Shown here piece by piece: positions 1-64,000 of a stretch of DNA of 64,000 nucleotides. This DNA is from Bacteroidales bacterium. Lineage in GTDB: Bacteria > Bacteroidota > Bacteroidia > Bacteroidales > GCA-2748055. The position numbers and the translations under genes are program-made. Numbering within the stretch: position 1 is the first letter of the stretch; every line of letters starts with the position of its first letter. Location: contig JAIPBT010000012.1 in NCBI GenBank assembly GCA_021738565.1, positions 1-64,000 of the forward strand. The letters run 5' to 3'. A model generated the notes under the pieces. That model was not told the DNA's origin, did not search any database, and saw only the letters and a list, made by a program, of their open reading frames with translations.

Positions 1-209
1 CCATTTTAAGCAGTTTTCGAAAAAATACAGATTTTCAGATATATTCAGTCGGCAAAAATTTTATGGATTGTATGACGCTCTGTTCAACTCATATGGATTA
101 TCTTTAGTTAGGAAATGAGTTTTTACACAGACTCCCGTTTAACCAAATAATCTTAGCTTGCTTCATCCAAAAATTGTATTTTTATTGATCTTCCTTAAAA
201 CTTTCTGAA

Positions 210-479
210 ATGAAACAAACATTCAACTTCTGGGTCCTTTTTCTTTTATTTCCTGCAGTTTTTCTACTTATAACTTCATGCGGAAAGAAGGGCAAATCCA
301 TTGAAACAAATGAGAAGATCACAATCCTCTATGCCGAATTCATGCACGAGGTCAACTCCTTCAATCCGGTGGCAACAAAAGAGCGCGACTTCAAAGCCGA
401 CCATCTTTTCTACGGTGAAGATGTCATCGCATCGTCCATTGAAGAAGAAAAACAACCTTTTATTCAATTGAAAAATTAA
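210..479 (+). pseudogene. N-terminal remnant of an M81/MlrC-like metallopeptidase lipoprotein
   Basis: 89 aa: lipobox-like LLITSCGKKG, then ITILYAEFMHEVNSFNPVATKERDF resembling the MlrC N-terminus (..HETNTFSP..); stops where a ~500 aa protein would continue. Confidence 0.6.
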
Positions 480-578
480 TCTACAAAACACCGGGCAGGC
501 TGAAATATTTTTTATAAAAGCATATGTAAGACCGGAAAGGATAATTTCAATATCTTTATGTTGGAAAACTGAATCAAT

Positions 579-770
579 ATGGCATCAGCAATCGTCAAAC
601 TGAACATCGCTACTTACAGTGGCGAAGAATACGTGATAGAGGTTCCATGCAAGAAAAATGATGTAGATGAGCTTATTATAGCAAAGGCATGGAAAAAACT
701 AAAAGAGGAAGAGGGCGGATCGCTTCCTTACGGGCACCGGACTGCCACCATTATAAAACGGATTGATTGA
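579..770 (+). CDS. small hypothetical protein (63 aa)
   Basis: Complete ORF with ATG start, compact, intergenic; no family recognised. Confidence 0.5.
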   Translation: MASAIVKLNIATYSGEEYVIEVPCKKNDVDELIIAKAWKKLKEEEGGSLPYGHRTATIIKRID

Positions 771-853
771 ATAAGGATCCTTACTCTCGTTCACTGCCCG
801 GCATTGATCACTCCCATGATTTAATAGATCGTCTGACTGTAAAAAATTCATCT

Positions 854-3727
854 ATGAACAGAATAACTGCAATACTTTTTGCCATCTCAATTACCCTGTT
901 GTCATCATGCGGGGGGAAAAAATATGTGAATGATTATGTCTCTTCAAACGATCCAACCGGCGCTTTTACATTGTTTGACAAGGAATCGCTGACAGCTCTA
1001 GCTACACATCCCGAAGATCATCAAGGTGTAAGCATTGCCCTGGAAAATTTCAGAAATGACCTTGCAGGTGTTTCCGGAAGGGAAATACCGTCTACGGTTA
1101 CAGAGATCCCCCGGGAAGGAACGGTCGTTATTGCCGGCACCCTGGGAAAGAGTCCCTGGATAGATGACCTGGCTGAACGGGGCCTGATCCCGGCAGCAGA
1201 ACTAAAGGGCAAATGGGAGAAATTTATCATTACAGCAATTGAAACACCTTTCCCCGGTATCTCCTCTGCACTTGTAATCGCCGGAAGCGACAAAAGGGGA
1301 ACGATTTACGGAATCTATGACCTATCTGAAAAGATTGGGGTCTCCCCCTGGTACTATTGGGCAGACGTGCCCGTTCAGCAAAGGGATGAACTGCATGTAT
1401 TGCCCGGAATACATACGGATGGAGAGCCTAAGGTACGTTACAGGGGCATCTTCATCAACGATGAGGCCCCTGCCCTTGCCGGATGGGTACATGAGAATTT
1501 CGGAGACTTCAACCACGAATTTTATGAACATGTTTTTGAGCTGATCCTTCGCCTGAAAGGAAATTACCTGTGGCCTGCCATGTGGGGAAGGGCCTTCTAC
1601 GATGACGACACGTTGAATCCTGTCAGGGCCGATGCGCACGGGGTGGTGATCGGCACTTCTCACCACGAACCGCTGATGCGTGCCCATGCCGAATGGAGCA
1701 GGTACGGTGAAGGCCCCTGGAACTATGAAGAAAACCCGGAAATCCTGAGGGAATTCTGGAGAACCGGTATCGAACGCATGGGAGACCACGAAAGCATTGT
1801 GACCATCGGGATGCGTGGAGACGGTGATGAACCAATGACCGAAGGAACAGCCATCGCGCTATTGGAAAGGATTGTAAAGGACCAACGGAAAATCATCGAA
1901 GAGGTTACCGGCAAGCCTGCCCATGAAACACCGCAGGCATGGGCTCTGTATAAGGAAGTACAGGCGTATTACGACAACGGGATGCGTGTTCCCGGGGATG
2001 TTCTCCTGCTCCTTTGCGACGACAACTGGGGCAACATCCGGAAACTTCCGAAACCGGAGGACCGTGACCGGGAAGGCGGTTTCGGCATCTACTACCATTT
2101 TGATTATGTAGGCGGACCCAGGAATTACAAATGGCTGAATACGAATCAGATTGAAAGAACATGGGACCAGATGCACCTGGCATACGAATATGGTGCCGAC
2201 AGGCTCTGGATCGTGAATGTGGGTGATATCAAACCCATGGAATTTCCCATCAGCTTTTTCCTGGATTATGCCTGGGATCCTGAAGCCATTGGAGCAGATG
2301 ATCTGCCGGGCTATTACAGTAACTGGGCAGAAGCACAATTCGGTCCCGGTAATGCTGAAGAAATTGGTTATATTCTCGCCAAATACACAAAATACAACGC
2401 CCGCAGAAAACCGGAAATGCTCGCTCCCGATACCTACAGCCTTATAAATTTCAGGGAATCCGAACGGGTTGTTAAAAAATACGATGCCCTGGCCAAGCGT
2501 GCTGAAAGGATATACAGCGAAATTGACCCCGTGTACAGGGATGCTTTCTTTCAGCTGGTACTGTTCCCGGTCCGGGCATGTGCGAACCTGAATGCACTGT
2601 ACCGCGTTACAGCGTTGAATCACCTGTACGCGAAACAGGGAAGGTCGCTGACCAATGTGATGGCGGACAGCGTGAAAGTGTTGTTTGAAAGGGATGCGGA
2701 AATGACAAGGCAATACCACGAGGAACTATCAGGCGGCAAATGGAACCACATGATGTCACAGACCCATATCGGCTATACCTACTGGCAGGAACCGCCTTTC
2801 AATAAAATGCCTGAAGTGAAAAACATTGATATCCCTGATGAAGCTGCATTGGGAATTGTCGCGGAGGGACATCGATACGGCGATTCAATCTCCGGCCATA
2901 CTCTGCCAGTGTTTGACCGGTACAATGACCAGGTATTTCGTATTGAGGTGTACAATAAAGGAGACGAACCATTTGAATTCAGGGCTGCCAGCGAAGACAA
3001 CTGGGTAAAATTGTCGAAAGACCATGGGAACGTCAGACACCAGGATACAATTGTTGTTTCTGTCGACTGGTCATTGCTGGAAGAATCTGTTAACTCGTCT
3101 GTGATCAATATTTCAGGTGCAGGTCAGACAGAACAGGTACAAGTCATTGCTGACAATACACTCTACCTTAAAGAAATTGAAAAACCGGTTTTCATGGAAG
3201 ACAACAATGTGGTTTCCATGCATGCGGAAAATTATTCAGAAGCGGTTGAAAGCAACGGGGTCCGGTGGGAATTCATCCCCAACCTTGGAAGAACAGCCGG
3301 GGCAATGACCTCGTTCCCGGTCAACAGTAACGTACAGAGTCCGGGGGGAAACAGTCCGCACCTGGTATACCCTGTATATCTGAAAGATACAGGTACCATT
3401 AACATACTGACATACCTCTCCCCGACCCTGAATTTTCACAATTCCGATGGCAGGAGGATTGCCGTTTCAATAGATGATCAACAGCCTGTTGTCATCAATA
3501 TACACGGTGAGAACCCAGGCTGGATGTGGAACTGGTGGGTGGGATCAAACATCATCTACACCAGGTCAGAACATCAGGTCGATTCACCGGGGCTGCATGA
3601 AATCAAATACTGGCTCGTGGATCCCGGACTTGTATTACAAAATTTGGTTGCTTATACCGGCGAAGCAAAAAGAAGCTATCTCGGTCCTCCTCAAAGTTTT
3701 TATAATAAAATAAAACATGGCTCCTGA
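854..3727 (+). CDS. GH115-type xylan alpha-1,2-glucuronidase, secreted lipoprotein
   Basis: Start moved from TTG 767 to ATG 854 (MNRITAILFAISITLLSSCGG, lipobox). GH115-like body: GTIYGIYDLSEKIGVSPWYYWADVPV, RYRGIFINDEAPAL, LKGNYLWPAMWG. Confidence 0.88.
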   Translation: MNRITAILFAISITLLSSCGGKKYVNDYVSSNDPTGAFTLFDKESLTALATHPEDHQGVSIALENFRNDLAGVSGREIPSTVTEIPREGTVVIAGTLGKSPWIDDLAERGLIPAAELKGKWEKFIITAIETPFPGISSALVIAGSDKRGTIYGIYDLSEKIGVSPWYYWADVPVQQRDELHVLPGIHTDGEPKVRYRGIFINDEAPALAGWVHENFGDFNHEFYEHVFELILRLKGNYLWPAMWGRAFYDDDTLNPVRADAHGVVIGTSHHEPLMRAHAEWSRYGEGPWNYEENPEILREFWRTGIERMGDHESIVTIGMRGDGDEPMTEGTAIALLERIVKDQRKIIEEVTGKPAHETPQAWALYKEVQAYYDNGMRVPGDVLLLLCDDNWGNIRKLPKPEDRDREGGFGIYYHFDYVGGPRNYKWLNTNQIERTWDQMHLAYEYGADRLWIVNVGDIKPMEFPISFFLDYAWDPEAIGADDLPGYYSNWAEAQFGPGNAEEIGYILAKYTKYNARRKPEMLAPDTYSLINFRESERVVKKYDALAKRAERIYSEIDPVYRDAFFQLVLFPVRACANLNALYRVTALNHLYAKQGRSLTNVMADSVKVLFERDAEMTRQYHEELSGGKWNHMMSQTHIGYTYWQEPPFNKMPEVKNIDIPDEAALGIVAEGHRYGDSISGHTLPVFDRYNDQVFRIEVYNKGDEPFEFRAASEDNWVKLSKDHGNVRHQDTIVVSVDWSLLEESVNSSVINISGAGQTEQVQVIADNTLYLKEIEKPVFMEDNNVVSMHAENYSEAVESNGVRWEFIPNLGRTAGAMTSFPVNSNVQSPGGNSPHLVYPVYLKDTGTINILTYLSPTLNFHNSDGRRIAVSIDDQQPVVINIHGENPGWMWNWWVGSNIIYTRSEHQVDSPGLHEIKYWLVDPGLVLQNLVAYTGEAKRSYLGPPQSFYNKIKHGS

Positions 3728-4538
3728 CTACCATTGTTATTTCAACGGTGAGATGATCCGTTATGCAGATTGCAAACTGCATGTTTCTGACCTGCTGATC
3801 CAGCGCGGATACGGTGTTTTTGATTTTTTCCGTTCGAGACAAGGAGATATCCACTGGCTGGATGATTACACAGATAGATTGTTCAAATCCATAAAACTAT
3901 CAGAATTTGATATAAGTCCGGAAAAGGAAGATTTCCAGGCCATGGTCAGTAATCTCCAGGTAAAAAACAAGCTTCACAACGGGGCATTCAAAGTAATCGT
4001 TACAGGAGGCGAATCGGAGAACCTGGCAGAGGTCTCAGGTTCACCTGATTTCATCATCCTGAATGTTCCCTGGAAAAGGCCACCCCTGGAAACATTCCAG
4101 AACGGGGTCCCCCTAATAAGTTACGATTATGTTCGTCCCAATCCGGAGATCAAGACGCTGAACTATTTCAACACCCTGAGACTCAGAAAAAAGATGAAAG
4201 AATACGGGGCCGTTGATGTATTGTTCCATAACGACAGGGTGTCTGAAGCATCACGAGCAAATCTTTTCTTTGTAAAGAACGGAAGTGTAACCACACCGGG
4301 GGACAACATCCTTATGGGTATAACAAGAAAACAGGTTATGTCAATTTTCAGGGAGGTCCGTGTAGTTGAAATTGATGCCGGCAGTATCTTTGATTTCGAC
4401 GAGATTTTCATGGCAAGCACCACCAGGGACATAACTCCTGTAGTTGCAGTGGATGGTAAAAAGATAGGCAGGGGCAAACCCGGTCCGTTCACCAAAGAGG
4501 TCCAGGCTTCCTTCAGGGAACGCGGTTATATGGAATGA
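3717..4538 (+). CDS. aminotransferase class IV (BCAT/D-amino-acid aminotransferase-like)
   Basis: FNGEMIRYADCKLHVSDLLIQRGYGVFDFFR; NRVSEASRANLFFVKNG; overlaps the end of the GH115 gene by 11 nt. Confidence 0.85.
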   Translation: MAPDYHCYFNGEMIRYADCKLHVSDLLIQRGYGVFDFFRSRQGDIHWLDDYTDRLFKSIKLSEFDISPEKEDFQAMVSNLQVKNKLHNGAFKVIVTGGESENLAEVSGSPDFIILNVPWKRPPLETFQNGVPLISYDYVRPNPEIKTLNYFNTLRLRKKMKEYGAVDVLFHNDRVSEASRANLFFVKNGSVTTPGDNILMGITRKQVMSIFREVRVVEIDAGSIFDFDEIFMASTTRDITPVVAVDGKKIGRGKPGPFTKEVQASFRERGYME

Positions 4539-4711
4539 CCTTCCATTTCAACGACACGGTTGCTGCCGGGACGGCTTTCCCATACCTTCAGTAATACCCT
4601 TTCACCATCAAAGCTGAAGCGGAAATACATTGATTGCGGACTCTATGTATAAATTTGCTTAAAAAGCCGTTATATTATTATAACTTGTTCCACCAACAAT
4701 TTACAAATTTA

Positions 4712-5392
4712 ATGCAGATGCATCCCGGCTGCCATACAAAAATATCAATTCTGATCCTGGGAATTTTCCTGCAGGGATGCGGGGAAACATTTAACCCAAA
4801 TACAGAATATGTAAAATTACGGATGGACAGCAAACAATGGCTGGTGGACGAAGAACACCAGGACGATTTCCTGCTCAGGGATTCCACTGAAAAAGAAAGA
4901 TTTTTCTTCGATAAGGAATGGGGCGGGTATCACAGTCAATGGATCACGGGAAGTTACCCTGACAAGACAGAGACGCACTTTGAAGGTATTGTCCAGTATT
5001 TTTATTCCGACCAGGATGCGAATTTCAGAATTGAGCTGGATGCCGGCTGGTTAAAAAAAGGAGATTTGCTGACCGTGCGGCTTGAAAAGCTGAGGTACAC
5101 ATATGATTTGAAATACAACCTGTTGACACATGTCGCAAGCGATGATGAATACAAGAGTACCTCCTTTGTGATTGACCACTACGAGCCGGGAGATACCTTA
5201 TTGTCCACATTAACATACCATGATACACTGACCCTGGACACCATTAAGTTTGCCTCCGTTTTCCATTTTACCTTGCGCGATTTCGAGGAGCAGTGGGAAC
5301 CAACCTCCCTAACTGAAATCTTCATCGGCAAACATGTGGGATTGATCGGTTATGCTGAGCATGGTGGAAAGAAAATGGTCAGGAAATATTAA
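4712..5392 (+). CDS. hypothetical lipoprotein
   Basis: Internal ATG 4712 gives a signal peptide with lipobox (ILILGIFLQGCGE); no family recognised. Confidence 0.55.
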   Translation: MQMHPGCHTKISILILGIFLQGCGETFNPNTEYVKLRMDSKQWLVDEEHQDDFLLRDSTEKERFFFDKEWGGYHSQWITGSYPDKTETHFEGIVQYFYSDQDANFRIELDAGWLKKGDLLTVRLEKLRYTYDLKYNLLTHVASDDEYKSTSFVIDHYEPGDTLLSTLTYHDTLTLDTIKFASVFHFTLRDFEEQWEPTSLTEIFIGKHVGLIGYAEHGGKKMVRKY

Positions 5393-5500
5393 GGATTATA
5401 AACATTCAAAACTCCCGGTAATGACTCCCGATACATTGGTTAAGACATATATTGATGTCCTGGGAAGCCGACAAACAAAATAATCAAAACCCATTAAAAT

Positions 5501-7156
5501 ATGCTTATGACAAAATATCTCTTCTTTTCGATCTTCTTTTTAACCATTACAATTGCAGTACAGGCACAAAGAAATCCACCGGGAAATGTGGTAATAACAT
5601 CCACAAAGGGAGAAACCCGGGTCCAAAAGGGCGAGAACGGGGAATTACATGTGAATGTATCCCCAGTTGATGTCCGTGAATTAAAAAAACGGGGATCGGT
5701 CCGCTACAGTGACTTCGGCGCTGTGGGCAACGGCAAAACAGATGATATTGACGCCATCGCTGCGGCCCATGCATTCGCGAATGAACATGACCTCCCGGTG
5801 AAAGCCGATAACGGGGCCACCTACTACATCGGGGGAAAACAGCTTTCGGCAGTCATCCGGACAAACACCGATTTCGGCACAGCGGCCTTCATCATTGACG
5901 ATACCGATGTACAAAATCGCCATACTCCTGTTTTTATGGTCAGCTCCGGCATGCAGCCGTTTAAACCTGAGGGTATATCTTCGCTTAAAAAGAACCAGGA
6001 TAAAATCGATCTCTCCCTGCCCGGAACCTGTCTGGTCACTGTGACCAATTCCCACGTGAGACGCTATATCCGCTTCGGACTGAACCAGAACAATGGCTCC
6101 CCGCAGACGGATATCTTTGTTGTTGACAAAAACGGCAATGTAGATATGGACGCTCCGGTCATCTGGGACTTTGACCGGATAACGGAGATCACCGCACTGC
6201 CCATGGATGATACAACGCTGAAAATCACCGGGGGACGTTTTACCACCATTGCAAATCAAGCTGACTCCAGATACACCTATTATAGTCGAAACATCGCAAT
6301 CAGGCGTTCCAATGTGGTTGTGGATGGATTGGAACACCACGTTACCGGTGAGGGAGACCATGGTGCACCCTATGGCGGCTTCATCAATATTCGTGACTGC
6401 TCCCACGTGACGGTTAAGAATACCATCCTGACCGGACACAAAACATACCATACCATTGGCTCAGCAGGAAAACCTGTTCCCATGGGCTCCTACGACATTT
6501 CGGTAAACCGTGCACTCAATGTATCATTCGTGAACTGCAGCCAGACAAACAGCATCGATGACCGCATCTACTGGGGAATCATGGGGTCCAATTACTGCAA
6601 GAATCTTCTGTATGACAATTGTACCTTTTCCCGTTTCGACGCACACATGGGGGTGGCCAATGCCACCATCCGTAATTCCACCCTGGGACACATGGGGATC
6701 AATGCCATCGGAACCGGAACCTTTACCGTTGAGAACTGCACGGTACGCGGAAGGAGCCTGATAAACCTGCGCCGCGACTATGGCAGTACATGGGAGGGAG
6801 AGTTCATCATCCGTAACTGTGTCTTTGTACCTTCCGGAGGAAAACCTGTCAGTGCCAGTCTGATCAGTGGTTTTAATTCCGGACAGCATGATTTTGGCTA
6901 CACCTGTTATATGCCTGAACGGATCACCATCGAAAACCTTCATATCGATGACTCCAATCATCCGGAAAACTACCAGGGGCCTGCTGTTTTTGCAAATTTC
7001 AATCGACAAATGACTGACGACTCTTACCATGAGAAGTTTCCTTATATAAAAACCAGGGAAGTCATTCTAATAAATGTAACCATAGCAAGTAACAAGAAAT
7101 TGAGAATCAGTGATAACCCGTTCATGTTTAAGAATGTGAAGATAGTCACGAAATAA
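5501..7156 (+). CDS. secreted right-handed beta-helix protein (pectate-lyase-superfamily/GH28-related fold)
   Basis: Signal peptide; VRYSDFGAVGNGKTDDIDAIAAAHAFA is the classic N-terminus of pectate_lyase_3-type beta-helices; repeated NCTF/NCTV/NCVF turns. Confidence 0.78.
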   Translation: MLMTKYLFFSIFFLTITIAVQAQRNPPGNVVITSTKGETRVQKGENGELHVNVSPVDVRELKKRGSVRYSDFGAVGNGKTDDIDAIAAAHAFANEHDLPVKADNGATYYIGGKQLSAVIRTNTDFGTAAFIIDDTDVQNRHTPVFMVSSGMQPFKPEGISSLKKNQDKIDLSLPGTCLVTVTNSHVRRYIRFGLNQNNGSPQTDIFVVDKNGNVDMDAPVIWDFDRITEITALPMDDTTLKITGGRFTTIANQADSRYTYYSRNIAIRRSNVVVDGLEHHVTGEGDHGAPYGGFINIRDCSHVTVKNTILTGHKTYHTIGSAGKPVPMGSYDISVNRALNVSFVNCSQTNSIDDRIYWGIMGSNYCKNLLYDNCTFSRFDAHMGVANATIRNSTLGHMGINAIGTGTFTVENCTVRGRSLINLRRDYGSTWEGEFIIRNCVFVPSGGKPVSASLISGFNSGQHDFGYTCYMPERITIENLHIDDSNHPENYQGPAVFANFNRQMTDDSYHEKFPYIKTREVILINVTIASNKKLRISDNPFMFKNVKIVTK

Positions 7157-7329
7157 CGCTTGATACATGCAACACTAAAGAGAGTCTGTCAATAAAGTCG
7201 AGTGGCTGGATGCTTATTATAAGAATTTTTCTTGTTTTTCAGCAGGCCCTATTTATGAAACCTTATAATATTATCTGCAATCTGATTTTTATTTATTAAC
7301 TTGAATCACAGAATTCAATTCAAATAATT

Positions 7330-9660
7330 ATGATTACAAGAATCACTCCGACAGTTATTCTTCTTGTCATAGTTCTGAATGTCTATTGCCAGGAAGAGGG
7401 AGAATACTTTGCCCCTGTTCAGTGGGGTACGCAGCCAAGGAATATTAACTGGGCTGAAAATCCGCATAACGACTCCTATGTAGTTGTTCCATGTTTCGAT
7501 TCATTATACATCGACATTGACACAATTTCATTTGAAAAATTAAGATCGTTTTGGGATTCTGCCGGAAATCAGAATTTCATCAAAGGATATATTGAATCGA
7601 GTGAGGCGCCTGATTACTTTGATCTGGATGATACCGGTACAGGGACATTTGGTGCATCCTGGAAAGGTTTCTATACCCCATCGGCTTTCTATGTAATATT
7701 TAAATTTAAAGACACAGAAAAACGATCTAGACGCCGCTGGTTCGAAGTAGCGCTTCAAACCAAAGAACACACCAGGTACGAGGCAGGTTGGCAGGCTGCC
7801 AGCAAAATGGATACAGCAGGCGTTGGTTACAGGATCATGAATGACCAGTATGGCAGGTTCCGGGAACTGGGCGGCATGAAGCTCTTATTTCATGAATCAG
7901 ATACAATTACAATTGTCCAAAATACATCTTCTGCAGGACAGACCGGAATATGGACCTCCGGGATTGGTGATACCAATGTAGGTAAAGTAACCAGTTTCCA
8001 GGAAAACGATTACACGCTATGGTACCTGCTCGAACTGGAATTTGCCGATCTGAAGTTTTATAAAGACGAATGGGGTCTCCACGTGGATTCCAATTTTGTT
8101 TCAATGGATCCTGACATACAATACATAATTTCCTTCGAACCGGCAGCTTTTGCTGAAATTGGTACTAAGAATTACAGAGCCTGGTGGAACGGTGTGAATG
8201 ATGCATACAAAATGATCTACTACAGCGGGAAGGTTGAATTTGGACCGAAACCGGGAAGTCCACCCAGGCCGCCCCATGTATCCAATTCTGAAATTAGCTA
8301 TTGCCGGGGTGAAGATGCCCGACCTGTTGAGGCCAAAGGTACAGACCTGAAATGGTATGATGCTGAAAATAATCTGATTGATACGGGTAGCTTTACCCCG
8401 CCAACTGACAGAACCGGTAATACCAATTATTACGTTACCCAGTCTAATGAATATGGAGAATCCGAACCGTCTGAAGTGACAGTTGATGTTTACTGGTACC
8501 GGATCATCCTGGAAGAACAGGTGCATATTTGTGATGAAGATGTTACTATAACTGCATCCACAAATTACAGGGGAATTTCGGATGAAACTTATGAATGGTA
8601 CGGGGATTTTGGGGATTTTACAGGACAGACAGTTACTTTTAATACCGACACAAGCGGAACAGAACATTTGAACGCCATAACTGCCTCAGGGTGTATGACT
8701 GGTGATAGTATATACATTACTCCTGATCCCATGGAAGTTGGATTGAAGATAGCGGTTGTGTCCACATCTGCTGAAAATGGGAACAATACCATTTTCTGGT
8801 ATGATGCGCTGGACCTTGGTGTCGATTCATTGTTGATCATGACCCGGGAAGCGCTGACAGAAGATCCATTTGAAAGGCTTGCTGAATTTGATTACATGAA
8901 AACGAATGGAAGTTATACAGATACAAGGGAGAAAGAGATCCAGGACAATTCGGAATACCTTATTCATCTGGTTGACAAATGTGGAAATTTAACAGAGCCC
9001 TGGTATACACTGTTTCCGCATCAGCCAGTAAGACTCGCAGGATCAGGGTTAAGCACAAGCTTTTTCCTGCAATGGTCGGCATACAAAGGAAGAAATGTCA
9101 AGGAATACCAGCTTTTAAAAGGTCCGGAACCGGATGAAATATCGATCATCCATGCAACGACAGATCAGAATTACAATGACAGTGATCCACTAACAGATAC
9201 AACCTATTACAGGATAAAAACCACGTTTTATGGGGAGTACCCGGGAGGCGATGAGATGAATTTTGCCTATTCGAATTTATTAAAGGCATTTCCATCGGGT
9301 GGTTCAGGATCCGATACAGTGACAGTTTACGATACAGTGTATGTCGCAGTTACCGACACATTGATCATCGATGCAAGTTTCATCGGCGTGAATGAGATTG
9401 AAAATAACCCCCATATCATCAAAGTCTATCCAAATCCGGCCAAAGATATCCTTTATATTAAGTCCGATGAAGAGACAGCCGGTGCTGGATTAACATTCAG
9501 AATAATCAATGAACTGGGTGTGGTGGTTGAAGAAAATAAGTTAACAGATACTTTGTGGGCATATAACCTTAAAAGCTGGACAGGAGGTGGATTATACTTC
9601 CTTTACGTGATCGATAATGATGGAGTAATAAGGGATATAAAGAAAATTATATTGAAATAG
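7330..9660 (+). CDS. secreted multidomain protein with Ig-like region and T9SS type A-like C-terminal sorting domain
   Basis: Signal peptide; Ig-like segments (EISYCRGEDARPVEA..., VTVDVYWY); C-terminus HIIKVYPNPAKDILYIKSDEE...GGLYFLYVIDNDGVIRDIKKIILK. Confidence 0.72.
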   Translation: MITRITPTVILLVIVLNVYCQEEGEYFAPVQWGTQPRNINWAENPHNDSYVVVPCFDSLYIDIDTISFEKLRSFWDSAGNQNFIKGYIESSEAPDYFDLDDTGTGTFGASWKGFYTPSAFYVIFKFKDTEKRSRRRWFEVALQTKEHTRYEAGWQAASKMDTAGVGYRIMNDQYGRFRELGGMKLLFHESDTITIVQNTSSAGQTGIWTSGIGDTNVGKVTSFQENDYTLWYLLELEFADLKFYKDEWGLHVDSNFVSMDPDIQYIISFEPAAFAEIGTKNYRAWWNGVNDAYKMIYYSGKVEFGPKPGSPPRPPHVSNSEISYCRGEDARPVEAKGTDLKWYDAENNLIDTGSFTPPTDRTGNTNYYVTQSNEYGESEPSEVTVDVYWYRIILEEQVHICDEDVTITASTNYRGISDETYEWYGDFGDFTGQTVTFNTDTSGTEHLNAITASGCMTGDSIYITPDPMEVGLKIAVVSTSAENGNNTIFWYDALDLGVDSLLIMTREALTEDPFERLAEFDYMKTNGSYTDTREKEIQDNSEYLIHLVDKCGNLTEPWYTLFPHQPVRLAGSGLSTSFFLQWSAYKGRNVKEYQLLKGPEPDEISIIHATTDQNYNDSDPLTDTTYYRIKTTFYGEYPGGDEMNFAYSNLLKAFPSGGSGSDTVTVYDTVYVAVTDTLIIDASFIGVNEIENNPHIIKVYPNPAKDILYIKSDEETAGAGLTFRIINELGVVVEENKLTDTLWAYNLKSWTGGGLYFLYVIDNDGVIRDIKKIILK

Positions 9661-9717
9661 GGCTTGCTGAAAACTTTATTGACAGGCACTAACGAAATAT
9701 TGTTCAGAATCTAAAAT

Positions 9718-11244
9718 ATGCCAAATCCAAACGCTATGAAAAATACAGTATTCTCAATTTTTTTATGCTTTTTTCTTGCTTCAGCAGGTTTTGCGCAGAA
9801 TAAGAGAATACCTGTTCTGGAGACCATGCCATTGCAGATACAATTTGATCATCACCTCCAGGAGTGGGACGGGTTCGGATTCAATTATGTTGAAACGGCC
9901 CAAACCACGGATTACAATGAATGGCCGCAGGATTACGGTGGCTTCAGCCTGCTCAGCGATAAAGAGAAAGATGAGATCATCAACCATGTTTTCGGTGAGG
10001 ATGGACTAAAAGTGGGACTGGTTAAGATGTTTCTCGATCCCTGGCACCAGCCTGATCCCGGCGGACCTTTTGATCACGAAAAAACGACCTCAAACATGCG
10101 TGAGTTTGTGAAGGCAGGTTATGAAGTAACCAAAAACCGTGGCGCTGGACTACAGATAATCACAACCCTTTACGGGCCGCCTGCCTGGGCCACAAAACAG
10201 AAATTCCTGAGGGGCCGTGACCTGGATCAGGAGATGAAGGACGGGCTGGCGCGTTATATGGTCGACTGGGCCAGGTTTTTGCAGCAGGAAGAAGGACTTC
10301 CCCTGAAATATATCTCATTGCACAACGAGGGGGAGGACTGGCACCGGTGGCCCAGGGACGGGATGTCCCCTTTCATCGGCGAAGGACACGATTACAACAT
10401 GTGGTGGCCATCAGAGCAGACCGTGAATTTTATTAAGATGATGCCCGGATTTATCAAAGATGCAGGGCTGGAGGATGTACACATAACCAATGGGGAATGC
10501 TCCAACTGGTTCCGGTTCAGTCATTGGGGGGATGCCGTGGCAATCTCCGGGGATCCTGAAGCCGTCCGAAATCTTGGACTGGTCACCTCCCATGGTTTTT
10601 ACAACGGAACTTACAACTACTGGTACGGAGATCACAATCCATTGGGAATAGATCTCATAAAAGCAAAAAGACCGGAAATTCATGCTTGGGTCACCTCTTC
10701 GAGCTGGGCGAAGATGGATGCAGATTTTGTAAGGCAGATATATGGAAGCATCTATTCTGTCGGGGTAAACGGGTTCATTCCCTGGGCAGGTATTCAGCGC
10801 CCACCGCTCTGGGTTGGCGGCGACCCGAATCCCGGGAATGCAATCCAGGTAAGCGAGGAGGGCGACTACGAACTCCGTAACGGCTATTACTTCTATAAAC
10901 AGGTATCCAGGGCCGGTCAGCCCGGGATGAAAGTGGCACGCACCATTACCAGGGACACTGAATTGACCGCTATTGCATTTTCCTCTGACGGAACCGGCAA
11001 TCCTGATGCTTTCGTGGTGTTGAATACACGGACCTCGGGAGATTCAGGGGGAAACTTTTCAAACAGGTCATACAAAGACCTTTCAATTCATGTAAAAGGA
11101 ACAAAAGCAAAAAGATTCATTGCTTATAGGACAGATGGCCGGAATGAATTATACAAATACATCGGGGAATTCCCGGTTGAAAACGGAGTAATAGAATACA
11201 CGGCTCCCCCCGGAAGTGTGACCTCGTTTTTTGCAGCAGAATAA
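9718..11244 (+). CDS. GH30-like secreted glycoside hydrolase
   Basis: Signal peptide FASAGFAQN; LQEWDGFGFNYVETA, YISLHNEGEDW (acid/base NE-type motif), TIM-barrel followed by a beta domain. Confidence 0.65.
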   Translation: MPNPNAMKNTVFSIFLCFFLASAGFAQNKRIPVLETMPLQIQFDHHLQEWDGFGFNYVETAQTTDYNEWPQDYGGFSLLSDKEKDEIINHVFGEDGLKVGLVKMFLDPWHQPDPGGPFDHEKTTSNMREFVKAGYEVTKNRGAGLQIITTLYGPPAWATKQKFLRGRDLDQEMKDGLARYMVDWARFLQQEEGLPLKYISLHNEGEDWHRWPRDGMSPFIGEGHDYNMWWPSEQTVNFIKMMPGFIKDAGLEDVHITNGECSNWFRFSHWGDAVAISGDPEAVRNLGLVTSHGFYNGTYNYWYGDHNPLGIDLIKAKRPEIHAWVTSSSWAKMDADFVRQIYGSIYSVGVNGFIPWAGIQRPPLWVGGDPNPGNAIQVSEEGDYELRNGYYFYKQVSRAGQPGMKVARTITRDTELTAIAFSSDGTGNPDAFVVLNTRTSGDSGGNFSNRSYKDLSIHVKGTKAKRFIAYRTDGRNELYKYIGEFPVENGVIEYTAPPGSVTSFFAAE

Positions 11245-11390
11245 AATTAACGGAATTTCAGGGGAGAGATCCTGGAAAGGTATGATCAGTTCAGGAAGGA
11301 AATGCTGAATTAGTACATTCTTAACACAAGATCCTCAGGAAAAGTTACCCGGGATTCAGTGGGACAGTGCGACGGTGAGACGGTGAGACA

Positions 11391-11484
11391 GTAAATGATC
11401 AACGGAATCAGCTAAATAGTATCTGATATACCGCATCACCGCATCACCGCATCACCGCAACACAATTAAAGCCAACCAGCAACC
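11391..11484. repeat. 94-bp direct repeat, copy 1 (contains (ACCGCATC)x3-4)
   Basis: gtaaatgatcaacggaatcagctaaatag(t/c)atctgatataccgcatcaccgcatcaccgcatcaccgcaacacaattaaagccaaccagcaacc; near-identical to 11522-11615. Confidence 0.9.
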
Positions 11485-11521
11485 AGCAACAAAATCAGTT
11501 CGGCGGTTCGACAGTTCGGCG

Positions 11522-11615
11522 GTAAATGATCAACGGAATCAGCTAAATAGCATCTGATATACCGCATCACCGCATCACCGCATCACCGCAACACAATTAA
11601 AGCCAACCAGCAACC
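11522..11615. repeat. 94-bp direct repeat, copy 2
   Basis: Differs from copy 1 by about one base, offset 131 bp. Confidence 0.9.
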
Positions 11616-11635
11616 CCTGACGCTACGAAGTCACA

Positions 11636-12760
11636 TTACACCCTCAAAAATATCTTTTTCTTATAAAGGTAATACAGCAACAGCCACTCGATAACGATCA
11701 CCCCGGTGATGGTTACCCAACTACCCCATGAAGTCGACAGCCAGCCCAACAGTGAGTTGGAAGTGTAATGAAAATTAATCAGTGCGGTGGCCATGTATAT
11801 CGTGATGGAATTCATTCCTATCACCATGAAAAAGAAGAGGATCGGTTTCATGAGGCGTCCCGACCATTTGGCGACATCGATCACCAGGTAGAACATCCCG
11901 AGCAATGCAAAACTGATCCCTGCCGTCAGCATGTTGAATGTTGCGGTCCATGCATTCTTAACGATCGGGTAATAGGGTGACAGCAATACAGCCACAACGA
12001 TCAGAACGGCACCGGTGATCAACAGCCTGTAAACCTTTTTAAGATTCGCGGGCTTGCCGTCCCTGAGGATCATTCCGGCAATACCACCCGCCATGGTAAC
12101 AGTAATGGCCGACACGATACACAGCAGCCCTTCCGGGTCATAAATATCAAAGTAGAGCACCCCGGGCAGGAACTTACCATCCAGCCAGACGTTGATTCCG
12201 CTGACCGGATCCAGCACGCCTGCACCATAACCCGGCACGGGCACAAAAAGCTGCAGCACGGAAATGAGGACAAGTATGCCGAACAACCAGGCCAGCCTGA
12301 TGGACATCCGGGTGGTATACAAAAAGATCAGTGCAGCAAACATATAGGCTAAACCGATCTGTCCGAGCACACTTGCCACACGGATCTCATCCGGGGAACC
12401 CCGCAATGCACCGTTATAGATCATACCCAGGATCACCAGTGTGAGGCCCCGCCTGACGATCTTCCAGGCAAGAGAGCTTTTGGATGCACCTTTGTCCCTT
12501 TTGGATATGATTGCATAGGGAATGGCCACCCCGGAGATGAACATGAATAGCGGAAAGATCAGGTCGTAAAAATGAAATCCCTCCCATTTTACATGGTGCA
12601 ATTGTTCTGCTACCGGCTCCAGCCACGACCATCCCTTCAATTCAGAAAGGGCGATAATCAGGCTCCCGCCTCCAATGATCCAGAACATATCAAAACCCCG
12701 CAGTACATCCAGCGAGGCAAGTCTCTCTTTTGGCTTAGTTGTAAGATTTTGCTTGCTCAT
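11636..12760 (-). CDS. DUF5009/heparan-alpha-glucosaminide N-acetyltransferase-like membrane acyltransferase
   Basis: RLASLDVLRGFDMFWIIGGGSLI; WEGFHFYDLIFPLFMFISGVAIPYA; many TM helices. Confidence 0.82.
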   Translation of the reverse strand: MSKQNLTTKPKERLASLDVLRGFDMFWIIGGGSLIIALSELKGWSWLEPVAEQLHHVKWEGFHFYDLIFPLFMFISGVAIPYAIISKRDKGASKSSLAWKIVRRGLTLVILGMIYNGALRGSPDEIRVASVLGQIGLAYMFAALIFLYTTRMSIRLAWLFGILVLISVLQLFVPVPGYGAGVLDPVSGINVWLDGKFLPGVLYFDIYDPEGLLCIVSAITVTMAGGIAGMILRDGKPANLKKVYRLLITGAVLIVVAVLLSPYYPIVKNAWTATFNMLTAGISFALLGMFYLVIDVAKWSGRLMKPILFFFMVIGMNSITIYMATALINFHYTSNSLLGWLSTSWGSWVTITGVIVIEWLLLYYLYKKKIFLRV

Positions 12761-13062
12761 AGAAATAGTTTTGGTGTGGTTATTATTTGGTCCAATTTAC
12801 AAATTGTAATAAATATATCATTATCCATATAAACAATTTTAAATTTCACTCCTCACTGTTTCGCCTCGTGTACTGCAGAATTTAAGCATAAATGTACCCA
12901 ATGCTCCTGCTGCAGTATTCCGAATAAAAGAGCGTCGGTTGACAGACATGATCAATTTGGTTTTAAAAAAAATTCAATTACATAATGAGGTACTTCTTTA
13001 CCTACATTAATACAAATTTGTTTAGATTAGCAACAAATTCTTCTTTAAACAAATTGACAACC

Positions 13063-14349
13063 ATGAGACCATTCCATATTGTTTTCACTACAATCCTGGC
13101 GACCCTGCTATCCTGTTCGAACAGTCAAAACAGCTCCCCGGTTCCGGTTACCATCAAAAAAGAAAAAGGATCCCACAAACTCTATCGCGGAGGGGATCCC
13201 TATTTCATAAAAGGTGCCGTTGGATGGAGTTTTTTTGATGAACTTGAAATGGCCGGCGCCAATTCCCTGCGGTCCTCTGCCAGGATACTCGACGAAGCGC
13301 ACAGCCGGGGACTTACCATGCTGGTTAATATCCGTATGAAAGCAGAACGCGACGGATTTGATTACAATGATGAAGAAGCGGTACGCGATCAGTTTGAAAT
13401 GGCAAGACAGACCGTTGAAAAATACAAGGACCACCCTGCATTGCTAATGTGGGCGATCGGTAACGAACTGGATCACATTCCGGGGGACAAGGATTATAAC
13501 CTCAGGGTCTGGGATGCAATCAACGATGTGGCAAAGATGATCCATGAAGTTGATGGAAACCATCCCGCACTGACCGTGGTAGGATATGGGAACCTTGAAA
13601 AAATAAAAGAGATAAAAGAGAGGTGTCCCGACCTTGATCTGTTGGGGGTCAATGCTTACGCAAACATCGTAAATGTACCGGAGTGGCTGAGCAAATACGG
13701 CTGGGAAAAACCCTTTGTGGTAACTGAATGGGGACCGTCCGGCTGGTGGGAAGTTCCACGCACAAAATGGAACGTGGTCATCGAAGAGACCAGTTCAGAA
13801 AAAGCACGGGTATACCGGGAACGGTATGAAAAGGTAATCCTCGGGGATCCGCGCTGCATCGGCTCCTATGTTTTCCTGTGGACCACCAACAGGCAGGAAA
13901 GGACCCATACGTGGTTCAACATGTTCCACGACAGTCTGAAAACGCAAACCGTGGAAGTGATGCAGTATATGTGGACAGGTAAATGGCCGGAGAACCGTGC
14001 ACCGAGAATTGAAGGCATCACCATCAATGGAAAATCAGCACTGGATAATATCCGGCTCAAGCCCGGAAGCACAAACAATGCAAGGGTAACAACAAATGAC
14101 CCGGAAAATGACCGGCTGAAGATATCGTGGGAACTTCTTCCGGAACCTGTAAAATTCGGTGCTTATGCCGGACAGGGAGAGAAGAAACCGATCCCTGTCG
14201 AAAATTTTATTACCGGACTGGAGGATTTTGAAATAGACTTCAGGGTTCCAGAACAGGAAGATCTCAGTTACAGGTTGTTCGTTTATGTGCGGGATGGTCA
14301 TGGGAACATCGGTGTGGCCAATATTCCGTTCTTTGCCGGAAGTGACTGA
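13063..14349 (+). CDS. GH2-like TIM-barrel lipoprotein
   Basis: ATG 13063 gives lipobox LLSCSNSQ; HPALLMWAIGNELDH and PFVVTEWGPSGWW resemble GH2/GH5-type catalytic motifs. Confidence 0.68.
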   Translation: MRPFHIVFTTILATLLSCSNSQNSSPVPVTIKKEKGSHKLYRGGDPYFIKGAVGWSFFDELEMAGANSLRSSARILDEAHSRGLTMLVNIRMKAERDGFDYNDEEAVRDQFEMARQTVEKYKDHPALLMWAIGNELDHIPGDKDYNLRVWDAINDVAKMIHEVDGNHPALTVVGYGNLEKIKEIKERCPDLDLLGVNAYANIVNVPEWLSKYGWEKPFVVTEWGPSGWWEVPRTKWNVVIEETSSEKARVYRERYEKVILGDPRCIGSYVFLWTTNRQERTHTWFNMFHDSLKTQTVEVMQYMWTGKWPENRAPRIEGITINGKSALDNIRLKPGSTNNARVTTNDPENDRLKISWELLPEPVKFGAYAGQGEKKPIPVENFITGLEDFEIDFRVPEQEDLSYRLFVYVRDGHGNIGVANIPFFAGSD

Positions 14350-14426
14350 AGGCAACCTTGAATATCTAAGCAGGTCAGTTGATTATAACAAATAGATAAA
14401 TTATTAAACACAAAAAACTTACCATC

Positions 14427-15158
14427 ATGAAAAAAAATATCAAACTCATTATAGGATTGTTCATTTTCACACTCACATTATCAGGTTGTTATGATTTTTT
14501 TTACATAGAAGGAAACGGTGACATCGTGACCCAAACACTTGACCTGAAGCCCATTACCGGGTTAGAAATACAGGGATTGGAAGGTGTAGACATTTCATGG
14601 GGAGAAGAACAGGAAGTGGTGGTCACCGGTGACGCAAACATCATTGAAATGATATCCATGGAAGTAAATGACAGCACCTGGTTCCTGCACCTGAAGAGGG
14701 GGAATTACAGGAATTACGACCTGAAATATTATATAACGCTTCCCAGGATCAACATGATCGCAAATGAGGGATTGTCGAGGATAACTGTAAATGATTTCGT
14801 GAACACGGGAGACCTGGAGATCTATCTTGAAGGTGCCGGCTCGGTGGAACTTAACAGGATGGAGAATACTGAGAACCTCTTCATTGATATTAACGGACTG
14901 GGGCAGATAAAGGGATTCGGCGAATTCCCATCCCTTGAATACCTGGATATCATCATTACAGGCTCAGGCAGGTACCTCGGTTATCCCATACAGTCGATTG
15001 ACTGCCATGTTGATATCGAAGGGACCGGAAAATGCGAGGTCTATGCAGAAGAAACCCTGAATGTAAACATCGAAGGTGCCGGATTGGTAAATTATAAGGG
15101 CTTCCCAAAGGTATACCAACACATCAACGGCCTCGGCTCAGTAGCCAATATGAATTAG
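14427..15158 (+). CDS. head GIN domain (DUF2807)-like lipoprotein
   Basis: Lipobox TLSGCY; repetitive beta structure LEIQGLEGVDISWGEEQEVVVTGDANIIEMI, GAGSVEL, GLGQIKG, GSGRYLG. Confidence 0.78.
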   Translation: MKKNIKLIIGLFIFTLTLSGCYDFFYIEGNGDIVTQTLDLKPITGLEIQGLEGVDISWGEEQEVVVTGDANIIEMISMEVNDSTWFLHLKRGNYRNYDLKYYITLPRINMIANEGLSRITVNDFVNTGDLEIYLEGAGSVELNRMENTENLFIDINGLGQIKGFGEFPSLEYLDIIITGSGRYLGYPIQSIDCHVDIEGTGKCEVYAEETLNVNIEGAGLVNYKGFPKVYQHINGLGSVANMN

Positions 15159-15332
15159 GACCCTCTATCCCGGAGGGACGCCAATCCTTATTACACAACA
15201 TCCTAAAGGGAATAAATTATTTACCGCCGGGGTTTTTATATGGAGTAAATTTCAGGAAGGATTTCCACTTCCCCACTGGTATATTTCCTCCATATTTCAT
15301 ATCTTGATGGATTATCATCATTACAACCTGAT

Positions 15333-17501
15333 ATGAAAAATCCCGTCAAATCAACCAGGAGAAACCATCACATCCTCACACTCATCATCATCCTGGTCAT
15401 CCCGGCAATGATGTACTCATGCTCAGGCAAGGAGAAAAGAGAGATCATATCCCTCAACGGGGAATGGGAACTGGCATTGAGAAGCGCCGGAGAGGGAATC
15501 CCAATTGATTACGAGGGTACTGTTCAGGTACCCGGACTGGCAGACATGGCATCTTTTGCAATCGACAGTCTCGGATTGCCCTATTATGAAAAAAGAGACC
15601 TCTGGTACAGGAAAACATTCAGATCGGGTACAGATCAAAACTTGAAGGTCTTCCTGAAGCTCCATAAAGTTAAATTTGGTCATACAGTTTACCTGAACGG
15701 TTTCGAGATAGGTTCATCCGACCATTGTTTTACCCCTGCTTCCTACGATGTGTCCGGTTTTATCAATGGAAACGGAGAAGAAAACGAACTGGTGATCAGG
15801 GTTGGGGCCTTCACTGACAACCTTGAAACACCTGCCGTTTACGGGGCTGATTTCGAAAAGATAAGATACCTCCCGGGGGTCTATGATGATGTTCAACTGA
15901 TCATGTCAGGTGAGGAGCATCTTACCAATGTGCAGGTAGCCCCTGATATCAACACCGGCAAACTGGAAGTCGGTATCATAATGACTGGCGCCAGACCGGT
16001 CAACCTGAAATATGCCATATCAGAAAAGCAAAGTGGGGAAAAAATTGCAACAGGGAAACTTTCAGGCCTCAACTGGGAGGACAGCCTTGCTTTAACAGAG
16101 ATACCGCTGAAAGATTTCAGGTTATGGACACCTGAAGATCCGTTTCTGTACATTCTTAATATTGAATCCTCCAATGACTCATACACCACGACATTTGGAA
16201 TGCGCGATTTCAAGTTTAACCCAGGAACAGGAAGGGCCGAGTTGAACGGTGAAACCTATTTTATGCGGGGAACCAATGTTTGCATTTTCAGGTTCTTTGA
16301 GGATCCCGACAGAAAAGGGCTGCCCTGGGATACCGCATGGGTCAGGGAACTGCATCGTAAATTTAAATCAATGCACTGGAATTCTATCCGCTATTGCATC
16401 AGTGCTCCTCCCCGCTTCTGGTATGACATTGCCGACGAGGAAGGGTTGCTCATACAGGATGAATATCCCATTTGGACAGGTATTGCAGGATCCAAAAGAA
16501 AAGGATTTGAAGGAATCTATCCAAACCTAACGGCGGAACTCCTGGCTGAGGAATACAGGGAGTGGATGATGGAGCGATGGAACCATCCCTGCATCGTTAT
16601 CTGGGATGCACAGAACGAATCGGTCACAGAGGTTACAGGTGATGCCATCGAAATGGTAAGGGAACTTGATATGTCAGAAAAACCCTGGGAGAACGGTTGG
16701 GCGCGACCTCAATCACCGGAGGACCCAATAGAAACCCATCCCTACAGGTTTACAAAATACTTGGGAACCAAAGTATCTGGTGACGGACCGCTGAAGGAAC
16801 TGATCAGCGCCGTTCAGATCCCGGACAACGGACCAAGCGAGCGCATGCCTCCGGAAAATGGGGAAAAATACCCCAATCCCATCATCATCAATGAATACGG
16901 TTGGCTGTGGCTCAACCGTGACGGGAGTACAACAACACTTACCGATTGGGTATATCCCAATGCCTTCGGTCCTGATCTTACAAAGGAAGAGCGGCTGGAA
17001 CTGTATGGCCGTCACCTGGGCATACTCACCGAATACTGGAGAGCGCACCGTACCTGTGCCGGGGTTCTGCATTTTTGCGGATTGGCATATTCAAGATCCG
17101 AAGAACCACGCGGACAAACAAGCGATCATTTTGTGGACATCAAAAACCTTGAATTTGAACCGAACTTTGTAAAGTATGTCAAACCTGCATTTAACCCTGT
17201 CGGACTTTTTATTAATTGGTTTGAGCAGGAAATACCTGCAAAAAGTGAAATTGAGATACCATTTGTTATTACAAACGACCTTAACAAAGTGATCAACGGA
17301 CAGTTGAAAATGGAATGGATCGGCAAGGATATAACCATTTCAGTCGGTGAAAAGGAAATACAGCTTGAACCTTTTGCCAGGAACGAGCAATCAATAAGTA
17401 TAAAAACTCCTTCAGATTCCGGCAGGTATGAAATGATACTTCACTTTAAGTATAATGGAAACACGGTTGAAAGCAGAAGGTTGTGCCGTGCGATCCACTG
17501 A
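15333..17501 (+). CDS. GH2-family glycoside hydrolase (beta-galactosidase/glucuronidase-like), lipoprotein
   Basis: ISLNGEWELALRSAGEGIP, HPCIVIWDAQNES, LWYRKTFR; lipobox MMYSCSGK. Confidence 0.8.
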   Translation: MKNPVKSTRRNHHILTLIIILVIPAMMYSCSGKEKREIISLNGEWELALRSAGEGIPIDYEGTVQVPGLADMASFAIDSLGLPYYEKRDLWYRKTFRSGTDQNLKVFLKLHKVKFGHTVYLNGFEIGSSDHCFTPASYDVSGFINGNGEENELVIRVGAFTDNLETPAVYGADFEKIRYLPGVYDDVQLIMSGEEHLTNVQVAPDINTGKLEVGIIMTGARPVNLKYAISEKQSGEKIATGKLSGLNWEDSLALTEIPLKDFRLWTPEDPFLYILNIESSNDSYTTTFGMRDFKFNPGTGRAELNGETYFMRGTNVCIFRFFEDPDRKGLPWDTAWVRELHRKFKSMHWNSIRYCISAPPRFWYDIADEEGLLIQDEYPIWTGIAGSKRKGFEGIYPNLTAELLAEEYREWMMERWNHPCIVIWDAQNESVTEVTGDAIEMVRELDMSEKPWENGWARPQSPEDPIETHPYRFTKYLGTKVSGDGPLKELISAVQIPDNGPSERMPPENGEKYPNPIIINEYGWLWLNRDGSTTTLTDWVYPNAFGPDLTKEERLELYGRHLGILTEYWRAHRTCAGVLHFCGLAYSRSEEPRGQTSDHFVDIKNLEFEPNFVKYVKPAFNPVGLFINWFEQEIPAKSEIEIPFVITNDLNKVINGQLKMEWIGKDITISVGEKEIQLEPFARNEQSISIKTPSDSGRYEMILHFKYNGNTVESRRLCRAIH

Positions 17502-17576
17502 TATTAAAATGCACAAAAGAATCGGAGTGTTTAATTACCTAAAATTAAATGCCTTGTACGCTCATTCAATCACTGG

Positions 17577-17816
17577 TCATTCTTTGTCATTATTGATCCG
17601 ATTGTCGCGCTCCCTTCTTTTTTTCTTCAGCCACCAGATGTAAAATACCAGCAGTCCCAGCGGCAAAACAAAAAAGAACAAAATATTGGGCAACGTCAGC
17701 GGCAATGGTTCGGATTGTTTCCTGGGAATACCAGTAGGCCCCTGTGCAAGTATGTTTGTAAGCTGTATTGCCAGCAAACTGATAGTAAAATATAATTTCT
17801 TCAGGTATGCTTTCAT
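17577..17816 (-). CDS. small membrane protein
   Basis: ~79 aa from the internal Met; one strong TM segment (LPNILFFFVLPLGLLVFYIWW) with basic tail KKKRRERDNR. Confidence 0.55.
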   Translation of the reverse strand: MKAYLKKLYFTISLLAIQLTNILAQGPTGIPRKQSEPLPLTLPNILFFFVLPLGLLVFYIWWLKKKRRERDNRINNDKE

Positions 17817-17965
17817 CTGTTTATTTTTTAATGAAATTAACATAAGCGTGTATCAATAATTTTGTCATGGCTCGGTTCATATCATGTATTTTGCTCACCA
17901 GACATTAAATACCTTGTGAAAGAACAACACCATCTATTCTATATAGCGCTTGTCTATAAAGTTGG

Positions 17966-18094
17966 AGTGTCTGTCCATAAAGTCCGATAGCTGCATTGCT
18001 GCAAAAATCTTAAATCCTCGAATCCGTCAGTCGGCGGATACTGCGGTTTAAGATTTTTGAGCGCTTTGCTCTCGAACTTTATGATCCAGCCACT
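17966..18094. repeat. 129-bp imperfect palindromic element, copy A
   Basis: AGTGTCTGTCCATAAAGTCCGA...TCGAACTTTATGATCCAGCCACT; inner arms AAAAATCTTAAA/TTTAAGATTTTT and ATCCGTC/GGCGGAT. Confidence 0.88.
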
Positions 18095-18217
18095 ATATAG
18101 CTCCCGCAAGAAAACTCATAATAATTGTCCGTGCTTGATAAGAAAGCTTCAAGAGCACTTATATAGCAAACCAGTGACCAAAATAGTTTAATCCTGTTTC
18201 AAATTTTGCATCCTCAT

Positions 18218-19030
18218 TTAAAGGACTAACCCGAACAGATCGAAAATATTGGTTTCAGGCTGGTCAATATTCATCTCCACGATCCAGATATTCCGGTAGA
18301 GTACGGGATACCCCTCAGCCTGCAACTTGATGCCTCCAGGGGTGTCTGTTATGCCTTTACCACCGTCATTACCACCATCCAGTCCGGAATTGGGTCCGCC
18401 CCAAACCTGGTTGATCTCAACATTCTCATGTACCATAATTCCGTTGAAATACATGGTCAGCATGGCTTTTTCCGTCCGCATGCCATCTTCAAATCTTGCA
18501 GCGCGAAAAACAATGTCGTAGGCGTTCCAATTCCCTGCACCATTGTATGCGTAATAAGGGGATTCCGTTTCATTGATCACGGCAGCCATACCATGCTTGG
18601 TGGAATCCCCGTCCAGGATCTGGATCTCATATCGGTTCTGCATGTAAACCCCGGAATTCCCCCCGGGTTCCTTTACCAGGAATTCTAAATGCAGCTTGTA
18701 ATCCCTGAACTTCTTCTTTGTTACTATGTCTGCAGCACCGTATTTCCCGCCTGATGCAGCAGGATCATTGCTGTTCACCACAGTGCCTCTATCAACAGGA
18801 TCGTCAACGATCTTCCACTTGATGGGCATTTCGGCAGAGAACCTGGGCCCCTCCCAGTATTCCCAATTCGCGTCGAGAGATTCACGCGAGCCGTCGAAAA
18901 GGATTTCAGCATCTGCCGGCGCCTTCAACCCGACACCCGGCCCGGAGGAACAGGACACAATAGTTGTAAATATAGTAGCCAGTAAAACAACGGGCACCAA
19001 TTGAACGATTGAGATAATTGAGTTTTTCAT
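18218..19030 (-). CDS. DUF1080 (3-keto-disaccharide hydrolase-type) lipoprotein
   Basis: DAEILFDGSRESLDANWEYWEG; KLHLEFLVKEPGGNSGVYMQNRYEIQILD; lipobox IVSCSSG. Confidence 0.85.
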   Translation of the reverse strand: MKNSIISIVQLVPVVLLATIFTTIVSCSSGPGVGLKAPADAEILFDGSRESLDANWEYWEGPRFSAEMPIKWKIVDDPVDRGTVVNSNDPAASGGKYGAADIVTKKKFRDYKLHLEFLVKEPGGNSGVYMQNRYEIQILDGDSTKHGMAAVINETESPYYAYNGAGNWNAYDIVFRAARFEDGMRTEKAMLTMYFNGIMVHENVEINQVWGGPNSGLDGGNDGGKGITDTPGGIKLQAEGYPVLYRNIWIVEMNIDQPETNIFDLFGLVL

Positions 19031-19221
19031 TGGATTGTTTTTGGCACAATTTAAGCATTGCTTCAAACATAAAAACAATTTTTTAAAATTTTTTCCATGT
19101 ACCGGTAAACCAACTACATGAAACGATTAAAAAATATTAAGTAAGAGCGCAGCGGTTAAATGAGTGAAAAAAATTATCAATGTTAAATCTGACGCTTGAA
19201 ATAAAATTGTAGGTTTGAACA

Positions 19222-20460
19222 TTGAAAAATACCCAACTGTACAGCAAGGTTTTTCAGGGGATGGTCAGATTGAATTTCATTTATATAATTATTACAGCAC
19301 TGCTTCTTTTGTCTGTTGCCTTGTATCAATCGAGCAGTAAGCCAGATCAGCAATTTGCCGAACCGGTTGTTTTTGAGAGGGTACTTACCAGCACCGATTC
19401 CTTCCTGTACAAATATGATACACTTCTGACCGGCATGATCACCGGTGCAGGCAATATTGGTGCCGCGGCTGTGATAACGATCAATGGCGAGATACAATAT
19501 TTGAAATGCTTCGGGACAAAGAAGGCAGGAGAGGAAGAAGAAGTGGATGCGGGCACGGTATTCAGGCTTGCCTCCGTATCCAAACCCATTACAGGACTGC
19601 TGGCAGGAATGATGGACCATGATGGCATCATCGGGTTGGATGACAGGGTTGTGGATTACCTGCCCGGTTTTAAGCTGAAGGATTCGGCAAGTACGCAGGA
19701 ACTTTCCGTCAGGAACCTGCTCAGTCATACTTCAGGGCTCGTACCGCATGCCTATGACAACCTCGTGGAAGACGGTGTCCCCTTCCACATCATTATCGAC
19801 AGTTTGCAGCGCGTGAACATCAGCGATCGCCCGGGCAAACTTTATGGCTATCAAAACGTGATGTTCAGTCTGTACGACACCATTGCGGAAATCAGGACTG
19901 CACAGCCTTTCGAACAGCTGATCATGGAAAGGATTTTTACCCCCCTGGGTATGTACCATGCATCAGCGGGCAGATGGGGATTCGATAAAACCGGTAACAA
20001 GGCTTTCCCCCATGGGAAGTACGGGGGTAATTACCAACCGATCAGGCTCAATGACCGCTATTACAGTACCAATCCTGCTGCAGGCATCAATGCAAGCATC
20101 TCCGACCTCGGACACCTGCTCATGGCACTCACCGGTGAACAAACAGGACCACTGGATCACAGCATCATCGACACGGTATTCACACCCCAGGTAAAGTCAC
20201 CACTCAAATGGTTCTACCTCAAGCACTGGAATGGTGTGGAATCCAAGCACTACGGTCTTGGATGGAGGATCATAGGATACCATGGTTGTAAGATAGCCTA
20301 TCATGGCGGCTACATCCGCGGTTACCGGGCAGAAATCGCGGTATGCCGCGAAGAAGGCATCGGCATCGCCTTTCTCACCAACTCCCCCGCCAGGAACGAC
20401 TCAAAAGTCGTACCCACATTTTTGGATATGTATTTTGAGAATTTCAGCACAAATTTTTAA
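19222..20460 (+). CDS. serine hydrolase (beta-lactamase/class C-like)
   Basis: FRLASVSKPITGLL (SxxK), VRNLLSHTSGL, YAYQN-type motif (GKLYGYQNV), HGGYIRGY. Confidence 0.87.
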   Translation: MKNTQLYSKVFQGMVRLNFIYIIITALLLLSVALYQSSSKPDQQFAEPVVFERVLTSTDSFLYKYDTLLTGMITGAGNIGAAAVITINGEIQYLKCFGTKKAGEEEEVDAGTVFRLASVSKPITGLLAGMMDHDGIIGLDDRVVDYLPGFKLKDSASTQELSVRNLLSHTSGLVPHAYDNLVEDGVPFHIIIDSLQRVNISDRPGKLYGYQNVMFSLYDTIAEIRTAQPFEQLIMERIFTPLGMYHASAGRWGFDKTGNKAFPHGKYGGNYQPIRLNDRYYSTNPAAGINASISDLGHLLMALTGEQTGPLDHSIIDTVFTPQVKSPLKWFYLKHWNGVESKHYGLGWRIIGYHGCKIAYHGGYIRGYRAEIAVCREEGIGIAFLTNSPARNDSKVVPTFLDMYFENFSTNF

Positions 20461-20610
20461 GTAATTTGTATTTTGTTCATTGAAAGCATTTAAGCAATCC
20501 AATTTAATGAATGGACTTTTTGAGCTCAGGCATCTCAGGGAAGATCTATTCGGCGGGATCACCTAACCGAAAATTAATTGATATCAAATTCCTTAAAAAG
20601 GTTAAAAAAT

Positions 20611-21219
20611 ATGACAGCTATAACCAGGGAAATACAGCAAAACATGACACCCGAAGAAGCATTGAACAGGCTCATGGAAGGAAATGAAAGGTTTGTTTCA
20701 GGGAAAAAGATATCCGGAGAAGAACTGAACCATCAGGTCAGTGAAACCGCATCCGCCCAGTATCCCTTTGCAGCCGTTCTTGGATGCATTGATTCGAGGA
20801 CTGCATCTGAACATCTATTTGACCAGGGAATCGGTGATATTTTTAATGTACGTGTGGCCGGGAACATAGTAAATGAAGATATCCTTGGCTCCCTTGAATT
20901 TGCATGCAAGGTGGTAGGATCAAAGTTGATACTGGTCATGGGGCACACGGCCTGCGGTGCTGTCACTTCTGCTGGCGACCGGCTTAAAATGGGAAACATC
21001 ACACACCTGCTTGCCCATATTCAACCTGCTGTAAGATCGGTGGAAAATCCGAAATCCAATATTGACAAGGTTGCTGAAAAGAATGTCTTGCTCTCTGTGG
21101 ATCAGATAAGGAAGAACAGTCCCATTCTTGCAGAAATGGAAAACAACGGGGAGATCATGATCAAAAGTGCCATGTATGATGTCTCCTCGGGAAAGGTAAC
21201 CCTGGTTGACCAAAATTAA
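20611..21219 (+). CDS. beta-carbonic anhydrase
   Basis: AVLGCIDSRTASEHLFDQGIGDIFNVRVAGNIV ... LVMGHTACGAVTSA. Confidence 0.93.
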   Translation: MTAITREIQQNMTPEEALNRLMEGNERFVSGKKISGEELNHQVSETASAQYPFAAVLGCIDSRTASEHLFDQGIGDIFNVRVAGNIVNEDILGSLEFACKVVGSKLILVMGHTACGAVTSAGDRLKMGNITHLLAHIQPAVRSVENPKSNIDKVAEKNVLLSVDQIRKNSPILAEMENNGEIMIKSAMYDVSSGKVTLVDQN

Positions 21220-21271
21220 CAAAATACCGGTTTTGGCGATCCATGGGGTGATCGAAGATGTATTGTTGTGA

Positions 21272-24200
21272 TTATAACCTGACTCCCATTACCATGATAT
21301 CATCGATCTGTGGCATGTCGGACCGCCATGTTTCGATTTCCTTATCAAGCAATTCTCTTTGCCTTTGCATATCCTCCTTATGGATCTTTAAAAGGAATTC
21401 CCTGAAGTGCACGTACTTGTACTTTTTTCCCTTCGGTCCGCCAAACTGGTCGGGGAAACCATCAGAAAAGAGGTATACAATATCTCCCGAACGGGCCTGT
21501 ATTTCATTGTTTGTAAATTTTTCCTGCTTCTTAGCATCACTTCCTATGCCCATCCTGTCGGCCTTTACGATCTTCATCTCACCCTCCCTGATCAGATACA
21601 GGTCATTGTATGCCGCTGAGAACTGGAGCAATCCTGTAGCTGGTTCATAAATACATAGAGAAATATCCATTCCATCCGTTGACTTTGTTCCATGTTCAGC
21701 GGCCTGGTGAAGCGACTCTACGATCTTTTTATTCAGAAGGTCAAGCACCTCGGAAGGCTTACAAATATCCAGTGTTTTTACAATTTCATTCAGCGAGGCA
21801 AGCCCGAGCATGCTCATGAAAGCACCGGGAACCCCATGACCTGTGCAATCGGCTACCGAAAAGAAAATATTATCCTCTCTTTTCGATACCCAGTAAAAAT
21901 CACCACTCACGATATCTCTTGGCTTGTTCAGGACAAAGTGATCGCCCAGTATCTCTTCCATGGACCCGGCTGGAGGCAATGCCGCCGATTGAATACGCAG
22001 GGCGTACCTGATACTGGCCTGGATCTCCTGGTTCTGATGATCAATCTGGTCTCTCTGCATTTCGGCCAGGTCGCGCTGGGCAGCGATCTCTTCCTTTTGC
22101 TGCTCCAATTCATCATTCTGGGCCCTGATCTCTTCCGTTCGCTTTGAAACCTCTCTTTCAAGCTCCTCCTTTGCCTTTTGCAGGTTCGATAGCCGCTTCC
22201 TTATATAATAATAAATACCCGCTACCAGGAGTACAAACAGGAGTGAGATGAACCACCACTTTTTCCAGAATGGAAGAAGAACAGTGAATTCAAACACAGA
22301 ATCAGGAGAATCGATCCAGCTCTTTCCATCCAGGCTTACCTGTGCAATGAAAGTGTATTTACCAGCAGGGAGCTTTGAATAGGTGAAAGGTTGATTTCTT
22401 TTTGAATAGGTCCATTCAAGATCATATCCGTCCAATATGTAACGGTATGTTAATCCATCGGGGTTTTTGAACCACAATCCGGTATATCCGAATGTAAAAT
22501 TGTTCTCGTTGTATTTGAACCTCCATTTTTCCGTTTCAAGAGGTTGTCCAAAAAGGTTTACAGTTGAAAGAAATATCCTCGGTTTATTATCGACCTGCTG
22601 CAAGTAATCGGGATTGTACTTGATGATCCCGGTCTCTGTCCCGATCCATATCTGTCCGTCAGTGTGCTTATAAACTGCATTCAGTATGGGATACTTGTAA
22701 GCAACCCCGGCATTGTCATTGAACTCCATTAAAACACCCTCACTGGGTTTAAAGAACTTGATCCCTTGATTGGATATGACAACCAGGTTGTTCCATTTGT
22801 CGAACACAATGGATTGTATTTCAGTAAAATCAATTCCATGTTGATCATTGTACCTGATCATGGTATCCCTGCCGATGTAAAGCAAACCATTCTCATTGGC
22901 ATTGAACCAGGCATTTCCTGAAGAGTCGATCGCTATTCCGTACAGTTGAGGAAAGACTGAATCTCTCTCCGCAATAAATTGAAAACGGTTGTCTTCAATG
23001 TATGCAGGGGCTGACAATGAACCCGCGATCCAGGTCTTTCCCATTTTATCTTCCTTGGCCGCATAGATGTAGCTTTGATTCAGTGCCTGATTGTCAAAAT
23101 TGAGTATCCTTTCCTGTGCAGTGACATAACAGGAAACGCCTCCTCCCAGCGTGGAAAACCAGATGTGATCTTTGTTACCGGAAATGTTGATCACATTGTT
23201 ATCGAGCAGCCCGTCCTGGTAGGTAATATGCCCCAAGACTGCCCCGGAAGCATTGAGCCTGTAGACTCCCGATCCATAGGTGCCCGTCCAGATATCCCCG
23301 GAGCTCGAAATATGTACGGAGATAAAATTTATACCGGTCAACCCGGCATGCTGAGAAACATTTGTCCATTCAAGCAAACCATACCTGCCGTGAACACCTT
23401 TATAAAGACCTGCTTCACTGCATACCCAATAGTTTCCCTGTTCATCAATTGCAAAACTATAGACCATTTCAAACGGAGTTCCAGACCGCGTATCAATAAA
23501 CTCAAACAGAGGTGGAAGTACCTGCACCACTCCCCTTCTTCCTGCCAGCCAGAGATTGTGTTCCCGATCCTGGAATACCGTACTCAACCCATCTGATATA
23601 AGGCCCTCTGCTGAGGTGATCTGCCGCAATGAAACAGTCCTCCCCTCGTCATCAAAAGCCAGCTTGACAACTCCTTGCCGTGCAGTGCTGACCCACAGCT
23701 CGTTCTTTAAACTTCTGGCAAACCCGGTAATAGCCCCGAAAGACCAGTCATCAAAAACACTTATTGTGTCCAGCAAAGGATCGTAAACAGATATTCCCCT
23801 GTCCTGAGAACCAAGCCAGATTTTACCTTCATTATCTGAATTTATCGCCCGAATGATATTGTCGGGGAGTCCATCTTTCATGGATTTGATGGAAATTTCA
23901 CCGTCGCTGTATTTCGAAACTCCGTAATCGGTTCCCAACCATAAGAAACCTTGACGGTCAATCTCAATATCGTACACGTAGTTATCCGACAATCCATCAT
24001 CTGTGCTGACATTGCTGAGGTACCTTCCATCATATTTGAAGATCCCCTCTCCAAGTGTGGCATACCAAATGTTCCCTGCACTGTCAGTTACGATATCTGT
24101 AATTTCAACATTGCCCAGCCCCTCCGCGGGATTAAATGAACTGAATGACTGCTGTTTGTGCAAGCTGATCTTACCATTCTTATGACCAATCCAAAGAATT

Positions 24201-24478
24201 CCTTCCGAATCGGTTGCCAGGGCCGTCACATGATCTTCTACCAGTCCGTCACCAATTGTATAGCGGTCGTAATTGATGCCATCGTACCTGAAAAGTCCGT
24301 TATCTGTCCCAAACCAGATCCAACCATCCTTATCCTGGTGCACTGTATTAACCGTATGGTCTTCCTTCCCCCTGAAAAGGGATACCTGCCTGAAAAAAGG
24401 TATCTGGGAAATTACCTCAGGGAAAAGCAAAAGCAACAGAACAACAAAAAGTGCGCTATGATTTTTCTTATGGACCAT
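21272..24478 (-). CDS. two-component-regulator-propeller / Y_Y_Y / TM / coiled-coil / SpoIIE PP2C phosphatase
   Basis: Repeated GNIWYATLGEGIFKYDG-type blades; WTYSKRNQPFTYSKLPAGKYTF; VSGDFYWVSKREDNIFFSVADCTGHGVPGAFMSMLG. Confidence 0.9.
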   Translation of the reverse strand: MVHKKNHSALFVVLLLLLFPEVISQIPFFRQVSLFRGKEDHTVNTVHQDKDGWIWFGTDNGLFRYDGINYDRYTIGDGLVEDHVTALATDSEGILWIGHKNGKISLHKQQSFSSFNPAEGLGNVEITDIVTDSAGNIWYATLGEGIFKYDGRYLSNVSTDDGLSDNYVYDIEIDRQGFLWLGTDYGVSKYSDGEISIKSMKDGLPDNIIRAINSDNEGKIWLGSQDRGISVYDPLLDTISVFDDWSFGAITGFARSLKNELWVSTARQGVVKLAFDDEGRTVSLRQITSAEGLISDGLSTVFQDREHNLWLAGRRGVVQVLPPLFEFIDTRSGTPFEMVYSFAIDEQGNYWVCSEAGLYKGVHGRYGLLEWTNVSQHAGLTGINFISVHISSSGDIWTGTYGSGVYRLNASGAVLGHITYQDGLLDNNVINISGNKDHIWFSTLGGGVSCYVTAQERILNFDNQALNQSYIYAAKEDKMGKTWIAGSLSAPAYIEDNRFQFIAERDSVFPQLYGIAIDSSGNAWFNANENGLLYIGRDTMIRYNDQHGIDFTEIQSIVFDKWNNLVVISNQGIKFFKPSEGVLMEFNDNAGVAYKYPILNAVYKHTDGQIWIGTETGIIKYNPDYLQQVDNKPRIFLSTVNLFGQPLETEKWRFKYNENNFTFGYTGLWFKNPDGLTYRYILDGYDLEWTYSKRNQPFTYSKLPAGKYTFIAQVSLDGKSWIDSPDSVFEFTVLLPFWKKWWFISLLFVLLVAGIYYYIRKRLSNLQKAKEELEREVSKRTEEIRAQNDELEQQKEEIAAQRDLAEMQRDQIDHQNQEIQASIRYALRIQSAALPPAGSMEEILGDHFVLNKPRDIVSGDFYWVSKREDNIFFSVADCTGHGVPGAFMSMLGLASLNEIVKTLDICKPSEVLDLLNKKIVESLHQAAEHGTKSTDGMDISLCIYEPATGLLQFSAAYNDLYLIREGEMKIVKADRMGIGSDAKKQEKFTNNEIQARSGDIVYLFSDGFPDQFGGPKGKKYKYVHFREFLLKIHKEDMQRQRELLDKEIETWRSDMPQIDDIMVMGVRL

Positions 24479-24482
24479 ATGA

Positions 24483-25031
24483 TCATTTCGGAACCAGGAT
24501 CAGGTCGATCCCGACATATATTTCCTCTGCTATTTTTTTATTAACAATGGAGGGGATGGTAATGTTCTGGTCTTCAAGAAATATTGTAAAATCCGACTTA
24601 ACTTCAATGCGGTTGGATCCTGTATTCAGATTGCACCTGATGATCCTGTCGATGCCGACCCCGTGTATGGTCATGGTACCCTTTGCACGGATTGAGTAAT
24701 TCCCAGGTTGAGTAAGGTCAATCTCTTCTATGATCTTTCCCTTAAAAGTTGAATTGGGATAGCGGTCGCTTTCCATGTAATCCTGGTTGAAATGTGTCTT
24801 TTGAAGCGAGCTGTTAAAACCTTCAAAACTCTTTGTGGGAATCCTGAAAGAGAAACTCCTGTCTTCGATATTGAGTGCACCAACAAGCTTATCGGATGAA
24901 GCCTGTATCATCTCAAGCGGGGCATCCGATATGAAATCGACACTACCGTTTTCACATACATATATGGTTTGGCCTTCAGCTGCTGAACTGAGGATCAAAA
25001 CCATCCACATTGTTGCAAGAAATCGTTTCAT
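24483..25031 (-). CDS. YceI-family protein
   Basis: Start at internal Met (MKRFLATMWMVLILSSAAEGQ); FSFRIPTKSFEGFNSSLQKTHFNQDYMESDRYPNSTFKGKI. Confidence 0.83.
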   Translation of the reverse strand: MKRFLATMWMVLILSSAAEGQTIYVCENGSVDFISDAPLEMIQASSDKLVGALNIEDRSFSFRIPTKSFEGFNSSLQKTHFNQDYMESDRYPNSTFKGKIIEEIDLTQPGNYSIRAKGTMTIHGVGIDRIIRCNLNTGSNRIEVKSDFTIFLEDQNITIPSIVNKKIAEEIYVGIDLILVPK

Positions 25032-25032
25032 A

Positions 25033-25938
25033 TTACCACCGGAGGTTACGTCTCTTTTCGCCAAGGGGAAATACCCTGTACAGATTGAATCCGAAAAATA
25101 TATCTCCATCCAGCCACTCACCTGTTGTTTCCGTGACAAATCCCCTTGCAAACATAGCCCTTGAATTGGTGAATTGTAACTGGAATATATGTCCGCCTGT
25201 TTCAATATCGATGCCGACAGAAAGGGAATTGATATAATCCTCAGCTGTCTGGCCCGGCAGAAGATAGAAATATTCAGCATTCACTGCAAACCTTGGAGTA
25301 AGCCTTAGCCGCCCTCCTGCTCCCATCGCAAAGATATTGTTCTGATCCTGGGGCTTTGGCACCAGGTTCTTGTGAACGTAGGTTGGGCTGAGCTGAAGTG
25401 AAAATATTTCACCAAATTTCCTTGCTACCAGCACCTGAGTTGCATACGATAACCTGGATGTAAAAAGATTGTCCCTTTCCGGGTAATCCCATCTAATTGA
25501 TTTAACATAAGCTTCAGAGAATACGGTTACGGTAACAGGAATATTCTTTATCCCGGTTTGCTGTCGCAGGAGACGTATTTTTACTGCACCGTCATAGGTT
25601 TTCTCATAGGTACTTCTACCTATGGACAGAGATGCAATATCTTTAATTCCGTATTCGAAAGCAAATCTTGTTGAAGCCTGATCCAGTCCAAAAAACTCAT
25701 AGATACCAAGATTAACCGCACCAAACCTGTGGGAGATCCTGAAATTCAGGTCACCTGCGCCAGGAAGCTCAACCGACTGTCCGTTAATGATGGTCGTTCC
25801 CTCAAAAGTTCCCATTACATACCGGGGATCAGGATTGTTCTCTTCCAGGTCATCCAGTAGCTGATCCAGGTCCTGGGCCAATACCAAACCAGGCAATCCA
25901 AGTCCCAGAATAACAAACGAATAAAATAGTCGCTTCAT
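25033..25938 (-). CDS. DUF5777-like outer-membrane beta-barrel protein
   Basis: Signal peptide; GTFEGTTIINGQSVELPGAGDLNFRISHRFGAVN; beta-barrel pattern. Confidence 0.75.
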   Translation of the reverse strand: MKRLFYSFVILGLGLPGLVLAQDLDQLLDDLEENNPDPRYVMGTFEGTTIINGQSVELPGAGDLNFRISHRFGAVNLGIYEFFGLDQASTRFAFEYGIKDIASLSIGRSTYEKTYDGAVKIRLLRQQTGIKNIPVTVTVFSEAYVKSIRWDYPERDNLFTSRLSYATQVLVARKFGEIFSLQLSPTYVHKNLVPKPQDQNNIFAMGAGGRLRLTPRFAVNAEYFYLLPGQTAEDYINSLSVGIDIETGGHIFQLQFTNSRAMFARGFVTETTGEWLDGDIFFGFNLYRVFPLGEKRRNLRW

Positions 25939-25943
25939 AACTT

Positions 25944-26321
25944 TTATTTTTCGGGAGCCCCGTTGTCAAGCCAGGTATTGATCTGCAGCAGCTCACATTC
26001 GGGCAGTTTGGGACCATCAAAAGGCATCTGAGGATACCCTGGTAAATGGTTCACAACACCACGCAATCTCCCATCATTCACCACAATAAGTTCAGCCTCA
26101 TAACTGTCATGCCTGACCCCGTTGTAGGAAATTGCTGGTCCGTGGCATCGTACACAATTCTCGGCCAGGATATCTGCAATGGTTGACTCCCATGTAATAT
26201 CCGTCGTATCGCAATCAACTACCCCGTAAAGGTCGAGTTCATTATAGTTGGTACATGAAAAAGAAGCAAGAAAAATTACAATGAACATCGCTGGGATCAT
26301 TGATAAAAACACTCTTTTCAT
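25944..26321 (-). CDS. cytochrome c-like lipoprotein (single CxxCH)
   Basis: SFSCTNYN lipobox; ILAENCVRCHGPAIS heme-binding motif. Confidence 0.78.
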   Translation of the reverse strand: MKRVFLSMIPAMFIVIFLASFSCTNYNELDLYGVVDCDTTDITWESTIADILAENCVRCHGPAISYNGVRHDSYEAELIVVNDGRLRGVVNHLPGYPQMPFDGPKLPECELLQINTWLDNGAPEK

Positions 26322-26465
26322 GGTACTTGCGTGATTGTAACTTCAGGTAAATATAAATAATAGTACCACACCGTCAAAGATCTGCCAACAAATTAACAAA
26401 GTTTCCTGAGCCTGCCGAAGAACTGCAAATATTTGAAACGTTTAGATGTTCTCAATACTTTATTA

Positions 26466-26533
26466 ACCCCCTCTCCCAGTCCCCAAGTCTCCACGTCTCC
26501 CAGTCCCCAAATCTCCACGTCTCCCCATCCTCC
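26466..26533. repeat. octamer-periodic tandem repeat (24-bp higher-order unit x2)
   Basis: Reverse strand: GATGGGGA GACGTGGA GATTTGGG GACTGGGA GACGTGGA GACTTGGG GACTGGGA. Confidence 0.88.
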
Positions 26534-26546
26534 ATGTATCCTGTCC

Positions 26547-28016
26547 CTAATAATACACCTCTTCGCCCGGATCAAAATCCGGATTCTCCGTCGGGAAAAG
26601 GGCTCCCTGCTCCTTTTGCCATTCATGAAGCAGTGCATCCATCTCTTTTACTTTTTCGGACATGCTGCCTGCCAGGTTATTTTTTTCTCCCGGATCGACT
26701 TCAAGGTCATACAATTCTGAAGGCCTGTCTCCAAAAAAATCGATCAGCTTGTAATTATCCGATCTTATGGCGGCACCCGGCGCTCCACCCTGGTTTCCGT
26801 AGTGAGGATAATGCCAGAAAAGGGCCTTTCTCCGGGGTTGAAAATCCGTTTCCCTGAGCAAAGGCACAAGACTTTCGCCCTGCACTGATTCCCTGTAAAC
26901 GTCCAATGCTCCTGCCATCTCCATGATGGTTGGAAAAAAGTCGACACTGATCACAGGTTGTTCTGTGATGCTTCCCGGCCTGGTGATCCCGGGCCACTTA
27001 ATGATCATCGGCTCACGGATCCCTCCCTCGTAAAGCCATCCCTTTCCGGCCCTTAATGGCAGGTTGCTGGTGGGATGTCCCTCTGATGTGGACAAACCCC
27101 CATTGTCTGACATAAATACAATTACGGTTCTGTCATCGATCCCAAGTTCCTCCAGTTTATCCAGCACCTTCCCCACAGCAAGATCCATGGCCTCCACCAT
27201 GGCAGCGTAAACGGTATGTTCCTGCACCAGCCTGAGTTTTCTTTTTCCTTCCATGCCCCAGATGGTATCCGGAATTTCCAATTGCGCTTTTTTTCTCTCG
27301 TATTTTTTCACCAGGTCGGGCCTTCCGATCAATGGCGTATGAACCGAATAAAAAGAGAGGTAAGCAAGGAAAGAACTGTCTTTGTTTGCCTCGATAAAAG
27401 CACAGGTCTCGGAAGCCAGCCGGTCCGGCAAGTGTTCTCCTTCAGGTCCGTCTTCCAGCCTTGGATTGCCATAAGGAGAAAAGTATTTGTTCCCCCCGTA
27501 AGGTCCGCCCCGCGTAATGCCTCCTATGTTCACATCAAAACCCTGGTTCTCCGGCCAGAAACCTTCATCCCCCAGGTGCCATTTTCCGGCAAAGAAAGTA
27601 TGGTAGCCAATATCCCTGAGTGCTTCGGCAATGGTAACCTCCCCATGTGGCAACCGTTCTTTGTAAGGAGCCGGCAACAATGGCGTATTCCTTTTCCATT
27701 CACCGGGCTGAGCTGCACCGAAGTAATCGGTGGTATGCATGCCTGCAGGATATTTCCCGGTCATTATACTGGCCCGGGTCGGACTGCAGACCGGGCAGGC
27801 AGCATAAGCATTTGTAAAAACCATACTTTCGGAAGCAAGCCTGTCGATATTCCTGGTTTCATAAAATGTAGCAGGATTGTTAAATCCCACATCCATATAG
27901 CCAAGGTCATCCACCAGGATAAAGAGAAAGTTCGGATCCGAGCCGGCATCTTTATCTGCACAGCCCGCCAGTATTAATAAAGTCAGTATTACGAATACGA
28001 TAGTATTTTTTTTCAT
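26547..28016 (-). CDS. secreted sulfatase (Cys-type)
   Basis: NFLFILVDDLGYMDVGF; CSPTRASIMTGKYP (C-x-P-x-R); GKWHLGDEG. Confidence 0.93.
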   Translation of the reverse strand: MKKNTIVFVILTLLILAGCADKDAGSDPNFLFILVDDLGYMDVGFNNPATFYETRNIDRLASESMVFTNAYAACPVCSPTRASIMTGKYPAGMHTTDYFGAAQPGEWKRNTPLLPAPYKERLPHGEVTIAEALRDIGYHTFFAGKWHLGDEGFWPENQGFDVNIGGITRGGPYGGNKYFSPYGNPRLEDGPEGEHLPDRLASETCAFIEANKDSSFLAYLSFYSVHTPLIGRPDLVKKYERKKAQLEIPDTIWGMEGKRKLRLVQEHTVYAAMVEAMDLAVGKVLDKLEELGIDDRTVIVFMSDNGGLSTSEGHPTSNLPLRAGKGWLYEGGIREPMIIKWPGITRPGSITEQPVISVDFFPTIMEMAGALDVYRESVQGESLVPLLRETDFQPRRKALFWHYPHYGNQGGAPGAAIRSDNYKLIDFFGDRPSELYDLEVDPGEKNNLAGSMSEKVKEMDALLHEWQKEQGALFPTENPDFDPGEEVYY

Positions 28017-28102
28017 AAAGCATGAAAGATTTCATTTTTACCGGTCATTAAGATAGGGAATATTCCGTAATTTTACATTAAATAAGAAAATACAATTGAG
28101 AT

Positions 28103-28666
28103 ATGGATCCTCTCTATTTTGACTACATCATTTTGCCGCTTTTGATTTTCACCGCCCGTATCATGGATGTTTCCCTTGATACGCTACGGGTGATCATGGT
28201 CTCTAAAGGTTACAGGAAATTTGCGCCTTACGTGGGATTTTTCCAGGTACTGATCTGGATCATTACCATTACCCGCATCATGGAGAACCTGGACAACTGG
28301 GTGACCTATGTGGCTTACGCTGGTGGTTTTGGAATGGGAACCTTTGTAGGTATGGTGATAGAAGAGAAGATTGCCATGGGCCATGAACTGATCCGTATCA
28401 TTACAAAATATGATGCTGACAAGCTTGTCAACGTACTCAGGGAAAAGGGATTTGCCGTAACCTTAGCCGAAGGAAAGGGCCGTGACGGGGATGTGGGCAT
28501 TCTTTTCCTTATCCTTAAGAGAAAATCCATCAAAGAGGTGATTGCACTGGTCAAGGAATATAATCCACACGCCTTCTATACGGTTGAAGACATGCGTTTT
28601 GTGCGTGACCCTGAATACGCACCCCCAAAACGTCGCATGAAATGGGCAAAAAGCCGGCTGAGATGA
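28103..28666 (+). CDS. DUF2179/DUF5698 (UPF0316-like) membrane protein
   Basis: ARIMDVSLDTLRVIMVSKGYRKFAPYVGFFQVLIWI; TLAEGKGRDGDVGILFLILKRK. Confidence 0.85.
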   Translation: MDPLYFDYIILPLLIFTARIMDVSLDTLRVIMVSKGYRKFAPYVGFFQVLIWIITITRIMENLDNWVTYVAYAGGFGMGTFVGMVIEEKIAMGHELIRIITKYDADKLVNVLREKGFAVTLAEGKGRDGDVGILFLILKRKSIKEVIALVKEYNPHAFYTVEDMRFVRDPEYAPPKRRMKWAKSRLR

Positions 28667-28758
28667 TCAGTCATGGCCATTGGCATATCTATGTTTATAA
28701 TGGTTGCCAAAAAGTTTTATTACTTTAACCGGAAATTCGATCGCTACAAAACTTAATT

Positions 28759-31245
28759 ATGAAAAAATTAAAGATCTCCACATATGCTGTGGCCATTATG
28801 TTAATGCTGCACCTGAATTCAGATGCACAGGAAAACCTCACGTTAACGGAAAACGGATACCTGCATGCGCCGGGACTGGACGTTACATTTTTCAGTGACT
28901 TTTACCCCGACGGACACCAGTCGGGCGTGACCATCATCATGCATGGCAGCAGGATCGCTGCCAATGGTGACATAAGGCTTGAACCATCTCCGGGCCAGTG
29001 GTCACCTACTCCCACCGGTGGGGAGGTCAGCGCCGACCCATCCTCGGCGACATTGCAGAAGAGATTGTCTTTCCCAAACCCGGAAAGGAACCGTGTTAGT
29101 TTCAATCCAATCATCTATCCCGATTTTGAATTCAGCTACACCATAAGAATTCAACCCGCCGGCGGGAATTCATTCTCGGTCATAGTTGACCTGGACGAAC
29201 CGTTGCCGGAAGAATGGGTGGGAAAAGTAGGTTTCAACCTGGAGCTCTTCCCGGGCGAGCTGTTTGGCAAATCATGGATCATGGATGATCAAACAGGTTA
29301 TTTCCAGGTACAATCTCCGGGACAGTTGGTAATGTTCGATACTTCATACATCTCTGCTCCGCTTGCGACCGGGAAGGAACTGGTCATTTCCCCTGAAGAT
29401 CCCAAAACAATGATGACCATAGAAACCAACAACCAGCCCCTTGAATTGCGGGACGGCAGGACCAATCACAACAATGGCTGGTTCATCGTGAGAACAACCA
29501 TTCCGGGAGATGCGGCAAAAAATGCCATTGAACTGACCATTACTCCAAATGTGATCCCCGGCTGGAAATATGAACCTGTGATACAGGTATCCCAGATAGG
29601 GTACCACCCCGACCAGTCCAAGGTGGCCATCATTGAAATGGACGACATTGAGACCAAAACAATGGAATACCAGATCTTCCGTTCCGGAAAAAACGGCCGT
29701 GAAATGGTACAGTCGGGAACCCCTGGGACCTGGGGAAATTTCCTTCGTTACAAATATGCCACCATTGATTTCTCAGAAATCAACCAACCTGGTATCTATA
29801 CCATCAGTTATGCAGGTAAAACATCCCATCCTTTTCGAATCGACAAAAACATATACAACGAAAACACATGGCAGCCAACACTGGAGTATTACCTCCCAGT
29901 GCAAATGTGCCACATGCGTGTAAATGAAAAATACAGGGTATGGCACGACCTATGCCACCTGGATGATGCTTTGATGGCCCCCACAGACCATTTACATTTT
30001 GACGGATACAAGCAGGGGACTGAAACTTACACCGATCATGAACCGGGCGATCCCGTCCCTGGTCTCAATAAAGGAGGATGGCATGATGCCGGAGATTACG
30101 ATCTCCGGGTTGAATCACAGGCAGGAACCGTCAGGATGCTCGCATGGATGATAGAGGAATTTGGACTGGAATGGGATGCCACAATGATCGACCAGGACCA
30201 AAAGCTGGTTGAGATCCATGAACCCGACGGTGTTTCCGATGTGATACAGCAGATTGAACACGGACTTCTGACCATTCTGGGCGGATACAAATCCCTTGGA
30301 AGGCTTTACAGGGGCATTATCTGTCAGGATCTCAGGCAATATGTCATGCTGGGAGATGCTTCTGCGATGACAGACAACCTGGTTTTTGATCCTTCGCTGA
30401 CAGCCGGCAAAAGAACCGGCAACAGTTCAGGGATCAACGACGACAGGTGGGTATTCACCGAAGACAACCCCGACAGGGAACTACAAGTGGCTGCAGCACT
30501 TACAGCAGCATCCAGGGTATTGAAGGATCACAATCCGGAAATGTCATCTGATGCACAGGAGGTGGCCCTTGCCCTCTATCAGATGGCAAAAGACAGAAGG
30601 GTAAGGTCCTCCTCAAAAGTTCTTGCTTTGTGCGAACTGATCCTTACCACAGAAGATGCGGAACTGATCAGCGAACTTACCGGAATGGAAGAAACGATCA
30701 CCGAAAATATTAGAAGCTGCGGAACTTCACTGGGCAGGGTGATCCATATGATCGACAACAGGACTTTTAAACAGAATATTGAATCGGCAGTTGCAGCCTA
30801 CCAGGAAAAACTTGAAAAAGACCAGGCGGAAGACTCTCCTTATGGCGTTCCCTATCGTCCCAACATATGGGGAGCCGGATGGAACATCCAGCGATTCGGG
30901 GTGGACCAGTACTTTTTCCACAAAGGCTGGCCAGAGGTATCGTCCACACTATATTTCGAAAACGCCCTCAACTTTGTACTTGGCGTCCACCCGGGTATAA
31001 ATAATGCATCCTTCGTTTCCGGGGTCGGGTCCAAATCGATAACAACAGCGTATGGGGTCAATCGGGCAGACTGGTCATTTATACCGGGTGGAGTTGCATC
31101 CGGGACAGCATTGATCCGGCCAGACCTGCCCGAGATGAAGGAGTGGCCCTTCTTCTGGCAGCAAACAGAATATGTGATGGGAGGCGGCGGAACGAACTTC
31201 ATGTTCCTCGTACTTGCTGTTCACCAGTTATATAACGGATCTTAA
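28759..31245 (+). CDS. GH9-family glycoside hydrolase with N-terminal Ig-like domain
   Basis: PVIQVSQIGYHPDQSKVAIIEMD; GGWHDAGDYDLRVESQAGTVRMLAW. Confidence 0.8.
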   Translation: MKKLKISTYAVAIMLMLHLNSDAQENLTLTENGYLHAPGLDVTFFSDFYPDGHQSGVTIIMHGSRIAANGDIRLEPSPGQWSPTPTGGEVSADPSSATLQKRLSFPNPERNRVSFNPIIYPDFEFSYTIRIQPAGGNSFSVIVDLDEPLPEEWVGKVGFNLELFPGELFGKSWIMDDQTGYFQVQSPGQLVMFDTSYISAPLATGKELVISPEDPKTMMTIETNNQPLELRDGRTNHNNGWFIVRTTIPGDAAKNAIELTITPNVIPGWKYEPVIQVSQIGYHPDQSKVAIIEMDDIETKTMEYQIFRSGKNGREMVQSGTPGTWGNFLRYKYATIDFSEINQPGIYTISYAGKTSHPFRIDKNIYNENTWQPTLEYYLPVQMCHMRVNEKYRVWHDLCHLDDALMAPTDHLHFDGYKQGTETYTDHEPGDPVPGLNKGGWHDAGDYDLRVESQAGTVRMLAWMIEEFGLEWDATMIDQDQKLVEIHEPDGVSDVIQQIEHGLLTILGGYKSLGRLYRGIICQDLRQYVMLGDASAMTDNLVFDPSLTAGKRTGNSSGINDDRWVFTEDNPDRELQVAAALTAASRVLKDHNPEMSSDAQEVALALYQMAKDRRVRSSSKVLALCELILTTEDAELISELTGMEETITENIRSCGTSLGRVIHMIDNRTFKQNIESAVAAYQEKLEKDQAEDSPYGVPYRPNIWGAGWNIQRFGVDQYFFHKGWPEVSSTLYFENALNFVLGVHPGINNASFVSGVGSKSITTAYGVNRADWSFIPGGVASGTALIRPDLPEMKEWPFFWQQTEYVMGGGGTNFMFLVLAVHQLYNGS

Positions 31246-31255
31246 AAAATATACT

Positions 31256-32641
31256 ATGAAACTCCGCCGATATCCCTTGGAATTTTTGCTTTTGATCTTG
31301 CTGCTGGCAGCCGGATGCAACAATCCTGTTCACAACAAGCAGTCCGGTATACAAGCAGAAATGTCTGCACTGGCCTGCGACCTGGAAAACAGCCTCTTCG
31401 AATACATCACAGGACCCTGGTACCCGGCTTGCATAGATACTGTCCATGGAGGATACATCTCCTCATTCGATCACGACTGGAAAATGTCTGAGGGTGACCA
31501 GTCAAAGGCACTGGTACAGCAGGCACGACACCTGTGGACCACAGCATATCTTTTCGATCGCTATCCTCAAAACGATGAATTTCTGGGGTATGCTGAACAC
31601 GGATTCAATTTTATACGGGACCATTTTCAGGATGAAGCATACGGCGGGTTGTATTATGCTTGCAGCAGGGATGGCAGCGTCGACAGCACAACCTTAGACG
31701 GGAAGCGCATCTATGGACAGGCATTTGCCATACACGGACTTGCAAGGTACCATAAAGTCAGCGGTAACAGCGATGCCCTTGATCTTGCCATTCAGGTTTT
31801 CAAATGGATGAATGAGGGACCCCATGACAGCATCTATGGCGGATATTTTGAGATCCTGAACAGGGACGGAACCCCTGCAACTCATGATACTTCATTGCAG
31901 GCTGATCAGGGTGATTCTCCACTTGCAGGCCTCAAGGAATTCAACAGCTCGTTGCACATCCTGGAGGCATTCACGGAACTGTACCATGAATGGCCCAATC
32001 AACTTTTAAGAAAAAGACTGGAAGAGATGTATTTCCTTTTCAGGGACACCTTCATACACGATGACGGCTACCTGCAATTGTATTTCTATCCGGATTGGAC
32101 CCTGGTGCCAACCGGTTCCATGAAACAACTCTCCAAAGGAAACGCATGGTTCACCCATCACATAACATACGGGCATGATGTTGAAACAGCTTACCTCATA
32201 ACGGAAGCAGCCCATGCCCTGGGTTATGAAAATGACAAAGTTATGATGAGAAGGGCCAAAGCGCTGGTCGACCATTCACTTTCCACGGGATGGGACCGCG
32301 AAAAAGGCGGCTTTTATTACATCGGTTATAAAGACGATGCGGGGAACACAACCATTCACGATAACCACAAAGCATTCTGGGTGGAATCGGAAGGACTCAA
32401 CGCCATTGCGCTGATGCACAGCTTGTATCCCAATGACGACATGGATTACTTCAGCAAACTGAAGTTGCAATGGAATTACATTGACAATTATCTCATTGAT
32501 AAAGAATACGGCGGGTGGTACAATTACGGGCTGGATACCTATCCGGAAAACAGGTTGAATAAAAAAAGTCACAACTGGAAGACAACCTATCACAATGTAA
32601 GGGGTATGGTGAGCAGCATCAATCTTCTGAGCAAAAAATGA
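31256..32641 (+). CDS. AGE-family epimerase (cellobiose/N-acylglucosamine 2-epimerase-like), lipoprotein
   Basis: Internal ATG 31256; lipobox LLLAAGCNN; YAEHGFNFIRDHFQDEAYGGLYYA; GRNAWFTHHITYGHDVETAYL-type motif. Confidence 0.85.
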   Translation: MKLRRYPLEFLLLILLLAAGCNNPVHNKQSGIQAEMSALACDLENSLFEYITGPWYPACIDTVHGGYISSFDHDWKMSEGDQSKALVQQARHLWTTAYLFDRYPQNDEFLGYAEHGFNFIRDHFQDEAYGGLYYACSRDGSVDSTTLDGKRIYGQAFAIHGLARYHKVSGNSDALDLAIQVFKWMNEGPHDSIYGGYFEILNRDGTPATHDTSLQADQGDSPLAGLKEFNSSLHILEAFTELYHEWPNQLLRKRLEEMYFLFRDTFIHDDGYLQLYFYPDWTLVPTGSMKQLSKGNAWFTHHITYGHDVETAYLITEAAHALGYENDKVMMRRAKALVDHSLSTGWDREKGGFYYIGYKDDAGNTTIHDNHKAFWVESEGLNAIALMHSLYPNDDMDYFSKLKLQWNYIDNYLIDKEYGGWYNYGLDTYPENRLNKKSHNWKTTYHNVRGMVSSINLLSKK

Positions 32642-32816
32642 TTTCCCGAAAGCGATCATGCAATTCACCATGCAGCGCTCCGCTTCCTGTTTCAGGTGAG
32701 ACTCCGATGCCCTTATTAAGAATGAATAAATATTTCTGCATGATCTGTTTTTCAAGACTTCATTTTGGTTACTTTTACAATCAGTTACTTGCCTGTTGAA
32801 CCAGAAACCCAACAAG

Positions 32817-34349
32817 ATGAACACAAAGAATTCAAGGATAAAGACAACGGTGATCACCTTAATCAGAGCTGCCATTGGCTGGCATTTTCTTTATGAAGGG
32901 CTTTCCAAGTTATTCATGGAAAGCTGGAGTGCAAAAAGTTACCTTGCCAATGCAACCGGATTCCTCTCAGGATTCTATCACTGGCTCGCAGAAGGAGCAA
33001 CGGTGATCAAAGTGATCGATTTTTTGAACATATACGGCCTGATTATTATAGGATTGCTTCTTTTTACAGGGATACTGATCAGGTGGAGCGCTGCTGCAGG
33101 TACCCTTTTATTGCTGCTCTACTATTTTGCCTACCCACCTTTTGGAACTTCACTGTTCGGGTCGCCAGAGGGTCATTTTTTTGTTGTCAACCGCAACCTC
33201 ATTGAAGCCTTTATTCTCACATGGTTCATCATCAGCAGTCAGAGAGGCTATTCCATTGACCGCCTGCTGATACCACTGCTGAAAAGAACAGAAAAGGATA
33301 AGCAGGAAACCGGGGAAGAGGAGGAAACCGATCCCCATTCAAGACGGGAAGTCCTTAAAAACCTTGCCACATTGCCGTTCCTCGGTGCGCTCGGATGGGG
33401 CGCCTTTAGAAGAAGCAGCAATCAAGTGGATGTAATGTCGGGAGCAACCATTCAACTGAATTTCTCAACGCTTGATGAGCTGAAAGGAGACCTTCCAAAA
33501 GGAAAGATAAAAGACCAGGAACTGAGCAGGCTTGTACTTGGAGGTAACCTCGCAGGGGGATGGGCCCATGCCAGGGACCTGAGGTATGCATCTTCACTTT
33601 TCAAAGCGTATAATACTGAAATGAAGGTGTATGAAACGCTCATGCTTGCGGAGCGGGCAGGTGTAAATTCCATCAACATTGGGTTCCCCACCAACGACCT
33701 GATGGCAAAATACAAGAAAGCGACCGGCAGCAATATTAAGGTGATCTCACAGGTTGCACCGGATATGGAAAACAACGACTACTATGCATACATCAATAAG
33801 GCAATTGATTATGGCGTGGATATCATTCAGGTCCAGGGGAACTGGTGCGACTGGCTGGTGCGGGACGGAAAGATCGATGTCATCGAAAAAATGCTGGACA
33901 GGATAAGAAGCCAGGGCTACGTGGCCGGATTGGGAGCTCATACCGTCGATGCCCTGATCGCCTGTGAAGAAGAAGGGATCATACCTGATTACTACATGAA
34001 AACGATGCACCACGACAACTACTGGTCGGCCCACCCGAGGGAGAACCGCCGGCCATTTGAGGTCGATGGAGAAAGGCACCTGGACCACAACAAGTTTCAT
34101 GACAACCTGTTCTGCCTGTTCCCGGAAAAGACCATCGATTTTGTTAACAATGCAAAAGTGCCGGTTATGGGTTTCAAGGTACTTGCTGCAGGGGCCATCG
34201 AACCAAAGGATGGATTCGACTGGGCCTTCAGGAACGGCGCTGATTTCATCTGCGTGGGCATGTTCGATTTCCAGATCGTCGATGATGTAAATGTCACAAT
34301 CGATGTGCTTAACAATCTGCAGGGCAGACAAAGGGCCTGGTACGGATGA
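32817..34349 (+). CDS. fusion: DoxX-like membrane domain + Tat-like segment + uncharacterised TIM-barrel domain
   Basis: N-terminus RAAIGWHFLYEGLSKLF with about 4 TM; SRREVLKNLATLPFLGALGWGAF mid-protein; C-terminus LSRLVLGGNLAGGWAHARD...GADFICVGMFDFQIVDDV. Confidence 0.78.
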   Translation: MNTKNSRIKTTVITLIRAAIGWHFLYEGLSKLFMESWSAKSYLANATGFLSGFYHWLAEGATVIKVIDFLNIYGLIIIGLLLFTGILIRWSAAAGTLLLLLYYFAYPPFGTSLFGSPEGHFFVVNRNLIEAFILTWFIISSQRGYSIDRLLIPLLKRTEKDKQETGEEEETDPHSRREVLKNLATLPFLGALGWGAFRRSSNQVDVMSGATIQLNFSTLDELKGDLPKGKIKDQELSRLVLGGNLAGGWAHARDLRYASSLFKAYNTEMKVYETLMLAERAGVNSINIGFPTNDLMAKYKKATGSNIKVISQVAPDMENNDYYAYINKAIDYGVDIIQVQGNWCDWLVRDGKIDVIEKMLDRIRSQGYVAGLGAHTVDALIACEEEGIIPDYYMKTMHHDNYWSAHPRENRRPFEVDGERHLDHNKFHDNLFCLFPEKTIDFVNNAKVPVMGFKVLAAGAIEPKDGFDWAFRNGADFICVGMFDFQIVDDVNVTIDVLNNLQGRQRAWYG

Positions 34350-34453
34350 TCTCTAACTGGCATCCTGTAATCCCCGCATCTCTCAAATTCAAAAGTAAAA
34401 TAGTTACTGGCTTCCGGTAAATCCTTATATTTACTCTCTGCCAGCTGCCTACT

Positions 34454-37054
34454 ATGAAAAAACTCCTTCTGATACCTGTAATTCTGCTGATTACTGCAGG
34501 ATGTAAAAAAGAACAGCGATCTGTTACTTTTCCCTATTCCCAGTGGACAGTCGGGTTTTCCGGGCATTCCATTGACTGGCACTATCCTTCAGACCTAAGA
34601 ATGAACAGCTCCTTCATATCAATACCGGAAAACCAGTCATGGGAGGAATGGTACCGGGAACTCCTGGCATTCAGAGACACAGTAAGAAATAACATCGGTA
34701 AAATACCACCGGAGATAAGCTGCACGCTTCAACCTGGCGGCTCTGCGCGCATACATTTCGATAAGATCGGTTATGACCTTGATTTGAAGAAAAAGGAAAA
34801 GATCGTTGTAAATGGTAAGATATCAGGGCATGAAGATACCCTGACCATTTATATGGATTATGATATAAAGACGAAAGGGGAAGAATTATCTTATGTAGTA
34901 AGGAAAAAAATACAGGGGACTGATTCACTGTTAATTCCACCGGGACCGGAAGTTAATGATTTTCAGATGGAAGCGCACGTTCCGGTATTCGAAAATGACA
35001 GTTTCTCAATCACTCCCATAATGAGAATCCATCATCCCGGAAGCAGTTTTCCCATTCATTTTAATACCGGTAATATATCACTGAAGATCCCGGGCTCACA
35101 AAAAAGAAAGGATCTCCTGAAACGGGTGGTAAATATGATAAAGGAGCAGGCAGCAAACAACGAGCTTACCATATCTCCGGAATTTGAATGGGTAAATGAC
35201 AACTTTGTAATGGGATTTGCATTTATCTGGGACCAGGATCTGTATGATCGGGAAAAGGGAGTGTATACTGTGGATCATTTTTGCAATAAGATGCAACGGG
35301 AATTTGGCGGTATTCAGTCCGTGATCCTCTGGCACAGCTACCCGAACCTGGGCATCGACAATAAAAACCAGTTCGACATGTTCGAGGCGCTTCCGGGAGG
35401 ATTGGCGGGATTAAGGGAACTGACCACAAGCTTTCACAACCATGGAATTAAAGTCTTTATCACCTATAATCCTTGGGATCTCGACACGAGAAGACCCGAT
35501 ATGGTTGATAACAATGAACTTGCAAGAATTATCGATGCAATAAATGCCGATGGCATCTACCTGGATACATGGAAATCCTCCACCGGTGTAATCTCAATAT
35601 TTTCCGTTGAAGAGTTGATGAGGGAAGCGATGAAAAAAACCGGCAGGAGTGTTGCGTTCTCCACGGAGATCCTGCCCGAACACAAAGACCTGATCGGGAA
35701 GAATGCCCTTACCTGTTCGTGGGGCCAGGAGATACATCCGTTTCACTATACGGACCTCTCGCTGATCAAATGGCTCATGCCGGAACACAAGCAACATTTT
35801 ATAAAAAGAATGAACAAGGACCGGCGAAGGGAACTCTCCCATGCATGGATTAACGGTCAGGGCATCCAGATCTGGGAAAATATTTTCGGCACCATGAACA
35901 AGTGGAATTCAAAAGACAGACAAGTCCTAAGAAAAATGAATGCCATCTGGAATTTCTTTGGAAGGATGTACATATCCGATGAATGGAAACCTTTCCTTCC
36001 TATCGGACAGGATTCACTATACATGTCGGAATGGCATGCAGATGGGAACAGGATTTTTAACCTTGTGAATGCTTCAGCGAAACCCCAAAAATTCAATATC
36101 GAAACTATTCAAAAAGACACTTACAGGTATTTTGATATATGGAACGGAAAAGAACTAAAACCCAATCCCGTTTCCGGATCTGTCGACCTGGTCGTAGATC
36201 AGTTCGGATGTATCCTGGAAACCCGCGATATTTCACCCGGGTTGCATTCTCTCCTTGAAATGCAGATAGATGAAAGTAAAAAGATACTGCAACCCCCGGC
36301 CAGGGATCTTCATATGAAAGAGATATCAATCAAACAGGCAATCAGATATCCATATTCCAGCAGGAACAGCCGTGTCAGACATAAGGACCTTTTGAAAATT
36401 GAAGCAGGGGTTTACAAAATGAAGGCTGAACATATCTGGAGGGAGGGACATTGCTATCCAAACATGGATGCCAGGAATAATCATGACTTGAACATATCGG
36501 GAGCCAGGGGTTACCAGACCATCCAACATGAATGTGTCTTAAAGACAGGAGGTTTTCTTATTATGGCCCGGGTAGTTACCAACAGAGAATATGAAAAATT
36601 CCTTAAAGAGAGTGGTTACATGCCAGGTAATACTTTAAATTACCTGAAGCACTGGGGAAGCGAAAAGTGCCCCACAGCAATTAAAAATAACCCGGTGGTC
36701 TGGGTTTCGCTCGAAGATGCCAGGGCGTATGCCGAATGGGCAGGAATGGAACTTCCAAATGAATGGGACTGGCAAAAGGCAAAAGAAATACATGGAGAGC
36801 AATTCCTGACAAACGAGGTGTTTGAATGGAATGAAAGTGAACGATCTGATGGCAACAACCGTTTTGTGACCCTCAGGAGCGGATGTACAGATTGGACCAT
36901 GCATAGTTCATGGTGGTATATGCCCGGTGCGCCTTACGGAAAAACAGTTGGCGGTCCCCAGCCCGTCGATTCGCACGTAAAATATTTCCTGATCTACCCC
37001 GGGTTGGACAGGGCTGCTACAATTGGCTTCCGATGTATTGCTAACAGAAAATAA
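34454..37054 (+). CDS. lipoprotein with glycosidase-like TIM barrel and C-terminal FGE-sulfatase/SUMF1-like domain
   Basis: Lipobox LLITAGCKKE; DGIYLDTWKSS in the barrel; WVSLEDARAYAEWAGMELPNEWDWQKA ... IGFRC. Confidence 0.72.
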   Translation: MKKLLLIPVILLITAGCKKEQRSVTFPYSQWTVGFSGHSIDWHYPSDLRMNSSFISIPENQSWEEWYRELLAFRDTVRNNIGKIPPEISCTLQPGGSARIHFDKIGYDLDLKKKEKIVVNGKISGHEDTLTIYMDYDIKTKGEELSYVVRKKIQGTDSLLIPPGPEVNDFQMEAHVPVFENDSFSITPIMRIHHPGSSFPIHFNTGNISLKIPGSQKRKDLLKRVVNMIKEQAANNELTISPEFEWVNDNFVMGFAFIWDQDLYDREKGVYTVDHFCNKMQREFGGIQSVILWHSYPNLGIDNKNQFDMFEALPGGLAGLRELTTSFHNHGIKVFITYNPWDLDTRRPDMVDNNELARIIDAINADGIYLDTWKSSTGVISIFSVEELMREAMKKTGRSVAFSTEILPEHKDLIGKNALTCSWGQEIHPFHYTDLSLIKWLMPEHKQHFIKRMNKDRRRELSHAWINGQGIQIWENIFGTMNKWNSKDRQVLRKMNAIWNFFGRMYISDEWKPFLPIGQDSLYMSEWHADGNRIFNLVNASAKPQKFNIETIQKDTYRYFDIWNGKELKPNPVSGSVDLVVDQFGCILETRDISPGLHSLLEMQIDESKKILQPPARDLHMKEISIKQAIRYPYSSRNSRVRHKDLLKIEAGVYKMKAEHIWREGHCYPNMDARNNHDLNISGARGYQTIQHECVLKTGGFLIMARVVTNREYEKFLKESGYMPGNTLNYLKHWGSEKCPTAIKNNPVVWVSLEDARAYAEWAGMELPNEWDWQKAKEIHGEQFLTNEVFEWNESERSDGNNRFVTLRSGCTDWTMHSSWWYMPGAPYGKTVGGPQPVDSHVKYFLIYPGLDRAATIGFRCIANRK

Positions 37055-37065
37055 AATCATTAAAC

Positions 37066-38091
37066 ATGAAACGCAGGACATTCTTCAAAACATCAGCATT
37101 CGCCAGCCCTGCAGTACTCATGGGCTGCCGCATGAATGAAAATGAAGCTTCAGATCCAATGATAAAAAAAGTTGAAATGGCCATGCTTTCAATGCAGCGT
37201 GCCTCCTGGGAACAGGGAGTAGCGGCACAGGCGTTCCTTGAATCCGGAAATAAAGAAATGACCATCCGGATGGCGTATGAAGCGGTGCTCAGGCAACAGG
37301 AAGATGGCCGGCTGTCGGTATTGTATACGGGCAACGGGGTTACCGATCCTGCCGCTTCCGGACAGGCAGTGCTGTATGCTGCTGAAAAGACCGGGGATGA
37401 AAAACTAAGGGAGGCATCTGCCAATATGGTCAGTTACCTGCTCACTACGGAACACCGGGCAGAGAACGGAACCCTGCACCATATACGGAGCGGTCCGGAA
37501 ATCTGGATCGATGCCATGTACATGGCACCCCCATTTCTTGCTGCAGCCGGGCAGTATGATGAAGCCATAAAACAGATCGACGGATTCAGAAAAGCTTTGT
37601 GGAGCGAACCATCAAAATTATATTCCCACCGTTGGAATACAGAAGAAAAAGTCTTTGTAAATAAAAAATTCTGGGGTGTCGGAAACGGTTGGACACTTGC
37701 CGGGATCAGCCGGGTAATAGAATTGCTTCCCGCTGCTTATGCTACACAAATTCAAAAACTGATCGGATATGAGCAGGAGCACCTGTCAAGCATCCTCTCA
37801 TACATGCGGTCAGATGGACTGTACCACGACATCATCGATGATCCTTCCAGCTTCGTGGAGACCAACCTTGGGCAGATGATCGCATACACGATCTATACCG
37901 GGGTAAGGGCAGGATGGCTTGACAAGAATCTGATTCCAGAGGCAGAGAAAATGCGCAGCGCCGCTCGTTCAAAAGTGGACGAATACGGATATGTCACAGA
38001 TGTATGCGGAGCACCCTATTTCAATGCACCCGGCAGGGCAACGGAAGGACAGGCATTTTTCATGCTGATGGAGGCTGCAAGGAATAAATAG
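37066..38091 (+). CDS. GH88/GH105-like unsaturated glucuronyl/rhamnogalacturonyl hydrolase
   Basis: WGVGNGWTLAGISRVIELLP; DGLYHDIIDDPSSFVETNLGQMIAY; RR/lipobox-type signal MKRRTFFKTSAFASPAVLMGC. Confidence 0.78.
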   Translation: MKRRTFFKTSAFASPAVLMGCRMNENEASDPMIKKVEMAMLSMQRASWEQGVAAQAFLESGNKEMTIRMAYEAVLRQQEDGRLSVLYTGNGVTDPAASGQAVLYAAEKTGDEKLREASANMVSYLLTTEHRAENGTLHHIRSGPEIWIDAMYMAPPFLAAAGQYDEAIKQIDGFRKALWSEPSKLYSHRWNTEEKVFVNKKFWGVGNGWTLAGISRVIELLPAAYATQIQKLIGYEQEHLSSILSYMRSDGLYHDIIDDPSSFVETNLGQMIAYTIYTGVRAGWLDKNLIPEAEKMRSAARSKVDEYGYVTDVCGAPYFNAPGRATEGQAFFMLMEAARNK

Positions 38092-38212
38092 TGTCTGTCC
38101 ATAATATCCGATATCTGCGTTGCTGCAAAAATTTTAAATCCTCGAATACTTTAGTATACTGCGGTTTAAAATTTTTGCGCGCCTTGATCTCGAATATTAT
38201 GATCCAGCCACT
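38090..38212. repeat. 123-bp imperfect palindromic element, copy B
   Basis: AGTGTCTGTCCATAATATCCGA...TCGAATATTATGATCCAGCCACT; covaries with copy A. Confidence 0.88.
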
Positions 38213-38232
38213 GCACTTTATTAACGGAATCT

Positions 38233-38261
38233 AAATAGTGTCTGTCCATAATATCCGATAT
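38233..38261. repeat. 29-bp direct repeat of the left end of copy B (38086-38114)
   Basis: aaatagtgtctgtccataatatccgatat present at both positions. Confidence 0.9.
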
Positions 38262-38387
38262 ACTCATGTATATTATAATTTCAGCAGTATTTCCCGAAGT
38301 ATCGGGACAGGCAGTGAGCTCGCTTTGCTCGGTTCTGCGTTGCTCTATTTTTAGTATCATTGCAAGTAGAAACCAACATCCTGGAAT

Positions 38388-40709
38388 ATGTTAAGAAAAA
38401 TCTTGTTTTTGCTCATACTGTTCACTCATTTAGCGGGTAATTCCCAGGATACTGTACATATCAAAAACCTGGTGAACTCCATGTTCCCTGCCGATTCGCT
38501 ATACATGGGCACAGCAGCCCATGAATGGGTACTTGGAACCATGACCGAGACCATCATCGACAACGAATACAGCTACATAACTCCGGCCAACGATTTCAAA
38601 CAATCCTACGTGCATCCTACCTTCGATACATGGAGATGGGAACGCGCTGACACCTGGGTTCAGCACTGCAGGGAAAACGGACAGGTGATCAGAATGCATG
38701 CACCCATCAGTCCGCAGGTATCCACATGGGCAAAGGAGGATTCAAGGACCGCCGATGAGCTGGAAAGAATGCTTGAAGAGTATGTGACTGCCATTTGCCA
38801 GCGATACAACGACACTGCTCATATTGTCTGGCTTGATGTGGTAAATGAGATCCTGAATCCCGACGGCACCTGGTTCGGACCTAAGCCCGGAACAGACAGC
38901 TGGGAAAATCCATGGCCTAAAATGGGATATGATGAATCGGTGGAACTGAATCCCCCAATTTACATCAAGCGGGCTTTTGAGGTTGCCAACCAGTATGGTC
39001 CAAATATAAAATTGATCATCAACCAGCATACGGATTCAAAAGCTTCATGGGAAAAACTCAAGCAGGTGGTATACTATTTAAGGAACAACGGATTGCGGGT
39101 TGACGGTGTCGGCTGGCAGGCGCATGTTGACCTGGGATGGGAAAAGATACCCGGAAACAAAGAAAGGCTGTATGATTTCATCGACTGGTGCCACCAGAAT
39201 GACCTCGAATTCCACATAACAGAATTCAATGTCTGGCTGAGAACAGGCGATGAATTAAAATATGAGGGGCAGGCCGACTCTTTTTATGAGATCGTGAAGC
39301 TAGCAGCAAGCAAATACAAAAACGGGATCGTGGGAATAAATTTCTGGCACATCAGGGCCGAAGAGACCAACCAACCCACGAGAGATGGCGGATTGTGGAC
39401 CAATGATCGTATTCCAAAGAAGGCCTATTATGATGTGAAGAGGGCACTGTATGAGATCGCCAATAAGACCGGCCCGACAATCAAAACAACACCCGTTCGT
39501 TCAGCGGTTGTAAACGAAGAGTACAGGTTCGAACCTGAAATTGTCGGTGTTGTGGGACAGGTATCCTACGACCTCTCCACGGACAAACAATCAGACTTGC
39601 TTACACTGAGTGAAAACGGAGTCTTATCAGGAACTCCATTGGTTGAAGATACAATTAATATTACCTACACAGTTACCGATGATATCGGGCCCAGAGAACT
39701 TAAATATGAATTGATCATATATGGTGAAAAACTGCAGATCCTGTCAGAGCCAGCGAATGAAGCAACCGTAGGATACAATTATGAATATCAGCTGGAATGG
39801 TCGGGTGAGGGAACATGGACGCTCGAAACAGATCCCGATGCCGGCTGGCTGACAATAGACGAAAAAGGACAGCTCTCAGGAATTCCGGATTCCACAGGAC
39901 AATACAGGGTTACTGTAAAGCTGAAAAGAAATGACCAGGTTACAGAGCAGACCTTTGCCCTGCAGGTTTATGATAAACTGGAAATTACTTCTTCCCCAAA
40001 GACAGAAGCTACAGAAGACAAACCATACCGGTACCAGGTTATTTTTAAAGGATTTGCAGAATTCAGCCTGGTTACGGATCCGGTTGCAGACTGGCTCACC
40101 ATCGATGAAAACGGTACATTGAGTGGAACACCCCTGCAAGCTGACACCATTCATGTGATCATTACCGCATGGAATGATCTTACAACCGTAACCCAGGAAT
40201 TCGACCTGCACATTGCAGAATCACTCGAATTTGTCTCCACTCCCATAGATACTGCCAGGGTGGGAGAACTTTACCAATACCAGGTGGAGCACCGGGGAAT
40301 TGGCGACATTGTTTTTTATACCGGCAAACCGGCCGATTGGCTTTCCATGGACTCAACAAAACTGATCAGTGGAATACCCCCAAATCCGGATACCCTGAAA
40401 GTAACCCTGAAACTGTTCAATGATGCTACAACAACCTTCCAGGTATACAATCTGGTGATACATCGTCCCCTTGCCGTTTCTCAGGACCAGTTTCCATCTT
40501 TCGAGGTTTATCCGAATCCTGCTGAAGAGAGGTTCATCATAAGCAACCTGATTCCTGGAGACCGGGTAACGGTCCATGACCAGTCGGGCAAATTAAAATA
40601 TGATGCAAGGGCGCTTTCGGAAAAAATCATATTGCCTGTTCATTCCTGGATCAAAGGAGCATACTATATCAGGCACAGGGATCAAACAAAACTGGTGATC
40701 GTACAATAG
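38388..40709 (+). CDS. GH10 endo-1,4-beta-xylanase with Ig-like (He_PIG-type) repeats and T9SS-like C-terminus
   Basis: HIVWLDVVNEI; LEFHITEFNVW; repeated DWLTIDENGTLSGTP; C-terminus FEVYPNPAEERFII. Confidence 0.92.
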   Translation: MLRKILFLLILFTHLAGNSQDTVHIKNLVNSMFPADSLYMGTAAHEWVLGTMTETIIDNEYSYITPANDFKQSYVHPTFDTWRWERADTWVQHCRENGQVIRMHAPISPQVSTWAKEDSRTADELERMLEEYVTAICQRYNDTAHIVWLDVVNEILNPDGTWFGPKPGTDSWENPWPKMGYDESVELNPPIYIKRAFEVANQYGPNIKLIINQHTDSKASWEKLKQVVYYLRNNGLRVDGVGWQAHVDLGWEKIPGNKERLYDFIDWCHQNDLEFHITEFNVWLRTGDELKYEGQADSFYEIVKLAASKYKNGIVGINFWHIRAEETNQPTRDGGLWTNDRIPKKAYYDVKRALYEIANKTGPTIKTTPVRSAVVNEEYRFEPEIVGVVGQVSYDLSTDKQSDLLTLSENGVLSGTPLVEDTINITYTVTDDIGPRELKYELIIYGEKLQILSEPANEATVGYNYEYQLEWSGEGTWTLETDPDAGWLTIDEKGQLSGIPDSTGQYRVTVKLKRNDQVTEQTFALQVYDKLEITSSPKTEATEDKPYRYQVIFKGFAEFSLVTDPVADWLTIDENGTLSGTPLQADTIHVIITAWNDLTTVTQEFDLHIAESLEFVSTPIDTARVGELYQYQVEHRGIGDIVFYTGKPADWLSMDSTKLISGIPPNPDTLKVTLKLFNDATTTFQVYNLVIHRPLAVSQDQFPSFEVYPNPAEERFIISNLIPGDRVTVHDQSGKLKYDARALSEKIILPVHSWIKGAYYIRHRDQTKLVIVQ

Positions 40710-40714
40710 TCTGA

Positions 40715-43700
40715 TTATCTTCCCGATATCACCCTGAAAGTGGCAATCCTTCCATCCTGCATCTCTACGACCAGGAAATACATCCCCACACTGAGCTTCA
40801 GTTCATCAAGTGTCAATTCCATTCTTCCCCCTGCGTCTATATTATAAATGGTTTCTCCTGTGATATCCGCAAGTCGAATGCGGGAAACCGGCAAGCCTGA
40901 CCTTACTTCGATAAAGTTGTCAAAGGGGTTCGGATAAATCACAACAGGAATAAATCCCGATTCCACAATGCCGGAAGTGCCTACCACAAACATTATACTA
41001 TCGCAAACATCAGGATTGGAAACCGATGTTGCGATTATGCTTGTTGTTCCTATAGCTGTTCCGGTAACGAGTCCTGCATCATTTATAAAAGCAATACCGG
41101 TGTCTTCACTTTTCCATGAAACCGTTTTATCGGTTGCATCTGGTGGTTCAATATTTACCGTGAGTTGAACAACGCTGTCAACTTTCAGATACAGGGTGTC
41201 TCCTTCGATTGTTACAGAAGTTACTTCGGTGAAGGAATGATCTTCAACTGTGATTTCCAACTCCGCGGATACTTCGGGATCAGAAACACTGGCAGCTGAG
41301 ATGACAGTTGTCCCCCGGTCAAGTGCAGTTACCAAACCTGCTTCATTTACAGACGCTACTGTGGGAACTGAGCTTTCCCAGGAAATTCCGGGCTCTGATG
41401 CATTTACAGGACTTACTGTTGCATCCAGTTGCAGGACATTGCCTTTTTCCAGTGTGACTGGGGCAATTGTATCCAGGAAGGTACCTGTTACAGGTATATC
41501 TGTTCCTCTTTCCAGCCAAACGTTATCCAGGTATACCGTATATATATCCTGTGTTCCGACACCGAACATGAATTGTATTTTGGTAATTTCCCGGTTCACC
41601 ATATCAAGATCCGCCAGGTCGAACACGAGCTGTGTCCACCTGTTTGCAGGAACAGTGATCTCTGCCTGGGTTTTTCCAAGCAGGCTGGTATCACGGAAGA
41701 ATTCAAACTGAACACTTCCTGTTTCACCTGTGCTGTAGACCATCATTGACAACCTCGACCAGTCACGGGTGGATTTTGGGGGAAACGCGATTCCAAAACC
41801 TCCTACGAATGCGGCACCGCGTTCCCAGGAAAAAACATTTTCAGAATTGTTGATGTCTGATGACTCAGGATTGGCAATCTTTGACCAGGTATCTGTTGAC
41901 CAGGCATACCCCCCGTACCCGGCAGACCAATCCAGTTCATAGGCTTCAAAATCAAGAATCATACTGGTTTCATAGGTTGTTGGTTCGATGTATGTTCCTC
42001 CATCAACATAAACTGTACACTCCCTTATATCACCATACAAAGGAACAGCTTTGAGAGCAACTGTTCCCTTTGAAACTGCAGTAACCTTTCCGTATTGATC
42101 AACCATGGCGATTGTGCTGTCCATGCTTATCCATGAAAACGGATGGCCATCCGATTCCGCAACTATGACATATTCATCTCCGGAGGACATTTCGAGTGAT
42201 TGATCACTGATGGTCAATCCTTCAAAATATTCAGCAGTCTTACCCGATAGTATAAAGTCATCAAAAAAGCATGTCATGGCAGGCATGTTACCGGTAGGAT
42301 TGACAAAAACATTGAATTGCTTCAGTGCATAATTCACATCCAGGTCATATGCAAAAAGTTTCCATGCATTTTCACCCGCTACGGGTGCTGTGAATTCATT
42401 GCCTGTTTCACCGGTTGTGTCTTTCAATTGTATATAGAATGCTTCGATCCCATCCCCAAAGTACTTGAACCTGAACTGGCTGAATTTATCCAGGTCCTGC
42501 GGGTGGTCGGTTGGAAGCACAATACCTATCAGTTTGTAATCACCTGCAGGTTTGTTGTACTGCACCACTTTTTCACTGTTATTGGATGCAACCTTCAGGG
42601 GATTGGCCGCAGCAATGTCAGAACTGCCCCCGGGAGTATACAATTGCGCCACTTCCGGCATGGGTGAAGAGAGGACCGGGACCACACTGTCAAAATCAGC
42701 TACAATATAATCGTATGCTGCAATGACTGTTACGCTGCATGTATCTCTCCTTGAACTGTTCAGTGAAGTGGCAATTACATGTACTTCTCCGGGTGCAATT
42801 GCATGAAGGATACCATTTTCGTCGACACTGACAATTCCTTCAACGCTGTATGACCAATCGATAAAATTATTCGTTGCACTGTCCGGGTAAAAAAAAACAT
42901 CCAGGTATGCTGTCTGACCCTCGACCAGGCTGAGGGAGTCAGGTTCAACCGAGATCGAATCCACAGCGATCTCCTCCCAATCGCAAATGACATTGCAACT
43001 TGCTTCAACAGAACCATCCAATGTTGAACAGGTTATGGTGCAGGTGCCGCTTGTTACACCGGTTACTCTTCCCATCTCATCCACATGGGCAATCCGGCTG
43101 TCAGATGATGTCCATGCCAGCGCCGGAAAGGTGGCATCTTCCGGGTCAATGGTAACTTTAAGTGTATCAATGCTCCCGGGCTTAGAAAGTGTTGTTTCCG
43201 GCTTATTGATATTCAGCGCTGTTACCGGTTTGGCAGATGTTGCATTTTCATTGTGCCTGTTGTTAACAAAGCCATAGGTCAGCAAACCATAAACAGCGTT
43301 CTGATGCACAGTATTTTCAGAAGACAAGGGTGCATGGATATTGCTGTTCCATCTTTCGTGACCCGGCCATTCCTCCATGAACGGGTACTGGGAAAAGTTG
43401 GCCCAGTCCTTGTTCCATGGGCCATGTCCTCCTTCATATTCAACACCATCGATGGTCCAGGTATAGGGATCATAACCATAGGACATAGACCACGGACCAT
43501 AAGGGATAAATCCGGGGTAAACCACCCAGTCGTTGTTGTACCTGCTGTCGAGATGAAACCCAACCTCAGCGGGCCGGGGGCCCAGATGGGTGACCCAGGT
43601 GGTATGGAGGGGATTGCAACCAAGGAAATAATCTGCCGTGGTGTGCGCCACATCAAGGTACTCCTTTTCACCTGTAATTCCATATGCCATCATAACCTCA

Positions 43701-45685
43701 AAGATCTTCGGAGTGGTTGCCTGTCCCACAAGCATGGGCATATCAAAGACGCCCCCATAGCGGCATGCACGTTGCTCTGCTGCGACCATCCCGTTGAACT
43801 CTGCATTTCCTGCAGCAACATCAACAAGATCTTTTTCGAGAATTCTATCCTTTGAATAATTATCGGCCAACAGGTAGGTATAAACTCCATATCGCTCATC
43901 CTCTGCAAGGCGGGTTTTGTTTCTTATCTCTTCCAATTCCAGCAAGGCTGCATCATGATATATAGGTTCGTTGGTCAGCCTGTAAAGACTTGCCGCTGCA
44001 TACATCCTGTAAATTCCAAGCGGTCCTCCGAAATTGTTGTTGCTCTCAGGCTGGTTTCCAGGTGCAGAGGCCCATGCATAGGCTTCAATTGCCTCTTTCT
44101 CCCAGTCTACCGTATCCCTGGTCATGGATTGTAGATCCACATGGTCCAGCATCTCTACCGGGAAAGCATGTGGATCTTTTCCTAATTTTTCCAATATCAG
44201 CGCAAACTGCGCAGCCTGACCTGCATAGAGATAAGTCATGAAAGGATCTGCCTGTGTGACCACGTAATGCCTGTAATCCTGCCAGGAAGGTTTATTGCTC
44301 TGTGCATTGCCCTCCACTTCGTTGTAAACATCCGGACAAACCCTGGCACCCCCGACACCTCCGTCTGAATAGCCTTTGTCCATCAGTTCCTTCCTGAGAC
44401 GGTAATTGAACTTGATGAGCCAGGATGCTTCATCCACGATATCAGGTATGCCGTTCCCGCATTCAGGCAGGTTCAGGTCACCATCTGCAAATCTTTCCGG
44501 GAAAAATTCATAGGTAAGCATCAAAAGTGGGGGGATCCGCTGGTGTGAAAAATAACCATCCCAATCTCCTGCGTCATGGTACCATCCCACAACGTCGAGG
44601 ACATTCCCTTCAGCAGCATCGCGGATCGCAGCCTGTGAACTGCCTCCTCCATCCCCGTTCTGCCAACTGGTATAGGGAAAATCAGAATAAAGCAACTGAC
44701 CGGAGAAATCGGCGCCGTCATCACTGGTCACTTTTGTATTCTGATTCACCGGGCGGATGTAACCCTCTTCAGTGTATGGAGGTGCAAGTCGAATACCGCT
44801 GCGCTGGTGGTAAAGTGCGCGACCGACCGTGTAATATGCATTCCATAAAGCATCATTACCGATCTTAAAAGGAAAGGAACAGCCCATTCCCTCAACCACA
44901 AGCTCATAGATTCCGTTATCCGTGATCGAAGTGAATTCGCATTCATAAACTTCCGCACCAAGGAAATTGCGGTCCGGCGTATCATTGGGCTGACCCGTTT
45001 CAGCATTCGTGGCAGACTTCCGCTTCTTCAGTACTCCTGAAAATACGGGATCAACAACCCCATCCTTATATACATAAAATGATTTCCCGTTGTATGCAGT
45101 AAGATCAAGTCCGCCCCTGTCTCCCATCCATTGGTAAACATACCCTAATTTCGGAGCATTGGTCTCGTATCCGATGGTATTGACATGCACCGATTCACTT
45201 CTTAACTCCTTTTCATCAAAAGTGAAGCTCCATTCGCTTCCATTCGCTGCAAGGTTACCCGTTTGGAGGACATAGGTGTTCCCAGATTTAAGTTCATTTT
45301 CCAGGAACAGGTAGATAAAATGCTTAGATGCCCATGGTTTGGACCGCGGATCGAAGGAGTTACCGCCCCATGGCGCATCTTTTACAAACTCGGTGCCCTT
45401 GCTCTTGCGGCCTATATCAACCGGATGCAAAGCCGGGGAGTACTCTGCATCCGTATCGCTGGTTATTGTATAGCTTACAACGTCAGTGGCAGCGTCAATG
45501 GCAAGCCTGTCAACCTGAAGGTCGCTGGGATAAACAACCGTTCCGTCATCAAAGACCACTAGCAGGATCTTGTTCGTAACGGGAGTTATGTCTACAATAT
45601 CAGAGGACCTTGCCGGTAGAATAGAAACAAGTAAGCAAGTCAAAACAAATATAACCTTGTATAAAACTTTTTCAGAAGATCTCAT
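40715..45685 (-). CDS. very large GH9 protein with Big_2 Ig-like repeats, two CBM-like jelly-roll segments and T9SS-like C-terminus
   Basis: VVGWYHDAGDWDGYFSHQRIPPLLM; DSRIAHVDEMGRVTGVTSGTCTIT; VVIYPNPFDNFIEVRSG; start likely at the internal Met. Confidence 0.88.
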   Translation of the reverse strand: MRSSEKVLYKVIFVLTCLLVSILPARSSDIVDITPVTNKILLVVFDDGTVVYPSDLQVDRLAIDAATDVVSYTITSDTDAEYSPALHPVDIGRKSKGTEFVKDAPWGGNSFDPRSKPWASKHFIYLFLENELKSGNTYVLQTGNLAANGSEWSFTFDEKELRSESVHVNTIGYETNAPKLGYVYQWMGDRGGLDLTAYNGKSFYVYKDGVVDPVFSGVLKKRKSATNAETGQPNDTPDRNFLGAEVYECEFTSITDNGIYELVVEGMGCSFPFKIGNDALWNAYYTVGRALYHQRSGIRLAPPYTEEGYIRPVNQNTKVTSDDGADFSGQLLYSDFPYTSWQNGDGGGSSQAAIRDAAEGNVLDVVGWYHDAGDWDGYFSHQRIPPLLMLTYEFFPERFADGDLNLPECGNGIPDIVDEASWLIKFNYRLRKELMDKGYSDGGVGGARVCPDVYNEVEGNAQSNKPSWQDYRHYVVTQADPFMTYLYAGQAAQFALILEKLGKDPHAFPVEMLDHVDLQSMTRDTVDWEKEAIEAYAWASAPGNQPESNNNFGGPLGIYRMYAAASLYRLTNEPIYHDAALLELEEIRNKTRLAEDERYGVYTYLLADNYSKDRILEKDLVDVAAGNAEFNGMVAAEQRACRYGGVFDMPMLVGQATTPKIFEVMMAYGITGEKEYLDVAHTTADYFLGCNPLHTTWVTHLGPRPAEVGFHLDSRYNNDWVVYPGFIPYGPWSMSYGYDPYTWTIDGVEYEGGHGPWNKDWANFSQYPFMEEWPGHERWNSNIHAPLSSENTVHQNAVYGLLTYGFVNNRHNENATSAKPVTALNINKPETTLSKPGSIDTLKVTIDPEDATFPALAWTSSDSRIAHVDEMGRVTGVTSGTCTITCSTLDGSVEASCNVICDWEEIAVDSISVEPDSLSLVEGQTAYLDVFFYPDSATNNFIDWSYSVEGIVSVDENGILHAIAPGEVHVIATSLNSSRRDTCSVTVIAAYDYIVADFDSVVPVLSSPMPEVAQLYTPGGSSDIAAANPLKVASNNSEKVVQYNKPAGDYKLIGIVLPTDHPQDLDKFSQFRFKYFGDGIEAFYIQLKDTTGETGNEFTAPVAGENAWKLFAYDLDVNYALKQFNVFVNPTGNMPAMTCFFDDFILSGKTAEYFEGLTISDQSLEMSSGDEYVIVAESDGHPFSWISMDSTIAMVDQYGKVTAVSKGTVALKAVPLYGDIRECTVYVDGGTYIEPTTYETSMILDFEAYELDWSAGYGGYAWSTDTWSKIANPESSDINNSENVFSWERGAAFVGGFGIAFPPKSTRDWSRLSMMVYSTGETGSVQFEFFRDTSLLGKTQAEITVPANRWTQLVFDLADLDMVNREITKIQFMFGVGTQDIYTVYLDNVWLERGTDIPVTGTFLDTIAPVTLEKGNVLQLDATVSPVNASEPGISWESSVPTVASVNEAGLVTALDRGTTVISAASVSDPEVSAELEITVEDHSFTEVTSVTIEGDTLYLKVDSVVQLTVNIEPPDATDKTVSWKSEDTGIAFINDAGLVTGTAIGTTSIIATSVSNPDVCDSIMFVVGTSGIVESGFIPVVIYPNPFDNFIEVRSGLPVSRIRLADITGETIYNIDAGGRMELTLDELKLSVGMYFLVVEMQDGRIATFRVISGR

Positions 45686-45864
45686 ATAAATTGTTAATGA
45701 TAGATGCATTAAAGTTAACATAATACGACAACAGTCAGTAATTCGTAATTATTCTCCCGACTGATTGTCGGGATCATGAGCTCTTCGCCGCGGCGAATCG
45801 GTTCGTAATTCCTAAACGGTTATCACATTTATACATAGAGGAAAAGATCGGAATTATTGCCCCA

Positions 45865-46028
45865 GGTCCTTCGACGCGAGGTTCGGCGAAGCTCATAATT
45901 ACGTATAGGAAAAGGGGGGAGACTATCCCGGGTCCTTCGACGCGAGGTTCGACGAAGCTCATAATTACGTATAGGAAAAGGGGGGAGACTATCCCGGGTC
46001 CTTCGACGCGAGGTTCGGCGAAGCTCAC
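45865..46028. repeat. 66-bp tandem repeat (about 2.5 copies)
   Basis: ggtccttcgacgcgaggttcg(g/a)cgaagctcataattacgtataggaaaaggggggagactatcccg; unit starts 45865, 45931, 45997. Confidence 0.92.
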
Positions 46029-46030
46029 CT

Positions 46031-46124
46031 CTTCGCTCAGGAACCGGTCTTTATTGTCAGGTACCGATCTCGACAAGCTCGATCTTCCCACCTCACACCC
46101 CAACCAGCCGGTTCCTGAGCGAAG
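46031..46124. repeat. 17-bp perfect inverted repeat with ~60-bp spacer
   Basis: CTTCGCTCAGGAACCGG (46031-46047) / CCGGTTCCTGAGCGAAG (46108-46124). Confidence 0.85.
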
Positions 46125-46233
46125 CGTTGCACTGAGCGTAGCGCTGTACTGAGCGAAGTCGAAGTGCCGAAGTGTCGAGGGATTGCTCGTTATTGAAATG
46201 TGTTAATAATAAAGTGAATACAAATCGCAAACT

Positions 46234-46275
46234 AAGAAATATATATTTATTTTACTATATAAATATATATTTCTT
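46234..46275. repeat. 16-bp perfect AT-rich inverted repeat (hairpin) followed by a T-run
   Basis: AAGAAATATATATTTA ttttactata TAAATATATATTTCTT then TTTTTTTT. Confidence 0.85.
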
Positions 46276-46351
46276 TTTTTTGAAAAAATTTTGTTTGATG
46301 AATTGACCAATAGGGCGGGTTTTCTTTCAGACGCTTACTAAATCGAAATTT

Positions 46352-48475
46352 TCATTGTCTTCGTATTGGCACCTGGCCCTGCAAATACTTATCCAGCCAT
46401 CCCCTGAATTCCCGTTGCCATAGGATGGCGTTCTGTGGACTGGTGACAAAGTGGGTCTCATCGGGAAATACCAGCAATTTACTGGGTACGCCCAGCAGCT
46501 GCGCAGCATTAAATGCTTGCATACTCTGTGTGTAGGGGATCCTGAAATCATATTCCCCTGTAATGATGAGTATCGGTGTATCCCAGTTCTTTACCTTCAG
46601 GTGCGGTGAAAATGAATAGTTCCTGGGTTTGGGGACATCCCAGTAGGCTCCGCCATTGTCGTGGTGGACGAAGAACATCTCCTCTGTCTCTGTGTACATG
46701 CTTTCCGTATTGAATATCCCGCAATGGGAAATGAAAGTTTTGAACCTTCCCTCATGGATGCCGGCCAGGTAGAAAACAGAATACCCCCCGTAACTTGCAC
46801 CTACCGCTCCCAGCCGATCCTCATCCACATAAGGCTCCCCTGCCAGGTTATCGATTGCTGAAAGGTAATCCCGCATATTCTGACCACCATAATCCGTCGA
46901 AATCTGATCGTTCCATTCCTGTCCGAAAGTAGGCAGCCCTCGCCTGTTGGGAGCTACAACAACGTATCCACCCGATGCCATCATCTGGAAATTCCACCTG
47001 TAGGACCAGAACTGGCTGACGGCGCTCTGGGGTCCTCCCTGGCAATAAAGGAGCGCCGGGTATTCCCGGGTTTCATCAAACCCCGGGGGATGGATCACCC
47101 AGGTAAGCATCTCCTTCCCGTCCGTTGTGGGAACCCACCTCGACCGTACTTCTGCCATTTCGATATGATCATAGATATGTTTGTTAACAAAACTTATTTG
47201 CATCAAACCCCCGGTCTGCGGATCGATCTTAAAAAGCTCCGTTGCCATTTGCATCGACATGACTGATGCCGTTATGACACCGTTGGCCATATCAAACGAT
47301 GTAATATCATGAATGCCTTCGGTTACCATTTCAATATCCATAGAGTCCAAATCGATCCTGCCAACCTGGTAAGTCGCGTGATGCCCGGTGATGAACCAGA
47401 TGGTACCGTTGTCTTCCGACCAAACCAGGTTGGAAACATTCTGATCGAAATTCCCGGTGAGATAACTGATCTCGCCGGTTTCGAGGTCCCTCAGCATCAA
47501 CCGTTCCTTATCCGCTTCAAAACCCGGCGTCTCCATGCTCTGCCATGCCATCATCTTCCCATCGGGTGAAAATGTAGGATACCTGTCATACCCATCCATT
47601 CCTTCTGTAAGATTCTCTGTCGTCCGTGATTGAATGTCATACAAATAAATATCGGAATCGGTACTGATGGCATATTCATTCCTGCTCATTTTTTTGCAGG
47701 AATAGGCAACCTTTGTACCGTCTGCATTCCACGTGATCCCGGCCTGGTCAAACCAGGGAGAAAGCGGCGCTTCATAGGGTTCCCCCTCCATGATGTCAAA
47801 ATGGCGCTTCAATCCTTTGGCTGTAAGGTCTGCCACGAAAATATGAGAGACGTATTCATCTTCCCAATGGTCCCAGTGCCGGTACATCAATTCATCAATG
47901 ATACGGACATTTGCTTGGGGAAGATCTGGATAGATCTCATCAAGGGACTTCCTGTACTTAACTTCGGTCAGGTACAGTATCTTTGACCCGTCAGGCGAGT
48001 ACTCAAATCCGTTGATGCCGCCGTCAATTTCAGAGACCATCACTTTTTCCAGTCCATTGATGTCCATCTCCCACAATTGTATCTCACCCGATGCATTCGA
48101 GAGGAATCCGATACTGTCCGACCCGGGCTTCCATCTTGGATTGTAAGCAGATCCGCCACTTTCTGTCAGTTGCAGCAGGTCAGTACCAGCGGTTGTCGTT
48201 ACAAATATATCGGAAGAGCGTGCTTCTGTGGCTGCGTCGTACCTGGTAACAGTATACAATACATTTTTCCCGTCCGGTGAGAGCCGCTGCTCCCCCACCC
48301 TTCCGAATTTCCAGAGGATTTCGGGAGTCATTACACCGGCTTCAATTTCCTCCTGCGTCAGTTTTCCGGTGAAATCAGGTATGCTTTCTGAACGATCCGC
48401 ACCGTCATTGCATGAAGCAAAAACCAGCAGAAATACAACCAATAATGAACCTGGCAATGCAAAATATTTTTTCAT
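46352..48475 (-). CDS. S9-family prolyl oligopeptidase/acylaminoacyl peptidase
   Basis: WD40-like beta propeller; GAVGASYGGYSVFYLAGIHEGRF (GxSYGG), ITGEYDFRIPYTQS, FPDETHFV. Confidence 0.92.
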   Translation of the reverse strand: MKKYFALPGSLLVVFLLVFASCNDGADRSESIPDFTGKLTQEEIEAGVMTPEILWKFGRVGEQRLSPDGKNVLYTVTRYDAATEARSSDIFVTTTAGTDLLQLTESGGSAYNPRWKPGSDSIGFLSNASGEIQLWEMDINGLEKVMVSEIDGGINGFEYSPDGSKILYLTEVKYRKSLDEIYPDLPQANVRIIDELMYRHWDHWEDEYVSHIFVADLTAKGLKRHFDIMEGEPYEAPLSPWFDQAGITWNADGTKVAYSCKKMSRNEYAISTDSDIYLYDIQSRTTENLTEGMDGYDRYPTFSPDGKMMAWQSMETPGFEADKERLMLRDLETGEISYLTGNFDQNVSNLVWSEDNGTIWFITGHHATYQVGRIDLDSMDIEMVTEGIHDITSFDMANGVITASVMSMQMATELFKIDPQTGGLMQISFVNKHIYDHIEMAEVRSRWVPTTDGKEMLTWVIHPPGFDETREYPALLYCQGGPQSAVSQFWSYRWNFQMMASGGYVVVAPNRRGLPTFGQEWNDQISTDYGGQNMRDYLSAIDNLAGEPYVDEDRLGAVGASYGGYSVFYLAGIHEGRFKTFISHCGIFNTESMYTETEEMFFVHHDNGGAYWDVPKPRNYSFSPHLKVKNWDTPILIITGEYDFRIPYTQSMQAFNAAQLLGVPSKLLVFPDETHFVTSPQNAILWQREFRGWLDKYLQGQVPIRRQ

Positions 48476-48583
48476 GTTGATCAAAATTTATTGGATAATT
48501 AAAAATAATGATTTTAGATGATAATGTCTGCAGTTTTCCCGGATATTTATGCCAGATAAAAACATTTCGTTATTTTAGCAAGC

Positions 48584-50875
48584 ATGAAAACTACAGTACT
48601 ATCAATCCTACTGTCAGCAATGACTTTAACAATTCATTCTCAACCGGGAAATAATCCAGAAAGAATGCAGCTCAACTGGAAACTTGAATATTCCCTGCCG
48701 GGATCAGAGGAGGTAAAAACCACCGGTGCCGAAGTACCGGGTGCCGTTCAACTTGATATAGCCAGTGCTGAAAAATACGGTCCGTATGCTTATGCAGAAA
48801 ACTGGAAGGATTATTTGTGGATGGAGGATGAATATTTTACCTACAGGACTGAATTTCCCGAACCAGATATTGAGAAAGGTGAAAAGCTCTATTTCATTTC
48901 AAAAGGGATCGATTATGAATTTGAAATTGCATTGAACGGAAAGGTTTTGCTGCACCAGGAAGGAATGTTCACCCCTGTGAAGATCGAACTAACCGGTCTT
49001 CTTGATAAAACAAACGAATTGAAGGTCAGTATCTTCCCGGTTCCAAAAATGCACAAGCACCCGGAGAACAGGAGCCAGGCAGCTCAGAGTGTCAAGCCTG
49101 CAGTCAGTTATTCCTGGGACTGGCATCCCCGGTTGATTCCCTCCGGGATATGGGATGACACCTACCTGGAAATTCGCCCCGGCACCCATCTGGATGATCT
49201 GTTTATGAATTATGTACTCGATGAAACCTTGTCAACTGCTTCGATCGACCTGCACATCACGGGAGAAGAGCTAAATGGGAAAATCCTGCAATGGCAGCTT
49301 ATTGATGCCAAAGGAAATATTAAAATTGACAAAGAGATCCGCCCGGGAAACAACAATGCGGTAATTGATGCTGAACTTGAAAATCCGGAGCTCTGGTGGA
49401 CCCATGACCACGGAGAACCTTACCTGTATCAATCCGTTGCAACCCTTCTTGATGATCAGGGCAACCCCATTGACAGGAAAGAGACCAGTGTTGGCTTCCG
49501 CCGTGTGAGGCTCGTGATGAGTGAAGGTGCATGGAGGGGTCCCGAAGGATTCCCGAAATCCAGGAATGTTGCTCCCGCCCAGCTCGAGCTGAACGGAAAA
49601 AGGATATTTTCCAAGGGAACCAATTGGGTGAATCCCGAGATCTTTCCTGGTATAATCACAAGGGAAAGGTATAATGAACTTACCAACCGCGCGCTTAATG
49701 CAAATTTCAATATGCTGCGCGTATGGGGAGGTGGCATTGTGAACAAACAATCATTCTATGATCTTTGCGATGAAAAGGGAATCCTCGTATGGCAGGAATT
49801 TCCACTGGCTTGCAACAACTATAAAGGCACGCCTGAATACCTGGCAGTCCTTGAACAGGAATCAGGATCCATTATCAAAAGGCTGCGCAGGCATCCCTCC
49901 CTTGCAATTTGGTCGGGAGGCAATGAACTTTTCAATTCCTGGAGCCGGATGACGGATCAGTCCCTTGCCCTGAGGCTGCTGAACAGCCAGTGCCTTGAAC
50001 TGGACCCGCACACTCCCTATATCAATACTTCACCGCTGGAGGGTATGGGCCACGGACACTATGTTTTCAGGGACATGAACACCGGTGAAGAGGTATATTC
50101 AACAATGCAGAGGGCGCATTTTACGGCCTACACAGAATTTGGTATGCCCTCTCCCAGTTCTGTGGAGGTCCTGCGGTCCATCATCCCGGAAAATGAACTC
50201 TGGCCGCCAAAACCAGGAACCTCATGGGAAAGTCATCATGCATACAAAGCCTGGGTAGGCAACACCTGGCTGATGCAGGATATGATTGAAGATTACTTTG
50301 GCCCTTCAAAGGCCCTTGAAGAACTGGTTGAAAACGGCCAATTGATACAGGTAGAGGGCTACAAAGCTATCTATGAAGAAGCAAGAAGACAAAAACCCTA
50401 CTGTGCAATGGCACTTAACTGGTGTTTCAACGAGCCATGGCCCACTGCTGCAAACAACAGCCTGATTAATTATCCGAACATCGCAAAACCTGCCCTGAAG
50501 GGGGTTGGTGATGCATGCAGACCCGTACTGGCAAGTGCAAGGATCAAAAAATTCAAATGGCGTGAAGGTGAAATCTTCGATACCGAAGTCTTCATGTTAA
50601 ATGACCGGTTTTCAGCGCTTCCCGGAGGAAAAATTAAGATCAAACTTGTTGCAGGTGAAGAAGAAGCTGTATTGATGACCTGGAACTACGGTGAAGTGCC
50701 CGCCAATGATAATCTTGCAGGTCCGACTGCAAGGGGAAAACTTCCACACTGGAAAACGGATCGTTTCAAACTGGTACTTGAAGTGAAAGACCATCCCGAA
50801 TACAATTCAGAATACCTTTTGTTGTATGAACCAAAACACAGCACCAAACAGGCCGCTGCTTTAATGAATCAATAG
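48584..50875 (+). CDS. GH2 beta-mannosidase-like protein
   Basis: NWKLEYSLPGSEEVKTTGAEVPGAVQLDI; FSKGTNWVNPEIFPG; HPSLAIWSGGNE. Confidence 0.87.
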   Translation: MKTTVLSILLSAMTLTIHSQPGNNPERMQLNWKLEYSLPGSEEVKTTGAEVPGAVQLDIASAEKYGPYAYAENWKDYLWMEDEYFTYRTEFPEPDIEKGEKLYFISKGIDYEFEIALNGKVLLHQEGMFTPVKIELTGLLDKTNELKVSIFPVPKMHKHPENRSQAAQSVKPAVSYSWDWHPRLIPSGIWDDTYLEIRPGTHLDDLFMNYVLDETLSTASIDLHITGEELNGKILQWQLIDAKGNIKIDKEIRPGNNNAVIDAELENPELWWTHDHGEPYLYQSVATLLDDQGNPIDRKETSVGFRRVRLVMSEGAWRGPEGFPKSRNVAPAQLELNGKRIFSKGTNWVNPEIFPGIITRERYNELTNRALNANFNMLRVWGGGIVNKQSFYDLCDEKGILVWQEFPLACNNYKGTPEYLAVLEQESGSIIKRLRRHPSLAIWSGGNELFNSWSRMTDQSLALRLLNSQCLELDPHTPYINTSPLEGMGHGHYVFRDMNTGEEVYSTMQRAHFTAYTEFGMPSPSSVEVLRSIIPENELWPPKPGTSWESHHAYKAWVGNTWLMQDMIEDYFGPSKALEELVENGQLIQVEGYKAIYEEARRQKPYCAMALNWCFNEPWPTAANNSLINYPNIAKPALKGVGDACRPVLASARIKKFKWREGEIFDTEVFMLNDRFSALPGGKIKIKLVAGEEEAVLMTWNYGEVPANDNLAGPTARGKLPHWKTDRFKLVLEVKDHPEYNSEYLLLYEPKHSTKQAAALMNQ

Positions 50876-50984
50876 GTTTCAAACACCGGTCCCGGTATTG
50901 AAGCAAAATCTGTACAGGTACCAGGCAGACAGGCAAAAAAAGCAAATAAAAGTCGCAATTAGTAAAAAATAGTGGTTTAACCAG

Positions 50985-52478
50985 TTACCATCTTTTAAAG
51001 ATGTTTCTCTTGCGACGGGTTTTATTTTCCATCCATGCACATTTACCCGATAGCATGGTATTCCTGTTGCGATGAACCTTCCCGGGTTTTAATGGACAAC
51101 CAAGCATGAAATTCATCCCAAACCTTATATTTACTGTTCTGACGTCCAGTGGTTTAAATAGTCCATACACATTATCAGAGACCGCATATACCTGAAAATT
51201 ATCACCCGTATATGCCAACCCCGCACCAAAATTCATAATGGTATTGTTCAGGTGTGAAAGGCTGACGCTCGCCCTGAAATGTTTGCGGATAACGGCATTC
51301 AGGGAAGCTGTCAATGAACTGCTGATTCTCCTGTTAACAAGCACGTTCCGGTTCACGAGTCCAAGCGTAATATCCCTGCTCCACCTGATCTCCGCTCCAA
51401 GAAAAACCTGAAGGGGCAGCGGGGCAAAATAGGATTCCTGTGTCACACCGTATTTGATATCGTTCATGATCGAATCTGTCAGGTCCCTGAAATATGCTGC
51501 TGTCGAAAAGTCCGTACCCTCGGAGGCTCCTGCATAGAAAAAATCCACTTCACTCCCCACATTGTATGTATCATGGGTGTACCTGACAACTCCAAGGTCG
51601 AGAATGCTGGCAGAAAGAGAGATCTCGTCGCTGAATTCGCTGATGATCCCAAAATCTGCTGCAACACCTACGTTGCGCGGATTCATCAGCAAAGAAAAAT
51701 AGTTCAGCTCCTGGAAGCTAATGCTCCGAATCAGACTGTCACCTCCCTGTTCAATTACAATAGGCAACGAACTGTTCAATTGTACATTTCCAGCTACAGT
51801 AAGATCAAACCTGACCGGGTCGGTTCCAAGCAATACACGGGAGGAACCGGTATTGATATTTGCCTTCCCGAACAGCAGTTTGGCACGTACCCCTGCACGT
51901 GTATATTTATCAAGAAAAAATGCATATCCTGCACTGTATTCACGGTAATAGGAAGCATTGACCCTTGTATTGTCAAATCTTTGCGGATCACCCACATATT
52001 CAGGATAGTTTCCGTACAATAACAATCCTGCCAGTTTCTTAGAGAACGAATTATACGTGCTGAATTTATCGGCCACAGAAAACGTAAAATACCTGTCACC
52101 CATCCTGTATCCCAGTGAAACAGGGTAAGCTATTGCTTCTGCGAAAATGCCGTTCTTGCGATCAAGGAAATCATACACCTTGTCCAGCTCAAGCATGCTC
52201 TCATTGGCTATGTCATTGAAAGTAAATGAAGTATTTGAATAATTAAAGTGCAGTGTATTCAAAACGGGTATCCCGACGAAATATTTACAACGGAGCTGGA
52301 CTGCCGGGTTCAGCTGGTTCGACTGCGGAACGGAATGCATCAGGAACAGGGTGTTGCTTTGCTGGGCCGGTGCAACCATGGCTGCAGTCAACAGCATAAG
52401 CATATACAGAAATCCTGAGACCTTTTTCGCGGGGATCCTGAATTTCAAGGGACAATATGTGTTAAAACAGGTTCGCAA
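50985..52478 (-). CDS. DUF5723-like outer-membrane protein
   Basis: QQSNTLFLMHSVPQSNQLNPAVQLRCKYFVGIPVLNTLHFNYSNTSFTFND; beta-barrel pattern. Confidence 0.7.
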   Translation of the reverse strand: MRTCFNTYCPLKFRIPAKKVSGFLYMLMLLTAAMVAPAQQSNTLFLMHSVPQSNQLNPAVQLRCKYFVGIPVLNTLHFNYSNTSFTFNDIANESMLELDKVYDFLDRKNGIFAEAIAYPVSLGYRMGDRYFTFSVADKFSTYNSFSKKLAGLLLYGNYPEYVGDPQRFDNTRVNASYYREYSAGYAFFLDKYTRAGVRAKLLFGKANINTGSSRVLLGTDPVRFDLTVAGNVQLNSSLPIVIEQGGDSLIRSISFQELNYFSLLMNPRNVGVAADFGIISEFSDEISLSASILDLGVVRYTHDTYNVGSEVDFFYAGASEGTDFSTAAYFRDLTDSIMNDIKYGVTQESYFAPLPLQVFLGAEIRWSRDITLGLVNRNVLVNRRISSSLTASLNAVIRKHFRASVSLSHLNNTIMNFGAGLAYTGDNFQVYAVSDNVYGLFKPLDVRTVNIRFGMNFMLGCPLKPGKVHRNRNTMLSGKCAWMENKTRRKRNIFKRW

Positions 52479-52516
52479 AAATGTATTTCCTTTTTTAAGT
52501 ACCCGTCCTGTTGAAA

Positions 52517-53167
52517 CTAAAGATCGGATTTGATGCCAAGTACTGCACCAATTTGTACGATAAAAATATATTCAGGAAAATAGGCTACACTGCTCATCCT
52601 TCCTTTGAACCTGAAATACTTTGCCTGCAGCAGGATGTCAAGTCTCTCCGCATCAAAATATACCTCTTTCATGGTATGTTCATAGCGAGCAGTTTCACCC
52701 CCCGACAGCAGCTCGCCTCTTTCCATGACCATAAGCGGATTGAAAAGGGAATCAATGACTGTACCATATTCATCCTCTACGTATCCCTGTATCTCTGCCT
52801 CAATCGGAAAACCATTGTATGTATTGAAACGCAATATTGCCATATTGATCTCCTCCCGCTTGCCGAGCACCTCTTCAAAATCAAAATCTATTCCGCCTGA
52901 CATAGGGATGCTGTCAAGCAAATCCCAGTAAGGCCTTCCACTGACCGGATCTATCTCAAGCAATAACGTATCAAATCCAGATGGAATTCTTAATCCGAAT
53001 TCAACTTCCCCGATTGGAAATGCAAGGAACGGTTCCCAGTTGTACTGGGTTGGAAATACCTCCGGAAAATCCCTTTTGCAACTTTGCAGGCCAAACAAAA
53101 GTATCACAGGAAGCAACACAACGCTTCTGGCCAATGGATATGTATGGAAAATGTTTCTGATCATCAA
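52517..53167 (-). CDS. hypothetical lipoprotein
   Basis: Lipobox LLFGLQSCKRD; adjacent to the DUF5723-like gene on the same strand. Confidence 0.6.
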   Translation of the reverse strand: MMIRNIFHTYPLARSVVLLPVILLFGLQSCKRDFPEVFPTQYNWEPFLAFPIGEVEFGLRIPSGFDTLLLEIDPVSGRPYWDLLDSIPMSGGIDFDFEEVLGKREEINMAILRFNTYNGFPIEAEIQGYVEDEYGTVIDSLFNPLMVMERGELLSGGETARYEHTMKEVYFDAERLDILLQAKYFRFKGRMSSVAYFPEYIFIVQIGAVLGIKSDL

Positions 53168-53324
53168 GCACGGTTAAATAATATAAGTTTTCTTTCTGAC
53201 ACTATATAACACACAATTAATAAAAACGTTGTAATGAGTTCAAATAACATGCCAGATGATCAGCATGCGCAGCAAATGATTAAATATATTGACCTGGCCT
53301 TTGGCCTTTAGCACCTGGCCCTTT

Positions 53325-55439
53325 TTATTTCACGGCAATCTTTTTGCTGAATGCCACCGGGTAGGTGCCAATCATACCCTGTACTGTAACCTTGTAAGTA
53401 CCGGGCATATCAGATGTATAGAATTCAAATGAAGATCTGCCATTATCCTCCAATAGCAGATCAGGATTCCAGTACAATAGCCTTCGATGGTCAGTAAGCA
53501 CCGATGTAGCATCACTTTCAATACTGTAATCGGGATAACCCGGAAGGTATTTCCCGTATGAATCGGTTACAACCTTGTCCCTCGGTGTTTCATCAGACAA
53601 TCTCGATTCTGAGCCATATCCTATCATGGTAATCTCGATGATGCCAACAACATTCAGACCTGTGTACTGGTGAATATCACCGGGGTCCGTTGATACAAAA
53701 ATCGATTCAACCTGTGCGGGTGGTATGGTTCTCAGGATGGAAGCATCCTCCCCCATTTGCTGGTTGTCTATAACAATGAGTGCTCCCTGCTGGAAATTTA
53801 TGGAATTGGTCGTTCCTGCAAATATGATCTTGTTCCCGTCCATCGTGAAAGGCTTGATGGTACGTACCACATCAAGTACAGAAATGCCGCTTTCAAGCTG
53901 TTTTTTGTAATTGAGTTCTTCAGCGTCAGGATGTCTTTTGTCTTTTATCCCAAGTGAAAAATCCTTCATTTTAGGAGCATTGAAGTAAGATGGGAAGAAA
54001 TCACTGTGCATGAATTCTCCCGCAAGATCTTCTGATTCGCCTGAAATGGCAGCTTCCTTGCTGCCCAGGATAAAATCCCACGTATAACCGTTCCTGTCGC
54101 ATGCATTGATCATCCTGTTGAGCCTCTCACTGCTTCCGGAAGAACCACGAATCTCTGCAAGTTTATATTTGACTTCCTGCTGAAGGTCTGCGCCAATCAG
54201 AAGGTAATCATCCACGGGAATTGCCGGTCCTGCAGACAGTTCCTCCGGGACCACCGAAACAGAAAGCCTTGAACCAGATGGAATATTTTTGAAGTAATTG
54301 GTATCCAGCATGACATCAACCCGGACCGGTTGCCTTTTCCTGTACGATTCCGCTTCAGTATGAACCGATACTGAAGGTTTGTCCTCCCGCTCTAAAAAGA
54401 TCATTTTCTCTCCAAGAAGTTGTCCTTCAATATCAAACAATGCAACCTGCAGGATCCCTGATGGAATGTTCCCAACGGGGAGTGTCAGTTCACGGGTCTG
54501 CGATAATTTTCCCGGTGCAGACCAATACAACAGTCCCTTTCTGAACAAGGCGACAACAACCTGTTTGTTCTCATCAATGCCTGAACCGGAAAAACGGGTT
54601 TTCATTGCGATCCGCCTGTCGGATATCCTGTCAAGCTCAATCTGAACTGCATTGTTTTCCTGCTTTTCACTGGCTATATCCGGTACTTTTTCCGTAGGAA
54701 TGAGTATGCGAAAAGACTGCCCTTCCCGGCGCTTCTGCGCAGAAATTTCCACTACAAGATTGCCTTCCGGTGCTCCGGGAACAGATGAGTTCATGATATA
54801 TGTTCCATCTTTGCCTGTTTTGCCTTTCCCTGAATCAATCGTCTGCTCTCCATTTATAATTTTATAACCGATCTTTACATTGGATACAGGACGTGACCTG
54901 TACCCGAAAAATTGCAGCTTTAGTTCAAAATCATCCCCGGCATCATACAACTCCCTTTCTAGTTGATAATCTGCCATTAACTGGTTCTCAGGATCAGTGA
55001 TGATCAATTCCTTATTGAACACCTTGTTCGCCGTAATGACATCACCATTCATCACGTAACAGACCAGCTGGTATTTTCCCTGGTCCATATCTTCAGGCAA
55101 CCTGAAACTTCCATCCGAAAAACCATGGATGACCTCAAAGGAGGCACTGAGTACCTCTGCTCCCTGACCGTTGATCAACATCAATGTCAATGTTCCTGAC
55201 CGGTCGGAAGGACGAAGGTTGGCAGCATCGGTTACAGAAGCGCTGAACAATATGTAATCTCCGGAAAAATAGACAGATCGATCGGTATGAACAAAAACAT
55301 TGTCATGTGCCCTGCTCATAAAATAGACATTGATCCTGTCCACCATATCGTTCACAAAATCATCGCTTGTCTGACTGTGAGCATGCCTGGTCAAAAACAA
55401 GCCTGCTGATATCATCGTAATGAAAATCAATTTATTCAT
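53325..55439 (-). CDS. secreted MG2/TonB-plug-like protein lacking a TonB beta-barrel
   Basis: VFVHTDRSVYFSGDYILFSASVTDA (MG2-like); plug-like IIFAGTTNSINFQQGALIVIDNQQMG; C-terminus SSFEFYTSDMPGTYKVTVQGM. Confidence 0.68.
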   Translation of the reverse strand: MNKLIFITMISAGLFLTRHAHSQTSDDFVNDMVDRINVYFMSRAHDNVFVHTDRSVYFSGDYILFSASVTDAANLRPSDRSGTLTLMLINGQGAEVLSASFEVIHGFSDGSFRLPEDMDQGKYQLVCYVMNGDVITANKVFNKELIITDPENQLMADYQLERELYDAGDDFELKLQFFGYRSRPVSNVKIGYKIINGEQTIDSGKGKTGKDGTYIMNSSVPGAPEGNLVVEISAQKRREGQSFRILIPTEKVPDIASEKQENNAVQIELDRISDRRIAMKTRFSGSGIDENKQVVVALFRKGLLYWSAPGKLSQTRELTLPVGNIPSGILQVALFDIEGQLLGEKMIFLEREDKPSVSVHTEAESYRKRQPVRVDVMLDTNYFKNIPSGSRLSVSVVPEELSAGPAIPVDDYLLIGADLQQEVKYKLAEIRGSSGSSERLNRMINACDRNGYTWDFILGSKEAAISGESEDLAGEFMHSDFFPSYFNAPKMKDFSLGIKDKRHPDAEELNYKKQLESGISVLDVVRTIKPFTMDGNKIIFAGTTNSINFQQGALIVIDNQQMGEDASILRTIPPAQVESIFVSTDPGDIHQYTGLNVVGIIEITMIGYGSESRLSDETPRDKVVTDSYGKYLPGYPDYSIESDATSVLTDHRRLLYWNPDLLLEDNGRSSFEFYTSDMPGTYKVTVQGMIGTYPVAFSKKIAVK

Positions 55440-55722
55440 CAGGTTCCTGGTTAATTTCAACACGCAATTTACGGTTAATTATAAGATTTCTGAAATATCA
55501 ACAACGAATACAGGGAATTGGTTGACAGATTGAAAATTATTAAAATGACCATGAAATTCAAAACATACCGAATGCAATGCAAAAATAAAACTAGCTTAGA
55601 ATAATTCTAAATATATAGAATTATGATTAATCGATTATTTATAATCTATTTTTATTATATATTTACTTTCTATTTTTTTATAATATTTTATCTAATAATA
55701 ATTTTTCGTTAATCATCATATT

Positions 55723-56406
55723 ATGCCAGATAAAATTTATGCCGTAATAGCGGGTGAACTGGCTGAAACCAGGAAGTTGCCTCAGGATCATCTTGGCAGG
55801 ATCCCGGATATCATCAGGGCCTCTTTCCGCGATGTTACAATGCGGCAAAGAAATCTGCAAAAAATAGATTATGAGATCATCAGGCTGGATGAATTTCTAT
55901 CCATTACGAACAATCCGGCGACATCTCTGCAAGCGATGATCATGCTTGCCAGTGACTTCAGGTTGCGCGCTTACAGGGAACTCAACATTAGAGCAGACCT
56001 CCGGTTGTCATTCGGAATCGCACCTGCAGAATTATTGCAGGAGGCATTGCGGGAGTCAGATGGGACTGCTTTCAGGATTGCTGCTGATGAATTGAGGAAA
56101 ATGAAAAGAAACCAGAGGCTCAGCATCAAGACTTTGAATGATGATTTGAATGCTGAATTTCAGGTTGCATGCGGTTTTATGGATTCCGTTATTCATGACT
56201 GGTCGGATGAGCAGGCTGAAGCTTTGTTCCTGAGTTTATCGGGGGAAAATCAGAACCAGATCAGCGAAGAATTAGGGATCTCACAGCCGGCAGTGAACCG
56301 GAGATTGAAGGCAGCACATGCTGAGTCGATAGAAAAGTTTATTGCACGTTTTGAATCATTGTTATCTAAAAACGGAGATCTATGGTCAAACCAATACACT
56401 GGATAA
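55723..56406 (+). CDS. SatD-family / HTH domain protein
   Basis: MPDKIYAVIAGELAETRKLPQ; C-terminal HTH QISEELGISQPAVNRRLKAA. Confidence 0.75.
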   Translation: MPDKIYAVIAGELAETRKLPQDHLGRIPDIIRASFRDVTMRQRNLQKIDYEIIRLDEFLSITNNPATSLQAMIMLASDFRLRAYRELNIRADLRLSFGIAPAELLQEALRESDGTAFRIAADELRKMKRNQRLSIKTLNDDLNAEFQVACGFMDSVIHDWSDEQAEALFLSLSGENQNQISEELGISQPAVNRRLKAAHAESIEKFIARFESLLSKNGDLWSNQYTG

Positions 56407-58817
56407 CCTTGGTAACCGTTTTCAGCTTATCCACCTGGATCATACTCAAAACGGGGAAAAGCGAATCAAGGATCGATCAATACATTGACCTTAACTGGCG
56501 ATTTACAATGCAGGATGACTCTGCGTTCAGCAAAGTCGGCTTTGATGATGCAGATTGGGAAATTGTGGCCCTCCCGCATGACTGGATGATCCGTATGCCG
56601 GTAAATAAAGACAATCCCTCGGGTACTGCAGGCGGATTTTATCCCGGGGGTATCGGCTGGTACCGTAAGCACCTTGATGTTTCAGATTATGCCGGCAAGG
56701 ACCAGTTCTATCTTGCCTTTGAAGGTGTTTACATGAATGCTGACATCTGGGTAAATGGTCATTATGCAGGACGCCAGGGGTATGGATACATTGGTTTTGA
56801 TCTTGACGTAACCGATTACCTTGTAAAAGATACGATTAACATCATTGCTGTAAGGACAGACTGTTCAAAACTGCCCTCAGACAGGTGGTATTCCGGTGCA
56901 GGAATTTACAGGCATGTGCGGATCATTGCTACTGAAAAACTACATTTTCCCGTTCTTAATACAAAAATAGCCAGCTACAAAAATGAAAGCCGGCAATTCA
57001 TAACTGTAACTCAGAACGTAGTTAACAACGACCGCAAATTTAAAAGGTTCAAGGTCAGGACCGACCTGTTGGACCCGGAGGGCAACCTGATCGAAAGTAA
57101 AATTACAGCAAGGTCGATTGATGGAAAATCAACCAGGAGTTATACCGAGGATTACCATATAGAATCTCCAGAGCCCTGGTCTCCCGATTCACCGAACCTT
57201 TATGAGGTTCGCAATTTCATAATACACAAAAAACAGGTTACAGACAATATTAGAACAATGTTCGGGATCAGGGATGCCCAGTTTACTCCCGATTCAGGAT
57301 TCGTTCTCAATGGTAAAAAGGTAATTTTAAAAGGTGTATGCATTCACCATGACGGGGGTGCACTTGGAGCAGCTGTTCCGGCAGCAACCTGGAAATACAG
57401 GCTGGAGACCCTCAGGGAGATCGGGGTAAATGCGTTGCGGCTTGCACACAACCCGCATTCACCGGAATTGCTGGATCTCTGCGACAGGATGGGCTTCCTT
57501 GTTATCAATGAAATGTACGACAAATGGGAACTGCAATGGAGTGAAGACCTGCCCGCATTCGATTTTCCGGGATCCTATGAAAAGGACCTGACATATTTTA
57601 TAAACAGGGACATCAACCATCCCAGTGTTATTGCATGGAGTCTTGGAAATGAAACGGTTGAGCAACTGGAGAATCCTGAGCTCGGGGTTCAATGGTACCG
57701 CCGGCTTATCCGGATCGCAGAAAGCCAGGACAGCTCAAGAATGTTTACTTGCGGACTGCATCCGGATTATTCTGGAGACATTGGCGAAGTACCATCCAGC
57801 TATATACATGTTTCACCGCTTGTTAGTTATAATTACCGCACAGATTCTTTTCCTTCGTGGCACAGGAAATACCCGGACAAGATCTGGCTTGCATCAGAAA
57901 CCAGGCGATACAACAAGGACAGGCGATCGGAATTTCAGAAGATCAGCTATCGTGACAATGCATGGTTTGATCTGAAACCTTTTGTTGCAGGACAATTTAT
58001 CTGGGCCGGGATCGACTACCTTGGTGAAACCATGGGATGGCCGGACCACACATTCAGGAACGGATTGTTAACAACAAGTGGCGAGATTAAACCTGGTACT
58101 TATTTTACGCAAAGCATATATTCAGAAGAACCCATGGTAAAAATCGCAGTGCTGGATAAGGCACTTGCAGATTCACTGAACAACCTCAATTCATGGCAGG
58201 CTCCCTGGTTTGATGCTCCTGTTGTAAGGCACTGGAATTTCGGAAATGATGAAAAGGAGCTTCAAATTGTCGTGTACACCAACTGCAGTGACGTTGATCT
58301 GACCGTCAATGGAGTACTTGCAGATAAAAAACAAAAAGAAGATTTCCTGGATGGAGTGATAAAAACAACTGTACGGTACAAACCCGGGATCATAATGGCA
58401 AGAGCGGCATGCAGGGATGAAGAAGGCAGTCTCTTTTTCGTAACAGACTCTCTGATAACATCCATGAAACCCCTGAGAATTCATATGGATCCTGATCGCC
58501 CGGACATCCTGGCCGATGGAAAGGATGTTGTTCACATAAGAACGAGCGTGACGGATTCTGCAGGTATTACATACCCAACTTCCAATCACCTGATCAGCTA
58601 TAAGGTTCAGGGGCCCGGAAACATCCTCGCGATCGATAATGGTGATCCTGCTGATCACAACCCGAACTATTCCCATAAAAAACGAGCCCACAGGGGAACA
58701 CAGCTGCTGATTGTTCAGTCAACCATGGAACCGGGAGATTTGATAATCAAGGCAAGCAGTGACGGACTTGAACCTGCAAAGATAAGTATCAGGTCGCTTG
58801 AACCCGGAAAAAAGTAA
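56382..58817 (+). CDS. GH2 beta-galactosidase-like protein
   Basis: VALPHDWMI; GVCIHHDGGALGAAVP; HPSVIAWSLGNETV; overlaps the SatD-like gene by 25 nt. Confidence 0.88.
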   Translation: MVKPIHWITLVTVFSLSTWIILKTGKSESRIDQYIDLNWRFTMQDDSAFSKVGFDDADWEIVALPHDWMIRMPVNKDNPSGTAGGFYPGGIGWYRKHLDVSDYAGKDQFYLAFEGVYMNADIWVNGHYAGRQGYGYIGFDLDVTDYLVKDTINIIAVRTDCSKLPSDRWYSGAGIYRHVRIIATEKLHFPVLNTKIASYKNESRQFITVTQNVVNNDRKFKRFKVRTDLLDPEGNLIESKITARSIDGKSTRSYTEDYHIESPEPWSPDSPNLYEVRNFIIHKKQVTDNIRTMFGIRDAQFTPDSGFVLNGKKVILKGVCIHHDGGALGAAVPAATWKYRLETLREIGVNALRLAHNPHSPELLDLCDRMGFLVINEMYDKWELQWSEDLPAFDFPGSYEKDLTYFINRDINHPSVIAWSLGNETVEQLENPELGVQWYRRLIRIAESQDSSRMFTCGLHPDYSGDIGEVPSSYIHVSPLVSYNYRTDSFPSWHRKYPDKIWLASETRRYNKDRRSEFQKISYRDNAWFDLKPFVAGQFIWAGIDYLGETMGWPDHTFRNGLLTTSGEIKPGTYFTQSIYSEEPMVKIAVLDKALADSLNNLNSWQAPWFDAPVVRHWNFGNDEKELQIVVYTNCSDVDLTVNGVLADKKQKEDFLDGVIKTTVRYKPGIIMARAACRDEEGSLFFVTDSLITSMKPLRIHMDPDRPDILADGKDVVHIRTSVTDSAGITYPTSNHLISYKVQGPGNILAIDNGDPADHNPNYSHKKRAHRGTQLLIVQSTMEPGDLIIKASSDGLEPAKISIRSLEPGKK

Positions 58818-58821
58818 TGCA

Positions 58822-60876
58822 CTAAAGATCTTCTTCGGAAGCGGGCAGACCGACGCTGAATTTACTGCCGGCGCCCTTGCGACTCACAGCCTTGATCCAA
58901 CCGTGATTCATTTCCGCCAATTCCCTGGATAATTTCAGTCCGAGGCCGGTTCCTTTTTCGTTGCGGGTACCTGGGATTGATTTCGTTTCTCCGTTAGAAA
59001 AGATCGCCTCAAGTTGCGATGAACTCATGCCAATCCCGTTGTCTTCAACTTCGATCAGAACTTTTCGGTTCGCCTGGCTGAAATAGGAATTTACTGACAC
59101 CTTTCCCCCCGGGTTGGTAAATTTCACGGCATTGCTGACCAGGTTCCTGATGATCAGTTTAACATGCTCCCTGTCGGCAAAGACACTCAGACTTTCTGAA
59201 ATATTTATTTCCAGGTTGATGTTTTTTTCCTTTAACGGTAGCCTGAACAAGGACATTGTATCATTTATTACAGGTTTCAGTTCAAACTTTACAACGATGT
59301 GGGTAAGCTCCCCTGTCTTTGTTCTTCCCCAGGCAAGCAGATTCTCAAGCAGATTCAAAACCGCCCCAGAGCTTTCGGCAGCAAGCATGATCATCTCCTG
59401 TGCCTCCTTCTGCTTTAACTGACCGATGGCAAGCATCTCAAGAACCTGCCTGATGTAGCCAACGGGCCCCCTGATGTCATGCCCCAGGATAGCAAAAAAA
59501 CTGTTACGAATATTGATCTCTTTTTGCAAATCAGAATTAAATTTGCTGAGCTTCTTCTGCTGTTCGGTGAGCGCAAGCGATTTTTCATTTAACTCTTTGG
59601 TTCTCTTCTCAACCAGCATTTCCAGTTGCTCCCTGATCGTGGTATTTTCCTTGGAAAGCTTTTCTGCCATTTTAAAATCATGGTTCCCTTTGCCTGAAAA
59701 AATCATTGCATAAATAACCAGGTAAACAAACATCATCACATGTGATATATATCCAGTATTGATGCAATCAGCGACATAAAGCATGTCATTAATGGCCCCA
59801 ATTGCCACAATGGCCAGGCCAATGGCAAATGCCGGCGCATATTTCCTTCCTCTGACCCACGCAATGATCATTGTATATAGGATAACAGCCAGCGCCAAAA
59901 AGACAAAATACATGTAATAATTATACGCCTCTGAAAACAGGCTCACAGGACTGAAAATGACAAGAAGGATCATCAGTGAGCAGATCCAAAGTATGATCTT
60001 AAAAAGTAGTTTTGGGAAATCACCCGGGAAGATGAACCTGATCATCATTACAAACAGGGGAACAAGGATGTCAAAACTTAGGTACTCCAATCTCAACCTG
60101 GTTATACCATTTGAAATAAAACTGTCTGAAATTGCTGTATCGCTGAGCAGGAATATCCTGAATGCCATCATCAGACATATGAGCGAAAAGAACAACTTGT
60201 ACAATTCTGCGCGGATCAGGTACAATCCCATAAAGTATATACCGATGATCAGAAATGCACCCATCAGGAAGAAATCCATGAACTGCCTGTTTGCCCTGTC
60301 ATGCATAATGTCAACTGTGGTCCCGATTTCAACACTTCCCCGGATACCTCCTGACCGGTGTTCAAAGTTTGAAACATGAACAACAAGATCCATCTCATTG
60401 GATTTCGGGGTAAACACGAACATCACCGGTGCATAACTGAAAGTGCTCTGATACCTGTTGGCACTTGGAAATCCGTTGAAGCCGATATTAACCCCGTTGA
60501 TATAGTATCCGGAAGCAGAAAACACCTCTGTAAATCTCAGTGCCAGTCGTTCTACATCACCGGGCAAAAGTATTTTTAATTGATAGGTGGCAAAACCCTT
60601 TGGTCTGATGCCAGTTACTATATCCCCAAGTTGTCCCCATGCAGAGGGTACCGGAACAAAATGGCCGCCTTCATTCTCTTCGCTTATCGGATTTGTAATC
60701 TGCTCCCAGAAGAATTTCCATTCCCCCTCAATGGTCAGTATCCCACTTTTACTGAAATCATACCCCTGAAGATCAAGCACTCCTTTTTCTGCCTTTGGTT
60801 GTGCAACAACCCAGGCAGTAATTGCGCTGATGAACAGAAACGTTATGATCCGTTTTGCATGGTGAGGCATAGACAT
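58822..60876 (-). CDS. 7TM-DISM sensor histidine kinase
   Basis: 7TM region; FAILGHDIRGPVGYIRQVLEM (H box), NLVSNAVKFTNPGG, GTGLGLKLSRELAEMN; no receiver domain. Confidence 0.9.
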   Translation of the reverse strand: MSMPHHAKRIITFLFISAITAWVVAQPKAEKGVLDLQGYDFSKSGILTIEGEWKFFWEQITNPISEENEGGHFVPVPSAWGQLGDIVTGIRPKGFATYQLKILLPGDVERLALRFTEVFSASGYYINGVNIGFNGFPSANRYQSTFSYAPVMFVFTPKSNEMDLVVHVSNFEHRSGGIRGSVEIGTTVDIMHDRANRQFMDFFLMGAFLIIGIYFMGLYLIRAELYKLFFSLICLMMAFRIFLLSDTAISDSFISNGITRLRLEYLSFDILVPLFVMMIRFIFPGDFPKLLFKIILWICSLMILLVIFSPVSLFSEAYNYYMYFVFLALAVILYTMIIAWVRGRKYAPAFAIGLAIVAIGAINDMLYVADCINTGYISHVMMFVYLVIYAMIFSGKGNHDFKMAEKLSKENTTIREQLEMLVEKRTKELNEKSLALTEQQKKLSKFNSDLQKEINIRNSFFAILGHDIRGPVGYIRQVLEMLAIGQLKQKEAQEMIMLAAESSGAVLNLLENLLAWGRTKTGELTHIVVKFELKPVINDTMSLFRLPLKEKNINLEINISESLSVFADREHVKLIIRNLVSNAVKFTNPGGKVSVNSYFSQANRKVLIEVEDNGIGMSSSQLEAIFSNGETKSIPGTRNEKGTGLGLKLSRELAEMNHGWIKAVSRKGAGSKFSVGLPASEEDL

Positions 60877-60896
60877 CGCTTAAACAACCTACTAAT

Positions 60897-61841
60897 CTAA
60901 GAATTATTTTTATTGTTATGTGCCGTTTTGAGCTTAACAATCCTGCTGAGTCTGTTAAAAATTATCAGTGCCCCTGCCGTAATCAACATACCTGTCAGGG
61001 TGATCCAGTTTGGTGATTCTTCAGGCAAAATGAACCATGCAAGCGCCGCACCGGAAACCGGGATCAAAAATTTCCAGAGATTCAAATCAGAAACAACAAT
61101 TCCTGGTTTTTTCAGCAAAACGACCCAGATTGAAATTGCAACAGCCGAGAGGATACTGAGCCACCCCAGTGAAAAGTAATATACCGGAGGTTTTGGAGAA
61201 AAATCCAACCCCTCAACGGGAAGTGAAAATAAAAAAAGAAGCAGCCCTCCAAACACCATTGATACTGAGCTCAATACAAGCGGCGGTATGCTTCTTTTTT
61301 CTAGGGCAATGATAACATTGGAAAAACCCGAAATGATGTTGTTGCCAATCAGTATCAGTATGCCCAAAAGGTTGATTGCTCCCGACATCCCTTTGTTTCT
61401 GCCAAAAATTACAAGCACAATCCCGGAAAAACCAAACAGAATTACAAGCGCCTTCTTCATTGTAATTTTATCATCGGGCATGACAATATGTGCAACAATG
61501 GCAATAAACAGGGGCCCTGAACCAATAACAATCGCACCTACTGATCCGGGAACAAGGTTGATTCCGGTGTAGAACAATGCATATTGCAGGAACGTCTGCA
61601 GGAGTCCGATAAGCAGAATAAACCTGATATTATCCTTCAATATCCTGAAAAACGCGGGATTGAAATAGAGCGCAACAGGAAATACAAGAACTCCGGATAT
61701 AAAAAACCTGATTCCTGCAAATTGCAGCGGAGTTGTATAGGGCAATCCCAACTTAATACCCACAAAAGCCGAGGACCAGAGCAAGCACGCCAGGATTGCC
61801 TGCAGGGTGATTTTTAGCTGCCCCTGAATCATAGGGCGCAA
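60897..61841 (-). CDS. DMT/EamA-family transporter
   Basis: LACLLWSSAFVGIKLGL; about 10 TM helices. Confidence 0.88.
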   Translation of the reverse strand: MRPMIQGQLKITLQAILACLLWSSAFVGIKLGLPYTTPLQFAGIRFFISGVLVFPVALYFNPAFFRILKDNIRFILLIGLLQTFLQYALFYTGINLVPGSVGAIVIGSGPLFIAIVAHIVMPDDKITMKKALVILFGFSGIVLVIFGRNKGMSGAINLLGILILIGNNIISGFSNVIIALEKRSIPPLVLSSVSMVFGGLLLFLFSLPVEGLDFSPKPPVYYFSLGWLSILSAVAISIWVVLLKKPGIVVSDLNLWKFLIPVSGAALAWFILPEESPNWITLTGMLITAGALIIFNRLSRIVKLKTAHNNKNNS

Positions 61842-61877
61842 ATATAGAAATATTTAAAATCGCCGGTATTGTTGTGT

Positions 61878-63230
61878 TCAGTAATCATCCCCCGGTGCGA
61901 AATCATTTTTCCTGCTCATCCATCTGCCACGGGTAAAATCAGGGAAGTCCTGGGGTTCCCCGTTATTGGCAATGGAGGTTTCAGACAGCGGGGTTATGGC
62001 GCTCCAGGCTGCAGCATCATAAGCGTCAAGGGGTGCGGGTAATTTTCGTTTGACCACTTCAACAAAAGCATGGTCAACAAAGAAATCCATTCCCCCATGA
62101 CCTGAACCTTCTGCATAGTCTCCGTATTTTTTCCACAACGGGTGGTCATATCTTTCAAGGAAACTGTCCATTTTTTCCCAGCCATGCCCTTCACTCACTC
62201 CCTCTATGAAGATCCTTTTTGTATGTTGATCAAATTCTGTGATCCCTCCTGTACCCTGCACCCTGAAACCAAGGGAATAGGGCCTTGGTAAATTCGTATC
62301 GTGTGTAACGATGACAGATTCACCACGGGCTGTGGTAATGGTCGTTGTAACTATATCTCCCAGTTTCCAACGAAGCTTTGCGTTCTCATGACCTGGTCCT
62401 CCTTCCGGGTGACTCACAATATAATCGTGCAGCCCCCGTGACTTGGTTGCAACGGATACCAGTGATTCAAACCTGTTGCCCCGGTTGATATCGAATATCG
62501 TGGCGATCGGTCCTACCCCATGCGTCGGATAGAGGTCTGCGTTTCTTTTCAAAGAATGCTCAGTTCTCCAGGAAGCTTCATTGATCGCCTTACTGCCAAA
62601 CTCCACGCCGCCTCCGTGGGCCTGTTTACCATTGTTGAATTTCACTTCCCTTAAGTCATGCTGGTAACCGCAGCGGGCGTGGATCAGCTCACCAAACAGG
62701 TTGTCTCTGACCATCTGCAGTACAGCCATCACGTCCCTTCGGTAACATACATTCTCCAGGATCATTACCGGAACCCCCGTTTCCTCGTAAGTATTCACCA
62801 GGTCCCAGCACTCCTCCAGGGTGTTCGCGGCTGACACTTCAACTCCTGCATATACGCCTGCTTTCATTGCAGCAACCGACATCCTGGTGTGCCACAACCA
62901 CGGCGTGGAAATGATCACTCCATCCAGTTCCTCTTTTTCGAGCATGTCCAGGTAGGCATATTCATGATCCCCGTAACTGGCAGCTGGTTTGAATCCATTC
63001 TCTTCAATCATTGCTTCAGCTTTCCCCAGCGCCTGCGGATTTATATCGCAAATTGCGGGAACAACTATATCTTCCCTCTGCAGAAGATTTCTCAAATGAC
63101 TTCTTCCGCGCAATCCTACACCTATGAACCCAATTTTTGCTTTGGTCTGCAAAGAAGCTGCTAACAGTTCAGGCATGATCAGTGTAACTGCACCTGCAGT
63201 TCCGGTTTTTATAAATGTCCTTCTCTTCAT
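61878..63230 (-). CDS. Gfo/Idh/MocA-family oxidoreductase with Tat-like signal
   Basis: MKRRTFIKTGTAGAVTLIMPEL; KIGFIGVGLRGRSHLRNLL; GVYAGVEVSAANTLEECWDLV. Confidence 0.9.
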   Translation of the reverse strand: MKRRTFIKTGTAGAVTLIMPELLAASLQTKAKIGFIGVGLRGRSHLRNLLQREDIVVPAICDINPQALGKAEAMIEENGFKPAASYGDHEYAYLDMLEKEELDGVIISTPWLWHTRMSVAAMKAGVYAGVEVSAANTLEECWDLVNTYEETGVPVMILENVCYRRDVMAVLQMVRDNLFGELIHARCGYQHDLREVKFNNGKQAHGGGVEFGSKAINEASWRTEHSLKRNADLYPTHGVGPIATIFDINRGNRFESLVSVATKSRGLHDYIVSHPEGGPGHENAKLRWKLGDIVTTTITTARGESVIVTHDTNLPRPYSLGFRVQGTGGITEFDQHTKRIFIEGVSEGHGWEKMDSFLERYDHPLWKKYGDYAEGSGHGGMDFFVDHAFVEVVKRKLPAPLDAYDAAAWSAITPLSETSIANNGEPQDFPDFTRGRWMSRKNDFAPGDDY

Positions 63231-63271
63231 GGCATTTGTTTTTATGGTAAAAGGTTGTTTTTCTTCAATAT

Positions 63272-63994
63272 TTATTTCGCCATTTGCCAGTAATTGTCAC
63301 CTGCCTTCACAGGCTTAATAATATAGACAAATTGCATTGTTTTTGCTGGCATTCTGTATTTTGCATGGGTTTTTGCACCCCATGAATCATCTCCTCCAAC
63401 TCCCATCTGCCGCCGGTTCAGTTTTAGAATTACTTTATCCTGGTGTTCCGGGTCCGACATATGAGTGATCCCGGGTGTGCGCCGTGAAAGATCTTCCCGC
63501 AGATAATGCAAAGCTGAAAATTCGAAATCAGGAACTCCCCTGATCATCATCCCGTCTCCATTTTCATCGTGCAGCACCAGCCACCTGACATCTGTTTTAT
63601 TCCCGTTCTCCTGGGGCGCAGGATAAGGCACATACTGACCGGATACCTTGCCTGAATAATTCCCTACCAGTGATGAAGTATTCCTGTCAGCATAATTCTC
63701 ATGCGGTCCCCTTCCATAATAATCCAGTTCTTCAAGTCTTTCCGGAAGGATCATCCGCATTCCAAAGGCGGGCAATTCCGGATACCTGTTGTTGTCAGGG
63801 TGAATGATAAGATTTTGCACAACCCCGACATCCCCGTTCCCGGTAAAAAGGTAAGTAATGAAGAGGGCTGACCTGTTGTCCGGAAAGGCATACCTGCACT
63901 GGACAAAGTAATTCGTGCTGTCGGGAGACCACGACAACTCTGTAAGCTGAAGACCCTGGGGATAATCTCTCCAGAAATCCAGCCGCTTGTCCAT
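63272..63994 (-). CDS. C-terminal part of a GH2 LacZ-type beta-galactosidase (continues beyond window)
   Basis: RMILPERLEELDYYGRGPHENYADRNTSSLVGNYSGKV (small-chain domain); no authentic N-terminus inside the window. Confidence 0.85.
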   Translation of the reverse strand: MDKRLDFWRDYPQGLQLTELSWSPDSTNYFVQCRYAFPDNRSALFITYLFTGNGDVGVVQNLIIHPDNNRYPELPAFGMRMILPERLEELDYYGRGPHENYADRNTSSLVGNYSGKVSGQYVPYPAPQENGNKTDVRWLVLHDENGDGMMIRGVPDFEFSALHYLREDLSRRTPGITHMSDPEHQDKVILKLNRRQMGVGGDDSWGAKTHAKYRMPAKTMQFVYIIKPVKAGDNYWQMAK

Positions 63995-64000
63995 CTTATT

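Follow-up and report, generated by a model that had tools for sequence, protein, structure and literature searches.

MITEs with the ends of a local IS are known from the Bacteroidota. MITECca01 of Cardinium (Bacteroidota; PMC9769881) is short (about 240 bp), non-coding, mostly intergenic and present in high copy number, and its TIRs are those of an intact IS with which it shares a genome. Within the Bacteroidales, BrickBuilt, MITEPgRS/MITE464, MITE239 and MITE700 of Porphyromonas gingivalis likewise have the TIRs of local ISs (PMC4596501). The parent of MITECca01 is, however, an IS982-family IS, and the accessible part of that account describes neither a palindromic core nor a double right end like those seen here. 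The TIRs of the P. gingivalis MITEs match IS5-family ISPg elements (GAGACC.../ACGTCA...) and show no resemblance to AGTGTCTGTC, while BrickBuilt has a tandem-repeat core. Matching ends are instead found in the ISNCY-type ISs of NCBIfam NF033593 (L104 and L119-L129), which have TIRs AGTGTCTGTCYATAAAGTC and 4-bp ANNT duplications. Unlike our elements, these ISs encode a transposase, and the MITEs share essentially only the ends with them. Our literature search found neither the TIR string nor any description of ISNCY-element MITEs from Bacteroidetes. The palindromes are a new MITE family with ISNCY-type ends, and as a kind of mobile DNA they are ordinary and known.

The window is the whole 64-kb stretch of DNA analysed. 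Direct reading confirmed two palindromes, at 17966..18094 (copy A, + strand, 129 bp) and 38090..38212 (copy B, + strand, 123 bp), with the shared ends given in the original prediction. That prediction had taken these boundaries as the ends of the element, but an outer tail of 20-21 bp with a second TIR falls outside them. Most copies have such a tail beyond the earlier right end, for example CCAACTTTATTGACAAGCACT, which reads AGTGCTTGTCAATAAAGT on the opposite strand and there agrees with the left end AGTGTCTGTCCATAAAGT. From left to right, the element has a TIR, AGTGTCTGTCCATAAAGTC, then a core that is an imperfect palindrome and ends in an inner TIR-like copy, ACTTTATGATCCAGCCACT, and finally a short outer tail with the working right TIR, ACTTTATTGACAAGCACT. 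Complete elements are about 143-150 bp long, and the consensus TIR is AGTGyyTGTCmATAAAGT.

Copy B follows this plan. Its core, of the T44 arm subfamily and with a short apical loop, is followed by a 20-bp right tail (38213..38232, + strand) whose second TIR has decayed (GCACTTTATTAACGGAATCT vs GCACTTTATTGACAGACTCT of other copies). The complete copy, 38090-38232, has the target-site duplication AAAT on either side by direct reading (38086..38089 and 38233..38236). The upstream GH88-like gene (37066-38091; Pfam PF07470) ends in a TAG stop formed by the last T of AAAT and the AG of copy B. A truncated element of a different subfamily directly adjoins copy B (38237..38343, + strand; 3' limit approximate). 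It has the left TIR and a GATATACTCATG... core, and is like the 168-bp element of L047 through GGTTCTGCGTTGCT.

Copy A departs from the plan in the placement of its tail. Compared with other copies, its 21-bp tail lies on the left and is inverted relative to the core. This tail, at 17945..17965 on the - strand, consists of the TIR AGCGCTTGTCTATAAAGT plus TGG and is the reverse complement of the right tail of other copies. The complete copy is 17945-18094, with ATAT at 17941..17944 and 18095..18098 (direct reading, T-ATAT-AGCGCTTGTC ... CCAGCCACT-ATAT-A). In L003, a 129-bp unit lacking the tail has ATTT directly on both sides. Because the inner end CCAGCCACT abuts the target duplication in both copy A and L003, where the inner right end was apparently used, the sequences suggest either that the inner TIR copy can serve as an end or that in-place inversion of the palindrome can occur. 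Copies of the palindromic MITE often have beside them a second small repeat with the related start AGTGTCAGAAAGAAAACTCATATTATTT (19 sites, including L007, L012, L018, L072 and L092). A partial match to it at 18095-18180, directly right of copy A, may be a decayed copy.

Elsewhere in the window there are two remnants, a solo MITE end AGAGTCTGTCAATAAAGTCGAGTGGCTGGATGC (7181..7216, + strand) and a solo TIR AGTGCCTGTCAATAAAGT (9673..9690, - strand). We rejected the inverted pair at 7181 and 9690 as a single element, given its unequal flanks and the lack of a transposase domain between the two. The gene between them encodes a 776-aa Por-secretion-tail protein, and its flanking by TIR remnants is probably chance. 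The motif TTTTCAGCARGCCCTATTT adjoins both remnants.

The original prediction described two copies. A search of the element's own genome (3.98 Mb, 83 contigs) found about 32 full-length copies of the core subfamily of A and B, at 84-100% identity, and relatives occur in four other genomes, of which three belong to the same genus and the fourth to a different one. Allowing up to one mismatch, the left end AGTGTCTGTCCATAA occurs 111 times in the genome vs once for the reversed control, and the right-end form of the TIR 137 times vs 0, the two patterns overlapping in part at one mismatch. Contigs C1, C5, C9, C38, C48 and C73 of G000 terminate within or next to a MITE copy, at a distance of about 120-140 bp. 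The assembly thus seems to break at MITE repeats, and the copy counts are lower bounds.

The 4-bp flanks are identical in 64 of the 88 site records with both ends (some of these being one palindrome read on both strands), with a T before in 60 and an A after in 62, and element lengths in these records cluster at 143-150 bp. The target duplications, in the context T|ANNT|A, include AAAT, AATT, ATTT, AAGT and others. In favour of mobility, the syntenic intervals of two congeners have no TIR where the element at L062:13536-13726 inserted; a base-for-base clean empty site was not obtained, and for copy B no orthologous empty site could be located, as the upstream gene matched nothing at the DNA level in other genomes of the genus. 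A different pairing at L062, of inverted TIRs at 9722 and 13726 with about 4 kb between them, was rejected as a long element; it encloses ordinary genes and its two TIRs belong to separate elements.

Other cores share these ends. A second abundant core (TTTGCTGCGTTACGCTCGTCGGGAAATTGCTCATCCCGATAATATATCGGGACTCCGC...) forms elements of about 143-148 bp (L071, L077, L083, L086, L088, L096 and others) and longer versions of 190 bp (L090, L099). Very short elements of about 34-47 bp contain little beyond two TIRs (L013:141; L053, - strand, 1541; L083:14688; L142:1472-1518). Some of them keep intact 4-bp duplications, and they are apparently products of core deletion.

Short length without coding capacity, high copy number, TIRs, a target duplication of fixed length, and TIRs and duplication length in common with an autonomous IS together identify the family as a MITE. 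The suggestion that the palindromes were "MITE/REP-like" holds in its first half and not, in the strict sense, in its second. REP/REPIN palindromes, moved by the tyrosine transposase RAYT, are also abundant, small and mostly intergenic (PMC3733652, PMC3116915), and the high copy number and intergenic positions seen here recall them. However, our MITE ends have no GTAG/CGTC tag and no RAYT accompanies them, the elements have TIRs and 4-bp target duplications, and the matching IS encodes a DDE transposase rather than a Y1/HUH enzyme. The DDE transposase and the target duplications contradict a REP/RAYT identity, and we give that reading practically no chance of being right.

The genome has three DDE_Tnp_1 genes, one of which, at L104, lies inside a 1640-bp IS. 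This IS (505-2144 of L104), present as one intact copy in the genome, has TIRs AGAGTCTGTCAATAGAGT / AGAGTTTGTCTATAAAGT with AATT on both sides. Its 443-aa transposase matches the NCBIfam model NF033593 ISNCY at 372.6 bits against a cut-off of 325, and also PF01609. We did not assign it to the IS1202 family, from the former ISNCY group; transposases of that family are described as Tn7 TnsB-like, and the L104 protein matches IS5 and IS1182 models after NF033593. Ends of the L104 kind also occur in homologous ISs from GTDB genomes (Mariniphaga, Pararcticibacter, other Bacteroidota, and two bins that carry the labels Ignavibacteria and Parcubacteria). In L119 (Mariniphaga) and L120, the right ends are identical to the MITE end AGTGTCTGTCCATAAAGT. 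Among the seven ISs with both flanks readable, six have ANNT duplications (L104, L120, L121, L122, L127 and L128) and L129 does not. A copy in the congener G003 (L107/L116/L129) is 96-98% identical, with its transposase frame split into two pieces in the assembly.

From these shared ends, the MITE family is probably moved in trans by the transposase of an ISNCY-type IS. The DDE transposase would bind the TIRs common to MITE and IS, and would insert the MITE at T|ANNT|A, duplicating 4 bp. Against L104 as the driver, the genome has just one copy of it, and several positions of its 18-bp ends do not agree with the MITE ends that are most common. The true driver may therefore be another relative, lost or unassembled.

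Roughly one insertion in three is at a stop codon. Among 49 distinct exact insertions (at least 90 bp, with enough flank), this holds for 18. In 10 of them the cut follows the T of the stop and the AG of the element restores TAG, and in the other 8 the element lies 2 bp past the stop. For comparison, 38 of 342 TANNTA sites that lie outside gene bodies in the same loci are at a stop codon. The excess is significant (Fisher p = 2.5e-6, on 18 of 43 tolerated insertions); the gene calls behind it were rough and were made after the flanks had been rejoined across each insertion. Both the excess and the restored TAG count in favour of a domesticated MITE, its hairpin being kept as an intergenic 3'-end element that stabilises mRNA or acts as a terminator, a role compatible with our best explanation. 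However, insertion at stop codons as the least harmful sites predicts the same pattern, and survival bias can explain the excess. The rough gene calls further weaken the case for a 3'-end role, as do the occurrence of copies in all gene orientations and, by direct reading, the lack of a U-tract after the hairpin, unlike an intrinsic terminator. We consider such domestication unlikely.

The original prediction also raised the possibility of a structured RNA. On this reading the element would be a regulatory or small RNA whose base pairing is selected. Strong folding of the two copies agrees with this: copy A folds at -51.3 kcal/mol (z = -6.5) and copy B at -38.7 kcal/mol (z = -7.4), with 0 of 200 dinucleotide shuffles as good in each case. 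The "about six paired substitutions" between them were roughly right. In four stem pairs both partners have changed (16/113 and 17/112 in CATAAAGT/CATAATAT; 25/104, GC/TA; 44/87, CG/TA), but the apical stem has been replaced as a block and differs in length. Across 37 copies, nine pairs of the named structure are changed on both sides, in 47 such cells against a shuffled mean of 14.4, and these double-change cells are also well above slid controls. The covariation is genuine, and it is mostly fixed between old subfamilies.

What the double changes mostly mark is these old subfamilies. In the C44 subfamily, the largest with 22 copies, 37 cells leave Watson-Crick pairing (15 A-C, 5 G-U and 17 other stem departures), while only 3 are double changes. 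Further copies lacking compensatory changes, which the original prediction had named as evidence against it, are thus found in part, many young copies having single-arm changes that are mostly uncompensated. In all copies, G-U cells number 16 and A-C cells 40, contrary to the G-U preference expected from selection on a + strand RNA. Since some A-C cells are shared by descent, this counts as a lack of support for RNA selection and not as evidence for the opposite strand. No family in Rfam 15 matched the 64-kb window at the gathering threshold. Target duplications bound most intact copies, and the genomic neighbours vary from copy to copy. A role as RNA is unsupported, and we judge selection for RNA base pairing very improbable, although hairpin selection would also yield covariation above the shuffled or slid controls.

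The original prediction had cautioned that templated quasi-palindrome correction could give the same pattern, and this fits the data better than a structured RNA. In L017, a T-type left arm is joined to a right arm of the C type, and either apical loop can be found with either arm type; the mixed arms and shared loops suggest that copies have recombined or converted one another. Symmetry of this sort can arise by template switching between arms, as has been published (PMC8794818, PMC8604942). Beginning from a palindromic ancestor, the arms would have been kept symmetric and mixed by template switching or conversion, both between arms and between copies. Arm symmetry fits better with DNA-level arm copying and subfamily mixing than with RNA-level selection. 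Taken as a whole, a MITE family with ISNCY-type mobilisation and arm symmetry from DNA-level processes is, in our assessment, highly probable.

The same layout recurs beyond the genus. Of 296 genomes sampled across the order, 33 contain the TIR pattern; the reversed control gave only isolated hits. Elements in other families of the order (L140, L144, L152 and L155) have the same plan, with left AGTGTTTGTCCATAATGTCCGA and right CTCGAACATTCTGAWCCAAACACT plus GACTTTATGGACAGACACT in small variations, around different cores. The tailed palindrome is thus either ancient or horizontally spread. Folding is strong in L152 and L144 but not in L155; in the whole-element folds of L152 and L144, it is the two outer TIRs that pair with each other, not the inner copy. 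With the layout recurring in other genomes of the order, the hairpin itself could be selected. A bolder proposal is that the tailed, bulged palindrome is a selected device common to MITEs with different cores in several families of the order. Transposition would then be controlled by the hairpin or by which right end, inner or outer, is used, and the AG end would spare stop codons on landing; we regard this as unlikely.

Striking covariation between genomic palindromes can arise from a mobile-element family, so a claim of an RNA from such a pair should come only after a search for TIRs and target duplications. For the ISs of NF033593, listed as "not characterised yet", the analysis supplies a testable end sequence and a 4-bp target rule, T|ANNT|A. 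They also gain a widespread set of dependent MITEs in the Bacteroidota, with an apparent habit of inserting where the stop codon is restored.
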